The position numbers were made by a program, and so were the translations under genes. Positions 1 to 64,000 of a stretch of 64,000 nucleotides of DNA are shown here, piece after piece. A model generated the notes under the pieces. The model was given only the letters and a program-made list of their open reading frames with translations. It did not search any database and was not told the origin of the DNA. Numbering within the stretch: the stretch's first letter is position 1; the number at the start of each line of letters is the position of its first letter. The stretch covers positions 682,001 to 746,000 of the forward strand of contig NZ_JABTCG010000001.1 in NCBI RefSeq assembly GCF_014610845.1. The letters run 5' to 3'. This DNA comes from Maribacter arenosus (lineage in GTDB: Bacteria; Bacteroidota; Bacteroidia; Flavobacteriales; Flavobacteriaceae).

Positions 1-285
1 CTATACTCCATCACCAAGAACCTTCCCCGTAGAAAGGCATTCCTCATTATCTTTTTCAGATTACTATTGGATGGCGTTGCGGCCCTAAGGTTTGTCTTCC
101 AACTAAAGTTCAGTCACTGCTTGGCCATTTTGAAGGCCCATTTCAGTTTTTATAGGAATTTTTGGAAGATGTACAGAAAGCGTGAAAAATCGAGTTTTAC
201 AAAAAAATATTACATCACGAAATCCATAGTATATGCCCATTTCGTACATGATGTAAATAATTTTAACATTTTAGTAAAAGATTAA
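1..285 (+). CDS. Glycosyltransferase (family 2-like), C-terminal end only
   Basis: The frame is open from the first base to the TAA at 283-285, giving 94 residues of a protein that starts outside the window. The tail begins LYSITKNLPRRKAFL and continues with FRLLLDGVAALRF and an AHFSFY segment, followed by a run of basic residues. This pattern of a hydrophobic FRLLLDG helix and a basic AH-FY tail resembles the C-terminus of flavobacterial membrane-associated GT2 enzymes as I remember them. The catalytic domain is not present, so donor and acceptor cannot be stated. The internal ATG at 67 is not a credible start because the coding pattern continues upstream of it. Confidence 0.6.
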   Translation, partial: LYSITKNLPRRKAFLIIFFRLLLDGVAALRFVFQLKFSHCLAILKAHFSFYRNFWKMYRKREKSSFTKKYYITKSIVYAHFVHDVNNFNILVKD

Positions 286-291
286 CTAATT

Positions 292-326
292 TTGCCGATA
301 ATAAGAAGGCTAATTGTATAATTTTG
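292..326 (+). promoter_or_regulatory. Candidate promoter of the OmpA lipoprotein gene
   Basis: TAATTTTG at 319-326 fits the Bacteroidota -7 box TAnnTTTG. A TTG at 292-294 lies 24 bases upstream, slightly beyond the usual 17-23. The transcript would start near 333, leaving a leader of about 58 bases. A second TAATTTTG at 287-294 has no TTG at a suitable distance. Confidence 0.35.
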
Positions 327-390
327 GGCTTTAAATTTTAAATATTTTTACCGATTGTTAATTAAGTAAAACAAGTTTTAAACATAGATT

Positions 391-1242
391 ATGAAGAAAA
401 TTATTTTAGGTGTTTTAGGCGTAACCCTTTTGTTATCGTCATGTGTTTCACAAAAGAAATATGCCGATTTGGAGTCTAAGCACAAGGAAACACAGGATTT
501 ATTGAATTCTGCAACCGTTAAATTGAACAGTTGTCTGGAAGACAAAGCAACAGCAACGTCAAGATTACAAACCCTTGAAGATCAAAATGCGTTTTTAAAG
601 GCAAATAACCAAGAGTTGATTAATAACATGGGCAATTTGACCACGTTGACAACTAAAGGTGCTGAAAATCTTGAAAAATCATTGGAAAGTCTTCAAGAAA
701 AAGACCTTACCATAAGAAAATTGCAAAATGCGATTACAAGAAGGGATTCTGTAAACCTTTCTCTAGTTCAAAGTTTAAAAGGTGTTTTAGGCAATTTGGA
801 TGATGAGGATATTGAGATCAGTGTTGAAAAAGGAGTGGTATTTGTATCGATTTCAGACAAATTATTGTTTAGCAGTGGAAGCTATAACATTACAAGTAGG
901 GCTAAGGAAGTTTTAGGTAAGGTTGCCAAAGTGGTAAACAACAAGCCAGATTTCGAATTCATGGTCGAAGGCCATACCGATGATGTTCCTTATAGAAAAG
1001 GTATATTGTTAGATAACTGGGATTTGAGTGTGAAGCGTGCCACCGCAGTTGTAAGAGTTTTACAAAACGATTATAACGTTGATCCAAAACGTATGACCGC
1101 TGCCGGTAGAGCCGAGTATATTCCTGTTTCACCAACTGAAAAATCGAAAAACAGAAGAACCAGAATTGTGGTACTTCCTAAATTGGACCAGTTCTACAGT
1201 ATGATTGAAGAAGGAATGAAAGATCCTGCGATCAACAATTAG
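391..1242 (+). CDS. OmpA-family peptidoglycan-binding lipoprotein with coiled coil
   Basis: A 283-residue outer-membrane or periplasmic lipoprotein. A signal peptide ends in the lipobox LLSSC with Cys18 as the lipidation site. Residues about 22-125 form a heptad-rich coiled coil, and residues about 140-270 form an OmpA-like domain. The residues that bind diaminopimelate in this family are visible: the GHTDD motif (Asp197/Asp198) and Arg216 in the DLSVKRA motif. It probably tethers the outer membrane to the cell wall. It is monocistronic and followed by a strong hairpin terminator. A shorter paralogue with the binding residues lost is encoded at 8838-9614. Confidence 0.92.
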   Translation: MKKIILGVLGVTLLLSSCVSQKKYADLESKHKETQDLLNSATVKLNSCLEDKATATSRLQTLEDQNAFLKANNQELINNMGNLTTLTTKGAENLEKSLESLQEKDLTIRKLQNAITRRDSVNLSLVQSLKGVLGNLDDEDIEISVEKGVVFVSISDKLLFSSGSYNITSRAKEVLGKVAKVVNNKPDFEFMVEGHTDDVPYRKGILLDNWDLSVKRATAVVRVLQNDYNVDPKRMTAAGRAEYIPVSPTEKSKNRRTRIVVLPKLDQFYSMIEEGMKDPAINN

Positions 1243-1268
1243 GTCAAAATATAATTCTTAGAAAAAAC

Positions 1269-1299
1269 GCCCTGGCCAAATGGCCAGGGCATTTTTTTT
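1269..1299. terminator. Strong bidirectional terminator
   Basis: A perfect 9-bp stem GCCCTGGCC/GGCCAGGGC with a 4-base loop is followed by eight or more T on the plus strand and preceded by a run of A, so it can also act on the minus strand. It lies between the OmpA lipoprotein gene and the converging YciO/Sua5-like gene. Confidence 0.92.
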
Positions 1300-1308
1300 A
1301 CAATCGTT

Positions 1309-1929
1309 TTAGAAAATATCCAGACTTCCTTTACCTTCCCTTAGTATTTCAGGCTCATTCCCTGAAAGATCGATTACCGTCGAAGCCACATTGCCACCAT
1401 TCCCCCCATCAATAACTATATCGACAAGATTGTTCCATTTTTCATAAATGAGTTCAGGATCCGTAGTATACTCCAAAAGTTCATCTTCGTCATATATCGA
1501 AGTAGAAACAATTGGGTTGCCCAATTCCCGGACCAAGGTTTGGGCAATGGAGTTAGCGGGCACTCGAATACCTACGGTTTTCTTTTTCTTGAAATCCTTG
1601 GGTAGATTAGAACTTCCGGGTAACACAAAGGTATAGGGTCCCGGAAGTGCCCGTTTTAATATTTTAAAGGTTTTGGAGTCGATTTGACGAACATAATCGG
1701 AAAGATTGCTAAGATCGGCACAAATAAAAGACCAATTGGCCTTGTCTAATTTAATTCCCTTTATCCGGGCTATTTTTTCCAATGCCCGTGTTTTTGTTAT
1801 ATCACAACCTAGACCATATACTGTATCTGTAGGATAAATGACGAGTCCACCTTTCTTAAGCACTTGTACCACTTTTGAAATCGCCTTCGGATTGGGATTT
1901 TCCTCATATATTCTTATCAACTCGGCCAT
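1309..1929 (-). CDS. YciO/YrdC/Sua5-family protein (threonylcarbamoyl-AMP synthase-like)
   Basis: A 206-residue single-domain protein of the Sua5/YciO/YrdC family. Members make threonylcarbamoyl-AMP from threonine, bicarbonate and ATP for the t6A37 tRNA modification. The KGGLVIYPTDTVYGLGCD motif that binds nucleotide is near residues 25-43, and the TVGIRVPAN and STS motifs follow at about 118-143. The length and the segments around FICADLSNLSDYV resemble E. coli YciO more than YrdC. It may therefore be a YciO-type paralogue rather than the essential tRNA enzyme, and the sequence alone does not settle this. The C-terminal Sua5 domain is absent. Confidence 0.85.
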   Translation of the reverse strand: MAELIRIYEENPNPKAISKVVQVLKKGGLVIYPTDTVYGLGCDITKTRALEKIARIKGIKLDKANWSFICADLSNLSDYVRQIDSKTFKILKRALPGPYTFVLPGSSNLPKDFKKKKTVGIRVPANSIAQTLVRELGNPIVSTSIYDEDELLEYTTDPELIYEKWNNLVDIVIDGGNGGNVASTVIDLSGNEPEILREGKGSLDIF

Positions 1930-1940
1930 CTTTTCAAATA

Positions 1941-2804
1941 TTATTGTTTAACCTGATACACCCTAACAAAATCGACCTCCATAACTGCTGGGAAAATGGT
2001 ATCATCAACGCCTTCATTTCCACCCCAATTGCCACCGACTGCAATATTCATAAGAAAATAAAATGGTTTTGAAAATGGCCAGTTATTGGCATTAAATTCC
2101 TTAGGTCTTTGAAATGTGAATTGTATATTGTCCATAGTATCAATATAGAATTTTAAATATTCCTCAGACCATAATAATCCATAGGTATGGAATTCCTCTT
2201 CAGCCGTTTCCAATCTTATTGGCCCAGATGAAGCCTGTGTGCCATCTACGTGGTTGTTGGATGTGCTGTGAATGGTAAAATGAACAATGTTGGGGTCATA
2301 ACTTACATACTCCATGATATCTATTTCACCACATGCAGGCCAGCCATCAGTGGAGACTGAACTTCCTAACATCCATAAAGCCGGCCATAGGCCATTACCT
2401 CTATGATCAGGCAATTTGGCGCGAATTTCCATTTTCCCATAGGTGAAATCCTTGATACTATTTAAGCGGGTCGAGGTATAATCCCCTACTTCTTGGCCAT
2501 CACCGACTTTTTTAGCGGTAATTTTCAAAGTACCATTACTCACTTCAACATTATCATCGGCGACGTAATTCTGCCATTCATTGTTGCCCCATCCGTGTTG
2601 ACCCGTTTCAAAACTCCAATTTTCTGTAGACAATCGAGTTCCATCAAATTCATCACTCCATACCAGTTCGGCATTATCCCAATAATCCACAGCGTTTACA
2701 TCGATAATGATTTTTTTTCCCTTTTCAGTTTCCCCACCACAACTTACAAATAGGAAGTATAGTAATATAGGAATTACATAAAGGGGGTACTTTTTAAATG
2801 TCAT
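1941..2804 (-). CDS. Glycoside hydrolase family 16 lipoprotein (beta-glucanase/laminarinase-like)
   Basis: A 287-residue GH16 endo-beta-glucanase-type enzyme predicted to be a surface or periplasmic lipoprotein. The start at 2804 was chosen over the longer frame to 2921 because it gives a signal peptide ending in FLFVSC (Cys22) and avoids deep overlap with the helicase gene. The GH16 signature GEIDIMEY contains Glu160 as nucleophile, Asp162, and Glu165 as acid/base. Upstream, WSDEFDG and TYGKMEIRAKLP are typical of bacterial laminarinases. Substrate is inferred to be a beta-1,3 or mixed-linkage glucan. No SusC/SusD pair lies nearby, so it is not in a recognisable polysaccharide utilisation locus. 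It sits 25 bases after the helicase stop and may be cotranscribed. Confidence 0.9.
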   Translation of the reverse strand: MTFKKYPLYVIPILLYFLFVSCGGETEKGKKIIIDVNAVDYWDNAELVWSDEFDGTRLSTENWSFETGQHGWGNNEWQNYVADDNVEVSNGTLKITAKKVGDGQEVGDYTSTRLNSIKDFTYGKMEIRAKLPDHRGNGLWPALWMLGSSVSTDGWPACGEIDIMEYVSYDPNIVHFTIHSTSNNHVDGTQASSGPIRLETAEEEFHTYGLLWSEEYLKFYIDTMDNIQFTFQRPKEFNANNWPFSKPFYFLMNIAVGGNWGGNEGVDDTIFPAVMEVDFVRVYQVKQ

Positions 2805-2829
2805 AATCAGGCGGTTTGTATTAGTAAGT

Positions 2830-5172
2830 TTAGTCAGTTGATAGTACTTCCAATTTAGCGAATCGCAATAATAGTTTTTTTGTATCGCCCTGATCAAATT
2901 TAATTTCAGCCTTTTTATCATTGCCTACACCTTCAATCTTTAATACAACCCCTTTTCCGAACCGTGTATGGTTAACCATGGCTCCTTCTGACAGATTGGG
3001 GTCTACTACATTGGTGTTTCCGATGGGTTTTGATAGTTCAGGTTTTAACCTTCTTAATTTGCGCAGTTGGGTTTCATTGGGTTTGCCTATGGCCGGTGGA
3101 GTTCCTCTTTTGGGCTTTGTTTGTCGCAATCTACTTTTGTCCACATCCCCAAAGATATCGACATCTATCAAAGATTTATATCGATACCCCGTATCTATAG
3201 GCGTTAAATTTTCAACATATTGCTCATCGATTTCTTCCAAAAAACGGCTAGGTTCTGCGTCTATTAACTTACCCCAGCGATACCGATTTTGTGTATACGT
3301 CAAATATGCCTGTTTTTCAGCCCTTGTTAATGCCACATAGAACAACCTTCGTTCTTCCTCCAGTTCACTGCGTGTATTCATACTCATGGCTGAAGGAAAT
3401 AGATCTTCTTCCATACCAACGACATATATATAGGGGAATTCGAGCCCTTTTGCCAGATGAATGGTCATCAATGCCACGCGATCATCATCTCCCGTATCTT
3501 TATCCAGATCTGTTGCTAGGGCAACATCCTCCAAAAACTCCCCAATATCCCCAGTGGCAACGGCAATTTCCTTTTGACCTTCAACAAAATCCTTTATTCC
3601 ATTGAGCAATTCTTCAATATTCTCCATACGGGCAATCCCTTCAGGAGTACCATCCTTTTTAAATTCGAGAAGTATGCCTGTTTTTTTTGCAACATGTTCT
3701 GCCAATGTAAAGGCATCAACGCCTTCATTCATAATCTGAAAACTCTTGATCATGGTGACAAATTCTTCCAACTTTCTTTTGGTGCCCGAATTTATCTTTA
3801 AGTCAATACGCTCAAGATTCTCCAAAACCTCGAAGATAGATCGGCCATAGTGGTTGGCAGCCACGACCAACTTATCCAAAGTGGTCTGGCCAATGCCTCG
3901 GGCCGGAAAATTGATGATCCTTTTCAGGGCTTCCTCATCCTTCGGATTTATGACCAATCGTAAATAAGAAAGGATATCCTTTATTTCTTTTCGTTGATAA
4001 AAAGAAAGCCCTCCATAGATACGATAGGGAATATCCCTTTTGCGTAAGGCATCTTCAATAGCCCGCGATTGTGAATTTGTGCGATACAGCACGGCAAAAT
4101 GACCATTATGGAGTTGGTGCTGCATTTTATTTTCGAAAATGGAACCTGCAACATACCTCCCTTCTTCAGCATCGGTGATACTCCGGTGAATTATAATCGG
4201 TGCACCTTCATCGTTATGCGTCCAGACTTCCTTTTCGAGTTGGTTTTTATTATTTGCTATGACCGAATTCGCCGCATTTACAATATTTTTTGTTGAACGG
4301 TAATTTTGTTCTAACCGGTACATGCCTACGTTGTCATAATCGCGCTGAAAGTTCAGGATGTTGCTGATATTTGCACCCCGGAAAGAATAGATACTTTGGG
4401 CATCATCGCCCACCACACAAATATTTTGGTACCGATCGGATAGTGCCTTGACAATCAAATATTGCGAATGATTCGTATCTTGATACTCATCGACCAAAAT
4501 ATATCGAAACCGATCTTGATATTTCATCAATACTTCCGGAAAACGGGATAAAAGCTCATTGGTACGCAATAGAAGATCATCAAAGTCCATCGCACCTGCC
4601 TTAAAACAGCGATTTACATATTCTTCATAGATATCGCCAAGCCTGGGGCGTTTGGCCATGGCATCTGCTTCAATCAATTCTGGATTCTGCATATAGGCCT
4701 TGACCGTTATTAAACTATTCTTGTAAGACGATATTCTATTCTGGATCTGTTTGTACTTATAAATATCCTTATCCAATCCCATTTCCTTGATAATGGAAGC
4801 GATCAATCGTTGGGAATCCTGTGTATCGTAAATCGTGTAATTACTGGGATACCCTAGCTTATCCCCATCAAAACGCAATAGCTTTGCAAAAACAGAATGA
4901 AAAGTACCCATCCATAGGTTTTTGGCTTCAGAACTACCAACAATATCGGCGATACGCTTTTTCATTTCCCGTGCCGCCTTATTTGTAAAGGTCAAGGCCA
5001 AAATGTTAAATGCGTCTACCCCTTGCGCCATGAGGTGGGCAATACGATATGTCAAAACCCTTGTCTTTCCCGAGCCTGCGCCAGCAATAACCATAAGGGG
5101 CCCGTCCTTATGCAGTACGGGGGCCTTTTGGGCATCATTCAAATCATCTATAAAGGTTTTCAATACATTCAA
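2830..5172 (-). CDS. ATP-dependent 3'-5' DNA helicase UvrD/PcrA
   Basis: A 780-residue superfamily 1A helicase used in nucleotide-excision and mismatch repair and in displacing RecA. Q-motif residues LNDAQKAPV are followed by the Walker A GAGSGKT (Gly31-Thr37). Further motifs in order are TFTNKAAREMKKR (Ia), LVDEYQDTN (II), GDDAQSIYSFRGA (III), LEQNYRST (IV), MTIHLAKGLEFP (V) and YVALTRA (VI). The C-terminal Tudor-like segment (GVVLKIEGVGNDKKAEI) is typical of PcrA/UvrD. Length is normal for the family. The choice between the names uvrD and pcrA is arbitrary for this phylum. Confidence 0.95.
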   Translation of the reverse strand: MNVLKTFIDDLNDAQKAPVLHKDGPLMVIAGAGSGKTRVLTYRIAHLMAQGVDAFNILALTFTNKAAREMKKRIADIVGSSEAKNLWMGTFHSVFAKLLRFDGDKLGYPSNYTIYDTQDSQRLIASIIKEMGLDKDIYKYKQIQNRISSYKNSLITVKAYMQNPELIEADAMAKRPRLGDIYEEYVNRCFKAGAMDFDDLLLRTNELLSRFPEVLMKYQDRFRYILVDEYQDTNHSQYLIVKALSDRYQNICVVGDDAQSIYSFRGANISNILNFQRDYDNVGMYRLEQNYRSTKNIVNAANSVIANNKNQLEKEVWTHNDEGAPIIIHRSITDAEEGRYVAGSIFENKMQHQLHNGHFAVLYRTNSQSRAIEDALRKRDIPYRIYGGLSFYQRKEIKDILSYLRLVINPKDEEALKRIINFPARGIGQTTLDKLVVAANHYGRSIFEVLENLERIDLKINSGTKRKLEEFVTMIKSFQIMNEGVDAFTLAEHVAKKTGILLEFKKDGTPEGIARMENIEELLNGIKDFVEGQKEIAVATGDIGEFLEDVALATDLDKDTGDDDRVALMTIHLAKGLEFPYIYVVGMEEDLFPSAMSMNTRSELEEERRLFYVALTRAEKQAYLTYTQNRYRWGKLIDAEPSRFLEEIDEQYVENLTPIDTGYRYKSLIDVDIFGDVDKSRLRQTKPKRGTPPAIGKPNETQLRKLRRLKPELSKPIGNTNVVDPNLSEGAMVNHTRFGKGVVLKIEGVGNDKKAEIKFDQGDTKKLLLRFAKLEVLSTD

Positions 5173-5296
5173 GCATTAGGTGCCGTGAAAATAACATTAA
5201 TTCAGCGGATCCTAAAAAGCTTAACCCAATAATTATGAACAATGAAAACCGATTATTCTTTCATTTTGAATATATTTAGGCGTCGAAAGTTCAAGT

Positions 5297-5839
5297 ATGC
5301 CTAGAATATACCCATCCCTTTTAGTATCAAGCCTCTTCTTTTGTTTATCAATTGTCGCCCAAACCAAGAAATCAGGACCCATTATCAATGATTTTGGACA
5401 CGTATGGGAAATTGGTTCGCCCGATTATGCAACGGACACGTCCAAAGAATTTAAAGCGGTTTTTGATATAATGCACTCCCCCGATGACCATAATGTTTTA
5501 AATTCCACCATGGAAACCGCTGCACGTTTTTTGAATATGCATGCACAAAGCGGAGTGCCTGCTGAACAATTGAAAATTGCATTGGTGGTGCATAACGAAG
5601 CTTCCAAAGATATCATTACCAATGAAGCCTATCGAAAACGATATGGGACCAAAAACCCCAATTATGAATTGGTGAAAGCACTTTTGGATGCTGGAGGTCA
5701 GATTATTTTCTGCGGACAATCTTCCCTCTCAAGGGATTTTCCAAAAGAAGTATTGATCGATGGCGTGCAAATATCGCTTTCGGCTATGACCACTTTGATA
5801 CAATTACAAGATGAAAATTATACACTTATTAAATTTTAA
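5297..5839 (+). CDS. DsrE/DsrF-like secreted protein
   Basis: A 180-residue protein with an N-terminal signal peptide (hydrophobic segment, then AQTKKSG) and a DsrE-like fold at about residues 45-180. The segments LKIALVVHNEA, VKALLDAGGQIIFCGQS and VQISLSAMTTLIQLQ match the pattern of periplasmic DsrE-family proteins in flavobacteria. A cysteine sits at the GQIIFCGQS position that carries the reactive Cys in many sulfur-handling members. The biochemical role is unknown. The stop is 11 bases before the M20 hydrolase, so the two are probably cotranscribed. Confidence 0.75.
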   Translation: MPRIYPSLLVSSLFFCLSIVAQTKKSGPIINDFGHVWEIGSPDYATDTSKEFKAVFDIMHSPDDHNVLNSTMETAARFLNMHAQSGVPAEQLKIALVVHNEASKDIITNEAYRKRYGTKNPNYELVKALLDAGGQIIFCGQSSLSRDFPKEVLIDGVQISLSAMTTLIQLQDENYTLIKF

Positions 5840-5850
5840 ACCGGATACTT

Positions 5851-7125
5851 ATGAATAAATTTATTTGTAGCGCTCTACTCCTTTTCGGAGGCTTTATTAC
5901 GGCCCAGACCCAAGGTCTTGAAAAAGATTATAGGGCAATCGAAAGTAAGGTAATTGAATGGCGAAGGGATATTCACCAAAATCCGGAACTCTCTAACCGT
6001 GAGTTCAAAACAGCAGAGAAAATTGCAAAACACTTACAGTCTTTGGGGATTGAAGTCCAAACCGGAGTGGCACATACCGGGGTGGTTGGAATTTTAAAAG
6101 GGAATCAACCTGGAAAAGTGATCGCCTTACGTGCCGATATTGATGCTTTGCCGGTTATGGAACGTAACGACCTTCCATTCAAGTCCACCGTTACCGCAGA
6201 GTTCATTGGGGAAAAAGTCGGGGTCATGCATGCGTGTGGCCATGATACCCATACCGCTATTTTAATGGGAGTAGCTGAAGTACTTTCCAAGAACAAGGAT
6301 AAGATCAAAGGTACCGTAAAGTTTATTTTTCAACCTGCAGAGGAAGGTCCGCCACCTGGAGAAGAAGGTGGTGCTTTGTTAATGGTAAAAGAAGGTGTAT
6401 TGAAGAATCCTGATGTAGATGCTATTTTCGGACTTCATATTAAATCTGAAATCCCGATTAATGTAATCCAATATAAATCTGGAGGTGCCATGGCAGCTGC
6501 CCAAACGTTTACCATAAAAGTGAAAGGGAAACAAAGTCATGGTTCTCAGCCTTGGTTGGGTGTAGATCCCATTCTGATAAGTGCCAAAATCATCGATGGC
6601 CTACAGACCATAATCAGTAGGGAAGTAGATCTAACCAATGAGGCAGCGGTTATAACCGTTGGAAAAATCAAAAGCGGAGTTCGCTTCAATATCATTCCTG
6701 AAAGCGCTGAAATGATTGGTACCATCAGAACTTTGGATTATGATATGAAAGACCATATCAATAAAAGAATGGAAGAAATGGTTCCGGCTTTAGCTCGAGC
6801 TTATGGCGGAGATGCTACTATAGAAATACGCGATATGACAGCTATTACGTTCAATGATCCTTCATTGGTTGAACAAATGCTACCAACCATGAAACGCATT
6901 GCTGGCGAGTCAAATGTGAGAACACAGAAAGCTATCACTGGAGCCGAGGATTTTTCATATTTTCAAAAGGAAGTACCCGGATTTTTCTTTTTCTTGGGCG
7001 GAATGGCTCCTGGGACGACCGAATCTTTTCCGCACCATACCCCGGATTTTTTTATCGATGATAGTGGATTGTTACTAGGGGTCAAAACTTTGGCGGAAAT
7101 GAGTTTGGATTACCTAGACCAATAA
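5851..7125 (+). CDS. M20-family amidohydrolase/peptidase, secreted
   Basis: A 424-residue metal-dependent amidohydrolase of the M20D group, which includes hippurate hydrolases, N-acyl-L-amino acid amidohydrolases and auxin-conjugate hydrolases. A short signal peptide ends at TAQTQG. Metal and catalytic motifs are present: MHACGHDTHT, the PAEEGPPPGEEGGA segment with the catalytic Glu, GLHIKSE, and the C-terminal TGAEDFSYF. The dimerisation/lid domain lies between about residues 215 and 330. It is probably periplasmic, releasing amino acids from N-acylated compounds. It follows the DsrE-like gene closely. The natural substrate cannot be assigned. Confidence 0.9.
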   Translation: MNKFICSALLLFGGFITAQTQGLEKDYRAIESKVIEWRRDIHQNPELSNREFKTAEKIAKHLQSLGIEVQTGVAHTGVVGILKGNQPGKVIALRADIDALPVMERNDLPFKSTVTAEFIGEKVGVMHACGHDTHTAILMGVAEVLSKNKDKIKGTVKFIFQPAEEGPPPGEEGGALLMVKEGVLKNPDVDAIFGLHIKSEIPINVIQYKSGGAMAAAQTFTIKVKGKQSHGSQPWLGVDPILISAKIIDGLQTIISREVDLTNEAAVITVGKIKSGVRFNIIPESAEMIGTIRTLDYDMKDHINKRMEEMVPALARAYGGDATIEIRDMTAITFNDPSLVEQMLPTMKRIAGESNVRTQKAITGAEDFSYFQKEVPGFFFFLGGMAPGTTESFPHHTPDFFIDDSGLLLGVKTLAEMSLDYLDQ

Positions 7126-7214
7126 TTGGCTATGCAAAGCATGTGTGGTATAGATTGTTTTTGTGCAAAGTCCTACAATTTCTGTTTTAGTATTAATCGA
7201 TCAGTTGAATTTTC

Positions 7215-8789
7215 ATGGATAATTTTCTAAGTGCGTTAAGCGGTATTTCTTGGTGGGTTTGGATATTGATTGTGCTTTTGTTGGTTGCCATTCGCGATAT
7301 TTTTTTTCAACGCGCCCATACGATTTCCCATAACTTTCCTATTGTTGGGCATTTGCGCTATTGGTTGGAAAGTATTGGTCCGGAAATGCGGCAATACTTC
7401 GTAGCGAACAACAGGGAAGAACTGCCTTTTAACCGTATAGAGCGCAGTTGGATCTATGCTTCAGCGAAAAGGGAAAACAATTATGAGGGTTTTGGTACAG
7501 ATCGCGATATTTATGCCCACCAGCATATCTTCATAAAAAACCGAATGATGGCCTATAAGATCGGGGGCGATCATCCCAATGTAAAGGACAAGACTTTTAT
7601 TCCCTGCGCGAAAGTTATCGGTGCCTATAACAAACGTAAAAAACCATATCGTCCGGCATCAGTAATCAATGTATCCGCTATGAGCTTTGGCTCGCTCTCC
7701 GCAGCGGCTATTGAATCACTGAATGTGGGTGTTGGAAAAGCAGGAGCCTATCACAATACAGGGGAAGGTGGTCTATCCCCATATCACCAAAAAGGAGGGG
7801 ATGTGATTTTTCATTTCGGCACCGGTTATTTTGGGGTTCGCAGTGATGATGGCAACTTTTCCATGGAAAAGCTGATCAGCTTGGTCAGTGATAACCCTTG
7901 TATAAAAGCCATCGAGATCAAACTGTCCCAAGGGGCCAAACCTGGAAAAGGTGGCGTTTTACCAGGAGCGAAAATCACGCCTGAAATTGCAAAGATCAGA
8001 GGGGTCGAAGTGGGTAAGGATGTCCTCTCCCCTGCTACGCATAAGGCTTTTGATTCTGTTCCGGAACTCTTACAACTTATTGAGGATATTGCCGAACAAA
8101 CGGGATTACCTGTAGGCATCAAAGGTGCCATCGGTAAATTGGACCAATGGGAGGAATTGGCCGATCTTATGATTAAAACGGGTAAAGGGCCGGACTTTAT
8201 TACCGTTGACGGAGGCGAAGGTGGCACCGGTGCGGCCCCACCGAGTTTTGCAGACCACGTATCACTTCCCTGGGTGTATGGATTTTCAAGCCTTTATAAA
8301 ATGTTCGTAGAAAGGAACCTTACCCATAGGATCGTGTTTATTGGAAGTGGCAGATTGGGTTTTCCGGCCAAAGCGGCCATGGCCTTTGCCATGGGGGTTG
8401 ATGTTATCAATGTGGCGCGGGAAGCCATGATGAGTATAGGATGCATTCAGGCACAGGTGTGCCATACCAATCGTTGCCCTTCGGGCGTGGCTACCCAAAG
8501 TAAATGGCTCCAATCTGGAATACATGTTCCACTAAAATCGGACCGATTGGCCCAATACTTTAAAACGTTTCGTAAAGAACTCCTGGAAATCACACATGCC
8601 GCGGGCTATGAACACCCCTGCCAATTCACCATGGATGATGTACAAGTGAACGTTGATGACGATTTCTTGCATAGCGACCTTAAATCGACCTACGGATATG
8701 AAAAGGCAAAAGTAACGTTCAATCGAATGCATGAACTTCAAGATTGTACCTACTTGGGTGGAAAGCATTTCCATGGGATTGTCAAATAG
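7215..8789 (+). CDS. Membrane-anchored FMN-binding glutamate synthase-domain protein
   Basis: A 524-residue protein with one N-terminal transmembrane helix (about residues 10-27, ISWWVWILIVLLLVAI) and then the FMN-binding synthase domain of the large glutamate synthase subunit. Motifs INVSAMSFGSLS, GEGGLSPYH, VDGGEGGTGAAP and the cysteine cluster CIQAQVCHTNRCPSGVATQ are present. The spacing C-x5-C-x4-C matches the [3Fe-4S] ligands of GltB. The glutamine amidotransferase and GXGXG domains are absent, so it cannot be a complete NADPH-GOGAT by itself. These stand-alone proteins are common in bacteria and their reaction is not established. No partner gene is adjacent. Confidence 0.9.
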   Translation: MDNFLSALSGISWWVWILIVLLLVAIRDIFFQRAHTISHNFPIVGHLRYWLESIGPEMRQYFVANNREELPFNRIERSWIYASAKRENNYEGFGTDRDIYAHQHIFIKNRMMAYKIGGDHPNVKDKTFIPCAKVIGAYNKRKKPYRPASVINVSAMSFGSLSAAAIESLNVGVGKAGAYHNTGEGGLSPYHQKGGDVIFHFGTGYFGVRSDDGNFSMEKLISLVSDNPCIKAIEIKLSQGAKPGKGGVLPGAKITPEIAKIRGVEVGKDVLSPATHKAFDSVPELLQLIEDIAEQTGLPVGIKGAIGKLDQWEELADLMIKTGKGPDFITVDGGEGGTGAAPPSFADHVSLPWVYGFSSLYKMFVERNLTHRIVFIGSGRLGFPAKAAMAFAMGVDVINVAREAMMSIGCIQAQVCHTNRCPSGVATQSKWLQSGIHVPLKSDRLAQYFKTFRKELLEITHAAGYEHPCQFTMDDVQVNVDDDFLHSDLKSTYGYEKAKVTFNRMHELQDCTYLGGKHFHGIVK

Positions 8790-8791
8790 TA

Positions 8792-8799
8792 TATTTTTG
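8792..8799 (+). promoter_or_regulatory. Candidate -7 box for the OmpA-like paralogue
   Basis: TATTTTTG at 8792-8799 matches TAnnTTTG, but no TTG lies 17-23 bases upstream. A start point near 8806 would exclude the ATG at 8799 and support the ATG at 8838. Confidence 0.35.
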
Positions 8800-8837
8800 T
8801 GCCAAATTTTAATTATATTAATTCCATAGATAACGAT

Positions 8838-9614
8838 ATGAAACGTAGTATACTTAGTCTTATCCTGCTCCTTGTTACCTCATCCTTTCTTTTTGCACAG
8901 AAAAAGAGTGAGCTTCTTGCAGAGATCTCAGCCTTAAAGTCCGAATTGGATTCTACCAAGGCTCAGGTTACCGAGGCAAAAAAGAATGAGAAAATCGGTT
9001 TGACACGGGCGGCCTCTTTTGAAGCACAGGTAAAAGAGTTACAAGATGCCAATGCCACCTTATTAAAAAACCTGAACAGTTTTGCGGAAGTTTCGAATAA
9101 AAACTCGGAAAACATTAATAAGGTAATGGCAAAGCTAGAACAGAAAGAAAATCAACTAAAGGCCATCACCAACACCATAGCTTCAAACGATTCCACAGCC
9201 CTTGTCGTTCTGACCAATGCAAAACAAACACTGGGCGAAAATGCCAAAATTGGCGTGAGCAATGGTTCCGTTATCATTGCGTCTTCGTTGGAATCCTTAT
9301 TCGAATCGCCCTCGGGGGCCATAGTAACGGCCGAAGCCACAGCTTGGTTAGAGAAAATTAGTCGGATTTTAAAAGCAAGCCCTAAGGTATCCTTGACCAT
9401 AGCGGGATTGAGCATGACAGGTGAATTAGACTTGGCAGCCAATCAAGCGTCGGCCATAGGGACTATACTCCAAAAACAATTTTCTATTGACGCCAATAGG
9501 ATGCAAACGGTAGGGAAAGATGGTAATTTCAAAGAAGGCATTAATCTAATCTTACATCCCGATTACGGAAAGTTCTATGAGATGGTAAAAGAACATATGA
9601 AAACAACGAACTAA
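8838..9614 (+). CDS. Periplasmic coiled-coil protein with degenerate OmpA-like domain
   Basis: A 258-residue protein. The start at 8838 is preferred because MKRSILSLILLLVTSSFLFAQ is a standard signal peptide, whereas the longer frame from 8799 adds a polar extension. A coiled coil covers about residues 22-120 and an OmpA-like region follows. It resembles the lipoprotein at 391-1242 along its length, including the endings HPDYGKFYEMVKEHM here and LPKLDQFYSMIEEGM there. It lacks the lipobox Cys, the TDD motif and the Arg that bind peptidoglycan (LDLAANQAS replaces WDLSVKRAT). It is therefore probably soluble and does not bind the wall in the usual way. Function is unknown. Confidence 0.75.
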   Translation: MKRSILSLILLLVTSSFLFAQKKSELLAEISALKSELDSTKAQVTEAKKNEKIGLTRAASFEAQVKELQDANATLLKNLNSFAEVSNKNSENINKVMAKLEQKENQLKAITNTIASNDSTALVVLTNAKQTLGENAKIGVSNGSVIIASSLESLFESPSGAIVTAEATAWLEKISRILKASPKVSLTIAGLSMTGELDLAANQASAIGTILQKQFSIDANRMQTVGKDGNFKEGINLILHPDYGKFYEMVKEHMKTTN

Positions 9615-9702
9615 TTCGACGGAAAACGAATTGATATCGCATATAATTTTTCAAAAAAACCTGCGTTGTAGTTTGCGTAAACCAAGCTAAATACCAATTA
9701 TA

Positions 9703-10221
9703 ATGACAGGAGATCAAATCTTTCAATTATTCGCTTTTTTATTACCTTCCATAGTGGTAGGGGCCATTGCCTTTTATTTTTTTAGGATGCACACCAATAA
9801 TGAGGAAGGTAGACGGAGGTATCTCTTGCATAAAGATTCCCAACAAAAAACCCTTCCGATACGGCTACAGGCGTACGAACGTATGGCTTTGTTCTTGGAA
9901 CGTATCGCCATTCCTAGTCTGATCGTTCGAGTAGGACCAAAATCTACCGATAAAAACGATTATGAAAATCTTTTGATACGAACCATAGAAAAGGAGTTTG
10001 AGCATAATCTATCGCAACAAATATATTTATCAGATGACTGTTGGAATATTATAAAGGCAGCCAAGAGTGCTACCATCCAAATGATCCGCAAGGCGGCCTT
10101 GAGCGAAACAGATTCTGCTGATAAGCTTCGGGAAGATATCCTGAATCAAACCATGGACAAACAATCGCCTTCGGCCACTGCCCTTTCTTACGTAAAGAAG
10201 GAAATCGGGGAACTGTGGTAG
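9703..10221 (+). CDS. Conserved hypothetical membrane-anchored protein
   Basis: A 172-residue protein with one N-terminal transmembrane helix (about residues 8-27, ending FYFFRM) and an alpha-helical cytoplasmic region. Recognisable conserved-looking segments are LPIRLQAYERMALFLERI and WNIIKAAKSATIQMIRKAA. I recall similar small proteins throughout Bacteroidota without an assigned role. It stands alone between the OmpA-like paralogue and the converging patatin gene, and nothing in the context suggests a function. Confidence 0.7.
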   Translation: MTGDQIFQLFAFLLPSIVVGAIAFYFFRMHTNNEEGRRRYLLHKDSQQKTLPIRLQAYERMALFLERIAIPSLIVRVGPKSTDKNDYENLLIRTIEKEFEHNLSQQIYLSDDCWNIIKAAKSATIQMIRKAALSETDSADKLREDILNQTMDKQSPSATALSYVKKEIGELW

Positions 10222-10281
10222 CATTAAAAAATCGTCGGTTGATAATCTACAGGAAATAGCCAGCACTCCTGAGTTATAGAA

Positions 10282-11193
10282 TCATTCTACATTCAGTTCT
10301 AATTGGGAAGTTTCCAAGTTCTTGTACTTGGCGAAATTATAACCACTCTCCCACCAAGCCGTCATTTTTTCTTTGTTGAATATCAGGGAATTAGTCGTTA
10401 AAATGGCCGGGGTATAATAAAAGTTGATTACCGCATCGTGATGATTGGCCACGTATTTACCTATTCGTATGTTCTGATGTTCAATTCGATCTAACATAAA
10501 GGCGAACATTGCGGTCAGTAATGCAAAGGCATTCTTCGATGGTAAACGATTAAACAAGGTCGTTTCGGTTTGAAGGATAATGGCATCGATTTCCGTTGCT
10601 CCCCGTTTTATGGCTTCTTCAATGGGCACCATTGAACCCAATCCGCCATCGGCATATTCGCAACCATTTTTTCTGACCAAACTCATGAAGGGGGTATAAT
10701 TACAGGAAATCCATATCCATTCACAGAATTCATCATAATTAAAATCGTTGATCGATTTATATTCGACTTGGTTCATCGAAAGATTGGATACGGTGACCAC
10801 AATATCCTTAGGGCCTTCTTTAAGAATATGGAATTCTTCTTCGGTCAAGGTATTTCGGATTAGTTTCAATAAATTATGACTTTCCCCAAACGTCTTACTC
10901 CCGCGGTAAAAGTTTTTCATCACGTTCCAGTGGTCGATACCAATGCTCTCAACCCCATGTTTTTTTTGGATAACAAAGGGACAGTTACTGAAAATACTAT
11001 CTTGGTTTACTGAGGTATAAACCTCCTTTATTTTTTCGATTTTTTGAAGGGCTAGATGGGAAATCAACAAACTACCGGTAGAAGTGCCTAAAAAAAGGTC
11101 GTAATTATAGTTCAACCCACGCATTAAATATTCGGCCACACCACCTGCGAAGGCGCCCTTGCTTCCACCACCCGATATGACCATAGCTCTCAT
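10282..11193 (-). CDS. Patatin-like phospholipase
   Basis: A 303-residue patatin-family lipid acyl hydrolase. The oxyanion loop GGGSKG is at residues 8-13, the nucleophile elbow GTSTG has Ser38, and the catalytic Asp182 is in DGG (182-184), giving a complete Ser-Asp dyad. There is no signal peptide, so it is probably cytoplasmic or peripheral to the inner membrane. Its start overlaps the M1 aminopeptidase stop by 4 bases, so the two genes are translationally coupled. Substrate is unknown. Confidence 0.9.
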   Translation of the reverse strand: MRAMVISGGGSKGAFAGGVAEYLMRGLNYNYDLFLGTSTGSLLISHLALQKIEKIKEVYTSVNQDSIFSNCPFVIQKKHGVESIGIDHWNVMKNFYRGSKTFGESHNLLKLIRNTLTEEEFHILKEGPKDIVVTVSNLSMNQVEYKSINDFNYDEFCEWIWISCNYTPFMSLVRKNGCEYADGGLGSMVPIEEAIKRGATEIDAIILQTETTLFNRLPSKNAFALLTAMFAFMLDRIEHQNIRIGKYVANHHDAVINFYYTPAILTTNSLIFNKEKMTAWWESGYNFAKYKNLETSQLELNVE

Positions 11194-13280
11194 TGCAACT
11201 TTAATTTAGTTCTAATATAACGAAGTTCTTCCTCATTCAACTGTTTTAAAAGCCCATTGATCCGTTTTCTCTGCTCATCATCTTTCAAAAGTGTATCTAG
11301 CAAATCCCTTGCATATTTTCGAAATTGCCATGAATGGTGTACCGAAGCATTCATGAGGTCCAACAGGTTTTGGTCCTGGAATTCGAAAACCTCACTTAGG
11401 ATCCCAAAGGCGGTTTGTCTTGTTTCCATCCCGTATGTGGGTGACGTATATGCGAACAGTTCGGTAATATAATCTTCTTTCCTTTCTGTATCGTAATCCT
11501 TGGTCAAAGCCGCCAATAGCAACCAAAGTATTCGCACATTTTTATGGGGCAAACCAATAATACCTTTGGTAAGGTCCAGATATTTTGCCCGATTTTGGGG
11601 AAATGAAATCCATAATCGATATAGGGCAATCTCTTTGGTGAGATAGCTATCATCATTTAACAAGGTTTCATACTGTGCTTGTAAGGTAAGCGGTACCTTA
11701 TCATAAATAAGGGCCAAGGCCTGTCGAATCTTGATGTCATTGCTCTCAAAACCATGAAGAATCATTTCATTCGTTAAGGATTTATGGTATTTTGAAATGA
11801 TCCGGGTCTTAAGTTCTGGGTCTGCAGAATCCCAATATTTCTGAATTATGTTGGTTTTATCCTCCAAACTAGTGGTCAGTTCCCATTTTAACTTTAGGAA
11901 AGCTGCGACGGAAGTTGAATGTTCGGAAAGATAGGACTGTACTTTTTCGAAAGGAAAATCAGTTGCATTTAACCATTCACTTTTATAGGCGTGAAGGTCG
12001 GTCCCACTTGCCAATTCCATTTCTTTAATAAACTGTTCAATGGTCACATTTTGGTATTGGTATTTTTGCAGATAGGTCTTGATTCCCTTCTTAAAGGCTT
12101 GATCGCCTATTTGATATCTTAGCATAACAAGGGCCCAAGCCCCTTTTTCATAAAATGTAAGACTGCTCGCTTTTGGATCGGTCAGGGACTTCCCTTTTCC
12201 GTCTTTGGACTGTTCGTACAATTGCAGGGCCGTTTCGTACAATTTCCAATAAAAATAATTGTCTCCAAAGATTTCTTTTTCTGCGAGATACGCATAATAC
12301 GTAGCAAAACCCTCATGTAACCAATGGTGGCTTCCATCTTTTTCGGTCACAAGGTTCCCGAACCATTGATGGGCGAATTCATGGGCATTGACATTCACAT
12401 AATTCTTATCAACAAAGGCAACGGAATCTATAACATATGCATCGGAGAATATAGTCGCTCCCGTATTCTCCATACCGGCATACAGGAAATCACGGACGGG
12501 TACCTGTTTGTAATTCTGCCACGGATAGGGAACCCCGATTTCAATTTCAAGAAAATCGAAGAGTTGATTTGTGTACCGATATGTGGGTTCTACTTTTAAA
12601 CTGTCCTGTGGATAATAATAATTTTCAATCGGGATGCCACTGGTAGTAGTCAATTCCTGTTTGTCATAATTTCCAATCACATAAGCCACAAGGTAGCTAC
12701 TCATTGGATTGTTCATATCAAACGACCATGTTTTCAGGTGACCCGCCTTCTGTACATTTTTGAGGACCCCATTGGCAATCACCTCAAAATCGTCATCAGC
12801 GGAAAGGCTCAGGTCGAATTCCACTTTCTCTTCCATAGCATCAAGACTGGGCAACCAGTAGCTCGTATATTTACCTTGGCCTTGGGTCCAGACCTGTTCA
12901 TTTCCTTTAATACCATCTTCTACCCCCATAAAATAGACCGTCTGTTTAGGATTGGTATTGTATTCCAACCCTATATTATAGGTTTTACCTTTTTTAAAAT
13001 TGTGATGTAGAATAAGGTGCTTACCGTCATTTTCGAATCGTTTTTTTCTGCGGTTTAAGCGAACCGATTGAAACGTCATGTTCTTGGCATCCAGAAACAC
13101 GGAATCGATTTGCTTCAAAACTTTAAGCTCATAGGAAACATAGCCTTGAATTTGTTTGGAATCAGGATAGACTGAAATAGTTGCCTTGGCATGGGTAAAA
13201 TCTACTTTATCCTGATGTTGGGCAAACAAACAAGTAGTGGAAATACCAAAAAGTAACAAGAAGAAACATCGTGCAAGCAT
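11190..13280 (-). CDS. M1-family zinc aminopeptidase, secreted
   Basis: A 696-residue metallopeptidase with a signal peptide (MLARCFFLLLFGISTTCLFAQ). The exopeptidase motif AGMENTGA precedes the zinc site HEFAHQW (His300, Glu301, His304), and the third ligand Glu323 lies in LHEGFATYY, as the family requires. The C-terminal 250 residues are helical and HEAT-like. It probably removes N-terminal residues from peptides in the periplasm. The downstream patatin gene overlaps it by 4 bases. Confidence 0.92.
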   Translation of the reverse strand: MLARCFFLLLFGISTTCLFAQHQDKVDFTHAKATISVYPDSKQIQGYVSYELKVLKQIDSVFLDAKNMTFQSVRLNRRKKRFENDGKHLILHHNFKKGKTYNIGLEYNTNPKQTVYFMGVEDGIKGNEQVWTQGQGKYTSYWLPSLDAMEEKVEFDLSLSADDDFEVIANGVLKNVQKAGHLKTWSFDMNNPMSSYLVAYVIGNYDKQELTTTSGIPIENYYYPQDSLKVEPTYRYTNQLFDFLEIEIGVPYPWQNYKQVPVRDFLYAGMENTGATIFSDAYVIDSVAFVDKNYVNVNAHEFAHQWFGNLVTEKDGSHHWLHEGFATYYAYLAEKEIFGDNYFYWKLYETALQLYEQSKDGKGKSLTDPKASSLTFYEKGAWALVMLRYQIGDQAFKKGIKTYLQKYQYQNVTIEQFIKEMELASGTDLHAYKSEWLNATDFPFEKVQSYLSEHSTSVAAFLKLKWELTTSLEDKTNIIQKYWDSADPELKTRIISKYHKSLTNEMILHGFESNDIKIRQALALIYDKVPLTLQAQYETLLNDDSYLTKEIALYRLWISFPQNRAKYLDLTKGIIGLPHKNVRILWLLLAALTKDYDTERKEDYITELFAYTSPTYGMETRQTAFGILSEVFEFQDQNLLDLMNASVHHSWQFRKYARDLLDTLLKDDEQRKRINGLLKQLNEEELRYIRTKLKLQ

Positions 13281-13384
13281 AGCATAAAATTACGATGTTT
13301 TTACCAAATGTCGCTAGGCACAAGAAAGTCATTTTTAAGGAGAAACGATTGAGAAAGTGCATTAAGTAGGGTATTAAATTAGAA

Positions 13385-13415
13385 TTGCATCTAAACTGCT
13401 TTACCCCTATTTTTA
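13385..13415 (+). promoter_or_regulatory. Candidate promoter of recG (possibly leaderless)
   Basis: TTG at 13385-13387 and TATTTTTA at 13408-13415 (one mismatch to TAnnTTTG) are separated by 20 bases. The start point would fall at or next to the ATG at 13420, implying a leaderless transcript. The mismatch in the last base lowers confidence. Confidence 0.35.
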
Positions 13416-13419
13416 TCAC

Positions 13420-15960
13420 ATGAATGCCAATTACTTACAAACACCAGTCACCTACCTTAAAGGGGTTGGCCCCCATAGGGCACAGCTACTTGAGTCGGAG
13501 TTGGGTATTGGCACTTATCAGGATCTCTTGAATCTCTTTCCAAATCGCTATATCGACAAGACCCAGTACTATAAAATCAATCAATTACAGCGAAGTGGTG
13601 CCGATGTACAAATCGTAGGCAAGATCATTCATATAAAAACCGTTGAGCAAAAGAAAGGAAAACGTCTGGTGGCCACCTTTATTGATGATACCGGTGAAAT
13701 GGAACTCGTGTGGTTTCGAGGCCAGAAATGGATTCGGGAAAACCTGAAGTTGAATATGCCCTATGTCATTTTTGGGCGTTGCAATTGGTACAATGGGAAA
13801 TTCTCTATGCCGCATCCCGAATTGGAACTGCTATCCGAGCATGAGAAAGGCGTTAAGGTTTCCATGCAGCCCATCTATCCGTCTACTGAAAAATTGGGGA
13901 ATAGCGGAATTACCAATCGTGTGGTGAGTAAGCTTTTACAGCAATTGTTTATAGAGTCTAATGGCAAGTTCATGGAAACCCTTTCAGATCCTTTACTACA
14001 TGAACTAAAATTGTTCTCAAAAAGTGATGCCCTGTTCAATATTCATTTCCCAAAGGACCAAGCGTCTTTGGCCAAAGCCCAATTTCGTTTAAAGTTTGAG
14101 GAATTGTTCTATATACAGCTACAACTACTCACCAAAAAAATGTTGCGCAAGCAAAAGATAAAGGGTTTCAACTTTGACCAAGTAGGCGAATTGTTCAATG
14201 GATTTTACAAAAATCATCTTCCCTTTACCTTGACCAATGCCCAAAAAAGAGTCATCAAAGAAATTAGGGCCGATTTGGGTAGCAATGCTCAGATGAACCG
14301 TTTACTACAGGGTGACGTGGGGTCTGGTAAGACCATTGTGGCCTTGATGACCATGCTCTTGGCCATAGATAATGGATTCCAAGCTTGTTTAATGGCCCCT
14401 ACCGAAATTCTGGCCAACCAGCATTACAATGGCATCAAGGAACTTCTGGACAATATGGACGTTACCTGTGCCTTATTGACCGGTTCTACCAAAAAGTCAG
14501 ATCGAAATATCATCCATGAACAATTGGAAAACGGGGAATTGCAGATCCTAATAGGCACCCATGCCCTCTTGGAAGATAAGGTGCAATATAAAAACCTAGG
14601 CTTGGCCATCGTAGACGAGCAACATCGCTTTGGGGTGGCACAGCGCTCCAAATTATGGCACAAAGGACGCCCACCCCAAACCCCTCCCAAAGGGAGGGTG
14701 AATGAAATTCACCGCAAATACCAAACTGTCAGACCTTCTGCCTATAGCCTTTTAAAACAAAATCAGCTGGAAAGAAAAAAACAAACTACAGAAGCCGAAA
14801 GAATTCTATGGGAGCAGTTAAAGACCAAACAACTGGGGGTAAAGTTTAGAAGGCAGCATGTAATTGACGAATTTATCGTTGACTTCGTATGCTTATCTAA
14901 AAAGATTGTAATTGAAGTAGATGGTGCATATCATAATACCCCCTCTCAATTAGAAGCCGATGAAATAAGAACTAAAATCCTAAAAGATTTGGGATACAGT
15001 GTCATACGGTTTAAAAATCAAGAAGTAATCGGTGCCATTGATTCTGTTCTCAAAAAAATACAAGCAAGATTGGATAGCCTCCCCTCCGGGGAGGTTGGAG
15101 GGGCTTTTCCGCCCCATATTCTGGTCATGACCGCAACTCCAATACCTCGAACCCTGGCCATGAGTCTGTATGGGGATTTGGATATTTCCGTGATCGATGA
15201 GCTTCCTCCTGGTCGTAAAGCCGTTAAAACCGTACATCGTTATGATTCCAATCGATTAAAAGTATTTCGATTTATAAAAGACGAGATTAAAAAAGGTAGA
15301 CAGATTTATGTGGTCTATCCATTGATACAAGAATCGGAAGCTTTGGATTATAAGGATTTAATGGATGGCTATGAGAGCATAGTTCGGGAGTTTCCCCTAC
15401 CCGATTACCAGATATCCATAGTACACGGCAAAATGAAACCTGCGGACAAGGATTATGAGATGGCCCGTTTTGTAAAAGGAGAAACCCATATTATGGTAGC
15501 CACGACGGTAATCGAAGTCGGAGTGAATGTGCCCAATGCATCGGTCATGATCATTGAAAGTGCTGAACGTTTCGGGTTGTCCCAATTGCATCAATTACGG
15601 GGACGCGTAGGGCGCGGGGCCGACCAAAGTTATTGTATCTTAATGACGAGCCACAAATTATCCTCTGAAGCAAAAACCCGATTGGAAACCATGGTACGTA
15701 CCAATGACGGTTTTGAAATTGCCGAGGTGGACTTAAGACTGCGGGGGCCCGGTGATTTAATGGGCACCCAACAAAGTGGCATCCTGAATTTAAAGATCGC
15801 GGATATCGTTAAGGACAATGATATCCTTAAAACCGCACGTTGGTATGCCCTTAAAATCCTAAAAGAAGACCCCAGCTTGGAAAGCCAAGAGAATTTGATT
15901 ATTCGCCATACCTATGCCCAAATGGTGAAGCACAAGCGTATCTGGAAATATATAAGTTGA
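13420..15960 (+). CDS. recG: ATP-dependent DNA helicase RecG with in-frame DUF559 nuclease insertion
   Basis: RecG remodels stalled forks and branch-migrates Holliday junctions. The N-terminal wedge/OB region, Walker A GDVGSGKT (298-305), DEQHRFG (from Asp399), the TATPIPRT motif (from about 571), TTVIEVGVNVPNA, QLRGRVGRG and the C-terminal RecG segment are all present. Between residues about 416 and 563, exactly between motif II and motif III, lies a foreign domain of about 147 residues. It has the DUF559/Vsr-like nuclease pattern FRRQH, IVDF (Asp488), IEVDG (Glu499, Asp501) and His505. Removing it leaves about 699 residues, the usual RecG length. The frame is open throughout and the insert contains no Met. 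Whether the fusion is an active helicase is not known. Confidence 0.95.
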   Translation: MNANYLQTPVTYLKGVGPHRAQLLESELGIGTYQDLLNLFPNRYIDKTQYYKINQLQRSGADVQIVGKIIHIKTVEQKKGKRLVATFIDDTGEMELVWFRGQKWIRENLKLNMPYVIFGRCNWYNGKFSMPHPELELLSEHEKGVKVSMQPIYPSTEKLGNSGITNRVVSKLLQQLFIESNGKFMETLSDPLLHELKLFSKSDALFNIHFPKDQASLAKAQFRLKFEELFYIQLQLLTKKMLRKQKIKGFNFDQVGELFNGFYKNHLPFTLTNAQKRVIKEIRADLGSNAQMNRLLQGDVGSGKTIVALMTMLLAIDNGFQACLMAPTEILANQHYNGIKELLDNMDVTCALLTGSTKKSDRNIIHEQLENGELQILIGTHALLEDKVQYKNLGLAIVDEQHRFGVAQRSKLWHKGRPPQTPPKGRVNEIHRKYQTVRPSAYSLLKQNQLERKKQTTEAERILWEQLKTKQLGVKFRRQHVIDEFIVDFVCLSKKIVIEVDGAYHNTPSQLEADEIRTKILKDLGYSVIRFKNQEVIGAIDSVLKKIQARLDSLPSGEVGGAFPPHILVMTATPIPRTLAMSLYGDLDISVIDELPPGRKAVKTVHRYDSNRLKVFRFIKDEIKKGRQIYVVYPLIQESEALDYKDLMDGYESIVREFPLPDYQISIVHGKMKPADKDYEMARFVKGETHIMVATTVIEVGVNVPNASVMIIESAERFGLSQLHQLRGRVGRGADQSYCILMTSHKLSSEAKTRLETMVRTNDGFEIAEVDLRLRGPGDLMGTQQSGILNLKIADIVKDNDILKTARWYALKILKEDPSLESQENLIIRHTYAQMVKHKRIWKYIS
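14669..14698 (+). repeat. Left hairpin end of the DUF559 cassette
   Basis: A perfect 7-bp stem CCCTCCC/GGGAGGG with loop AAA lies at 14682-14698, preceded by a C-rich arm at 14669-14680. It is translated in frame as RPPQTPPKGRV, so the repeat also encodes a proline- and glycine-rich linker. Confidence 0.8.
15078..15104 (+). repeat. Right hairpin end of the DUF559 cassette
   Basis: A perfect 7-bp stem CCTCCCC/GGGGAGG with loop TCC lies at 15078-15094, followed by the arm TTGGAGGGGC to 15104. It is translated as LPSGEVGGA, a second flexible linker returning to the helicase frame just before PPHILVMTATP. Confidence 0.8.
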
Positions 15961-16071
15961 AGACCTATACATTATAAAACAGGAATCTTACTTAAATCTT
16001 TGTAATTTGTACATTACCAAAGTGTATTTAATAGTTCTAACAAACCGAATTGTAGTAATAGGTATTTATCA

Positions 16072-16824
16072 ATGTGTTACGACATCAAAGCAAGTTTAGA
16101 GGCACAATTGGCCAAGGCGCAAAGGGAACAGGATTATCAGGCAGTTGAGGAAATCATGGAAAAATTGATTCCCTTGACCGATCTTCCCATTCATCATGCC
16201 TCAGGTTTTAGTCATCCGGAACTCCTCATTTATACCAACCGTTCCCCCGATTTTCCTGAAATTGCGACCTGGGGCCTTGTTCCCCATTGGGTACAAGATG
16301 GTCAGCAACAAAATAAAATATGGAACAGTACACTGAACGCCCGTGGGGAAACTATTTTCGAAAAACCGGCCTTCAGGACAGCGGCCCAAAACAATCGCTG
16401 TATTGTTTATGTGGATGGATTTTATGAACATCACCATTTTAAAGGTAAAACCTACCCGTTTTTTATACACCGAAAGGACAAAATGCCTATAGCCCTCGCC
16501 GGATTATGGAGTGAATGGGAAAATGACGATGGGGGCACCTTAAAAACCTTTACCATTGTTACCACAAAAGGCAACTCCCTATTGGCCAAAATACATAACA
16601 ACCCTAAATTAAAGGAAGCTCGGATGCCGTTGATCCTTCCCACTGAGCTCGAGGATAAATGGCTTTCTCCAGGATGTCAAAATACCACAGAAGTACTTAT
16701 TCAATCCTATCCCGATAGCGAATTGGAAGCTTACACCGTTAGACGATTAAGGGGAAAGGAATATTTGGGCAATGTAGCGGAAATTTCCCATCCTTTTGAA
16801 TATGAAGAATTGGAATTTAAATAA
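16072..16824 (+). CDS. SOS response-associated peptidase (SRAP/YedK-HMCES family)
   Basis: A 250-residue SRAP protein. The family forms a covalent DNA-protein link with abasic sites in single-stranded DNA through Cys2, which becomes N-terminal after Met removal. MCYDIK supplies Cys2, the NARGE motif and the glutamate in DGFYEHH follow, and the conserved histidine lies in KIHNNP, with RMPLIL just after. The residues around the His differ slightly from the more common IHDRMP arrangement. It is 111 bases downstream of recG, and both act on damaged forks, but no operon is evident. Confidence 0.92.
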   Translation: MCYDIKASLEAQLAKAQREQDYQAVEEIMEKLIPLTDLPIHHASGFSHPELLIYTNRSPDFPEIATWGLVPHWVQDGQQQNKIWNSTLNARGETIFEKPAFRTAAQNNRCIVYVDGFYEHHHFKGKTYPFFIHRKDKMPIALAGLWSEWENDDGGTLKTFTIVTTKGNSLLAKIHNNPKLKEARMPLILPTELEDKWLSPGCQNTTEVLIQSYPDSELEAYTVRRLRGKEYLGNVAEISHPFEYEELEFK

Positions 16825-16854
16825 AAAACCATAAATTCAACAAAAACCAAACAT

Positions 16855-17226
16855 ATGGAACTAGGAGCATTTTCGGTAAGTCTGAGCGTCAAAGATCTTA
16901 AGACTTCAAAACAGTTTTATGAAAATTTGGGCTTTTCAGTTTTTGCAGGTAAAATGGAAAGCAATTATCTAATTATGAAGAACGCCGATACTATAATAGG
17001 GCTTTTTCAAGGCATGTTCGAAAACAATATTCTCACCTTCAATCCGGGATGGGATGCTAATGCCAAGGAGCTGGACTCCTATGTGGATGTTAGGGAAATT
17101 CAAAGCGAATTAAGAAAAAAGGGGGTTGAACTTGTTAGGGAAGCTGATGAAAATACATCGGGCCCAGCGAGTATTGTTTTTATGGATCCCGATGGAAACA
17201 CCATACTTATCGACCAACATGTTTAG
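16855..17226 (+). CDS. VOC-family (glyoxalase/bleomycin resistance-like) protein
   Basis: A 123-residue vicinal-oxygen-chelate fold protein. The two beta-alpha-beta-beta-beta halves begin at [22 protein letters not shown] and near [21 protein letters not shown], and it ends with the characteristic [14 protein letters not shown] putative metal ligand Glu is not obvious at every usual position, so enzymatic activity is uncertain. It follows the SRAP gene by 30 bases and may be cotranscribed. Confidence 0.8.
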
Positions 17227-17400
17227 CGAATGCTGAAGACAAACTCTGATTACATTGGCACTTTAGGCATAACAGAATCAAATCCTGAAACTTCGCTTTA
17301 GTAGAACATTTGGCAAGTAAGGGTTTAATGCTACCTACGACTATAGATGGATTCGCCTGCATCTTTAAAAGGCATTCGATATTGCGCAAATTTCTGTACT

Positions 17401-18267
17401 ATGAATAAAAAAGTTAAAACATTGATCCCTGCTTTCGATATTGATATGGGGGGCATTCCTTTAAAACAAGCGCTGCCCACCCAGAAAGTAAATCAAGTGG
17501 ATCCCTTTCTACTGCTGCACCATGGCGAATTTAAATACCGAAAAAATGCAAAGGCCATTCACCAAGGTATAGGGCCCCATCCACATAGGGGTTTTTCACC
17601 GGTCACCTTTATCATCGATGGTGAAATTCATCATCGCGACAGTCATGGTAATAACCAAATTGCAAAAAAAGGCGAAGTTCAATGGATGCACGCCGGCGCA
17701 GGTATCGTTCACAGTGAACGCCCTTCCCAAGCTTTAATAGATAGACATGGTTCGAATGAAATAATACAACTCTGGATAAACTCCCCTGCATCAAAAAAAT
17801 TGATACCTCCTAAGTATCAATATGTACCAGAAGATAAAATGCCCGTATTTTTTTCTGAGGATTTGCAGATAAGCAGTAAGTTGATAGCTGGAATATATGG
17901 TGATTTGCATGGAAAAATCACAACGGAAAGCGATTTACTCATTCTGTGGTGTACAGCGAAAGACCAAGGTAGGGCAACTTTGGAAATACCCAAAGGATTT
18001 AATAGTATGGTATATACCATTAACAAGGAAGTGAAAATCAAGGATTTTGGTTTGGTGGAAAAAGAAAGCCTGATCGTTTTTGAAGATGAAGGAGATAGCA
18101 TAACCATTTCTGCTGAAAAAGGCGCATCTTTCTTGCTACTTTCAGGTGCTCCATTGAATGAAAAAGTGGTGCAACAAGGGCCTTTTGTAATGAATACTGA
18201 AACACAGATTCTCGAAGCCATGCGCGATTACCAAATGGGAAAAATGGGGATTTTAATTGAAGAGTAA
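17401..18267 (+). CDS. Pirin-family protein
   Basis: A 288-residue bicupin of the pirin family. The start at 17401 is preferred to the longer frame because MNKKVKTLIP begins the conserved region and the upstream 18 codons look non-coding. Cupin metal residues appear in GPHPHRGF, the GEIHHRDSHG segment and the QWMHAGAGIVHSE motif. Bacterial pirins act as quercetinase-like dioxygenases or as redox-responsive partners of metabolic enzymes. Which role applies here is unknown. Confidence 0.88.
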   Translation: MNKKVKTLIPAFDIDMGGIPLKQALPTQKVNQVDPFLLLHHGEFKYRKNAKAIHQGIGPHPHRGFSPVTFIIDGEIHHRDSHGNNQIAKKGEVQWMHAGAGIVHSERPSQALIDRHGSNEIIQLWINSPASKKLIPPKYQYVPEDKMPVFFSEDLQISSKLIAGIYGDLHGKITTESDLLILWCTAKDQGRATLEIPKGFNSMVYTINKEVKIKDFGLVEKESLIVFEDEGDSITISAEKGASFLLLSGAPLNEKVVQQGPFVMNTETQILEAMRDYQMGKMGILIEE

Positions 18268-18538
18268 AGATTCTATTTAGCGCCAAAAGTGCCTCACAAA
18301 TGTTATTATGGGATACTATCTTGAAGTTCTCTTTTAAAAATTGGGAAATAACAAATCTACAACGCCTAAGAAATTTGGAATATTCCATTTAGAATTGAAC
18401 CTAAAATTAGTACTAAGAAATATATTAATAAATAAATTATGATCTAGTTTCAAGTAATTAACTATATTTATTCACTTCACTACGCCCCCTTTATCCTACC
18501 CAGAACAATCTTCAGGCATTTAACTAACAAGTTTAAAA
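18268..18538. other. Gene-free interval of 271 bases
   Basis: AT-rich sequence with no credible ORF, RNA or hairpin. TATATTTA near 18464 resembles a -7 box for the downstream PAS protein, with one mismatch and no clear partner. Confidence 0.4.
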
Positions 18539-19150
18539 ATGTTGAAAAGGTATAACAATAGTTTTTTGGATAAACTAGGTGACTTTAATTTCGAGGTATT
18601 GGAAAGTAGTAAAAACGCTATTTACGCCTTATCGAATGATTTAAAGTTTATTTACTTCAATCCGGCTTGGTTTGAATTCGCAAACAAAAATGGATTTGAT
18701 AAATCCTCGGCACAACAAATAGTATTGGGCACTTCGGTTTTGAAATCTTTTGGGGGAATTCGATTGAAACTATACTTTCGGAATAAGTATAAAAAAACAA
18801 TACGGACCGGCAAAGTTTGGCATCATCAATATGAATGTTCGAGTAATAAGAAATATCGTTTTTTCCATCAAACGGCATACCCCTTACAGAATAAAGAAGG
18901 AATATTGATTATACATACCGAAATGTTCAAATTACCCATGAGCAATATGAACCGGGAAACGTTTCATGCCATTGAACATAGATATTTTAATGCTGAAGGA
19001 CGCATTCTACAATGTAGCAATTGTCGACACACACAACGGGCAGATGAGCCCGAAATCTGGGATTGGGTCCCAAGCTGGGTCAAAAAACTACCTGCCAATT
19101 ATACCTTGACAATCTGCCCCACTTGTGAACATCTTTACAAGGAGGATTGA
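18539..19150 (+). CDS. PAS-domain protein with C-terminal zinc-ribbon-like motif
   Basis: A 203-residue soluble protein. Residues about 18-130 look like a PAS domain: LESSKNAIYALSNDLKFIYFNPAWFEFANKNG is the typical N-terminal half, and a later segment (about 101-125, RFFHQTAYPLQNKEGILIIH) is the C-terminal sheet. Residues 159-196 hold CSNC and CPTC pairs separated by 30 residues, a likely zinc ribbon. There is no kinase, cyclase or HTH domain, so it is an orphan sensor or adaptor. I do not recognise a named family for this combination. The gene stands alone. Confidence 0.7.
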   Translation: MLKRYNNSFLDKLGDFNFEVLESSKNAIYALSNDLKFIYFNPAWFEFANKNGFDKSSAQQIVLGTSVLKSFGGIRLKLYFRNKYKKTIRTGKVWHHQYECSSNKKYRFFHQTAYPLQNKEGILIIHTEMFKLPMSNMNRETFHAIEHRYFNAEGRILQCSNCRHTQRADEPEIWDWVPSWVKKLPANYTLTICPTCEHLYKED

Positions 19151-19183
19151 TCAAGGTGTTAGTATTCACCCTTAAATTTAGAT

Positions 19184-20116
19184 TTAGTTAATGATCGGGG
19201 TAACTACGATACTTCGGAATTCCACAGGACCATGATCACCTTGAATCATAAATGGACCAGCCTCGGCCTCGTTATTATCCAATGCACCCCCAGTCATACC
19301 TGGAATGTTTTGGTCGGTGATTATCTCTATACCATTGGCCACAATGGTTACCCGCCTACCGATTAAGGTTATATCATATTCTTGCCATTCACCGGCTGCT
19401 TTTGCAACCATTTCGTTGGGTATAAGAAAACCATAAATACCTCCGAACAAAATATCGGAAGCTTCCAATCCCTTATTATCGGCGATTTGAACCTCATATC
19501 TTCCTCGAAGGAAAATTCCGCTATTGCTTCCTTCGGGATAACGGAATTCTAAGTGCAATTTAAAATCATTGAACTTTTCATCACTTACCAAGTTAGCGCC
19601 TGCTTTATCGCTGGTCAAGATTCCGTCTTTAACTACCCATTGATTCTCACCCGTTGCATGCCATCCATCAAGGTTTTTGCCATTGAACAAAGCCTTAGGT
19701 TCTCCCCAAACAGGATTAGGATTGTAGCTTAATTTAGGGGCTCTGGTCCCAACCCATGTATATGTTTTTCCATCCGCATACACTAAGGTTCCCTTTACAT
19801 GGTCATCTACCAATTCGCCATTAAATTGTAAATCTTGGCCTTCTTCCCATTGGGGCGGAATGGAAAATGAAAATTTACCATCTTCGAAATTAATCTTGGA
19901 AATAGGTCTTGCGCTTCCATTCAGAAAAACAAATCGGCCCACCAAGGTACTAAGGCCAGAATGCTTTATTTCTAACCAAGAAGGCACTTCCTTGCCATCA
20001 TAGGATAAGGTTAAATTCCATTTTCCTTCGATTGACTTTGACTCCTGCGCACTTAGTTGAAATGTAAGTAACGTCACAATAATAATCGCAAATGCCTTTA
20101 GATATTTAGTGTTCAT
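19184..20116 (-). CDS. DUF1080 (3-keto-disaccharide hydrolase-like) secreted protein
   Basis: A 310-residue secreted protein with a signal peptide (cleavage near LSAQES). The C-terminal half, from about residue 130, is a DUF1080 concanavalin-like domain with the signature FNGKNLDGWHATG, LHLEFRYPEGSNSGIFLRGRYEVQI and QEYDITLIG. The N-terminal 115 residues form a separate beta-rich domain. DUF1080 proteins have been linked to 3-keto-glycoside hydrolysis. The upstream NTF2-like gene ends 43 bases before it and may share its transcript. Confidence 0.85.
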   Translation of the reverse strand: MNTKYLKAFAIIIVTLLTFQLSAQESKSIEGKWNLTLSYDGKEVPSWLEIKHSGLSTLVGRFVFLNGSARPISKINFEDGKFSFSIPPQWEEGQDLQFNGELVDDHVKGTLVYADGKTYTWVGTRAPKLSYNPNPVWGEPKALFNGKNLDGWHATGENQWVVKDGILTSDKAGANLVSDEKFNDFKLHLEFRYPEGSNSGIFLRGRYEVQIADNKGLEASDILFGGIYGFLIPNEMVAKAAGEWQEYDITLIGRRVTIVANGIEIITDQNIPGMTGGALDNNEAEAGPFMIQGDHGPVEFRSIVVTPIIN

Positions 20117-20158
20117 TGTAAAATATATTTATTAGGTTTTTATATGTTATAAATGATT

Positions 20159-20617
20159 CTAGTCGTAACAGTCTTCCCTTCTTCTGGTATCGATGAGGTA
20201 TATAATCTGCCAATCGCTGCCATTTTTGAACAATTGGAACGAATTTACACCGCAATGGCTGAACGTACCGTTATACCAAAATTCATAGGGTGTCCATGCG
20301 TTGGCCATTGTACCATCGGTTTGTATATTGTATGACTGGATTTTCTCTCGAAAGTCCACAGAATCGGGAATACTCGCTATGGAATTTAAAAATCTACTGA
20401 AATCCTCTTTCCGTAATGTGGCTTTACCGTCTTTATCAGCTCCTATGGACTGGACAATGATTTCTTCAGAAACAGTTTCTTTTATTAACAAGGTATCTTT
20501 TGTATGGAAGCCTTTAAAAAATGTTTCAATCGTTTGCCGCACTTTGGTTTCCTGATTTTCTTGGGCTGTTATATTCAAAAACATAAGAAATAGTAAAAAC
20601 GGCATAAATTTTTTCAT
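20159..20617 (-). CDS. NTF2-like (SnoaL/lumazine-binding type) secreted protein
   Basis: A 152-residue protein with a signal peptide ending near NITAQ and a cone-shaped NTF2-like domain (QTIETFFKGFHTKDTLLIKETVSE, then the sheet region ending in DWQIIYLIDTRR). The start at 20617 rather than 20626 is supported by the promoter, whose predicted start point near 20628 would leave almost no leader for the longer form. No ligand or activity can be assigned. Confidence 0.8.
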   Translation of the reverse strand: MKKFMPFLLFLMFLNITAQENQETKVRQTIETFFKGFHTKDTLLIKETVSEEIIVQSIGADKDGKATLRKEDFSRFLNSIASIPDSVDFREKIQSYNIQTDGTMANAWTPYEFWYNGTFSHCGVNSFQLFKNGSDWQIIYLIDTRRREDCYD

Positions 20618-20634
20618 CCCCACCATATTTTCAT

Positions 20635-20664
20635 CAAAAATAAGTTAAAATCGTAAAAGGACAA
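20635..20664 (-). promoter_or_regulatory. Promoter for the NTF2-like/DUF1080 genes
   Basis: On the minus strand TTG (20662-20664) is followed after 19 bases by TATTTTTG (20635-20642), an exact fit to the Bacteroidota consensus TTG-N17-23-TAnnTTTG. Confidence 0.65.
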
Positions 20665-20752
20665 TCTAGGTGACGAACATTCTAAAAATCATAACCCACA
20701 AGCCTAAAACAGACACAAAATCATTACTTTTATCGGTCTTAAATAGAATTCA

Positions 20753-21571
20753 ATGTCAACAGCCAAAAAAGAATATAAAAGGGTAACCGTTAAATCGCTT
20801 ATTGAAATGAAAAATAACGGTGAAAAAATCTCCATGCTCACCTCTTATGATTACTCGATGGCGAAAATTGTGGATGCGGCCAATGTCGATGTAATCCTAG
20901 TAGGCGATTCTGCAAGCAATGTGATGGCAGGACATGAAACCACATTACCCATCACCTTGGATCAAATGATCTATCATGCCTCCTCGGTGATTAGGGCGGT
21001 AAAGAGAGCACTTGTGGTCGTTGATATTCCTTTTGGCAGTTATCAAAGTGATCCTAAGGAAGCCTTACGTTCAGCAATTCGTATCATGAAAGAAAGTAGG
21101 GCTCATGCCGTTAAGGTCGAGGGTGGTGAGGAGATTAAGGAATCGGTAAAAAGAATTTTGAATGCAGGTATTCCAGTAATGGGACATCTTGGCTTGACCC
21201 CCCAAGCGATTTATAAATTCGGCACCTATACTGTAAGGGCCAGAGAGGAAGAAGAGGCCGACAAATTAATTGCCGATGCCCAATTATTGGAACGCCTTGG
21301 ATGTTTTGCCATCGTTTTGGAAAAAATACCTGCCGAATTGACTAAAAGGGTTTCTGAAAGCCTTTCGATTCCTACCATAGGTATCGGAGGTGGCAAACAT
21401 GCCGATGGACAAGTACTTGTGATTCATGACCTATTGGGTATGACCCACGAGTTCAATCCCCGTTTTCTAAGAAGGTACATGAATTTGTACGAAGATATGG
21501 GTAAGGCTATTTCACAGTATGTCGATGATGTTAAAAGCAGGGATTTTCCAAATGACGAAGAGCAATATTGA
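20753..21571 (+). CDS. panB: 3-Methyl-2-oxobutanoate hydroxymethyltransferase (PanB)
   Basis: A 272-residue enzyme transferring a hydroxymethyl group from methylene-tetrahydrofolate to 2-oxoisovalerate to make ketopantoate, the first step of pantothenate synthesis. Signatures are [31 protein letters not shown] with the metal-binding Asp, VEGG and [10 protein letters not shown], and [18 protein letters not shown]. Length is normal. It is the first gene of a tight run panB-lspA-rluA. Its substrate is the valine precursor made by the ilv genes elsewhere in this window. Confidence 0.96.
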
Positions 21572-21600
21572 TAAAGAGTATCATCCATAGCACGAGGTAA

Positions 21601-22083
21601 ATGTTGAAAAGATTAAGCATAGTCCTTTTTGTTTTATTGAACATTGGATGCGATCAATGGTCCAAGGACCTGGTTCGCAAACATGTTGAACCGATGGATT
21701 ATATACAAGTGGTGAATGACAATTTGATTTTGACCAATGTAGAGAATACCGGGGCCATGCTTGGTTTTGGCCAAGGCTTCCCTCCCCTAGTTAAAATGAT
21801 ATTTCTAAAAGGACTGCCACTGATCGTATTGTTGATCTTATTGGCCAGGACCCTACAAAAAACAAACCTTAATCGTTGGTTGGTTCTTGCTTTTGCTTTT
21901 GTAATCGGGGGTGGAATGGGAAATCTTATAGACCGAATTGCCTATGGTTCGGTCACCGATTTTTTCCAGATTAAAATAGGCATTTTAAAAACAGGTATTT
22001 TTAATATGGCCGATGTTTCCGTGACTATAGGGGTTTTTCTTTTACTCTTTTTGACATTGCGTTATAGAAATTTATCCATTTAA
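21601..22083 (+). CDS. lspA: Signal peptidase II (lipoprotein signal peptidase)
   Basis: A 160-residue inner-membrane aspartyl protease that cleaves the signal peptide of diacylglyceryl-modified prolipoproteins. Four transmembrane helices are visible. The conserved motifs are CDQWSK in helix 1, NTGAMLGF, GGGMGNLIDRI, and the catalytic pair Asp120 (VTDFF) and Asp138 (NMADV). The many lipoproteins in this window are its expected substrates. It overlaps the downstream pseudouridine synthase by one base. Confidence 0.95.
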   Translation: MLKRLSIVLFVLLNIGCDQWSKDLVRKHVEPMDYIQVVNDNLILTNVENTGAMLGFGQGFPPLVKMIFLKGLPLIVLLILLARTLQKTNLNRWLVLAFAFVIGGGMGNLIDRIAYGSVTDFFQIKIGILKTGIFNMADVSVTIGVFLLLFLTLRYRNLSI

Positions 22084-22778
22084 TGATGTCGAATACGCGA
22101 TCTACATCAAAAAATCTTCAACTCCTTTACGAAGACAACCATTTAATCGTCGTCAATAAGCGTCCTGGAGATATTGTACAGGGAGATAAAACCGGGGATA
22201 TCCCTTTAAGTGAGATCGTTAAACAGTATATCAAAGAAAAATATAACAAACCTGGTAATGTTTTTTTAGGAGTCGCCCATAGATTGGACCGACCTACTTC
22301 GGGAATCGTGGTTTTTGCAAAAACCTCAAAATCTTTAACCCGATTAAATAAACTATTTGCTGAAAAAGAGGCGAAAAAAACATATTGGGCCGTGGTAAAG
22401 AATAAGCCTCCCAAAAGTCATGATACCCTTACCCATTGGTTATTTCGAAACACAAAGCAAAATAAATCCTATGCCAACAGTACTGAGGTAAATAACAGTA
22501 AGAAAGCGGTATTGGATTACCGATTGATCAAGAAACTGGATAATTATTTCTTGTTGGAAATCGATTTAAAAACGGGACGGCATCATCAGATAAGGGCGCA
22601 ATTAACGGCCATCGGTTGCCCTATCAAAGGAGATCTCAAGTACGGCTTTGACCGTAGTAATAAAGATGGGAGTATTCATCTACATGCACGGGGCTTATCA
22701 TTGATACATCCTGTACAAAAAGAATCCCTTGAGATTATCGCCCCCGTACCCGATGATCCAGTTTGGAATGCTTGTTGA
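22083..22778 (+). CDS. RluA-family RNA pseudouridine synthase
   Basis: A 231-residue pseudouridine synthase with the catalytic motif HRLDRPTSG (Asp69) and the later GRHHQIRAQL motif. It has no S4 domain and is short, as in the RluA-type single-domain enzymes common in Bacteroidota. The target is rRNA or tRNA but cannot be specified. The start ATG overlaps the lspA stop (TAATG), and a second in-frame ATG follows at 22086. Confidence 0.92.
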   Translation: MMSNTRSTSKNLQLLYEDNHLIVVNKRPGDIVQGDKTGDIPLSEIVKQYIKEKYNKPGNVFLGVAHRLDRPTSGIVVFAKTSKSLTRLNKLFAEKEAKKTYWAVVKNKPPKSHDTLTHWLFRNTKQNKSYANSTEVNNSKKAVLDYRLIKKLDNYFLLEIDLKTGRHHQIRAQLTAIGCPIKGDLKYGFDRSNKDGSIHLHARGLSLIHPVQKESLEIIAPVPDDPVWNAC

Positions 22779-22819
22779 TGTTTTTTTGCTACTTTTAAAT
22801 CCTAAACATACACTATACC

Positions 22820-23347
22820 ATGATCAAAAGAGCATTTTTACTTATCGGTCTGATTCTTTCAGCCTCTTGCGGAAGTTATAACTCCATCGACACTTTTTAC
22901 AACGCCCACAAAAACGACAACCAAGTTACGGCCATTCGCATTCCCCGGTTTATGCTCACTTTAATTAGTGGCATTTCACCAGAAATGCAATCCCTTGTTG
23001 GGAATACCAAGGATTTGAGATATATGCGCTTTCCCAGTGCTACCCCGGCAAGGACACAATTTCTGAACAACCAAATGAATGGTATCACAGGTAATTCTTT
23101 TATTGAGGTATATCGTAAAAATGACGATTTAAAAAGAAATGTAGTATCCATTCGTGAAAAGTGCAATAGTGTAAAGGAGATATTGATTTACAACAATGAC
23201 AACCTAAATGGTTCATTCCTTTATTTTAATGGGGATTTCGACCCTGTAAAAGTGCGCGAAATGGCCAAGAACAATGAGTTTGGTAAAATGGGTGATGGCC
23301 TTATAAAACAGTTCAATCCTGAAACTCCAGGCATCAATCAACCCTAA
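22820..23347 (+). CDS. DUF4252-like lipoprotein
   Basis: A 175-residue lipoprotein with the lipobox SASC (Cys17). The pattern NQVTAIRIPRFMLTLISG, an SREKCNSVKEILIY-type strand and a final EMAKNNEFG resembles DUF4252 proteins of Bacteroidota, which have no known function. It lies 41 bases after the pseudouridine synthase and may have its own weak promoter. Confidence 0.7.
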   Translation: MIKRAFLLIGLILSASCGSYNSIDTFYNAHKNDNQVTAIRIPRFMLTLISGISPEMQSLVGNTKDLRYMRFPSATPARTQFLNNQMNGITGNSFIEVYRKNDDLKRNVVSIREKCNSVKEILIYNNDNLNGSFLYFNGDFDPVKVREMAKNNEFGKMGDGLIKQFNPETPGINQP

Positions 23348-23375
23348 GGCGAATTGCCCTTTACCCATCAAAACC

Positions 23376-24233
23376 TTATCGGGAAGTTCGGATACTTTCA
23401 ATGACCACGGACCCCAATATAAACGTACCCCCTATAATGGTGGCGACTGTAGGGATTTCTGATAAAAAAATGGCACCGATCAGAATACCGTATATCGGTT
23501 GGATACTACTGATTATACTTACCGATGTCATTGAAAAATGTTTGAAGGTCGTTAGGAACAAAGTATGACCTATGGCTGTGGTCAAAACGGCCAGCGCTAT
23601 GATGCCTTCCCATTGCGATAGCAGTGTTTGCCCATCAATAAAGAAAAAAGCGGGTAATAATAAGAATCCTATAATCCCGGTTTGGTAAACCATTAACATA
23701 GAACCGTGGTAACTGGCTGCCTTGGATTTTAAAATGATATTTCTTAAAGCGTAGAACAAGGCAGAGGTAACACCTAAAACCAGGGCTAGTGTTTTGGAGT
23801 TTCCAAAATCTAAATCCGGGGTTAAAAAGTAAAGCCCACATAAAACAAGAATTCCCAATAAAACATGTATCCGTTGAAATTTGGTCTTAAGAATCAAAGG
23901 TTCCAAAAATGCCGTGATTACGGGATAAGTGAACAGCGACAACATTCCCAATGCCACATTTGACATTTGAAGGGCATAAAAATAAGTTAACCAATGTAAA
24001 CACATCAAAACGCCACTTAAGAGGACCATAAACCTGTCCCCAGAACGAATATGTAAGGAAATTCCTTTCCATCGGCAAAAAAGAAATAATAGAAAAAACG
24101 CCAACACCCCCCTTGTTGCTATGGTAACGGGTACCGGTAATTGGACGTACCTTCCCAATGCCCCGGAAGTGCTGATAAAGAGCATTGCGAGATTAATTTC
24201 CAACAGATGGGAAAGATGCTGTTTATTTCTCAA
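23376..24233 (-). CDS. EamA-family (DMT) transporter
   Basis: A 285-residue inner-membrane protein with about ten transmembrane helices arranged as two EamA repeats (about 12-135 and 150-280). The second repeat ends with the characteristic PIYGILIGAIFLSEIPTVATIIGG. Members export amino acids, sugars or metabolites. No substrate can be inferred from the neighbours. It starts 8 bases after the stop of the helical-repeat protein and is likely its downstream operon partner. Confidence 0.88.
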   Translation of the reverse strand: MRNKQHLSHLLEINLAMLFISTSGALGRYVQLPVPVTIATRGVLAFFLLFLFCRWKGISLHIRSGDRFMVLLSGVLMCLHWLTYFYALQMSNVALGMLSLFTYPVITAFLEPLILKTKFQRIHVLLGILVLCGLYFLTPDLDFGNSKTLALVLGVTSALFYALRNIILKSKAASYHGSMLMVYQTGIIGFLLLPAFFFIDGQTLLSQWEGIIALAVLTTAIGHTLFLTTFKHFSMTSVSIISSIQPIYGILIGAIFLSEIPTVATIIGGTFILGSVVIESIRTSR

Positions 24234-24241
24234 ACCGGAGC

Positions 24242-25786
24242 TTATCTTGTTTGTTGCATCGCCTTTTCACGAATGATCTGGGCAACCGGTTTATTCTCCA
24301 AATGGCTCTCTAGCCATGAAAGAATATCCAGATAAAGGAAGGCCCTTTTTTCATAAGGGTGGTTTTCATACTTTTTAAGTTCGTTATAGAGTTTTTGAAA
24401 TTCGTTACGAAGATCACTCGGGTAGATGTTGCCAAGGTTACGTAAAAACTTTATCATCTCTTTCTGAACAGCATGAAGATCATTCATTTTCATCAAAAAT
24501 TTATAGGTGCTTTTCAACTGAAGTTCCATGTGATAGTCCATCCCCGCCTCGTAATGCGCAACTAAACTTAAGACCCTTGCAAAACACATTAGGTCTTCAC
24601 GCATTTTTAAATTTTTGTTGTCAATGATTTTCTTTAAGTATAAAATACAATTCTTATTATCGCCATTCCCAAAATAAAGACTGGCAATTTTATAATACAG
24701 GATCATTATATGGTGCGCATCCAAACGTTGTTTATGCTTATTGATGCCGTATTCAATAATTTTGACCAGATATAGCCCTTTGTTGAAAGTACCCTCCATA
24801 AAATGAAGATTCAATCTATTGGCATTTATATACAGGAAGGCCAGGGACGCAATATTATCATTTTTGGGAAAATCCTTCGCCTCAACCCTGGCTTCCAATC
24901 TTTGCAGCGTTTCTTTAAATTGGGAACTGTATTTTACAAAAAATAAAGACTCTAGCAAATAATGGTTTCCCTTTAGGAAAAAGACAGGGTTCAGTTGGAT
25001 CATTTTTTCATTCTCATAAAAAAGATCCACCCATTTTTTGGCGTATTTATAACAGGAAAGAAAATCCTGGATCAAGAAACTATACCATAAATGCGCTTTA
25101 TACAGCCATAATTTCTCTCGAAATCCGAGGTCTTCGATGTTGTATTTGGGCAACTTGTTCTTAAAATAGGTCTTCACCATTTTTAAATCCCCATCATTAC
25201 GGACATATCCTACCTTGAGCATAAGACCATATAGTTGTAATGATAGGTTCGAAAGCTTACTGGTCATTACATTCTGCTCGGACAACTGTTTGGCTTGTAT
25301 CGCTAATTCATCGGCCCTATCCGGAATACTTCTAGTAATATATTGTGTCTCGATTATTTTCTCGAGTTCCACTATTTCATAGGCTATATTCTTCTCCTCA
25401 TTTTCGATAGCCACATATTTGGTTTTATCCAGGATTTTCAAACTCTGTTTGTAAAGACCTTTTTGATACAGAATGGTCGCGAAATCCAATTGCTCACGCA
25501 GTTGTACCCTAATATTCTGATTTACGGGATTTAAACGGAGACTTACCAGAATCTGTTTGTATAAATGGGCCTTTAAATTGGAAAGTTGCGATTTTTTAAC
25601 AATCCCGCTATCCATAATTACCTTTTCGTCATATTGCTTTATTTTGTCCAATAAATTGAATAATGCCAAGAACTTAGCATCAGTATTTACTCCCAACCGG
25701 CCGACATACAGTTTAAATTGACGCTTTTCGGACTTGGAGAGCGATTTTACCAGAACAAACAATGCATCTTTATGTGCATTTGTCAT
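24242..25786 (-). CDS. Alpha-helical (TPR-like) conserved hypothetical protein
   Basis: A 514-residue soluble, Lys- and Leu-rich, fully helical protein without a signal peptide. Pairs of amphipathic helices such as ILYQKGLYKQSLKILDKTKY, together with the repeated Tyr/Leu spacing, suggest degenerate TPR repeats. I recall similar proteins as conserved hypotheticals in flavobacteria. It is first in a two-gene unit with the EamA transporter. A TAGGTTTG -7 box on the minus strand at 25861-25868 could drive it, but no TTG was found at the right distance. Function is unknown. Confidence 0.7.
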   Translation of the reverse strand: MTNAHKDALFVLVKSLSKSEKRQFKLYVGRLGVNTDAKFLALFNLLDKIKQYDEKVIMDSGIVKKSQLSNLKAHLYKQILVSLRLNPVNQNIRVQLREQLDFATILYQKGLYKQSLKILDKTKYVAIENEEKNIAYEIVELEKIIETQYITRSIPDRADELAIQAKQLSEQNVMTSKLSNLSLQLYGLMLKVGYVRNDGDLKMVKTYFKNKLPKYNIEDLGFREKLWLYKAHLWYSFLIQDFLSCYKYAKKWVDLFYENEKMIQLNPVFFLKGNHYLLESLFFVKYSSQFKETLQRLEARVEAKDFPKNDNIASLAFLYINANRLNLHFMEGTFNKGLYLVKIIEYGINKHKQRLDAHHIMILYYKIASLYFGNGDNKNCILYLKKIIDNKNLKMREDLMCFARVLSLVAHYEAGMDYHMELQLKSTYKFLMKMNDLHAVQKEMIKFLRNLGNIYPSDLRNEFQKLYNELKKYENHPYEKRAFLYLDILSWLESHLENKPVAQIIREKAMQQTR

Positions 25787-25932
25787 CGTAATCTATATAG
25801 TTTAAATTGTTGTATATTAATGCTTTAGACGAACCAAAAAGTTACTTAACGTTGTAAATACAAACCTAAAATACAATTCGGTTGTACCATTGGTTATATA
25901 TTCGTAAATGCTAGTAAATCTACAATAATATA

Positions 25933-27105
25933 ATGAGTAAAGATATAGTACATATTTTTGATACCACGCTGCGTGATGGGGAACAGGTTCCTGGATGTAA
26001 GTTGGACAAGAAACAGAAATTGGTCATCGCCAGGCGACTTGATGAATTAGGGGTGGATATAATCGAAGCGGGATTCCCCAGGTCGAGCCCGGGGGATTTT
26101 AAATCGGTGATGGAAATTGCCAAAGTTGTAAAAAACGCTACGGTCTGTGGTTTGACCCGTGCAGTAAAAAAAGATATTGAAGTAGCGGCCGAGGCTTTAA
26201 AATATGCCAAAACCCCAAGAATACATACAGGTATAGGAACTTCAGATTCGCACATTCAACATAAATTCAATTCGAATAGGGAGGCCATTTTCGAACGGGC
26301 AATAGGCGCGGTCAAGTATGCCAAATCTTTCGTTGAAGATGTAGAGTTTTATGCGGAGGATGCCGGCCGAACAGATAATGAGTTCTTGGCAAGAGTTTGT
26401 GAAGCCGTAATCAAAGCTGGGGCAACTGTATTGAATATCCCGGATACTACGGGTTATTGCCTGCCAGAGGAATATGGCGCTAAAATGAAGTACCTCAAAG
26501 AAAATGTTACTGGAATCGATAAAGCGATTCTTTCCTGTCACTGCCACAATGATCTTGGTTTGGCAACGGCCAATTCAATAGCTGGAGTCATCAATGGTGC
26601 TCGGCAAATCGAATGTACCGTTAATGGTATCGGTGAACGGGCAGGCAATACATCCTTGGAAGAAGTGGTCATGATCCTAAGACAACACCCTTACCTTGGG
26701 TTAGACACAAATATCAATAGTCGATTATTGTACGATACCAGTCTCATGGTTTCTGAAAAAATGGGAATGGTAGTGCAACCCAACAAGGCCATTGTAGGCG
26801 CCAATGCCTTTGCCCATAGTTCTGGTATTCATCAAGATGGCGTAATCAAAAATAGGGAAACCTATGAGATTATGGATCCTGCCGATGTTGGGGTAAATGA
26901 ATCATCCATTCTACTCACCGCGAGAAGTGGGAGGGCTGCTTTGGCCTATCGGGCGAAAAAAGTCGGTTACGAACTGACCAAAGTACAATTGGATAGGGTC
27001 TATGAAGAGTTTTTAAAGTACGCGGATAGGAAAAAGGAAGTTGTTGATAAGGACATACATGAAATCGTCGAAAAAAGTAATATTAAAATTGAAAGTGTTT
27101 CGTAA
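25933..27105 (+). CDS. leuA: 2-Isopropylmalate synthase, short form lacking the regulatory domain
   Basis: A 390-residue enzyme condensing acetyl-CoA with 2-oxoisovalerate, the committed step of leucine synthesis. The TIM-barrel motifs [13 protein letters not shown] (metal/substrate Arg-Asp), [39 protein letters not shown] and NGIGERAGN are those of isopropylmalate synthases. The protein ends shortly after the catalytic and linker helices and lacks the LeuA dimer regulatory domain, so classical leucine feedback may be missing. It abuts leuB directly (stop TAA then ATG). A second LeuA-like protein with a regulatory domain is encoded at 43323. Confidence 0.93.
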
Positions 27106-28224
27106 ATGAAATTGAATATTGCTGTTTTAGGTGGCGATGGCATAGGGCCTGAAGTACTGGCCCAAGCTGTCAAATGCCTATTGGCGGTTGAGGAAAATTT
27201 TGGCCATCAATTTACTTTTACCGAAGGATTGATCGGCGCTGCAGCCATGGACCAAACAGGAAATCCTCTTCCCGATGCCACCATAGAGCTTTGTAAATCT
27301 TCCGATGCTATTTTGTTCGGCGCTATAGGCACCCCAAAATACGACAATGACCCCAATGCCAAAATTCGCCCTGAAGACGGCCTTTTGTATTTACGCAAGG
27401 AATTGGACCTTTTCACAAATATTCGCCCAGTTAAAGTTTTCCCGGCACTCATAAACAATTCTCCAATAAAAAGGAGTGTCATCACTGGAACCGATTTAGT
27501 AATATATCGTGAGCTTACCAGTGGCATTTATTTTGGGGAAAAAAGTTTAAGTGCCGATGGAACAGTGGCAACGGATTTATGTAGATATACCGAAGAAGAA
27601 ATAAGCCGCGTGGCCCATATGGCTTTTAAAGCTGCCAAAAAAAGAAAAGGAAAACTGACTTTAGTCGATAAAGCCCATGTATTGGAAACCTCAAGACTCT
27701 GGCGAAGGGTCGTTGCCGAAGTGGCTGAAAGTTATCCAGAGGTAGAATTGACCAATATGTATATTGACAATGCCGCAATATTGATGACACTAAAACCAAC
27801 TTCTTTTGATGTCATCCTGGCGGATAATATGTTTGGTGATATTCTTTCTGCCCAATGCAATGTGCTTATAGGATCATCGGGATTATTACCCTCCGCTTCG
27901 GTCGGGACCAACTATGCCATGTTCGAACCTATTCATGGTTCCTATCCACAGGCGAAAGGTAAGGATATTGCCAACCCAATTGCCGCAATTTTAAGCGCTG
28001 CCCTACTTCTTAATCATTTTGGACTTAAAGAAGAGTTTAATGCTGTTGTCGCAGCTGTTCATAAATCGTTCAGGAAAAAGATAGTGACTATGGATATCAT
28101 GGGAAGCACTAAATATGGCACATCTAGCGTTGGGGATTTTATCTCGAAAAATATTGTTGATGTTGATGACAACTTGAACATCAATGATGAGAATATAGGC
28201 TTGGGACAATCAACGATTATTTAA
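27106..28224 (+). CDS. leuB: 3-Isopropylmalate dehydrogenase (first copy)
   Basis: A 372-residue isocitrate/isopropylmalate dehydrogenase. Family motifs: LGGDGIGPEV, LFGAIGTPKYD, the RELTSGIYFGE segment, the VDKAHVLETSRLWR lysine region, NMFGDILS and the EPIHGSYPQAKGKDIANP nicotinamide loop. It has a C-terminal extension of about 20 residues relative to the copy at 45307. Its pairing with leuA suggests it is the leucine-pathway enzyme. Its stop overlaps the converging TlpA-like gene by 8 bases. Confidence 0.93.
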   Translation: MKLNIAVLGGDGIGPEVLAQAVKCLLAVEENFGHQFTFTEGLIGAAAMDQTGNPLPDATIELCKSSDAILFGAIGTPKYDNDPNAKIRPEDGLLYLRKELDLFTNIRPVKVFPALINNSPIKRSVITGTDLVIYRELTSGIYFGEKSLSADGTVATDLCRYTEEEISRVAHMAFKAAKKRKGKLTLVDKAHVLETSRLWRRVVAEVAESYPEVELTNMYIDNAAILMTLKPTSFDVILADNMFGDILSAQCNVLIGSSGLLPSASVGTNYAMFEPIHGSYPQAKGKDIANPIAAILSAALLLNHFGLKEEFNAVVAAVHKSFRKKIVTMDIMGSTKYGTSSVGDFISKNIVDVDDNLNINDENIGLGQSTII

Positions 28225-29455
28225 TAAAATCGTCTTGGGCTGAAGACAATTGCCTTACGAATACATCGAACTCTTTCTTGAACACATCATATTTTTCACC
28301 GGTTGCCGGACCATTGAATCCTGTTTGGATTTTCTTTACCTCACCCTTTTTATCGATATAAATCGTTGTTGGATACGATAGTAAATGATTCAGCATCGGT
28401 AATTTTTCGTGTGCCTTTATTTTACTCGAAGTACCATATTGAGCCAGTAAAATAGGGTACCCGATACCTAAAGCCGTTCTTAACCTATCGATGCGTTGAA
28501 ACGCCTTTTCCTCGGTTTTGGCATATTCAAATGCCAAAGCCACGATTCCAACTTCAACTTCTGGGTTATCCTTTAAATAATTGACCAGAAATTTTGATTC
28601 ATCAAGGCAATTGGGGCACCAAGTACCCATAATCTGTATGATCATGGCCTTGTTCCTGAAGCGTTCATCCGTTAAGGAAACCAAACGCCCATCGGAATCG
28701 GGAAAAGCAAAGGTGAATTTATCATAGCCTGGTTTTAAGTATGTCAAGGAATTCTCATCGGGTAATTCAAAACTTTCATTTCTTCTTGCAACAAAGGGTT
28801 CTTGAAAATGATTGCCCGAATAAAATATGCCCAATAAACTACTATCCGTCGCTTTTGCGGTGAATAAAAAAGCATGCGCCCCATCAAACGTCGAGACTTT
28901 CATTATATCACCATCCATTACCCCCTCCAAGTATCGATAATCACCTGTGGTTGTCCTGAAGGTGCCCTTGACTTTATTGCCGACCTGAGTGAATATTCCC
29001 TTTCCTAAGTAACTATGATCGGTATCTGGACTGAATTCCGTTTCCCATATACCGGAAATACTGAGCATAGGCTCCCTATTACTTTTAAACCTATCGCGTT
29101 TCCCATGAGTAGCTTTAAAAGGAACTATGCGATTAAGACTTTCTTTGATGAATTTCCCAGTAATCGTTGTATCTGTATAATTCCCCGCTATGTATCCTTC
29201 AAAAACAGGTAATCGAATTACTATGGAATCTTTCAGGACCTCAATTTCATCAACCTTGATAACTTCATCAGCATTAATAATATTGATGGTCAATTGCCCC
29301 TTATCCCGCTTTAATTCAAAATTAAAAGGTAATATTTCCCTATCTTGAGTCTGCAATTCAGCAAGCCAAAACCCTTCAGAGAGTTTTGAATCCCGGTGTT
29401 TTCCACAAGAGATACATAAGATAAATGCCGATAGGAACAATCCGATTTTTTGCAT
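28217..29455 (-). CDS. TlpA-like thioredoxin-fold lipoprotein
   Basis: A 412-residue protein. The start at 29455 is chosen because it gives a signal peptide with lipobox ILCISC; the longer frame only adds a spurious aromatic stretch. The first 250 residues are beta-rich without a recognised domain. The C-terminal 165 residues form a TlpA/AhpC-like thioredoxin fold with the redox motif WCPNC in IMGTWCPNCLDES. It is probably a periplasm-facing thiol-disulfide reductase anchored to a membrane. The partner is unknown. Confidence 0.85.
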   Translation of the reverse strand: MQKIGLFLSAFILCISCGKHRDSKLSEGFWLAELQTQDREILPFNFELKRDKGQLTINIINADEVIKVDEIEVLKDSIVIRLPVFEGYIAGNYTDTTITGKFIKESLNRIVPFKATHGKRDRFKSNREPMLSISGIWETEFSPDTDHSYLGKGIFTQVGNKVKGTFRTTTGDYRYLEGVMDGDIMKVSTFDGAHAFLFTAKATDSSLLGIFYSGNHFQEPFVARRNESFELPDENSLTYLKPGYDKFTFAFPDSDGRLVSLTDERFRNKAMIIQIMGTWCPNCLDESKFLVNYLKDNPEVEVGIVALAFEYAKTEEKAFQRIDRLRTALGIGYPILLAQYGTSSKIKAHEKLPMLNHLLSYPTTIYIDKKGEVKKIQTGFNGPATGEKYDVFKKEFDVFVRQLSSAQDDFIK

Positions 29456-29585
29456 AATTTTAATTTCGTACCATATGTCGAAGAAATGAAAATCATCGTA
29501 CATAAAAAAATAAAAACAAATCAATCACAACTGTATTGAATGTCTTATATCATTGTTTTATCTTTACCAGCTTTAAATTAAGCCA

Positions 29586-32012
29586 ATGAACATATCTTAC
29601 AACTGGTTAAAACAATTTCTCAAAATAGATTGGGAGGCCAATAAAACAGGTGAGCTTTTGACCGATTTGGGTTTAGAGGTGGAAGGCATTTCAGCTTATG
29701 AGACCGTAAAAGGTGGCCTTAAAGGTATAGTTGTAGGCCATGTACTCACTTGCCAACAACACCCAAATGCTGACCGACTTAAATTAACCACTGTAGATAT
29801 TGGCGAAAAAAATCCACTTCAAATCGTCTGCGGGGCACCGAATGTAGCCATAGGTCAAAAAGTGCCCGTAGCCACAATTGGAACTACGTTATATTCAAAA
29901 GACGGGGAAGCCTTTACGATAAAGAAAGGTAAGATCCGCGGGGAGGAAAGTCATGGAATGATCTGTGCCGAAGATGAAATGGGTCTTGGTGATAGCCATG
30001 ACGGCATTATGGTCTTAAGTGATTCCTTGGTGCCTGGAACCCCATGTGCCAAAGTATTTGAGCTTGAGAACGATGAGGTTTTTGAAATTGGCCTTACCCC
30101 GAACAGGGCCGACGCCATGAGTCACTATGGTGTTGCGAGGGACTTAAAAGCGGGTCTTAAACAAAAAGAAGTCGCAATAGAAATGATCACACCTTCAACC
30201 AGTCATTTTCATATTACCAACAGGTCCCTGAAGATAGATGTGATGGTTGATAACAATACCCTAGCGCCCAGGTACTGCGGGGTTACCCTGAGCAATTTAA
30301 TTGTGCAACCTTCTCCGAATTGGTTAAAAGATAGGTTAAAGGCCATCGGTCTTAGCCCTATAAATAATGTGGTTGATGCTACCAATTATGTTTTACATGA
30401 AATGGGACAACCCTTACATGCTTTTGATGCCGATCGAATTTTTGGTAAGAAGATAATTGTCAAAACATTGCCCAAGGGGACTAAATTCATGACCTTGGAC
30501 GGTGTCGAAAGGGAACTCCATGAAGAAGATCTTATGATATGTGATGCTGAAAAGCCTATGTGCATTGCAGGTGTTTTTGGAGGAATCAACACCGGAGTCA
30601 CTGAAAATACCAGATCTATTTTTTTGGAAAGCGCCTATTTTGACCCAATTGCCATTCGAAAAACTGCCAAACGACACGGTTTGAATACCGATGCGTCTTT
30701 CCGATTTGAACGGGGTGTCGATATTGAAAATGTGGAATATTGCCTAAAACGGGCGGCACTATTAATCAAAGAAATTGCCGGTGGTGATATTACCTCGGAT
30801 ATCGTTGATCTTTATCCAATCAAGAAAAACGATAACCAGGTCTTTTTGACATTTGATAAAATTGACAACCTTATTGGCCAGAAAATCCCTAGAGATACTA
30901 TTAAATCTATTTTGGCTTCCCTTGAGATCAAAGTAAAAAATGTGACAGAATCCGGAATGGGATTGGTAATACCTTTTTATAGGGTCGATGTTCAGCGCGA
31001 AGTAGATGTCATCGAAGAAATCTTAAGGGTTTATGGCTATAATAATATTGCATTCGGGGATAAATTGAATGCCTCTATTGCCCCTATTTCAAAATATGAG
31101 GATTATAATTTACAAGATATCATCGGCGATTTCCTTGCCGCACGGGGTTTTTATGAAATAATGACCAATAGCCTTACCTCTCCTGATTATGTTGAAGGCT
31201 TAAAGGAGCTAAAAAGTGAACAGTCAGTAACTATACTGAATCCTTTGAGCACGGAATTATCGGTAATGCGCCAAAGTATGCTAATGAATGGTCTTGAAAC
31301 CATATCGTATAACATAAATCGTAAAAATCGAAATCTGAGGCTCTTTGAATTCGGGAAAACCTATCATCATTTTACCGATAAGTATGTTGAGAACAAACAT
31401 CTGAGTCTATTTGTTTCTGGAAACAGGAACAATACAGGTTGGGCTTCCCCAGAAAAACAAACAGACTTTTTCTTCTTTAAATCGGTTATTGTGAATACTT
31501 TAACCCGATTGGGCATTACGGATATTAGTTCTAACCCCTTGGAAAATACCCTATTTTCAGAAGGATTGACATTCTCATGCAATAAAAGGAAGCTAGTACA
31601 TTTTGGGGTCGTTGATAAAACCGTAACCAAACGTTTTGATCTAAAACAGGAGGTGTTGTATGCAGATTTTAACTGGGACACCATAGTTGAATTGGTCCCC
31701 AAGACAGAAATAAAATTCAAGCCCATCCCGAAATATCCGGAGGTAAAACGCGATTTCGCATTGCTATTAGATGAGCATATCGAGTTTAAAAGAATTCATG
31801 ATATTGCTTTCCAAACAGAACGGACGCTTTTGAAAAATGTAAATCTATTTGACGTGTATACTGGGAAGAAACTGCCTAAAGGAAAAAAATCGTATGCAGT
31901 AAGCTTTACTTTACAGGATGATAATAAGACACTGACGGACAAGCAGATTGACAAAATAATGTCGAAATTGCAGTATCAGTATGAAAATGAACTCGGTGCC
32001 GAATTAAGGTAA
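29586..32012 (+). CDS. pheT: Phenylalanyl-tRNA synthetase beta subunit
   Basis: An 808-residue subunit that, with PheS (not in this window), charges tRNA-Phe. Domains in order: N-terminal B1, EMAP-like OB-fold tRNA-binding domain (about 40-150, with QHPNADRLKLTTVDIG), B3/B4 editing domain (about 210-390, with EMGQPLHAFDAD), B5 (about 400-475), catalytic-like core, and the FDX-ACB anticodon-binding domain at the C-terminus (KYPEVKRDFALLLD). Length is normal. pheS is unlinked, which is common in this phylum. The stop overlaps the converging fasciclin gene by 9 bases. Confidence 0.97.
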   Translation: MNISYNWLKQFLKIDWEANKTGELLTDLGLEVEGISAYETVKGGLKGIVVGHVLTCQQHPNADRLKLTTVDIGEKNPLQIVCGAPNVAIGQKVPVATIGTTLYSKDGEAFTIKKGKIRGEESHGMICAEDEMGLGDSHDGIMVLSDSLVPGTPCAKVFELENDEVFEIGLTPNRADAMSHYGVARDLKAGLKQKEVAIEMITPSTSHFHITNRSLKIDVMVDNNTLAPRYCGVTLSNLIVQPSPNWLKDRLKAIGLSPINNVVDATNYVLHEMGQPLHAFDADRIFGKKIIVKTLPKGTKFMTLDGVERELHEEDLMICDAEKPMCIAGVFGGINTGVTENTRSIFLESAYFDPIAIRKTAKRHGLNTDASFRFERGVDIENVEYCLKRAALLIKEIAGGDITSDIVDLYPIKKNDNQVFLTFDKIDNLIGQKIPRDTIKSILASLEIKVKNVTESGMGLVIPFYRVDVQREVDVIEEILRVYGYNNIAFGDKLNASIAPISKYEDYNLQDIIGDFLAARGFYEIMTNSLTSPDYVEGLKELKSEQSVTILNPLSTELSVMRQSMLMNGLETISYNINRKNRNLRLFEFGKTYHHFTDKYVENKHLSLFVSGNRNNTGWASPEKQTDFFFFKSVIVNTLTRLGITDISSNPLENTLFSEGLTFSCNKRKLVHFGVVDKTVTKRFDLKQEVLYADFNWDTIVELVPKTEIKFKPIPKYPEVKRDFALLLDEHIEFKRIHDIAFQTERTLLKNVNLFDVYTGKKLPKGKKSYAVSFTLQDDNKTLTDKQIDKIMSKLQYQYENELGAELR

Positions 32013-32579
32013 AAAGGTAGCGTTCCGAGGCAAAATCACACTATCTATTTCGTGGATTATCCCGTTACATTGATTTACGTCGGCCGTGGTTATCATTGCT
32101 GTATTTCCAAAACTATCGGTTAAAACAATATCTATACCTTTTATTGTAGCCGTAAGGGATTCACCTTGTACGGTCATAAAAGTAGCTTTACCTCCACCCC
32201 TGCATAAGGCTCTGAGAATTCTGGAGGCTGTAAATTCGCCGGCAATTATATGATATCGTAAAAGAGCCTGTAAGGCACCTTTATTTTCTGGTTCGAACAA
32301 GTCAGTGGCCGTATCTGAAAACAAAGTATCCAAGGCTTGATCCGAAGGTGCGAAAACCGTGAACGGTCCATCATAGCTCAACACATTGTCTAATCCTGCG
32401 GCTTTCATGGCTGCAGATAACGTATCATGATTACCGGAGTTTTCGGTATTCCAATTAATGGATTCCTGAAAATCCATTGCCAATAAGTTACTTTCTGAGT
32501 TTGGATAACGGTCTTGGGCGGAGGCGAAAAAAGTCAAAAAAAGAGTCAACAAGACCAGCTGGGGGACATAACATTTCAT
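32004..32579 (-). CDS. Fasciclin (FAS1)-domain secreted protein
   Basis: A 191-residue exported protein with a signal peptide ending near ASAQDRYP and one FAS1 domain at about residues 55-185. Conserved FAS1 motifs H1 (YDGPFTVFAPSDQALD) and H2 (CNGIIHEIDSVILP) are clear. FAS1 proteins act in adhesion or cell-surface interactions. It stands alone. Confidence 0.92.
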   Translation of the reverse strand: MKCYVPQLVLLTLFLTFFASAQDRYPNSESNLLAMDFQESINWNTENSGNHDTLSAAMKAAGLDNVLSYDGPFTVFAPSDQALDTLFSDTATDLFEPENKGALQALLRYHIIAGEFTASRILRALCRGGGKATFMTVQGESLTATIKGIDIVLTDSFGNTAMITTADVNQCNGIIHEIDSVILPRNATFLP

Positions 32580-32739
32580 TTAGGTTCTATTTAGGTATTT
32601 AGGGCTTGATAGTATTTCATCGATGAAATGCATCGAATGATCGACAATATACAATAAAAGACCGTGTCTGTCACTGTCGTACCATGCGCTTCATAGAATT
32701 TAACATATTTTTAACAATTGAGGTTTAACACTCGAAAAT

Positions 32740-32768
32740 TTGATACTTCCGTAATTTTTTTAAATTTG
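32740..32768 (+). promoter_or_regulatory. Promoter of the two-TM hypothetical gene
   Basis: TTG at 32740-32742, an 18-base spacer, then TAAATTTG at 32761-32768: a full consensus match. Start point near 32775, with a leader of about 17 bases. Confidence 0.72.
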
Positions 32769-32791
32769 GATGTATCGATAATTGAAATGCT

Positions 32792-33511
32792 ATGAAATTA
32801 GAGAAAACAGACATAGAGCAAGTGTTGCAAAAGGCGAAATTGAAGGAATTCGATAGTATCGATATTCTGGAAGAAATCAAGCAAATTTTCGAAGCTGGGG
32901 AGAAGCATAAGGATAGGATAGAAAATGACCTAATGCATGGAAATCCCAGAGCCGCCTCCCATTTCAACTTTGACCTTTTGGCCTCTGAAAATATATATCA
33001 CCTAGACCAAATACGTAAGATTTGCACCGATTACCGCCTCCGATTCTTGGATTCAAAATATTTCAAGGGCGATATTCCTCAGGAAGCAATCTCAAAAATC
33101 CAACATCTTGAAAAAGAGCACAATACTGTACTTTCGAACTTTAAGATAATCGCGCCTTCAAAACTGTTCAAATTAAAGGATAAGGACGACCCCTTATTAT
33201 TTGTTACCCTTGGCAATGATTATTTTTATTTTATCCATAAATGGGGCAATGACCTACACCCCTTGCGGAAGACGTTTATGTGGCCTTTCAAGAATATAGT
33301 TAACCTTGCCATTACTGTATTCGTCTTAAGCTATTTAACGACATTACTGATTCCCATGGAACTTTTCTCAAAAACGAATACGGGGTATGAGTTCTGGTTG
33401 TTGTTCCTGTTTATATTCAAATCAGCGGTTGGGGTTGTTATTTTCTATGGTTTTGCCAAAGGAAAGAACTTTAACCATGCCATTTGGAATAGCAGGTATT
33501 TCAATTACTGA
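32792..33511 (+). CDS. Hypothetical protein with C-terminal membrane helices
   Basis: A 239-residue protein that I do not recognise. The first 110 residues are charged and helical. A region around 120-150 (KLKDKDDPLLFVTLGNDYFYFIHKW) looks beta-rich and resembles a small ligand or nucleic-acid-binding fold without clear motifs. Two transmembrane helices follow at about 172-190 and 205-222. It has its own well-matched promoter and no functional neighbours. Confidence 0.65.
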   Translation: MKLEKTDIEQVLQKAKLKEFDSIDILEEIKQIFEAGEKHKDRIENDLMHGNPRAASHFNFDLLASENIYHLDQIRKICTDYRLRFLDSKYFKGDIPQEAISKIQHLEKEHNTVLSNFKIIAPSKLFKLKDKDDPLLFVTLGNDYFYFIHKWGNDLHPLRKTFMWPFKNIVNLAITVFVLSYLTTLLIPMELFSKTNTGYEFWLLFLFIFKSAVGVVIFYGFAKGKNFNHAIWNSRYFNY

Positions 33512-33528
33512 ATATTTTCAAAAGTATT

Positions 33529-34656
33529 TTAGTTTTGATAGAACACCGCATAGGGGATTCCATTGATATCCAGGTTATCCAAAAACTCAGGTTCGGGCTC
33601 CAATTGTATCCGTAGAAGTCCACCATTGCTTTCGTCATCCTTTTTTTGATAACCTACCAACATAACGTTGTTTATATCATCGTAACCTATCATGGTCGTT
33701 TTCCCTATGTTAAACTCAAATTCCAATTGGGAAGCCGTTAGAAAGTTTGCATAGTAATATAACAATGCCAGATTATCGGAGAAATCATATATTGCCGGAA
33801 TTCCAGAAAATTCAGTTTCAGGTCGAATATAAAATAACCTTCCCTCACTATCAAACGAGTTGGATTTAGAACTATAAAACATGGGTTCCTTACCATCTTC
33901 GTAGCTAATATATTGTACACCCATGGTAATGCTGTTTAATACCGTATGCAATTCTTGGTACGAAATGATCATATTCTGATCGGTATCCGCGAAAATCCGT
34001 TCCACATCATATCCCAATCCAATTTCGTGGATCAACGTTTGGGATCCCATATCGATAACCGATAACGAATTTTCATCGGTTATTTCCAAATCTATGGTCA
34101 ATACGAATAAACGACCATTGGCATAGTCCATTTGCAGCGGTTTTTTATCCAATTCTATATCAATAAAATTATCTTCCTCAATGGCAAGATCTATGGCCCT
34201 GACATAGTATTTACTGATTTTAGCGGTCTCTTCGACCACATAGGACACATATAGGATCCCATCTTTAATGGCAATTGATGTGGTATTAAGGTTACATTCC
34301 ACCAAATCGCCAAATAGTGCATAGGTACTAGCCGTATCATCCTTGAAATCGTGAATGGTAACTTGTCCGCTACATTCGGTTAATCTGCTATAATACGCAA
34401 AGGTTGTCCCTTGCCGGAAAGTTATCTCGGGCAACAAAACACTTTCAAAGGTGCTTTGGGCACCGCTGAGATTCATCGTAGACTCCGTAGCATTGAGCAA
34501 TTGGACCGATAGTTGATCGTTGTTACTTTGAAGCAATACATAATCTGCGTTGTAAAAGCTCTCTTCTTCTTCTTTGGGAATATCAGTAACTTCTGAAGAA
34601 CTGCACCCAAAGACCACAAATACCAAAAGAGCATAAAAAATGCCATAGGTTTTCAT
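33529..34656 (-). CDS. Hypothetical lipoprotein, possibly beta-propeller
   Basis: A 375-residue lipoprotein (lipobox VFGC, Cys18). The body is rich in beta-strands separated by turns, with recurring patterns such as GILYVSYVVEE, GRLFVLTIDLE and NVMLVGYQKKD about 40-50 residues apart, consistent with a propeller. No family is recognised. It begins 26 bases after the ABC-F gene on the same strand and may be read through from it. Confidence 0.65.
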   Translation of the reverse strand: MKTYGIFYALLVFVVFGCSSSEVTDIPKEEEESFYNADYVLLQSNNDQLSVQLLNATESTMNLSGAQSTFESVLLPEITFRQGTTFAYYSRLTECSGQVTIHDFKDDTASTYALFGDLVECNLNTTSIAIKDGILYVSYVVEETAKISKYYVRAIDLAIEEDNFIDIELDKKPLQMDYANGRLFVLTIDLEITDENSLSVIDMGSQTLIHEIGLGYDVERIFADTDQNMIISYQELHTVLNSITMGVQYISYEDGKEPMFYSSKSNSFDSEGRLFYIRPETEFSGIPAIYDFSDNLALLYYYANFLTASQLEFEFNIGKTTMIGYDDINNVMLVGYQKKDDESNGGLLRIQLEPEPEFLDNLDINGIPYAVFYQN

Positions 34657-34682
34657 AATGTAAGATTTAGGCGCCGCGTAAA

Positions 34683-36428
<1,746 letters not shown>

Positions 36429-36455
36429 TTAACAGGGTGCCATATATGGGTTCAT

Positions 36456-36463
36456 TAATTTTG
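36456..36463 (+). promoter_or_regulatory. Candidate -7 box of the thioredoxin-like lipoprotein gene
   Basis: TAATTTTG matches TAnnTTTG, about 23 bases before the ATG at 36486. No upstream TTG was found at a suitable spacing. Confidence 0.4.
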
Positions 36464-36485
36464 TGGACATAGTACATATTCATCT

Positions 36486-37871
36486 ATGAATAAAAGTTTA
36501 CTTTATCTGTTTCTATTTCTTTTAGCAGGTTGTAGCGAAAGCAAGAAAAATTCCCCCAATGTTTTTTTCGGCGGTGAAATCGTAAACCCAACCAGCAAAC
36601 ATGTAGTTCTTTATAAGGGCGATGTTGTAATTGATTCTTCCGCATTGGATGCGAACAATAGGTTTTCCTTTAAACTGGATTCAATCGAAGATGGACTCTA
36701 CCATTTTAAACATGCTCCCGAATTACAATATGTATACCTTGATAAAGGGGACAGCCTTATGCTGCGTTTAAATACGGTAGATTTTGATGAATCTCTTGTT
36801 TTTTCGGGGACTGGTGAGGAGATAAACAATTTCATGTTGGAGATTTTTTTGGCTAATGAGGGAGAAGAATATCTTATCGATCAGTACTATCTATTAGATG
36901 CAGAAGACTTCAGTAGAAAAGTCGATTCATTACAACAAATGAAGTTGGATCTATTAAACGATCTTAATCTTGAGTTTCCCTTGACGAAAAAGGAAATGGA
37001 AATCGCTACGGCGGACGTCGTATATAATTATGCAAAATTCAAGGAACGTTACCCCTTTAAACATAAAAGATTATCCAAGGAAAAAACAGTTCCAAAGTTA
37101 ACCAAGGAGTATTATGCCTACAGAAAAGACCTGACCTATAATAACAAGGACTTAACCTATCTAAGGCCCTATTATGAATTTATGGTCAACCACTTTGGTA
37201 ATTTATCATACATGTCCTGTACCCATGGTTGTGACATTAAGGATAACATGGCAAAAAACCATCTTCATTTCAATAAACACAAATTGAAACTAATCGATAG
37301 CTTGGTGATAGAAAAGGAATTAAAGGATAACCTTTTTAGGAATGTAGCCGTTGATTACCTATTGAAGGTACACGATACTGAAGAAAATATTAATATTTTC
37401 ATGGAAGTTTTCCACGCCTTATCAGGTAATAACAAACATATTGCTGAAATCGACGATCTTTACGAAGGCATTAAAAACATTCAACCCAATAAAAGAATCC
37501 CTGAAATCAAGGTTACCAACTTTAATGGGGATAAGGTTTCCCTGCCCAGTATCTCAAAAGATAGGAAAACCGTCTTCTACTTTTGGTCTGCGGCCAATAA
37601 AAAACATCTGAACGATATTTCGAAACGTATTAGATATTTAACCCAACAAGAACCTTCGTATACGTATGTCGGTATTAATGTAGAGACCAATTTGGATGAA
37701 TGGAAATCACTCTTACCCATGGAAGGTCTAGATGCTGAAAACCAATATCGCGCCGATAACTTTGAAGAACTGACAAAGGCATTGATCGTTTACCCAATGA
37801 ACAAATGTATTATCGCTGAGAATGAATTGATCGTAGATGCATTCGGGGATATTTATCGTTCCTTCAAATAA
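36486..37871 (+). CDS. Thioredoxin-fold lipoprotein lacking the CxxC motif
   Basis: A 461-residue lipoprotein (lipobox LLAGC, Cys16). The N-terminal 110 residues resemble the DUF4369-type beta domain that precedes TlpA domains in Bacteroidota (GGEIVNPTSKHVVLYKGD, LYHFKHAPELQYVYLDKGDSL). A long helical middle follows, then a C-terminal thioredoxin-like fold from about residue 335 (RIPEIKVTNFNGDKVSLPSI). At the redox position the sequence is FWSAANKKH instead of WCxxC, so disulfide chemistry is not expected there. It may be a structural or sensing derivative. Confidence 0.8.
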   Translation: MNKSLLYLFLFLLAGCSESKKNSPNVFFGGEIVNPTSKHVVLYKGDVVIDSSALDANNRFSFKLDSIEDGLYHFKHAPELQYVYLDKGDSLMLRLNTVDFDESLVFSGTGEEINNFMLEIFLANEGEEYLIDQYYLLDAEDFSRKVDSLQQMKLDLLNDLNLEFPLTKKEMEIATADVVYNYAKFKERYPFKHKRLSKEKTVPKLTKEYYAYRKDLTYNNKDLTYLRPYYEFMVNHFGNLSYMSCTHGCDIKDNMAKNHLHFNKHKLKLIDSLVIEKELKDNLFRNVAVDYLLKVHDTEENINIFMEVFHALSGNNKHIAEIDDLYEGIKNIQPNKRIPEIKVTNFNGDKVSLPSISKDRKTVFYFWSAANKKHLNDISKRIRYLTQQEPSYTYVGINVETNLDEWKSLLPMEGLDAENQYRADNFEELTKALIVYPMNKCIIAENELIVDAFGDIYRSFK

Positions 37872-37874
37872 AGA

Positions 37875-37906
37875 ACCCGAAAACCAATGGCCTTCGGGTC
37901 TATTTA
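37875..37906. terminator. Hairpin between converging genes
   Basis: A 7-bp stem ACCCGAA/TTCGGGT with an 11-base loop, followed by CTATTTATTTA. It lies between the stop codons of the lipoprotein gene and the transaldolase-family gene. The U-tract is broken, so strength is uncertain. Confidence 0.55.
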
Positions 37907-37931
37907 TTTAGTGCTGGGATTAAAGTTACTG

Positions 37932-38585
37932 TCAGTTACCCTTCTTATAATCCGCCAGGAATTTTTCTAACCCAATATCGGTCAACGGATGTTTTAAAAG
38001 ACCTTCAATAGAAGAAAGAGGTCCTGTCATTACATCGGCCCCTAATTTGGCACAATCGATTACATGCATCGTATGCCTCACAGATGCGGCTAATATTTGC
38101 GTTTCAAACGCATAATTGTCATATATATGACGTATTTCGGCAATTAAATTAAGTCCATCGGTAGAAATATCATCCAATCGCCCAATAAAAGGGGATACAT
38201 AGGTGGCCCCAGCTTTTGCAGCCAATAAAGCCTGCCCTACTGAAAAGACCAGCGTACAATTTGTACGTATACCTTTATCCGAAAAATATTTTAATGCTTT
38301 TACCCCATCTTTGATCATGGGCACCTTTACCACAATTTGCTCGTGCAAATCCGCCAATTCCTCTCCTTCTTTGATCATGCCCTTAAAATCTGTGGCTATA
38401 ACTTCAGCAGAAACATCCCCATCTACAATGTTGCAGATATCAACATAATGTTTTAAGATATTATTGCGTCCCGTAATGCCCTCTTTGGCCATTAATGATG
38501 GATTGGTTGTTACTCCATCTAACACCCCTAGTTCCTGGGCTTCCTTAATTTGATTTAAATTGGCTGTATCGATAAAAAACTTCAT
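37932..38585 (-). CDS. Fructose-6-phosphate aldolase/transaldolase (small TalB-like)
   Basis: A 217-residue member of the small transaldolase/FSA family. It starts [19 protein letters not shown] with Asp6 and has the Schiff-base lysine Lys87 in VVKVPM, plus [13 protein letters not shown] and [12 protein letters not shown]. In Bacteroidota these proteins are usually annotated as transaldolase, exchanging dihydroxyacetone units in the pentose phosphate pathway; family members can also be fructose-6-phosphate aldolases. Substrate choice cannot be resolved by reading alone. Confidence 0.93.
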
Positions 38586-38637
38586 GTAATTGGAATTTGA
38601 TTAATAATAGGACTTGCTACTTTTGAACCCACCAAAT

Positions 38638-39447
38638 TTACAATTTATAATGGTTTAATAGCAGTTTCTCATATGCTTTATCCGATAAAAGCCTCTTCAG
38701 GAAAATGGAGAACTTTTGCATAAATGATCCTACTTTATAATGCACCTTTGGATTTTTGGCCATTATGATACCATAGACCTTAAGGGCAACCTGTACGGGG
38801 TCATTCCCGCCAGAAACATCCTCATTGATTAACTTCAAAGTGCCGCCATAGGCCTCTTTATAAGGTGAATCGTCTAAAATCGGGGCATGATATCTACCAT
38901 TGGCGATATTCGTGGCAAAATCACCTGGAGCCAAATTGGTCATTTGGATACCGAAATCCTTGGTCTCCATTCGAAGTGCTTCTGTCGTTATTTCCAAAGC
39001 ACTTTTTGTTGCTGAGTAAATACCCCGATAAGGCAAACCCATGTACCCGGCAATCGAGGTAATATTAATAACGAGTCCGCTCCTTTGTTTGCGCATTTGG
39101 GGTAAAACAGCCTTGATCATATGTAAGGGCCCATGAAAATTCGTCTCAAAGGCTTTTAGGATCTCCTCGTGTGGGGTTTCCTCGATCGGTCCTGTGATAC
39201 CTACCCCGGCATTATTGATCAATACATCCAATCGGCCTTCCTTGTCCAAGAGCATGGAAACGGCTTTATTAATTGTAGTGGTATTCCTAACGTCCAATTC
39301 CAAAAGATCAAAATCATTGAAATCAGGATATTTGGTAAGATTTCTGGTGGTTCCATAAACCTTAAAACCCTTTGTCTTTAGAAAATTACCGATCGACTTT
39401 CCTATCCCGGATGAGCCCCCGGTTATAAGCACTATTTTTTGCTCCAT
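38638..39447 (-). CDS. Short-chain dehydrogenase/reductase
   Basis: A 269-residue classical SDR. Cofactor motif TGGSSGIGKSIG at the N-terminus, NNAGVGITG, the catalytic Ser in INITSIAG and the YSATKSA (Tyr-x-x-x-Lys) motif are all present. The first residues after the glycine motif (TTRNLTKYPDF) suggest NADP(H) preference through a basic residue. A C-terminal hydrophobic, basic tail (FSIFLKRLLSDKAYEKLL) may associate with the membrane. Substrate is unknown. Confidence 0.9.
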   Translation of the reverse strand: MEQKIVLITGGSSGIGKSIGNFLKTKGFKVYGTTRNLTKYPDFNDFDLLELDVRNTTTINKAVSMLLDKEGRLDVLINNAGVGITGPIEETPHEEILKAFETNFHGPLHMIKAVLPQMRKQRSGLVINITSIAGYMGLPYRGIYSATKSALEITTEALRMETKDFGIQMTNLAPGDFATNIANGRYHAPILDDSPYKEAYGGTLKLINEDVSGGNDPVQVALKVYGIIMAKNPKVHYKVGSFMQKFSIFLKRLLSDKAYEKLLLNHYKL

Positions 39448-39573
39448 AATAGTTGCAAATTAACGAATAAAAAAAGGTCCTATAAAAAGCCAATTCCAAA
39501 TCATTGAATTGTTGAAAACCTTTAAAAAATGAATTACGGTATTTGAGTTCCTGGAAGATTTGAAGAATAAAAA

Positions 39574-39673
39574 AACGGCAAGCTACCTACATCGCACCGC
39601 TACGACCGTATACCCTTGCTGCGTTCCCACCCTGGGGGATTCTACAGGAGCTGGTCGTGTAGGACTTGCCGCG
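39574..39673 (-). ncRNA. ffs: Signal recognition particle RNA, bacterial small type
   Basis: On the minus strand about 96 bases form one long hairpin closed by CGGCAAG (39665-39671 complement) and CTTGCCG (39576-39582 complement). The apex carries the domain IV signature read as CAGGGTGGGAACGCAGCAAGGG, matching the conserved GGAA...AGCA internal loops that bind Ffh. The closing stem is followed by a run of T that would terminate transcription. SRP RNA guides ribosomes making membrane proteins to FtsY and SecYEG. A TATATTTG -7 box lies directly upstream. Confidence 0.93.
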
Positions 39674-39675
39674 TG

Positions 39676-39683
39676 CAAATATA
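39676..39683 (-). promoter_or_regulatory. -7 box of ffs
   Basis: TATATTTG on the minus strand ends 5 bases before the predicted first base of the SRP RNA (39671), an ideal distance. The nearest TTG candidates are 13 and 25 bases upstream, so the -33 box is unclear. Confidence 0.6.
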
Positions 39684-39884
39684 CAATCTTTTACACCAAA
39701 AAATAAACCAATCAATCATCATTTATACCTCTTAATAATGAAGTCATTGTCTACCAATGATTTAAAGCTACCTAATTAAAGATCTGTAACATCTGAATAA
39801 GAAAGATGCTGCGATTATAGCCAATACATTCTCCTTATAGATACAGAATTATTGAGATTGGAAAAAGAACAGGGGTTAATCTAG
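39684..39884. other. Gene-free interval upstream of ffs
   Basis: About 200 AT-rich bases with no ORF, RNA fold or repeat that I can support. Confidence 0.5.
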
Positions 39885-39914
39885 AAAAACCCTGACGATC
39901 AAATCAGGGTTTTT
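39885..39914. terminator. Terminator of the DUF2911 gene
   Basis: A perfect 11-bp stem AAAAACCCTGA/TCAGGGTTTTT with an 8-base loop. Each arm supplies an A- or T-run, so it works in both directions. It lies just downstream of the minus-strand DUF2911 stop. Confidence 0.88.
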
Positions 39915-39935
39915 ACGGTTCATGCGATTCGTTTT

Positions 39936-41045
39936 TTAATTGATGTCCTCCCCATTCTCAATTTTTACAAGGTACCCTGCAATAGCATCCTTATTGGGTT
40001 GGTCAGGAGCCCTAGTGGCAGCTATTTTTAAATGTTTTAGCGCAGTCTTGTAATTTCCTAAAGCCGAATACCCTCTGGCCAATCCAAAATCTACAGGCCA
40101 TTGTCCTTTGTTCTTCTTTGCATTCAGCTTAAAGACCTCCATGGCCTTCTGCTTTTGCCCTTGACCTATTAGTTGTCGACCATAGCCATGAATTTCAAAA
40201 ACCGTTGCATAATCCAAAGCTTCATCCATTACGGCGGCCGCCTCAGTGGTTTTACCTTGCTTAGTGAGGATCTGTGACTTGATACTGAGGTTATTAAAAT
40301 TTTTCTGACTAAAGAATTGTCCAGCTATAGTGGCCTCTATCCAACCTAAGGCTTCATTCAAATCACCTCCATTGTTCAAGGAGAAATTTGCAGCTTGTTC
40401 CCAGGTTTGTCTATTAAAACCTGGCTCATTTTCCAACTTCTGGCGTATGTCCGAAAGCACTATATCTGCAACATCTACTTCAACCTTAAAAGGAATCTTC
40501 TTTTTTCCCCAGCTTAGGGTTACAAGTGCCGAATTGGCCGTTACCTCATCAAAAGCATAGGTTAATTGTTCGGTATGTGCTGTATCCGCCATATTCACAT
40601 CAACTCGTAAGGCATCGTCTGAAGGGTTATAGAAGTAGCTTCCCCAAGCTGTATGGTTTTTTGAAAAAATAATTGTAGCCTTATCATTTTCATGAATGAC
40701 CATATGAAGTCCATACTTGCCAGCTGGCAATGTCTTCCCCTCAATTTTTACATCATCCTTAAATTTTATGACTGTATTTTCGTTTGCACCTGCCCGCCAT
40801 GGGGATTCTTTGGCAGTTCCGAATCCTAGATTGTTCATTCCATACGGAACTAGCTTCCCCCAAATTTCCCTTCCATTTACACTAGGTCTTGAGTATTCTA
40901 TTGAAATATCGGTAATGCCCACGCGTTGGGTTATTTTCGCCATTTGACTTCCCCTCGGAAGATTCAATTGTGCCGATGTACTGATAAAACAGAACATTAG
41001 AATCAAGGTCATTGCGATTGGATTTGTTGTGTACTTTTTTTTCAT
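39936..41045 (-). CDS. DUF2911 secreted protein with C-terminal TPR region
   Basis: A 369-residue exported protein. The start at 41045 gives the signal peptide (MKKKYTTNPIAM...STSAQ); the ORF start at 41075 adds ten unlikely codons. The DUF2911 domain covers about residues 45-190, with the hallmark IEYSRPSVNGREIWGKLVPYG, WRAGANENTVIKF and AGKYGLHM. Residues about 230-365 form TPR-like helices. Function is unknown, but the family is widespread and periplasmic in Bacteroidota. Confidence 0.9.
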   Translation of the reverse strand: MKKKYTTNPIAMTLILMFCFISTSAQLNLPRGSQMAKITQRVGITDISIEYSRPSVNGREIWGKLVPYGMNNLGFGTAKESPWRAGANENTVIKFKDDVKIEGKTLPAGKYGLHMVIHENDKATIIFSKNHTAWGSYFYNPSDDALRVDVNMADTAHTEQLTYAFDEVTANSALVTLSWGKKKIPFKVEVDVADIVLSDIRQKLENEPGFNRQTWEQAANFSLNNGGDLNEALGWIEATIAGQFFSQKNFNNLSIKSQILTKQGKTTEAAAVMDEALDYATVFEIHGYGRQLIGQGQKQKAMEVFKLNAKKNKGQWPVDFGLARGYSALGNYKTALKHLKIAATRAPDQPNKDAIAGYLVKIENGEDIN

Positions 41046-41204
41046 TGGATTGTTATTTAGATTCTTGCAGAACAAGGTATTAATTGTTGAATTGGAATTA
41101 ACTTACCATTATGTTAAAGTAGTCAAGGCTAATGTTAAACTATAATATCAGTTTGAACATCGTAATTTCATCGCTAATAATTTCCCTAAAAAGGCTAGTT
41201 TTAA

Positions 41205-41212
41205 TAGTTTTG
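41205..41212 (+). promoter_or_regulatory. Candidate -7 box of the leuCD operon
   Basis: TAGTTTTG matches TAnnTTTG and would start transcription near 41219, about 18 bases before leuC. No TTG was found 17-23 bases upstream. Confidence 0.4.
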
Positions 41213-41236
41213 CACGCTTAGAAGAAATAGCATTAT

Positions 41237-42652
41237 ATGAGTTCAAAAAAGACACTATTTGACAAAGTTTGGGATTCCCATGTGGTCCATCATATTGATA
41301 ATGGCCCGGATGTTCTCTTTATCGACCGGCATATGGTCCATGAAGTTACCAGTCCAGTAGCCTTCTTAGGTTTAAAAAATCGAGGGATAAAGGTTTTACA
41401 TCCCGAGAAGACCTTTGCTACGGCCGACCATAATACGCCCACCATTAATCAGCATTTACCCGTTGAAGACCCGCTTTCTGCCAATCAGTTGAAGGCCTTG
41501 GAGCAAAACGCTGAGACTTATGGCATATCGTACTGGGGATTGGGCCATGAAAAAAATGGAATTGTTCATGTGGTAGGTCCAGAGTACGGGATTACCCAAC
41601 CTGGGGCGACCATTGTATGTGGTGATTCACATACCTCTACCCATGGTGCCTTTGGGGCCATTGCGTTTGGTATTGGAACTTCTGAAGTAGAAATGGTTCT
41701 GGCTACCCAATGTATTATGCAGGCCAAACCTAAGAGTATGCGTATCAATGTTGAGGGATCGCTAAACAAAGGGGTAACGCCCAAGGATGTTGCCTTGTAT
41801 ATTATATCCCAACTGACCACTTCAGGTGCCACAGGCTATTTTGTGGAATATGCCGGACAGGCTTTTCGTGATATGACGATGGAAGGTCGAATGACCGTAT
41901 GTAACCTTAGTATTGAAATGGGGGCCCGTGGCGGTATGATTGCTCCTGATGAAAAGACCTTTGCCTATGTTCAAGGGCGGGAATTCTCCCCAAAAGGTGA
42001 GGCTTTAAACAAGGCCATGACCTATTGGGAAACCTTGTTTACCGATGAGGGCGCCCAGTTCGACAAAGAAATTACTTTTGATGCATCGAACATCGAACCC
42101 ATGATTACCTACGGTACGAATCCGGGAATGGGTATCGGAATTTCCAAATCGATTCCAACAGCTGATGTCGTTGAAGGCGGTGCAGCAACCTACCAAAAAT
42201 CGCTTAAGTATATGGATTTCCATGAAGGTGAGAATATGATTGGAAAACCCATAGATTTTGTTTTTCTTGGAAGTTGTACCAATGGTAGGATTGAAGATTT
42301 TAGGGCATTTACGGCTATCGTAAAAGGAAGGAAAAAAGCGGATAATGTAACGGCTTGGTTGGTACCAGGATCTCATAAAGTAGAGTCCGCGATAAAGGAA
42401 GAAGGTTTGCTCGACATATTGGAGGAAGCCGGATTTACCTTGCGCGAACCTGGTTGTTCTGCCTGTTTGGCTATGAACGATGATAAGATTCCTGCAGGAA
42501 AATATGCGGTAAGTACATCGAACCGGAATTTTGAAGGTCGCCAAGGACCAGGTTCCAGAACCTTGTTGGCGAGTCCGTTAGTAGCCGCAGCAGCAGCTGT
42601 CACCGGAAAAGTGACCGATCCTAGAGATCTCATGGAGATGGAAATGGCTTAG
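41237..42652 (+). CDS. leuC: 3-Isopropylmalate dehydratase large subunit
   Basis: A 471-residue aconitase-family subunit that, with LeuD, isomerises 2- to 3-isopropylmalate (and citramalate to 3-methylmalate in organisms with that pathway). [4Fe-4S] cysteines are visible in GSCTNGR and in [35 protein letters not shown] is the substrate-binding signature. It is the first gene of the plus-strand leuC-leuD-cimA-like-leuB cluster. It may serve both the leucine and the inferred citramalate route. Confidence 0.97.
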
Positions 42653-42665
42653 TGCAAAACGCAAT

Positions 42666-42693
42666 ACTTTTAACTTCAAACTTTTAACTTTAA
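42666..42693 (+). repeat. 14-bp tandem duplication before leuD
   Basis: ACTTTTAACTTCAA is followed at once by ACTTTTAACTTTAA, one mismatch apart, ending two bases before the leuD ATG. There is no Shine-Dalgarno sequence within it. Confidence 0.7.
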
Positions 42694-42695
42694 AC

Positions 42696-43292
42696 ATGGC
42701 ATACGATAAATTCAACATACTAACCTCTTCTGCGGTACCACTGCCTATCGAGAATGTGGATACCGATCAAATTATCCCGGCGCGTTTCTTAAAGGCAACG
42801 GAGCGTAAAGGTTTCGGTGACAATCTATTTAGGGATTGGCGTTATAATTCCGATAATTCACCTAAACAGGATTTTGTTTTGAACAATCCTATTTATGGCG
42901 GAAAAATCTTGGTCGGTGGAAAAAATTTTGGCTCCGGTTCCTCAAGGGAACATGCGGCATGGGCCGTCTATGACTATGGCTTTCGTTGTGTGGTCTCCAG
43001 TTTCTTTGCGGATATATTTAGAAACAATTGTTTAAATATAGGGGTTTTACCCGTTCAGGTGAGTCCTGAATTTCTTCATAAGATCTTTACAGCTATCGAA
43101 GTAGATCCCAAAACCCAATTAAAAATCGATCTTCCTGAGCAGTCTGTCACCATTCTTGCTACAGGGGAAAAGGAAAGCTTCGAGATTAATGACTATAAGA
43201 AAGCGAACATGACCAACGGTTTCGATGATATTGATTACTTACTCAACATTAAGGATAAGATCAGCGAATACGCTCAAGATACACCCCTGTAA
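42696..43292 (+). CDS. leuD: 3-Isopropylmalate dehydratase small subunit
   Basis: A 198-residue swivel-domain subunit completing the LeuCD enzyme. It begins with ENVDTDQIIPARFLK and has the active-site loop GKNFGSGSSREHAAWAVYDYGF. Length is typical. It lies 43 bases after leuC, with the AT-rich tandem repeat between them, and 30 bases before the citramalate synthase-like gene. Confidence 0.97.
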   Translation: MAYDKFNILTSSAVPLPIENVDTDQIIPARFLKATERKGFGDNLFRDWRYNSDNSPKQDFVLNNPIYGGKILVGGKNFGSGSSREHAAWAVYDYGFRCVVSSFFADIFRNNCLNIGVLPVQVSPEFLHKIFTAIEVDPKTQLKIDLPEQSVTILATGEKESFEINDYKKANMTNGFDDIDYLLNIKDKISEYAQDTPL

Positions 43293-43322
43293 GCGCAATA
43301 TTAATCATAAAGTTCCCTATAA

Positions 43323-44840
43323 ATGAATAAGCGACGGATTGAAATAATGGACACCACCCTGCGTGATGGGGAACAAACCTCGGGAGTGTCCTTTTCGGTA
43401 TCCGAAAAACTTACCTTGGCCAAATTACTTCTGGACGAGCTTAAGGTAGATCGTATTGAAATTGCATCAGCCAGGGTTTCTGAAGGGGAATTAAAGGCGG
43501 TTCAGGAAATTACACATTGGGCTGCCGAAAAAGACTATTTAGATAGGGTTGAGATATTGACCTTTGTCGATGGGGGCGTTTCGTTGCAATGGATGGAGAA
43601 AGCCGGTGCAAAAGTGCAGAACCTGTTGACCAAAGGTTCTTTGAACCATCTTACCCATCAACTTAAGAAAACACCGGAACAACATTTTGAGGATATTTCC
43701 AAAACGTTGCAGCAAGCCAGCAAACAAGGGATCAAAACCAATGTCTATCTAGAGGATTGGAGTAACGGGATGCGAAATTCAAAGGGCTATGTTTTTCAAT
43801 ACCTTGATTTTTTGACGAAACAACCTGTTGAACGCATACTTTTGCCCGATACGCTTGGGGTATTGACACATAATGAGACTTTCGAATTTCTATCCCAGAT
43901 TATCAAAAGATATCCTGATATACATTTCGATTTTCATGGACACAATGATTATGACCTAGGTGTGGCCAATGTCATGGAAGCTATAAAAGCTGGTTGCCAT
44001 GGCATTCATCTTACCGTAAACGGTATGGGTGAACGCGCAGGTAATGCACCCATGGCTAGTGTGGTCGCAGTTATCAATGATTTTCTTCCTGAAGTTGAAA
44101 TAGCTGTCAACGAATCCTCTTTGTACAAGGTCAGTAAATTGGTTTCTGCCTTTACGGGTTTTGGAATACCCGCCAATAAACCCATTGTGGGCGATAATGT
44201 ATTTACCCAAACTGCGGGGATCCATGCGGATGGCGATAGTAAAAAAGATCTTTATTTTAATGATCTCTTGCCCGAAAGGTTTGGACGTAAGCGTAAATAT
44301 GCCTTGGGAAAAACTTCTGGGAAAGCCAATATCCAAAAGAATTTACAGGAGTTGGGCCTTACCTTGAATAATGAGGAACTCAAAAAAGTTACCCAACGCA
44401 TCATTGAACTTGGCGATAAAAAGGAACGTGTAACGAAGGAAGACCTACCTTTTATCATTTCCGATGTATTGAACAGTGGTGGGTATCAGCAAAAGGTGTT
44501 TGTTAAATCCTACGTCCTAACCCACTCTAAAGGCCTAAAACCCTCAACGACAGTGGCATTGGAAATCAATGGCGAGCTGCATGAAGCCCATGCCCAAGGA
44601 GACGGACAATACGATGCCTTTATGAATGCTTTGCGCAAGATTTATAAATCAAAGAAACGGGAATTCCCTAAACTTACGGATTATGCGGTACGTATTCCTC
44701 CCGGAAGTAATTCTGATGCCCTTTGTGAAACGATTATCTCTTGGGATAATAACGGAAAGGAATTTATTACCCGTGGATTGGATTCCGATCAAACCGTTTC
44801 GGCCATAAAAGCCACTGAAAAAATGTTGAATATTATTTAA
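43323..44840 (+). CDS. Citramalate/isopropylmalate synthase family enzyme with regulatory domain (probable CimA)
   Basis: A 505-residue acetyl-CoA-dependent alpha-ketoacid synthase with a TIM barrel ([12 protein letters not shown], Arg14/Asp15) and a C-terminal LeuA-type regulatory domain from about residue 385. It is usually named 2-isopropylmalate synthase. Several stretches (EIASARVS, NLLTKGSL, NVYLEDWSNG, GHNDYDL) closely match what I remember of Leptospira citramalate synthase. The pyruvate-pocket residues known there (Leu81, Leu104, Tyr144, with Glu146) correspond to Leu79, Leu102, Tyr142 and Glu144 here. This suggests it condenses acetyl-CoA with pyruvate to start a threonine-independent route to isoleucine. 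That function is an inference from recalled residues, not an alignment. Confidence 0.85.
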   Translation: MNKRRIEIMDTTLRDGEQTSGVSFSVSEKLTLAKLLLDELKVDRIEIASARVSEGELKAVQEITHWAAEKDYLDRVEILTFVDGGVSLQWMEKAGAKVQNLLTKGSLNHLTHQLKKTPEQHFEDISKTLQQASKQGIKTNVYLEDWSNGMRNSKGYVFQYLDFLTKQPVERILLPDTLGVLTHNETFEFLSQIIKRYPDIHFDFHGHNDYDLGVANVMEAIKAGCHGIHLTVNGMGERAGNAPMASVVAVINDFLPEVEIAVNESSLYKVSKLVSAFTGFGIPANKPIVGDNVFTQTAGIHADGDSKKDLYFNDLLPERFGRKRKYALGKTSGKANIQKNLQELGLTLNNEELKKVTQRIIELGDKKERVTKEDLPFIISDVLNSGGYQQKVFVKSYVLTHSKGLKPSTTVALEINGELHEAHAQGDGQYDAFMNALRKIYKSKKREFPKLTDYAVRIPPGSNSDALCETIISWDNNGKEFITRGLDSDQTVSAIKATEKMLNII

Positions 44841-44841
44841 A

Positions 44842-44873
44842 GCGCTATTCGCTTAACGCCATACGCTATACGC
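44842..44873 (+). repeat. Left inverted repeat of the S23 element
   Basis: GCGCTATTCGCTTAACGCCA and the following ATACGCTATACGC. It is partially complementary to 45267-45298, with seven mismatches in 32 positions. Confidence 0.75.
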
Positions 44874-44895
44874 TTTCAATTTTGGTAAAAAATAG

Positions 44896-45243
44896 ATGAG
44901 GGATTATAAAAAATATAAAGTTTGGGAATTAGGTCATGAAGTTACTTGAGAAGTTTATCGCTTAACAAAAACTTTTCCAAAGGATGAAAACTTTGGTATT
45001 ACCAGTCAAATGAGAAGAGCTGCATATTCGATTCCTTCAAATATTTCTGAAGGTTGCGGAAGAGAATCTGATGCGGAATTTAAACGCTTTCTCACTATAG
45101 CCAGAGGATCTACCAGTGAACTTGAATATTTTACTATTCTTGCTAAAGATTTAGAATATATAAAAGAGGAAATTTTTTCTGAGCTAAATGATAAAGTGGA
45201 CAGAATCAGAAGAAGTATAACTAATTTAATAAACAAAATTTAA
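44896..45243 (+). pseudogene. S23/IVS-type four-helix-bundle protein, interrupted by TGA
   Basis: Read through from ATG 44896, the frame would give a 115-residue protein, the normal length of the four helix bundle (23S rRNA intervening-sequence-like) family. Hallmark segments are YKKYKVWELGHEVT, YRLTKTFPKDENFGITSQ, the motif MRRAAYSIPSNISEGCGR, FLTIARGSTSELEYF and the C-terminal helix. Codon 18 (44947-44949) is TGA where family members I recall have an aliphatic residue, so the product is broken unless TGA is recoded or a sequencing error. An internal ATG at 45010 could give a truncated 77-residue product without helix 1. The role of intact family members is not established. Confidence 0.8.
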
Positions 45244-45266
45244 CTAATAACAAACGACAACATTTT

Positions 45267-45298
45267 GCGCATAGCGTAAAGCGTTCAGCGTAAAGCCC
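45267..45298 (+). repeat. Right inverted repeat of the S23 element
   Basis: GCGCATAGCGTAAAGCGTTC and the following AGCGTAAAGCCC. Its reverse complement aligns with 44842-44873 at about 25 of 32 positions. Confidence 0.75.
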
Positions 45299-45306
45299 AA
45301 AAAAGA

Positions 45307-46362
45307 ATGAAATTAAACATAGCCCTTTTAGCAGGAGACGGTATAGGACCAGAGGTCATCGATCAGGCGGTAAAAGTATCCAATGCCATTGCCAAGAAAT
45401 TCAACCATGAAATCAACTGGAAACCCGCTTTGACGGGAGCTGCGGCCATTGATGCCGTTGGGGAACCCTATCCGGATGAAACCCATGAAATCTGTGCAAA
45501 TGCCGATGCGGTATTGTTCGGTGCCATTGGTCACCCAAGGTTCGACAACGATCCCTCTGCCAAAGTAAGGCCAGAGCAAGGATTATTGAAAATGCGACAA
45601 AAACTAGGGCTGTTCGCCAATGTGCGGCCGACCTTTACCTTTCCTTCCTTAATAGACAAATCACCGCTAAAAAGGGAACGAATCGAAGGAACCGACTTGA
45701 TCATACTCCGCGAATTGACAGGGGGTATTTACTTTGGGGAACGGGGTAGAAAAGATGGGGGCGATACGGCTTTTGATACCATGACCTACCAACGGTTCGA
45801 AATACAACGTTTGGCCAAAAAAGGGTTTGAAATGGCCATGAAACGTTCTAAAAAATTATGTTGTGTGGACAAGGCCAATGTGCTTGAATCTTCCCGACTA
45901 TGGCGTGAAACCGTACAGGCGATGGAAAAAGACTATCCCGAAGTGGAGGTTTCCTATGAGTTTGTAGATGCTGTCGCCATGCGTTTGGTGCAATGGCCCA
46001 AAGCCTATGATGTAATGATCACCGCCAACTTGTTTGGGGATATATTAACCGATGAGGCTTCTGTGATTTCGGGCTCTATGGGCTTAATGCCCTCTTCCTC
46101 AGTCGGGAGCAAGGTGTCGTTGTACGAACCCATCCATGGGTCGTACCCACAAGCGGCGGGCAAGGATATTGCGAATCCGTTGGCCACCGTATTATCCGCA
46201 GCCATGCTTTTTGAAGATATGGATCTGACCGAGGAGGCCCAAGCCATTCGCGATGTGGTCAATAAATCCTTGGCCGAAGGCGTAGTGACCGAAGACCTTG
46301 CAGATGGTGCTAAAGCCTATAAGACCAGTGAAGTTGGGGATTGGTTGGCCGCTAATATTTAA
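45307..46362 (+). CDS. leuB: 3-Isopropylmalate dehydrogenase-family enzyme (second copy)
   Basis: A 351-residue paralogue of the enzyme at 27106. Motifs LLAGDGIGPEV, LFGAIGHPRFD, the RELTGGIYFGE segment, VDKANVLESSRLWR, NLFGDILTDEAS and EPIHGSYPQAAGKDIANP are complete. Because it follows leuCD and the citramalate synthase-like gene, it may oxidise 3-methylmalate to 2-oxobutyrate, or serve both substrates as some LeuB enzymes do. It is the last gene of the cluster, before a strong terminator. The S23 element separates it from the synthase gene by 466 bases. Confidence 0.93.
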   Translation: MKLNIALLAGDGIGPEVIDQAVKVSNAIAKKFNHEINWKPALTGAAAIDAVGEPYPDETHEICANADAVLFGAIGHPRFDNDPSAKVRPEQGLLKMRQKLGLFANVRPTFTFPSLIDKSPLKRERIEGTDLIILRELTGGIYFGERGRKDGGDTAFDTMTYQRFEIQRLAKKGFEMAMKRSKKLCCVDKANVLESSRLWRETVQAMEKDYPEVEVSYEFVDAVAMRLVQWPKAYDVMITANLFGDILTDEASVISGSMGLMPSSSVGSKVSLYEPIHGSYPQAAGKDIANPLATVLSAAMLFEDMDLTEEAQAIRDVVNKSLAEGVVTEDLADGAKAYKTSEVGDWLAANI

Positions 46363-46397
46363 TATAATTGTCATTCCTGCGAAGTAGGGAAACCCAT

Positions 46398-46440
46398 AAA
46401 CCAAACCCAATGATTACTCATTGGGTTTGGTTTGTTTATT
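46398..46440. terminator. Strong bidirectional terminator after leuB
   Basis: A perfect 16-bp stem from AAACCAAACCCAATGA (46398-46413) and its complement (46418-46433) with a 4-base loop, then GTTTATTATAT. It separates the leu cluster from the converging lipoprotein gene. Confidence 0.9.
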
Positions 46441-46464
46441 ATATCAGTAAATATCTTATCATAC

Positions 46465-47307
46465 TTAATTAGGAAAAGTAATCGTTTCGTTAATTACGAT
46501 TTCATCATTCAAGGTAATGCTCAAACTTAATGTAGTGGCACTTGATTGTTCAATGCTAATGACATAATGTTCATTTGCACTAACACCTGTGTAAGTTGAA
46601 GTTACATTAATTGGAGCCCCTGCGGCACTAGTAGCCGTTATATCAATGGTCATATCGCCAATAGTTGTGCTAAAACTGCCTAGAAAGAGGTTGTCGCGTT
46701 CTACCAAATCAAAATAACCAATTCTCCCATCATCAATTATATTCCATGTTAGATTGTTGGAAATTCCATTATAATAATTGAAAACACCAGCATTTACTGA
46801 AATGTCAGGATAACTGGTTTTAACAGCATCCGATAGGTTTATAGTTGTTGCAACATCAAATAGTTTTAAAGAAAAAGCTAAAACGGTATTTTCTCCAGAA
46901 GTAACAGTGAACCCCAAAGAGTTTGTTCCATGAATAGGATTGTCAAACCTGGCACTCGTACTTACCCAATTAGACATAAAAAATCTGTAATCCCCAGGGG
47001 CCAATTCTATAAATTCAGGTAAATCACGATAGTTCGAACTTAAAACCTGATTACCTTCAGTGTCTTGTATCAAAACAGCCATGTAATCCAGAACTTCATC
47101 TAGTGTTGGCGCCTTTCCTGTATTGACGATTATGACGTCTTTAATAACCGGTTTCAACGATATTGAGCCTAGTTCCAAGGCCACTTCAATTGGTACTTCA
47201 GCCTCATCCTCATAAAGGTGCGACAAATCTTCATTACCCTTGCTACATGCCAGTATAAATAGGCTAAGGGCTAAAAGCGATACTGCATTTTTGAGTTTTG
47301 TTTTCAT
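46465..47307 (-). CDS. DUF4493-like lipoprotein
   Basis: A 280-residue lipoprotein (lipobox ILAC after MKTKLKNAVSLLALSLF). The start at 47307 is preferred to the ATG two codons earlier, because MKTKLKN is the usual beginning. The beta-sandwich body contains ELAPGDYRFFMSNW and NYYNGISNNLTWNI, which resembles DUF4493 proteins of Bacteroidota. Function is unknown. Neighbours give no clue. Confidence 0.6.
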   Translation of the reverse strand: MKTKLKNAVSLLALSLFILACSKGNEDLSHLYEDEAEVPIEVALELGSISLKPVIKDVIIVNTGKAPTLDEVLDYMAVLIQDTEGNQVLSSNYRDLPEFIELAPGDYRFFMSNWVSTSARFDNPIHGTNSLGFTVTSGENTVLAFSLKLFDVATTINLSDAVKTSYPDISVNAGVFNYYNGISNNLTWNIIDDGRIGYFDLVERDNLFLGSFSTTIGDMTIDITATSAAGAPINVTSTYTGVSANEHYVISIEQSSATTLSLSITLNDEIVINETITFPN

Positions 47308-47472
47308 AATCAAAAGGTTTGTTTGTTTTACTTTGTTTATGAATTAATGCCAGCATAAACAAAAGGTTAACAAACCTTTTGATAGGAATGCGATAAAATT
47401 AGAATTGAGGTGAATTTCCTTCTACCAAATCCTAAGATTGTTTGGTTCTAAATTGAAAATCCCTGAACTTGG

Positions 47473-48762
47473 CTATAGGTCGATATACATCTTTTGTACG
47501 ATAGCATATACATCCGGAATAACAGTTTGTGCAAGACGGGAATTCCCATTTAACAGGATACAAATACCTAGATCAGCTTCTGGGAAAAGTGCGATCTCGT
47601 TTCTGTAATTATTGACACTTCCGCCATGATGGTACATGGTTTTTGTCTCTCTTGAATCGACCTCTTGAAATTTATGTATGCGCCAACCAAAGCCATAATG
47701 CGATTGTATGTGGCCCGGCCAACGTTGGTAGTATTTGTTGTTGTAACCGATTTCAACAAAAGGGTTGAAAGCTTTTTGAAAGGTACCCGGTGATAATACC
47801 TCAGGGTTGTGACCCAATAAGAATCGCATCCACTTGGCCATGTCCAACGAACTGGCATTGATACCTCCGGCCACTACGGCATTGTAATAGTGATCCGTTA
47901 AGGGTAGGCTTTTCCATCCATTTTTTCTTCTAGCATGGGGCATCGCCACATTCTTTGCTTCTGTTAAGGTATGGTGTTCCATTGAAATGGTAGACATACC
48001 CAAAGGTTTAAAAAACCTATTGTTAAGCAAATCCTTGATGTCTTTGCCAGTAACGGTATACATCACTTCTTGGCTCAAAGAAAACATGGCATTTTGGTAG
48101 CTGTACATTGCTCCCGGTTCACTGATGGGGGTAACTTCATGAAATCGCTGCGCAATGGTGGCTACCGGTAACCCGGCCTCTACCAAATTAGTAAAACTGT
48201 GGTATGGGGTACCCGAACTGTGCGATAAAATATGGGAGAGTTTTACTTTTTGGGTATTTAGACTATCACCGAACCTAAACCCCGGAATGTAATCGACAAC
48301 TTTATCGTTCCAATCCAATAATCCATCAGCTTGTAAACTGGCAGCCAATACGCCTGCAAATCCCTTTGAAAGCGATCCCAATCGAAATATGGTCTTTCCA
48401 TCAATTTTGGCTTTACCATCAATGCTGCGTTTTCCAAATCCTTCAAAAATCAGAATGGAATCGCCTTGTACGATGCTCACGCCCGCCCCTACGATATCCC
48501 CTGAAGCAATGGCACTGTCGAAATACTTTTTTAAGGCCGTGGTCAATTCTTTCTTTCGCAATCGATATCGACGAACAGCTTCATCATCGACTATGTCTCT
48601 ATCCGATTCACTAATCGTATGGGGCTCCGTTGAATGAACCGCATCGCTTGCCCAGCCCTTTATGATTAGGAATAGAAGTGCAATTGCTAGGAATATAGAT
48701 CCTGCGAAAATTTTAAATCGCCTCACAAATAGTGTTTGATCAGATTTGGTTGTGCCCCCCAT
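47473..48762 (-). CDS. Serine hydrolase of the beta-lactamase/class C PBP family
   Basis: A 429-residue protein with an N-terminal membrane anchor (about 14-35). The SxxK motif SLSKGFAG carries the nucleophile, the Tyr-x-Asn motif is in YSYQNAMF, and YHHGGSVNNY supplies the KTG-equivalent HGG, so the active site is complete. Such proteins include D-aminopeptidases, esterases and peptidoglycan-acting enzymes rather than true beta-lactamases. It lies upstream of the DUF4493-like gene on the same strand. Confidence 0.88.
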   Translation of the reverse strand: MGGTTKSDQTLFVRRFKIFAGSIFLAIALLFLIIKGWASDAVHSTEPHTISESDRDIVDDEAVRRYRLRKKELTTALKKYFDSAIASGDIVGAGVSIVQGDSILIFEGFGKRSIDGKAKIDGKTIFRLGSLSKGFAGVLAASLQADGLLDWNDKVVDYIPGFRFGDSLNTQKVKLSHILSHSSGTPYHSFTNLVEAGLPVATIAQRFHEVTPISEPGAMYSYQNAMFSLSQEVMYTVTGKDIKDLLNNRFFKPLGMSTISMEHHTLTEAKNVAMPHARRKNGWKSLPLTDHYYNAVVAGGINASSLDMAKWMRFLLGHNPEVLSPGTFQKAFNPFVEIGYNNKYYQRWPGHIQSHYGFGWRIHKFQEVDSRETKTMYHHGGSVNNYRNEIALFPEADLGICILLNGNSRLAQTVIPDVYAIVQKMYIDL

Positions 48763-48812
48763 TACTGAACGACACTTATATTACAACTAGCAAATACCAC
48801 GGTTTATTGTTA

Positions 48813-48820
48813 CAAACCTA
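48813..48820 (-). promoter_or_regulatory. Candidate -7 box of the serine hydrolase gene
   Basis: TAGGTTTG on the minus strand, about 50 bases before the start at 48762. No partner TTG at the expected spacing. Confidence 0.35.
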
Positions 48821-48882
48821 AAAACGCCCTGGATTTTTAACACTGAGCGTTCTTAGAATCAAAAAGTCAATAAAGACAGTTC

Positions 48883-50460
48883 TTATAAAATATAATCCGT
48901 ACTTACGAAATTAGATAGCTTGGCTTCCAATAATTTTTCAATAATCTCGGTATTAAGTCCATTGTCCTTAAAAGCCACAAAGGTTCTGATCGAAAACGAA
49001 CGTAAGGCATCATGTACACTTAAGGTCGATTGGGCAGAATCCTTTCTGCCTGTAAACGGATAGACATCCGGTCCTCGTTGGCACGAACTGTTCAAGTTGA
49101 CACGACAGACCAAATTCACTAAGGTATCGATCAATGGGGCCACCGCATACACGTCCTTACCGAACAAACTCACTTGCTGCCCATAGTTACTTTCCGCCAT
49201 ATCATTCAACGGTTCCTCTATATCGCTAAAAGGTACGATAGGGATCACAGGTCCGAATTGTTCTTCCTGGTACACCCGCATATCTTTGGTCACCGGATAT
49301 AAAACGGCAGGCCATATATAATTGTCAAAGCGTTTTCCGCCTTTTTTATTCAAAATTTTGGCTCCCTTAGTTAAGGCATCATCTATCAATTCCTGGATAT
49401 AATCCGACTTATTGGGTTCTGGTAATGGGGTCAGCTTAACCCCATCATCCCAGGGATTTCCAAATTTCAAGGCATCTACCCGCTCCGCAAATTGGCTATT
49501 GAAGCCATCCACAATGTTCTCATGGGCATAGACCACCTTAAGGGCGGTACAACGTTGCCCGTTAAAGGACAAGGTGCCTGCCAAACATTCCTCAACGGTC
49601 AAGGAAAGATCTGCGTCCGGTAATATTATAGCAGGGTTTTTAGCCTCAAGGCCTAATACCAGTCGCAATCGATTACTCTTAGGGTGTTGGTTCATTAGGG
49701 CATTGGCCGATTTGCTATTTCCTATCAAAGCCAAAACATCTACCTTTCCAGTTTTCATAATGGGGGCAGCCACTGCCCTACCCCTACCAAACAAGATATT
49801 CACGACTCCTTTCGGGAAACTGCTCTTAAATGCCTCGATCAACGGGGTAATCAATAACACCCCATGCTTTGCAGGCTTGAAAATCGTAGTATTCCCCATG
49901 ATAATGGCAGGAATCAACAAGGCAAAAGTCTCATTCAATGGATAATTGTAGGGACCGAGGCACAATACCACCCCTAATGGCCCCCTTTTAATGTGGGCAT
50001 AAACACCATCGTGTTTTTGAAATTTGGCCGCATCACGGTCCATTTGTTTATAATCCTCGATGGTATCATAGATATATTCCACGGTACGATCGAATTCCTT
50101 TTGGGAATCAGGTAAGGATTTACCAATCTCCCACATTAACAATTTAACGATTTCCTCACGCTTGGTTTTCATCTTCTCCACAAATACCTCCATGCAGCCA
50201 ATACGGTCTTTGACCAACATGGTAGGCCAAGCCCCTTGACCCCTATTATAAGCCCCTGTTGCCGCATCCAAGGCTTCTAAAGCTTCCTTTTCCCCCATAT
50301 CGGGAATGCTCCCCAAAAGGGTAGGTTTATACGTATCTGTACTTGAAATGGTTGAATATACCTTAGAAGTACTCCCTTTCCATTCCTTTAATTCCCCATT
50401 GACGAGATAGGTAGTCTGATTTAAGGTTTCTGTAATACGATATGTTGTTGGTATAGCCAT
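48883..50460 (-). CDS. gapN: NADP-dependent glyceraldehyde-3-phosphate dehydrogenase (GapN-type ALDH)
   Basis: A 525-residue aldehyde dehydrogenase. The catalytic Cys304 (NGQRCTALK), Glu272 (LEAKNP) and Asn172 (PYNYPLN) are present. The C-terminal signature [31 protein letters not shown] is diagnostic, as I recall, of non-phosphorylating GAPDH of plant and streptococcal GapN type, which oxidises glyceraldehyde-3-phosphate to 3-phosphoglycerate and makes NADPH without ATP. It follows ilvA by 132 bases on the same strand. NADPH from it could supply IlvC and other biosynthetic steps, but this link is only inferred. Confidence 0.9.
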
Positions 50461-50495
50461 AATGCGCTTTAAAAATTTAAATTCTTGTTCAATTA

Positions 50496-50503
50496 CAAAA
50501 TTA
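50496..50503 (-). promoter_or_regulatory. Candidate -7 box of gapN
   Basis: TAATTTTG on the minus strand, about 36 bases before the gapN start. No matching TTG at 17-23 bases. Confidence 0.4.
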
Positions 50504-50592
50504 GATGATCTTGATAGATATACCGAGAAAGAAAAACGAAAGAAAACCCAAAGTTGGTTAATATAAGAAATTGGGCCATAAATGTGACGCTT

Positions 50593-51849
50593 CTAAACAA
50601 GATATTGGAATAGATCAGGCTTATCATTCAAGTACTCCCCATAAAAGTTTTTCGCCTTCATACGTTGTATTAATGGCTGTAAATCGTCAGGGCTTTTCAA
50701 CTCTATTCCCACGATGGCCGGGGCATTCTCCTTACTCGACTTTTTGGAATATTCAAAATGGGTAATATCATCCTCTGGCCCCAAAATATCGGCTACAAAC
50801 TGCTTCAACGCACCGGGGCGTTGGGGAAAACGAACAATAAAATAATGTTTTAATTTACCATATAACAGGGCTCTCTCCTTTATTTCGGCAGTACGGGTAA
50901 TGTCATTATTGCTTCCACTTAAGATGCAGACCACATTTTTACCCTTTATGGTCGCTGCATAAGCATCCAATGCCGAAATGGTCAAAGCGCCTGCAGGTTC
51001 TACCACTATGGCATCCCGATTGTAAAGATCCAAAATGGTCTGGCATACCTTACCTTCGGGAACGGTACAAATTTCATGTAAATATTTCTGACAGATCGGA
51101 AAGGTTAAATCCCCTACGCGTTGAACAGCTGCACCATCGATAAACTTATCGATAGTCTCCAATCGCGTATTCTCCCCTTTTTCGATGGAAGTTTTCATTG
51201 AAGGGGCCCCTTCGGGCTCAACCCCAATTATTTTTGTTTTTGGGGATAACCTACTAAAAACGGCACATAACCCCGAGGCAAGTCCACCACCCCCAATGGC
51301 AACGAACACATAATCTATAGGCGCATTGAATTGTTCCAAAAGTTCCAATCCTATAGTCGCTTGGCCTTCGATGACCTTTTCATCATCGAACGCATGCACG
51401 AATGTTTTAGTCTGTTCCTCACAATACTGCAATGCTGCTTTTGAGGAATCATCGTAAGTATCCCCTTCCAGCACTATGGTGACCGAATCGCCCCCGAACA
51501 TTTTTGTCTGCTCTATCTTTTGCTTTGAGGTTACCGAGGGCATATAAATGGTCCCCTTGATACCCAAATGATGGCAAGCGAATGCCACCCCTTGGGCATG
51601 GTTACCGGCACTGGCACATACAACCCCTCGGGAACGTTCTTCCTGGGTAAGGAAACTTATTTTATTGAAGGCCCCACGAATTTTGTACGACCGTACCCGA
51701 TGCAGGTCTTCCCTTTTTAAAAGGATAGTTGCCCCATACTGTTTTGAAAGTCGAATGCTCTCATCCAATGGGGTTACCCGTGCCACCTTACGTATAATTG
51801 CCTCAGCGGCCTTTATATCCTCTAATTTTGGAAAATAGGTCATACTCAA
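50593..51849 (-). CDS. ilvA: Threonine ammonia-lyase (biosynthetic threonine deaminase)
   Basis: A 418-residue PLP enzyme making 2-oxobutyrate from threonine for isoleucine synthesis. The PLP lysine is Lys56 in SYKIRGAFN, the phosphate-binding glycine loop is AIGGGGLASG, and CASAGNHAQGVA is the substrate loop. The C-terminal 85 residues hold one ACT-like regulatory domain (HYFIVRFPQRPGALKQFV). The E. coli enzyme is longer, with two such domains; the single-domain form is usual for Bacteroidota and Firmicutes. It is the last gene of the ilvD-B-N-C-A run, after an internal hairpin. Confidence 0.95.
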   Translation of the reverse strand: MSMTYFPKLEDIKAAEAIIRKVARVTPLDESIRLSKQYGATILLKREDLHRVRSYKIRGAFNKISFLTQEERSRGVVCASAGNHAQGVAFACHHLGIKGTIYMPSVTSKQKIEQTKMFGGDSVTIVLEGDTYDDSSKAALQYCEEQTKTFVHAFDDEKVIEGQATIGLELLEQFNAPIDYVFVAIGGGGLASGLCAVFSRLSPKTKIIGVEPEGAPSMKTSIEKGENTRLETIDKFIDGAAVQRVGDLTFPICQKYLHEICTVPEGKVCQTILDLYNRDAIVVEPAGALTISALDAYAATIKGKNVVCILSGSNNDITRTAEIKERALLYGKLKHYFIVRFPQRPGALKQFVADILGPEDDITHFEYSKKSSKENAPAIVGIELKSPDDLQPLIQRMKAKNFYGEYLNDKPDLFQYLV

Positions 51850-51850
51850 A

Positions 51851-51890
51851 GATAAAAAGACCTACCAGGTATAGAAATCCTGACAGGTCT
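51851..51890 (-). terminator. Intrinsic terminator between ilvC and ilvA
   Basis: On the minus strand a 12-bp stem AGACCTGTCAGG/CCTGGTAGGTCT, with two G-U pairs and a 9-base loop, is followed by TTTTTATC. It lies inside the 71-base ilvC-ilvA gap, so it could reduce ilvA expression relative to ilvC, or act as an attenuator. Confidence 0.75.
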
Positions 51891-51920
51891 AAATACGTTT
51901 CATTTCTTTATGCTACTGAA

Positions 51921-53396
51921 TTATACGATAGGTTTCATTGCGGTCATTGATGCCCGTAAACGCGCCCCGACAATCTCAACCGGATGCTCCCTTAGTGCTT
52001 TGTTTACCGTAATGAGCTTGGCATTGTCAACCCCGTTATCCTTGCCCTCGCCAAAATGCTTACCGATGACATCGGTATCGATCCCTTTCATAAAATCGGC
52101 CAATAAAGGCTTACAGGCATGATCGAAAAGGTAACAACCATATTCAGCGGTATCTGATATAACACGGTTCATTTCAAAAAGTTTTTTACGTGCAATGGTA
52201 TTGGCAATCAATGGGGTTTCATGCAAGGACTCATAGTAGGCAGATTCACCTATAATCCCGGATTCGGTCATGGATTCATAGGCCAACTCTACCCCAGCAC
52301 GTACCATGGCAACCATTAAAACGCCATTATCATAGAATTCCTGTTCACTAATTTTCATAGCGCCAGCGGGCGTCTTTTCAAAAGCGGTTTCCCCAGTTTC
52401 GGCCCTCCAAGTCAGAAGATTTTTATCATCATTGGCCCAATCTTCCATCATGGTCTTGGAGAAATGACCACTCATAATATCGTCCATATGCTTATGAAAT
52501 AAGGGGCGCATAATATTCTTTAATTCTTCGGACAGTTCAAAAGCCTTGATCTTGGCCGGGTTCGATAAACGATCCATCATATTGGTAATTCCCCCATATT
52601 TCAATCCCTCGGTAACAGTTTCCCAACCATACTGTATCAATTTGGAGGCATAACCTGGATCCATGCCTTTTTCGATCATTTTATCAAAACAGAGGATGGA
52701 ACCTGTTTGTAATAGACCACAAAGAATGGTCTGTTCGCCCATCAAGTCTGATTTAACCTCGGCAACAAAGGATGATTCCAAAACTCCCGCTTTATGACCT
52801 CCTGTACCGGCGGCATAGGCTTTCGCCTGCTCTAAACCTTTCCCTTGGGGGTCGTTGTCCGGGTGCACCGCAATCAATGTAGGTACCCCGAAACCTCTTT
52901 TATACTCTTCACGGACCTCAGAACCAGGACTCTTCGGAGCTACCATAATCACGGTTAGGTCCTTTCGGATCTGCATTCCTTCCTCCACGATATTGAAACC
53001 ATGGGAATAAGATAATGTCGCTCCTTTTTTCATCAAGGGCATTACGGCACTGACGACATGGGTATGTTGTTTGTCCGGAGTAAGATTTATGACTAAATCT
53101 GCAGAGGGCACCAATTCTTCGTACGTTCCAACTGTAAATCCGTTTTCAGTGGCATTTATAAAGGATTGTCTTTTTTCCTTGATCGCAGCTTCGCGAAGGG
53201 TATAGGAAATATCAAGACCGGAATCCCTCATATTCAAGCCTTGGTTCAGACCTTGTGCCCCACAACCTACAATTACTATCTTTTTACCTTTTAAAGCCGT
53301 TACACCATCGGAAAACTCACTGGAATCCATAAATCGACATTTTCCCAATTGTGTCAATTGATCCCGTAATGATAGTGTATTGAAATAATTTGTCAT
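51921..53396 (-). CDS. ilvC: Ketol-acid reductoisomerase, class II (long form)
   Basis: A 491-residue enzyme converting acetolactate and acetohydroxybutyrate to dihydroxy acids with Mg2+ and NADPH. The N-terminal Rossmann motif [13 protein letters not shown] precedes the catalytic segments with the SYSHGFN and [18 protein letters not shown] motifs. The length identifies the class II form with a duplicated C-terminal knotted domain, as in enterobacteria and Bacteroidota, rather than the 330-residue class I form. It is preceded by ilvN with a 41-base gap. Confidence 0.96.
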
Positions 53397-53437
53397 TTTT
53401 AATTCTGGTTTTTACCCCCAATTGCCCTAGGGATTGA

Positions 53438-53968
53438 TTATTTATCTAATTGAAAATTGTTTAACATGGTACTTATCGGCATTTCAACTTTTGACACCGC
53501 CAAACGTCCGGAACGCACAAATTGCATTATGCCATAGGGTTCGAGGGCATCGTGCATCTCATCGATTTCATGCCTACGTCCGGTTTTGGCCAAAACGAAA
53601 AAGTCACGGGAAACGGTCACGATCTGTGAATTGCTTTCCTTGATGATATTCTGAATTTGTCGCTCATCAAAAAGTAAATGCGATGCTATTTTAAAAAGCG
53701 CCGATTCCTGATAGATGATTTCGTCATCATCATGATAGAAGGCTTTTATCACCTCAACCTGTTTTTCGATCTGTTGCACTATTTTTCGTGTCCAATCCTC
53801 AGTTGTATTGACCACGATAGTGAATTTGGAAACATGCTCAATTTCTGATTTTGAGACATTTAAGCTCTCTATGTTAATGTGTCTTTTTAGAAATATCCCT
53901 GATATCCTATTCAGTAATCCTACATTATTTTCGGCATAGACCGAAATTGTAAACCATTGTTTTTTCAT
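53438..53968 (-). CDS. ilvN: Acetolactate synthase regulatory (small) subunit
   Basis: A 176-residue subunit with an N-terminal ACT domain (WFTISVYAENNVGLLNRISGIF) and a C-terminal ALS_ss_C domain. It confers branched-chain amino acid feedback on IlvB. The start at 53968 is chosen over the ATG at 53989 because a strong Shine-Dalgarno sequence lies just before it and MKKQWF is the natural beginning; the longer form would only translate that sequence as MDKGGGL. The gene is translated after ilvB with a 78-base gap. Confidence 0.93.
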   Translation of the reverse strand: MKKQWFTISVYAENNVGLLNRISGIFLKRHINIESLNVSKSEIEHVSKFTIVVNTTEDWTRKIVQQIEKQVEVIKAFYHDDDEIIYQESALFKIASHLLFDERQIQNIIKESNSQIVTVSRDFFVLAKTGRRHEIDEMHDALEPYGIMQFVRSGRLAVSKVEMPISTMLNNFQLDK

Positions 53969-53972
53969 AAGT

Positions 53973-53983
53973 CCTCCTCCCTT
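53973..53983 (-). promoter_or_regulatory. Strong Shine-Dalgarno sequence of ilvN
   Basis: Minus-strand AAGGGAGGAGG ends four bases before the ATG at 53968. Purine-rich sites of this strength are rare among the other genes of this window, so it sets the start of ilvN. Confidence 0.8.
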
Positions 53984-54046
53984 GTCCATTCAAAATTTGA
54001 AAGAACATTTTTGGGCTGATTTAATTAGTAATTCTATTTTCTATCG

Positions 54047-55780
54047 TTATTTTAACCTAATGTCTGATACGGAAGCCCCTGAGGGAATCATAGGAAATAC
54101 GTTATCTTCCTTCTCTACTTTCACTTCTAGGAAATAGGCGTCCTTGGAGGCAAGCATTTCAGCTACTGCGCTTTTTAGGTCTTTACGTTCCGTCACCTTT
54201 TTGGCCTTTATTTCGTATCCTTCCGCTATCTTGACAAAATTAGGATTGCTCATAACCGTTGAGGCATATCGGCTTTCAAAGAAAAGTTCTTGCCATTGTC
54301 GTACCATTCCCAAATGATCGTTATTCAACACCACGATTTTAACCGGGGTTTTGTTTTGGAAGATAGTTCCCAATTCCTGTATTGTCATTTGATAGCCCCC
54401 ATCACCGATAATGGCTATAACTTCCCTATCCATTGCGCCCATTTTGGCACCAATGGCGGCTGGTAGGGCAAATCCCATGGTTCCCAAGCCTCCTGAAGTA
54501 ATATTACTCTTGGATTGTTTGAATTTAGAATACCTACAGGCAATCATCTGATGCTGACCTACATCGCTTACGATAACCGCTTTATGTTGTGAAACATTAT
54601 TAATCTCATTAATGACCTCGGCCATGGTAAGTCCTTCCTTCGTGGGATGCAGCTCTTCTTTTATTACTGCCTCGAACTCGATTTTATATTTTTCCTTGAA
54701 TTCATTATGCCATGCTTCGTGGTTGTTTTCCTTAATCTTAGGCAATAACATATTTAATGTATCCTTTGAATTACCCAAAACAGCAACATCAGCTTTCACA
54801 TTTTTATTGACTTCGGCAGGATCTATTTCAAAATGAATTACTTTGGCCTGCTTGGCATATGTCTCCAAATTTCCTGTTACACGATCATCGAATCGCATAC
54901 CGATTGCGATTAGCACATCACATTCATTGGTAAGGATATTTGGTCCATAATTACCGTGCATACCCACCATACCTACATTTAGAGGATGGTCCGAATCCAT
55001 GGCCGAAAGACCGAGAATGGTCCATGCAGCCGGTATTCCTGCTTTTTCGACCAATTTTTTTAACTCCTCTTCAGCATGTCCTAAAATAACACCTTGCCCA
55101 AAAACAATAAATGGCTTCTTGGCGGAATTTATCAATTTGGCAGCGGCATCGATAGCCGATTCATCAGGAGTCGGGACTGGTTTGTAGCTACGTATGCCCG
55201 TACAATGTTCATAACTGAATTCCAATTCATCAAACTGGGCATTTTTTGTAATATCAATCAATACAGGTCCAGGTCGACCAGATTTGGCAATATAAAATGC
55301 CTTCGCCATAATCTCTGGGATCTCTTCTGCTCTAGTGACCTGATAATTCCACTTCGTTACTGGTGTTGAAATCCCAATGATATCTGTCTCTTGGAATGCA
55401 TCCGAGCCTAACAAATGTCTAGCCACCTGCCCTGTGATACAAACCATAGGAGTAGAATCTATCTGGGCATCTGCCAAACCTGTAATCAAGTTAGTAGCTC
55501 CCGGACCTGAAGTCGCTATTGCCACACCCACTCTGCCAGTAACACGGGCATAGCCTTGGGCAGCATGTGTAGCCCCTTGTTCATGGCGGGTAAGAATATG
55601 AGTCAACTTATCCTGAAACTTATAAAGCTCATCATAGACCGGCATAATCGCCCCACCAGGGTATCCGTAAAGTATCTCGACACCTTCTGCCAACAAACAA
55701 TGTATAATCGCTTCCGCTCCACTGATTTTGATCTTTGTGGACGAATTGGCCTCTTTTTTCTTTTCTTTTACTGTCTGCAT
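54047..55780 (-). CDS. ilvB: Acetolactate synthase catalytic (large) subunit
   Basis: A 577-residue thiamine-diphosphate enzyme that joins pyruvate with pyruvate (valine/leucine) or 2-oxobutyrate (isoleucine). The catalytic Glu region GYPGGAIMPVYDEL, RHEQGATHAAQGYAR, the FAD-binding middle domain, and the ThDP-Mg motif GDGGYQMTIQELGT with the later NNDHLGMVRQWQ are all present. Length is normal. It lies between ilvD (76 bases upstream) and ilvN. Confidence 0.97.
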   Translation of the reverse strand: MQTVKEKKKEANSSTKIKISGAEAIIHCLLAEGVEILYGYPGGAIMPVYDELYKFQDKLTHILTRHEQGATHAAQGYARVTGRVGVAIATSGPGATNLITGLADAQIDSTPMVCITGQVARHLLGSDAFQETDIIGISTPVTKWNYQVTRAEEIPEIMAKAFYIAKSGRPGPVLIDITKNAQFDELEFSYEHCTGIRSYKPVPTPDESAIDAAAKLINSAKKPFIVFGQGVILGHAEEELKKLVEKAGIPAAWTILGLSAMDSDHPLNVGMVGMHGNYGPNILTNECDVLIAIGMRFDDRVTGNLETYAKQAKVIHFEIDPAEVNKNVKADVAVLGNSKDTLNMLLPKIKENNHEAWHNEFKEKYKIEFEAVIKEELHPTKEGLTMAEVINEINNVSQHKAVIVSDVGQHQMIACRYSKFKQSKSNITSGGLGTMGFALPAAIGAKMGAMDREVIAIIGDGGYQMTIQELGTIFQNKTPVKIVVLNNDHLGMVRQWQELFFESRYASTVMSNPNFVKIAEGYEIKAKKVTERKDLKSAVAEMLASKDAYFLEVKVEKEDNVFPMIPSGASVSDIRLK

Positions 55781-55855
55781 AATTATTAACTAAATGGGTG
55801 TTTTTATTACTGCACCCCGTACTAACCCAAAATAGGGCATTTTTTGATTCTATTT

Positions 55856-57532
55856 TTAAAATTCATCCGTAACACAACCCTGTGATGCGGATGAAACGGA
55901 TCGGGCATATTTATACAATACCCCTTTTTTAAACTTTAGTTCCGGTTGAACCCATTCGGATTTACGTTTCTCAAGTTCTTTATCGGAAACATCAACATTT
56001 ATAGAATTGGTCTCAGCGTCGATAACAATGGTATCACCATTCTTCACCAAAGCGATAACTCCACCGTCCTGTGCTTCGGGCGAAATATGCCCAACGACAA
56101 AACCGTGGGTTCCCCCAGAAAATCGACCATCGGTAATCAACGCGACGTCTTTTCCTAGACCTGCACCCATAATAGCAGCTGTTGGTTTTAACATTTCGGG
56201 CATGCCTGGCCCTCCTTTGGGTCCTTCATAGCGAATCACTACGACATCCCCTTTTTTAACCAATCCGTTGCGAATACCATCATTGGCAGCATATTCACTA
56301 TCGAATACTTTTGCCGTTCCTTTAAACAGAAGGCCTTCCTTTCCCGTTATTTTTGCTACGGAACCATTTTTTGCAAGGTTACCATATAACATACGTAAAT
56401 GTCCAGTAGCCTTGATCGGTTTATCCAAAGGCCTAATAACATCCTGACCTTCTTCCAAATCGGGCACATTTTCCAGGTTTTCGGCCAAGGTTTTACCTGT
56501 AACCGTTAAACAATCGCCATGTAAAAGTCCATTCCTTAATAAATACTTCAATACTGCGGGAATACCTCCGACCCTATGAACATCTTCCATTAAGTATTTC
56601 CCACTGGGTTTTAAATCGGCTATAAAGGGTGTTGTATCACTGATATGTTGAAAATCCTGTAGAGTAAATTCGATATCCGCCGCTCTGGCGATAGCTAGAA
56701 AATGAAGTACTGCATTTGTAGAGCCTCCTAATATCGTTACCAATCTAATGGCATTTTCCAACGATTTTCTTGTAACGATATCCAAGGGTTTAATATCCTT
56801 TTCGATAAGAATCCGCATTTGCTTACCAGCCTCAATACATTCATTCTCCTTCAGATAATTGTCTGCCGGATTGGAAGAATTATAAGGTAATGACATCCCT
56901 AAGGCTTCAATGGCCGATGCCATCGTATTTGCTGTATACATACCACCACAGGCCCCAGCACCGGGTATGGATTTTTTTATAATACATTTATACTCGGCCT
57001 CATCCATAGTACCCGCAACTTTTTCTCCCCATGCCTCAAAAGCGGAAACAATATCCAATTTCCTATTGTTATGACATCCAGAAGCAATAGTTCCTCCATA
57101 CACCAAAATAGCAGGTCGATTCAAACGTAACATGGCCATTAAGGCCCCGGGCATATTCTTGTCGCATCCGACCACGGTTACTAAGGCATCATAGGACATC
57201 CCTTGGACAACAGTTTCCATCGAATCGGCAATGATATCCCTTGATGGAAGCGAAAAACGCATTCCAGGAGTCCCCATTGAGATTCCATCACTAACACCAA
57301 TGGTATTGAATATAAGACCAATGGTTTCTTTGGAATTCACCCCTTGCTTTACCAACTTGGCCAAATCATTCAAATGCATATTACATGGATTGCCTTCATA
57401 TCCTGTACTGGCAATACCGACTAAAGGTTTCTTAAAATCCTCGTCCTTAAAGCCAATTCCATAAAGCATGGCCTGTGCCGCAGGTTGTGTTGGGTCTTGG
57501 GTTACATTTTTACTATATTTATTCAATTCCAT
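55856..57532 (-). CDS. ilvD: Dihydroxy-acid dehydratase
   Basis: A 558-residue Fe-S dehydratase, the third common step of isoleucine and valine synthesis. The Fe-S cysteines lie in [16 protein letters not shown] and [12 protein letters not shown]; the last also marks the substrate site, and [19 protein letters not shown] is the C-terminal signature. It is the first gene of the minus-strand ilvD-ilvB-ilvN-ilvC-ilvA cluster. Its upstream region has a TATATTTG -7 box. Confidence 0.97.
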
Positions 57533-57581
57533 TAAGAAAACCGTTATTGTTGATGTTGCTTATGAACTATAATTTCGCAAT

Positions 57582-57619
57582 CAAATATAATTGTTTCATA
57601 AATGCTTTATTCCCAACAA
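57582..57619 (-). promoter_or_regulatory. Candidate promoter of the ilvD operon
   Basis: TATATTTG on the minus strand (57582-57589) is an exact -7 match about 50 bases before ilvD. TTG candidates at 57614-57616 and 57617-57619 are 24 and 27 bases away, slightly too far. Confidence 0.45.
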
Positions 57620-57845
57620 TGAATTAGGCTCTAAATCCAATACCCTGATTATGATTATAATATATTGATAACCAATATTTTATATGTTCTTTTTCTACCA
57701 TATCCAATACATTTAATACCCTTGGTGTTTTACCTTCCAAAGACATGAAAATCAATATTTACACCGTGCCAGAAAAGAAAAAATAAAATTCACTTACGCC
57801 AATTGGACAATCGCAAGCTGTCTTTAGTTATCATCGTAACCCATT
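57590..57845. other. Intergenic region between divergent ilvD and aldehyde dehydrogenase genes
   Basis: The interval 57533-57889 has 357 bases without a credible ORF. I looked for a leader peptide rich in Ile, Leu or Val codons and a terminator/antiterminator pair on the minus strand and found neither. Two promoter candidates, one for each direction, are the only signals. Confidence 0.5.
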
Positions 57846-57873
57846 TTGGTCATCGATTTATTTCCTACATTTG
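57846..57873 (+). promoter_or_regulatory. Promoter of the aldehyde dehydrogenase-nitroreductase pair
   Basis: TTG at 57846-57848, a 17-base spacer and TACATTTG at 57866-57873, a full consensus match. Start point about 57880, ten bases before the ATG. Confidence 0.7.
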
Positions 57874-57889
57874 ATCTCTTGATTTTATT

Positions 57890-59254
57890 ATGGACATCTT
57901 AAAAAAACAATGCGAATTCTTTTTAACACAGCAAACCAAAGATGTGTCATTTAGGAAAAACGCCTTAAAAAGATTACAAAAAGAGATTGTCGCACGGGAA
58001 GATGATATTTGTGATGCCATTTATGCCGATTTTAAAAAGCCCAAGTTCGAAACCCTAGCGGCAGAAACCCAATTTGTGCTTGCCGAGTTGAAATTGGTCC
58101 TTAAGAGTCTAAATCTTTGGGCAAGGCCTGATAGAAAATCCGCTACCTTGATGAATTGGCCTTCATCTGATTGGATTTACAAAGAACCCTATGGTACCGT
58201 TTTGATCATCGCCCCATGGAACTATCCATTTCAACTAGCGATAGCACCCCTGATCGGGGCCATTGCTGCCGGTAATACGGCGGTTATTAAACCTTCGGAG
58301 GCGACACCAAATACCTCAAGGGTAATTGCTGAGATTATCACAACGGTTTTTCCTAAGGAACATGTTGCAGTTGTAGAAGGGGGCGTTGAAGTATCACGAC
58401 AATTATTGGCCGAAAAGTGGGATTATATCTTCTTTACAGGCAGTACTAGAGTTGGCCAGATCGTCTATGAAAACGCCGCTAAACACTTAACCCCTGTAAC
58501 TTTGGAATTAGGGGGCAAAAACCCATGCATCGTTGATGATACGGCCTCCATAGCCCTTGCAGCCAAACGAATAGTTTGGGGAAAGTTCCTGAATGCAGGT
58601 CAAACCTGCATTGCTTCAGATTATATCTTAGTCCATAAACATGTAAAGGATAAATTGATTGACGCCTTAAAGCAAAAAATAATAGAAGCTTATGGGGAGA
58701 ATATGGAAGCATCCCCAGATTATTCCCGTACCGTAAACTTAGGACATTATTCTAGATTAAAATCAATGTTAAAGGGGGAGGAAATTATTTTTGGGGGTGA
58801 GAGTAATGATGAAGATAACTACCTTTCTCCTACTTTAGTCAATGAACCCCGAATGGATAGTAAATTAATGGCCGGTGAGATTTTCGGACCTATTCTTCCC
58901 ATAATAGCCTTTGAGACCGAGGATGATATTCGCAGACATATAATGCGCTATGGAAAGCCGTTGGCTACCTATGTATTCTCAAACAAAAGGAAATTCCAAA
59001 AGAAAATCATCAATACCTATAGTTTCGGTGGTGGTGCCATAAATGATACGGTCATACAGATCACCAATAAAAAGCTGCCATTCGGTGGTGTTGGGGCAAG
59101 TGGTATTGGGGCTTATCACGGCAAAACCTCTTTCGACATATTCTCCCATCAAAAAGCGATAATTAAAAAGGCCATTTGGTTGGATGCCCCATTGCGCTAT
59201 CCACCTTATAATCTGCCTATGAAAATCGTTAAAATGATAAAATATCTATTTTAA
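57890..59254 (+). CDS. Aldehyde dehydrogenase (ALDH3-like, fatty aldehyde type)
   Basis: A 454-residue NAD(P)-dependent aldehyde dehydrogenase. Catalytic Cys240 (NAGQTCIASD), general base Glu206 (LELGGKNP) and Asn111 (APWNYPFQ) are all in place. The shorter length and the C-terminal hydrophobic tail (MKIVKMIKYLF) fit the ALDH3 group, which includes membrane-associated fatty aldehyde dehydrogenases. It begins just after a consensus promoter and is followed after 4 bases by the nitroreductase gene. Confidence 0.93.
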   Translation: MDILKKQCEFFLTQQTKDVSFRKNALKRLQKEIVAREDDICDAIYADFKKPKFETLAAETQFVLAELKLVLKSLNLWARPDRKSATLMNWPSSDWIYKEPYGTVLIIAPWNYPFQLAIAPLIGAIAAGNTAVIKPSEATPNTSRVIAEIITTVFPKEHVAVVEGGVEVSRQLLAEKWDYIFFTGSTRVGQIVYENAAKHLTPVTLELGGKNPCIVDDTASIALAAKRIVWGKFLNAGQTCIASDYILVHKHVKDKLIDALKQKIIEAYGENMEASPDYSRTVNLGHYSRLKSMLKGEEIIFGGESNDEDNYLSPTLVNEPRMDSKLMAGEIFGPILPIIAFETEDDIRRHIMRYGKPLATYVFSNKRKFQKKIINTYSFGGGAINDTVIQITNKKLPFGGVGASGIGAYHGKTSFDIFSHQKAIIKKAIWLDAPLRYPPYNLPMKIVKMIKYLF

Positions 59255-59258
59255 ATCT

Positions 59259-59987
59259 ATGGAAAAAACAGTTACAGAAGCCATTGAATACAGACGTTCC
59301 GTCCGTATATATAGGGAGGATTTGGAATTGGATGACGAAAAAGTACGTCAATGTTTAATAAATGCCTCTCTCGCCCCTACCAGCAGTAATTTACAGTTAT
59401 GGGAGTTTTATCATGTTACCGATAAGAACAAACTCAAAGCTGTGGCTAAAGCCTGTTTTGATCAACCCGCGGCAAAGACAGCAAAACAAATGGTTGTCGT
59501 GGTCGCAAGAAAAGATCTTTGGCGAAAAAGAAGCAAGGCCAATCTTGAATATTTAAAAAAAGGGTTTGGGCATAAAGCCAAAGATGAATATTCAACAAGG
59601 GAGAAATTCGTGTTGAATTATTATGGCAAGCTTATTCCTACACTCTATTCGGAGTTTCTGGGTATTTTAGGCGCATTTCGTTATGTGTTTTTTCAACTGG
59701 TGGGCCTATTTAGACCTGTTTATAGGCAAGTGCGCAAATCGGATCTTCGTATCGTAGCCCATAAAAGTGCAGCCTTGGCAGCTCAAAACTTCATGATTTC
59801 AATGGCTGCCATAAATTATGATACCTGTCCTATGGAAGGAAGTGATACGCTCAGGGTCAAAAAAGTTTTGGACTTGCCTTGGGGGAGTGAGATAAATATG
59901 GTTATTGCCTGTGGTGTACGTGACAATGAAGGTGTTTACGGCCCAAGATTTAGAATACCTTTTGATGAGGTGTATAGGAAAGTTTAG
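59259..59987 (+). CDS. Nitroreductase-family FMN oxidoreductase
   Basis: A 242-residue FMN-dependent reductase. The N-terminal AIEYRRSVRIYR and LAPTSSNLQLWEFYHV motifs bind FMN phosphate, and MISMAAINYDTCPMEGSD with the final VIACGVRDNEG are typical. The insertion from about 100 to 165, partly hydrophobic (FRYVFFQLVGLFRP), is longer than in many members. It is cotranscribed with the aldehyde dehydrogenase. Its stop overlaps the converging pxpC gene by 4 bases. Confidence 0.9.
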   Translation: MEKTVTEAIEYRRSVRIYREDLELDDEKVRQCLINASLAPTSSNLQLWEFYHVTDKNKLKAVAKACFDQPAAKTAKQMVVVVARKDLWRKRSKANLEYLKKGFGHKAKDEYSTREKFVLNYYGKLIPTLYSEFLGILGAFRYVFFQLVGLFRPVYRQVRKSDLRIVAHKSAALAAQNFMISMAAINYDTCPMEGSDTLRVKKVLDLPWGSEINMVIACGVRDNEGVYGPRFRIPFDEVYRKV

Positions 59988-60823
59988 GCAAGCTTAAAGG
60001 AAACGGTGTCCCTGCTTCTTTTTTGGGCCAAAATGGATATGGCTTTATCATTCAACTGCACAATTCTTGGATACCCACCGGTAGTTTGGCCATCTTTCAT
60101 CAAAACGATCAATCTGCCTGATGGGGTAAGTTGCAAAGTACCGGGTAGGGTTGCCGAGGTCAACATAGACCGATTATGCCCCTTAATTTTTTCATTGAAT
60201 TGATATCCCATTCTATTATTTTCCTTTGCGACCGTAAACTCCTTGAAAAACAGGTTTTGCAATTGTGCATCGTCCAATAATTCAAATTCAGGACCTTTGG
60301 ACACCTCCAAAATGGTCTCATCCAAGAGTGATGCCGATTTTAATTCGGATATTTTTGGTTTAAAAGACGAAACTATTTCATATTCCAGTTCAGAATTGTC
60401 CTTGAGACTTCCCCTTTTGGTAATCGGATAATATTGGGAGCGACTCCCTAAAACTTCGGTCGTTTTAAACCCATCCTTAATGGCCAAATAGCTCCTAAAA
60501 CCATTGAGTAGTTTTCCATACGAAAGGATGTCACCTGCATTTACTTTGTGTATTTTATAATTCGATGCTGGGGTGTTGTTCAGTGTTGCAGACATTTCAG
60601 CCCCAGCCAATACGATAAAGGTTTCCTCTTCAAATTGCAATGTTGGCCCGGTCATCGTAATTTCCAATACGGCATCATTGTCATCGTTTTCTAAAAGCCG
60701 ATTAGCATTTCGGACTGCAGTAATATCCATTGCCCCGGATACTGGTACCCCCTTATCCCGATACCCAAAACGACCTTCATCCTGTATGGTCGTATAAAAA
60801 CCAGATTTCAGTACTTTAAGCAT
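59984..60823 (-). CDS. pxpC: 5-Oxoprolinase subunit C (biotin-dependent carboxylase-like)
   Basis: A 279-residue subunit of the PxpABC 5-oxoprolinase, which hydrolyses 5-oxoproline (pyroglutamate) to glutamate with ATP. The start TTIQDEGRFGYRDKGVPVSGAMD and the central TLNNTPASNYKIHKVNAGDILSYG motif are characteristic (AHS2/KipA family). It overlaps pxpB by 8 bases and is the last gene of the operon. Confidence 0.93.
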   Translation of the reverse strand: MLKVLKSGFYTTIQDEGRFGYRDKGVPVSGAMDITAVRNANRLLENDDNDAVLEITMTGPTLQFEEETFIVLAGAEMSATLNNTPASNYKIHKVNAGDILSYGKLLNGFRSYLAIKDGFKTTEVLGSRSQYYPITKRGSLKDNSELEYEIVSSFKPKISELKSASLLDETILEVSKGPEFELLDDAQLQNLFFKEFTVAKENNRMGYQFNEKIKGHNRSMLTSATLPGTLQLTPSGRLIVLMKDGQTTGGYPRIVQLNDKAISILAQKRSRDTVSFKLA

Positions 60824-61553
60824 CTAACTTTATTTTATCAAATTGATAAATCCCTACTTCCCCTTCAATCTTATATAAATCATATTCTGCCCTGGAAATT
60901 GAATAGAATTGAATTTTATCGCCCACGTTGACTAGACAGGGTTCGTCCCTATTGGCATCGAAAATGGGAATGGAACAATTCCCTATAATATTCCATCCTC
61001 CAGGTGATTCTTGGGGGTATATTCCAGTTTGCTTACCGGCAAGACCCACAGCACCTTTGACAACCTTTAGTCTTGGCTCTGCCCGCCGATGAACTTCCAA
61101 CGCTTTCGGCAAGCCTCCGAGATACATAAAACCAGGTAAAAATCCGATGCCGTATACCGTATAAACATGGGAGCAATGCAATTCAATGATTTTCTCAATG
61201 GACGTCCCCAATTTTTCGGCCACCTCCTCTAAATCAATAGCAAAATCCAAATCATAACATACCGGTAACTTCCATAGGTATCTGTTGGCCAGTTTTGCGA
61301 CTTCTCTTTTGCCATACCAAGTCTTTAATTTCGCCTTTATAGGTCGATATTCGATTATATTCTTGTTATGTATCAAGGTAAGTGAATTATAGGCTGGAAC
61401 CATTTCCCATTCTCTTGGATCCAGAAAACGCTGTTTGAGGCATGATTTGAACTGGATGATGTCCTCTAAAATAGCCTCATCTACTATATTTGGCCATTCG
61501 ACCAAAACAGCATGTCCACCAAAGGGTCTTATTGAAATCGGATAGTCTGTCAC
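60816..61553 (-). CDS. pxpB: 5-Oxoprolinase subunit B
   Basis: A 245-residue AHS1/KipI-family subunit. It begins ISIRPFGGHAVLVEWP, and the conserved GIGFLPGFMYLGGLP and AVGLAGKQTGIYPQESPGGWNIIG motifs are clear. It is coupled to pxpA by a 4-base overlap and to pxpC by an 8-base overlap. The older name links the family to the KipI kinase inhibitor, but in this operon the oxoprolinase role is the better reading. Confidence 0.94.
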   Translation of the reverse strand: MTDYPISIRPFGGHAVLVEWPNIVDEAILEDIIQFKSCLKQRFLDPREWEMVPAYNSLTLIHNKNIIEYRPIKAKLKTWYGKREVAKLANRYLWKLPVCYDLDFAIDLEEVAEKLGTSIEKIIELHCSHVYTVYGIGFLPGFMYLGGLPKALEVHRRAEPRLKVVKGAVGLAGKQTGIYPQESPGGWNIIGNCSIPIFDANRDEPCLVNVGDKIQFYSISRAEYDLYKIEGEVGIYQFDKIKLDA

Positions 61554-62293
61554 TTTTTTATATAGATTTCTTGCTTGGGCAATTCTTCCGAAAGGTACAT
61601 TAAAATTTGTAATGAATTAGGGGTATCACCATGCAAACAGAAGGTATTTGCCTTAAGCGAAACTTCGCCCCCATCAATTGTCGTTACCTTACCGTTGATT
61701 ACCATTTTGAGGAGATGGTTCAAAACCGCTTTTGGTTCATTAAGTACGGCACCGGGCAATGTTCGGGAAACCAATCCCAGATCGGGATTATAAGTTCTAT
61801 CGGCAAATGCCTCCAATTTTATTTTAAATCCCCTTTCTTTAGCCTTTTGGGATATTACAGAACCAGGAGGTACATATAAAAAAACGGATTCCTTGTAGGA
61901 TTCCAAGGCATTTAAAAACAAATCTGAAAGTTCTTGGTTATAGACCATATCATTATACAAGGCCCCGTGGGGTTTAATATGGTGCAATGCCAGTTGCTCC
62001 TTGTCCAATATCGCCTTAAGGTTCTTAATCTGTTCTTGTAAACTATCTACTAATTCATGTGATCCGATATCGATGGAAACACGCCCAAAATTCTTTCGAT
62101 CAGGATAGGAAGGGTGGGCACCGATATGAACTCCGTGTTTTTTGGCCAATTTCGCGGTTCGGGTCATTGATTTGATATCCCCTGCATGTCCCCCACAAGC
62201 AATATTACAGGAAGAAACCAAAGGAAGTAATTCGGCTTCATTGCCTATACCTTCCCCTACATCACAATTAATATCGATATATCTTTTCCCCAT
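61550..62293 (-). CDS. pxpA: 5-Oxoprolinase subunit A (LamB/YcsF family)
   Basis: A 247-residue subunit with the family signature INCDVGEGIGNEAELLPLVSSCNIACGGHAGD at the N-terminus. GVHIGAHPSYPDRKNFGR and HHIKPHGALYNDM supply the His- and Asp-rich active-site segments. Its ATG follows the NRAMP-like stop codon directly (TAGATG), so transporter and enzyme are made from one transcript. Confidence 0.95.
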   Translation of the reverse strand: MGKRYIDINCDVGEGIGNEAELLPLVSSCNIACGGHAGDIKSMTRTAKLAKKHGVHIGAHPSYPDRKNFGRVSIDIGSHELVDSLQEQIKNLKAILDKEQLALHHIKPHGALYNDMVYNQELSDLFLNALESYKESVFLYVPPGSVISQKAKERGFKIKLEAFADRTYNPDLGLVSRTLPGAVLNEPKAVLNHLLKMVINGKVTTIDGGEVSLKANTFCLHGDTPNSLQILMYLSEELPKQEIYIKK

Positions 62294-63487
62294 CTAAAAA
62301 ATACCCAGTACCTTGATTATACTTTTTGCACCCAATAGAATTGCCAATAAAATAATGACGAACCCTAAACAATTCTGTAGTAAAGAATTTTTATATTTCC
62401 CCATGACCGATGTTTTATTGACTATCCATAGCAGAAAGATGGCAATCACCGGCAATAATAATCCATTTGCCACCTGGGCAAATTTGATGATTTCAATAGG
62501 CTTGATACCTAAGGAAAGAAAAACCACTCCGATCGCAAGGATAATCATCCACACTATCCTGAATTTAAAATCCTTTAACCCTACATTCCATCCAAAACAA
62601 CTATTGGTCACATATGCGGCTGCCAAGGGAGCTGTTATGGCCGAAGTAATCCCTGCTGCAAACAATCCGATTCCCATAAAATATCGGGCACTATCGCCAT
62701 ATAATGGTTCTAAACCTTTTGCCAAATCCATAACATTGACCACTTCCTTTCCTGGAATGGCCGCGGCGGCAATGACTACTGCCATGGAGACCAAACCGCC
62801 CAAGGCTATTGACATGAACGTGTCCTTTCTTGCCGTTTTTAAATCATCTTTCGACTTCCATTTTTCACTGACCAAAGAAGCATGAAGAAATAAATTATAC
62901 GGTACGACCGTCGTGCCCACCAAGGCAATGATCATCAATAAACTATCCGTAGGTATCTTGGGAACGAACATGCCTTCCAATATTCTAAGGATGTTGGGTT
63001 TGGTAATCATTGCCGTTAAAAGAAAAGAAAGGCTCATGATGATTACCAAGGTTACAAATACTTTTTCCAAAGTTTTATAATTCCCCATGTACAACAAAAT
63101 AAAAGCCAAGATTCCAATGACATAGGGATAATAAAGTGCGTTTTCCTCACCAAACAACGCATTCAATCCCAGCGTGGCACCGCCAATATTACCTGCTTCA
63201 TAGGCCGCATTTCCAACTACGATAGCTGCCAAAATAATTCCCATGAACAAATTTCGAATCCAAGGTGTATGTAATTCGTTTTTGATGGCGTTGGCCAACC
63301 CATTTTGGGTAATTATACCTAATCGGGCAGACATCTCTTGCAGTACAATGGTTGCAATTATCGAAAGCAACAGGGCCCATAATAGGGCAAACCCAAAACC
63401 GACACCAGCCAGAGTACAGGCGGTTATCGTACCTGGTCCAATAAAGGCCGCTGCCACCAATACCCCAGGGCCAATTTTTTTAAACAT
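62294..63487 (-). CDS. NRAMP-fold transporter with altered metal-site residues (inferred 5-oxoproline transporter)
   Basis: A 397-residue, roughly 11-helix inner-membrane protein of the NRAMP family. In canonical metal transporters helix 1 has DPGN and helix 6 has a Met-Pro-His motif. Here helix 1 reads GPGT (residues 17-20) and helix 6 reads TTVVPYN (192-198), so the Asp, Asn, Met and His are replaced by Gly, Thr, Val and Tyr. A divalent-metal role is therefore unlikely. The gene lies in an operon with pxpABC, one base after the DUF2891 stop and directly before pxpA, which suggests uptake of 5-oxoproline or a related small acid. The substrate is inferred from context only. Confidence 0.88.
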   Translation of the reverse strand: MFKKIGPGVLVAAAFIGPGTITACTLAGVGFGFALLWALLLSIIATIVLQEMSARLGIITQNGLANAIKNELHTPWIRNLFMGIILAAIVVGNAAYEAGNIGGATLGLNALFGEENALYYPYVIGILAFILLYMGNYKTLEKVFVTLVIIMSLSFLLTAMITKPNILRILEGMFVPKIPTDSLLMIIALVGTTVVPYNLFLHASLVSEKWKSKDDLKTARKDTFMSIALGGLVSMAVVIAAAAIPGKEVVNVMDLAKGLEPLYGDSARYFMGIGLFAAGITSAITAPLAAAYVTNSCFGWNVGLKDFKFRIVWMIILAIGVVFLSLGIKPIEIIKFAQVANGLLLPVIAIFLLWIVNKTSVMGKYKNSLLQNCLGFVIILLAILLGAKSIIKVLGIF

Positions 63488-63488
63488 A

Positions 63489-64000
63489 TTATTCCGAGTG
63501 GTTTAGCGCATATAAGGCAAATGTTCCCAGCCAATGTGTCCCCTCATAATTACCATCAACAATACTCGGTAATGAATAAGTTATATGCTCATCTGCAATA
63601 TTTCTTAAATGGGCATATTCCGGCAGGGTTTCCGCAATACCGTATAAACACCATGCCCTACTAAAATTAAGTCCATCGATATGCACTAGCTTACCATCGG
63701 TTCTATCTGAAACTTTCCCTGGTTCTAAGGTAAAAGAAGTATTCGTCATCATTGGCAGGAAAGATTTGAACCATTTTTTGAACTCTTCTTTAGATAAGAC
63801 CTTTCGTACAATATCAACTTCTTGTAGACAAGGGGATAAAAAATCAAATCCACTAGGTTCCCAGTTCAAGGGACACTCAATGTCACTCATGTAAAAGCGG
63901 ATTACACTATTTTCTATTACCTTCTTAAGTTCAATATGGTTTGTTGTTTGTGCGTAGTCCCATGCCAAGGACATTCCAAAAGCCGTATTACTGTGTTCCC
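63489..64000 (-). CDS. DUF2891 protein, C-terminal part
   Basis: The frame is open to the window edge. The last 170 or so residues are visible, starting EHSNTAFGMSLAWDYA and ending WLGTFALYALNHSE. The HSNTAFG, CLQEVDIVRKVL, LVHIDGLNFSRAWC and YEGTHWLGTFA segments fit DUF2891, a family of unknown function with a predicted alpha/alpha barrel. The ATG at 63974 is internal, because conserved sequence continues upstream. Only one base separates its stop from the NRAMP-like gene, so it belongs to the pxp operon. Confidence 0.85.
   Translation of the reverse strand, partial: EHSNTAFGMSLAWDYAQTTNHIELKKVIENSVIRFYMSDIECPLNWEPSGFDFLSPCLQEVDIVRKVLSKEEFKKWFKSFLPMMTNTSFTLEPGKVSDRTDGKLVHIDGLNFSRAWCLYGIAETLPEYAHLRNIADEHITYSLPSIVDGNYEGTHWLGTFALYALNHSE

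Follow-up and report, generated by a model that had tools for sequence, protein, structure and literature searches.

Genes of the S23 family are familiar from the intervening sequences (IVS) of 23S rRNA, in which an S23 open reading frame occurs in Coxiella, Leptospira and Brucella. An earlier note on a 64,000-nucleotide stretch of Maribacter arenosus DNA (NZ_JABTCG010000001.1, positions 682,001 to 746,000, here called the window) had instead placed a small S23 gene, framed by repeats, in the leu operon. This locus raises the question of whether the element is an insertion or a member of the operon, and of how the repeats are related to the gene that they enclose.

The S23 frame and its arms in the leu operon

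The reading frame between the cimA-like gene and leuB matched the S23 profile with 134.7 bits over its whole length, the curated cut-off being 33.8, which confirms the family assignment made in the earlier note. The frame is not open as had been supposed, since it is interrupted by a TGA codon; the portion downstream of this codon alone scored 121.9 bits. An assembly error is possible in principle, but the TGA is likely to be a real pseudogene mutation, because all other copies at the cimA-leuB site have decayed. The copy in Maribacter arenosus is turning into a pseudogene while its arms persist.

The repeats, described previously as built from ACGCTAT-like units, are inverted (42 nt, with 74% complementarity and 87% over the inner 15 nt), but they lack a fixed terminal repeat, each arm being a degenerate tandem array of 7-nt units. 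Read as its reverse complement, the 3' arm is GGCTTTA CGCTGAA CGCTTTA CGCTATG, and its consensus (CGCTTTA) equals that of the 5' arm (CGCTATA) at 6 of 7 positions. Few lag-7 arrays exist in the window and the two S23 arms are among them, while 400 kb of the same chromosome without S23 had no lag-7 excess. Weak 7-nt periodicity (18/28) without an adjoining S23 gene was also seen at 2100–2140 and 40081–40115 of the window, possibly by chance.

The predicted RNA duplex of the two arms had an energy of −33.0 kcal/mol (z −9.7 vs shuffles), compared with −5.3 kcal/mol for pairing with the arms of other elements and −10.7 kcal/mol with shuffled letters. The pairing of the window arms exceeds chance. 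Folding of the full insert, which measures approximately 457 nt, barely surpassed that of shuffled sequences (z −1.65), because the AT-rich gene dominates the signal, so that the test restricted to the arms is the informative one.

Table 1. Coordinates of the leu operon genes and of the S23 element, given as window positions.
Feature	Position	Strand	Remarks
leuC	41237–42652	+	leu operon
leuC-leuD gap with arm remnant TGCAAAACGCAATAC of sister S23 cassette	42653–42695	+	
leuD	42696–43292	+	leu operon
LeuA/citramalate-synthase-like gene (HMGL-like + LeuA_dimer; cimA)	43323–44840	+	intact, upstream of element
5' arm, ~5 degenerate heptamers (CGCTATT CGCTTAA CGCCATA CGCTATA CGCTTTC)	44842–44876	+	lag-7 array, 18–19/28 matches
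S23 / 23S_rRNA_IVP (PF05635) frame, 115 codons	44896–45243	+	profile match; one in-frame TGA, decaying
In-frame TGA, codon 18 of S23 frame (ATG at 44896)	44947–44949	+	
3' arm, inverted heptamers (GCGCATA GCGTAAA GCGTTCA GCGTAAA GCC)	45264–45298	+	lag-7 array, up to 20/28 matches
leuB (3-isopropylmalate dehydrogenase)	45307–46362	+	intact, downstream of element

The tight fit that had been claimed for the element was borne out: 1 nt separates the end of the upstream gene (44840) from the start of the 5' arm (44842), and 8 nt lie between the end of the 3' arm (45298) and the start of leuB (45307). Both flanking genes are intact, and the operon remains readable, as had also been proposed. The element does lie in a metabolic operon and not in rRNA, its neighbours being leu protein genes and Rfam giving no match in 41000–46600 of the window. 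A second isopropylmalate/isocitrate-dehydrogenase-like gene, with ~52% identity to the leuB of the operon and conserved in congeners, is located 17 kb upstream (27106–28155).

History of the cimA-leuB site and a sister cassette at leuC-leuD

Of the 11 congeners examined, 9 share an occupied cimA-leuB junction, and so does the sister genus G012. S23 fragments were found in G003, G006, G008, G010 and G012, and arms or arm remnants from which S23 had gone in G001, G002, G005 and G007. At each occupied site in the congeners the S23 gene was lost or truncated; of all copies at this site, that of the window has survived best, yet it too is interrupted. The empty site that the earlier note had suggested looking for was present in the outgroups G017 (23 bp) and G015 (4 bp), and the congeners G009 (21 bp) and G011 (26 bp) have a clean junction as well; none of these empty sites contained a heptamer array. 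The claim of an insertion therefore stands, with the amendment that the insertion is old and is decaying in all carriers. The simplest history of the site is one old insertion, after which the gene decayed, the arms were lost more slowly and the element disappeared cleanly on two occasions, because G012 is placed outside the genus on the leuB tree. A target-site duplication was not recognisable, the gaps at empty sites being too short and too diverged for comparison.

An intact S23 gene at cimA-leuB in distant genera, which the note had named as the mark of an operon member, was not found; the gene was broken or absent wherever the site was occupied, and it is at other sites that S23 elements are shared across genera. 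A heptamer hairpin of another word (TTTAAGC type) without an S23 gene lies at the cimA-leuB junction of L060 (~1400–1500) in G025, which belongs to another family.

A second junction of the same operon has a related history. An insert of 433–444 bp with the same GCG-type heptamers lies between leuC and leuD in G005, G006, G007, G008 and G010, and G004 likewise carries an S23 cassette there. The window S23 is nearest to these leuC-leuD proteins (66–67% identity, the next being 53%; SH-aLRT 98). In the window, the leuC-leuD gap holds a 15-nt arm remnant and, after it, another stretch with 7-nt periodicity, ACTTTTAACTTCAAACTTTTAACTTTAAAC. These relationships show that the cassette of the window and those at leuC-leuD are sisters, inserted ancestrally at both junctions. 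Since the S23 proteins group as sisters and the heptamers are shared, gene and arms are found jointly at two places in the operon. The leuC-leuD gap of G009 (L225; 96 bp) holds inverted GTTNATG-like heptamers without S23, an isolated remnant whose word differs from that of the GCG-type elements that congeners have there.

Heptamer arms and S23 genes beyond the window

S23 elements were detected in 25 of 40 relatives, with up to 19 matches per genome, in agreement with the mention in the earlier note of similar elements in other flavobacteria. The genome-wide search by end repeats that it had recommended failed, in that the GCG-type pattern gave one unrelated match in the Maribacter arenosus genome; the heptamer family differs from element to element. 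We collected 182 loci through their S23 genes: 72 from Maribacter arenosus and its relatives, 109 more (92 from Bacteroidota and 17 from other phyla) and the window copy. Open reading frames were called mechanically, and short contigs may conceal some shared sites. Orthologs at the same site are included in the statistical sets and were left out of the comparison of arms with S23 identity.

In the flanks of the 72 S23 genes, self-similarity at lags of 7, 14 and 21 was 0.40, 0.37 and 0.35, compared with 0.25–0.28 in control flanks 300–900 bp away from S23 genes. This periodicity was repeated in the flanks of the 92 Bacteroidota and the 17 other loci, and likewise in a pool of eight cyanobacterial plasmid loci (0.456). 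The best period was 7 in 132 of the 182 loci, 8 in 37 and 6 in 13. Median array lengths were 4.7 and 4.9 units, with a range of ~3 to 10 per arm; five units per arm is the mode and no fixed rule.

Gaps and shared CAGT words weakened a simple alignment of arms along and off the diagonal, which was replaced by consensus, permutation and duplex tests. The consensus of an element's own 5' and 3' arms agreed at 5.28 of 7 positions in inverted orientation, vs 3.65 with other elements and 3.80 in direct orientation, and the mean arm duplex was −28.9 kcal/mol for own arms vs −10.8 with the arms of others and −12.0 after shuffling. The positions conserved in both arms were identical between the arms in 91% of cases, the variable positions in 55%. 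Judged by these patterns, each element combines a conserved core word with spacer letters free to vary along an arm, a pattern to be expected if something reads the core. The word is each element's own, inverted between its two arms, and what the elements share is the period and the inverted symmetry; some arms, as in L149 and L254, are direct rather than inverted.

The position of the cassettes in their operons was also regular. In the flavobacterial set, S23 was in sense to both neighbours in 70 of 72 cases (p 3e-30 vs a null of 0.34, taken from gene-strand statistics over 400 kb of the Maribacter arenosus chromosome, and 6e-19 vs 0.5); the bias was weaker outside Bacteroidota (8/17, with a crude ORF caller). 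The median distance from the upstream stop to the start of the 5' array was 1 nt (quartiles −5 and 6), and that from the end of the 3' array to the next ATG was 7 nt (quartiles 2 and 13), in gaps with a median of 450 bp; this is the close fit that the earlier note had described for the window element. The host operons are unrelated housekeeping operons (his, suf, arg, hem, fad, leu and ffh-folD). A search for a Bacteroidota-type promoter before S23 gave 2 full matches vs 0.66 expected by shuffling, and 17 matches to the −7 box alone vs 17.2, so that these upstream regions give no sign of a promoter of its own. The sense orientation, the flush fit, the housekeeping operons and the missing promoter signal together suggest that S23 depends on the transcript of the host operon.

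Inverted heptamer arms around S23 were further present in Thiohalocapsa, Fibrobacter, Geobacter, Nitrospirota, Gottesmanbacteria and others. On cyanobacterial plasmids, heptamers adjoined most S23 genes examined (GGGAACA in Nostoc, GTGACAG in Anabaena, GGGAAAA in Geminocystis), and none were found at the S23 gene of Calothrix PCC 7716. In two of these plasmid loci, L254 and L259, S23 lies between the CRISPR genes cas6 and cas4 with heptamer arrays present; a type I-D cas1 is annotated downstream in L259, and both long arrays of L254 appear direct. S23 was not found in phage records. No rRNA k-mers were found in the S23 loci, and the heptamers of true rRNA IVS therefore rest on the Coxiella report (PMC4990558).

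Pairwise comparison of intact S23 orthologs gave dN/dS values of 0.05–0.28; in intact elements S23 is thus under purifying selection, which implies that the protein is produced. A homologue, L172, was modelled in place of the interrupted window copy. The model (pLDDT 97.1) is a four-helix-bundle that matched 2gsc with a TM of 0.94 and also matched 2rld, both of which are deposited as five chains; the next matches, with a TM of ~0.8, were Avd (4dwl) and the RNP of diversity-generating retroelements (DGR; 8ube, 8ub7). The similarity to Avd is structural only (~10% identity). A reverse transcriptase or a Y1 transposase was considered as a mobiliser and rejected. An RVT_1 gene was absent from the Maribacter arenosus genome and from the S23-rich G017, G018, G005, G008 and G030, and the two Y1-transposase-like matches in the Maribacter arenosus genome are fragments, each with a stop, unlinked to the arms.

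The arms and the protein are inherited together. In pairs of elements with non-homologous flanks, cross-arm similarity rose from a plateau of 8.6 at S23 identities below 50% to 10.95 at 60–65% and 13.1 at 65% or more, and 0 of 1000 permutations reached the observed mean for pairs with at least 55% identity. Related S23 proteins in hisH-hisA (L003, L106) and fadJ-fadA (L027, L029, L042) have AGTATNN heptamers, and CAGTNNN heptamers are common to the elements in ffh-folD and ruvC-hemN and to L101. As far as sequence comparison can tell, gene and arms are thus shown to form one unit, the arms following the S23 subfamily to other sites; this may be due to transfer of the cassette as a whole with its word, to reading of the word by the protein, or to a combination of the two. 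Movement is rare or old, because copies within a genome are never near-identical (67% for the most similar, median 32%). The sites ffh-S23-folD and fadJ-S23-fadA are common to several genera with similar flanks. Two S23 cassettes with unrelated heptamers occur in one operon, fadJ-S23-fadA-S23-acyl-CoA dehydrogenase, in G010 (L042/L082) and G003 (L094). In Maribacter arenosus, a frameshift-split S23 copy (L007/L014; C12:510243-510553) lies ~4.4 kb from the sufC-S23-sufD copy (C12:514928), the pair being two elements in neighbouring suf genes.

A cassette probably carried in the operon transcript, and the alternatives

The locus is probably a decaying cassette of the IVS type, consisting of a promoterless S23 gene and cognate arms that would pair in the operon mRNA, inserted in sense and flush with its neighbours. 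Such a cassette would be co-transcribed with the host operon, and its arms would pair in the RNA to give an imperfect stem closing the S23 gene. By analogy with rRNA IVS, the stem is a likely substrate of RNase III, which would allow the insert to be tolerated. The Coxiella IVS is cut by RNase III, has tandem GACAGAT heptamers directly before the S23 gene and measures 428–444 nt in total, and the S23 protein of Xanthomonas is a homopentamer (PMC4990558). The window element resembles the rRNA IVS in size and in holding an S23/PF05635 gene in a loop closed by complementary ends; it differs in its place between protein genes of the leu operon, outside rRNA, in having heptamer arrays as both arms with a word that varies by element, and in that S23 of intact cassettes is under purifying selection. 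A pentameric S23 may recognise the conserved core of its own heptamers, which would explain the constancy of the word within an S23 subfamily. One can speculate that each subunit takes one heptamer, 5 × 7 nt being the usual arm length. A broader proposal, which we put forward tentatively and consider somewhat doubtful, is that S23 proteins are sequence-specific rings with one heptamer per subunit, every cassette being a self-matched pair of reader and word; the cassettes would then form a bacteria-wide class of mobile elements that process RNA and settle in operons in sense orientation, with the rRNA IVS as a special case, and would be a source of many heptamer (STRR) arrays in genomes.

S23 could instead belong to the leu operon, or to operons in general, as a resident regulator, the heptamers serving as its autoregulatory sites in the mRNA without any mobility. 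Its purifying selection, its sense orientation and the ffh-S23-folD and fadJ-S23-fadA arrangements common to several genera fit this idea, which is nevertheless unlikely given that cimA-leuB is empty in the outgroups and two congeners, that all occupied copies there have the gene interrupted or deleted, that S23 sites are spread across operons of unrelated function (his, suf, arg, hem, fad, ffh) and that a sister copy occupies another junction of the same operon. The locus could also be a transposon-like DNA element of the MITE or REPIN kind, whose arms would be the ends for DNA transposition assisted by the host or by S23, RNA pairing being irrelevant. Like REPIN/RAYT systems and MITEs, the cassette is short and intergenic and has inverted ends without a transposase of its own; one gene is bracketed by these ends and moves with them, and the genome has the two Y1-transposase-like matches. 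We regard this account as rather unlikely, as the cassette carries an S23 gene and no transposase, its word differs from copy to copy so that there is no fixed terminal inverted repeat of the IS or MITE kind, its near-absolute sense orientation is unexpected from DNA insertion alone, and no target duplication is recognisable (the empty-site gaps being too short and diverged to compare).

Sense insertion is compatible with an RNA stage, and PF05635 has been described as Avd-like (PMC10053308). S23 could thus act, as Avd does, with a reverse transcriptase in trans, the RNA hairpin being copied into other operon transcripts or genes. The S23 model does share the fold of Avd, the DGR accessory protein, and matches the DGR RNP; but a DGR requires a reverse transcriptase with template and variable repeats, none of which turned up with the element, and RVT_1 is missing from Maribacter arenosus and the five S23-rich genomes named above, and the likeness to Avd is confined to structure, which makes such a route very unlikely. 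Least credible to us is that the heptamers came first, with polymerase slippage making the arrays and S23 settling or surviving beside them, functionally uncoupled. Bacterial heptamer repeats do exist without S23: the STRR and heptameric SSRs of cyanobacteria and Bacteroidetes are 7-nt tandem units, with several words per genome and mostly intergenic (PMC4679880, PMC4692102), and they resemble the tandem units of both window arms. The arms differ from them in being inverted pairs around an S23 gene, and slippage yields neither inverted symmetry nor a correlation with the S23 subfamily; moreover, arrays are absent from the empty sites and the S23-free 400 kb of the Maribacter arenosus chromosome shows no lag-7 excess.

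A decaying cassette of the IVS type thus remains the explanation that we favour. The cassette recurs in the same form, with a new word each time, in housekeeping operons of many bacteria, and it ties rRNA intervening sequences to the 7-letter tandem repeats of bacterial genomes. The function of S23 proteins and IVS has been a standing question since about 1990. For heptamer tandem repeats, polymerase slippage was the sole explanation in the literature found, and our search, which reached a minority of the subscription journals, gave no work linking S23 genes to heptamer repeats generally. The matched inverted heptamers, the flush sense insertion and the co-inheritance of word and subfamily make both the S23 and the heptamer questions directly testable. 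If the S23 ring binds its heptamer and the arm is cut, the annotation ‘four helix bundle protein’ would gain a meaning, and the operon transcripts of many bacteria would hold cleavable inserts that are invisible to gene annotation.
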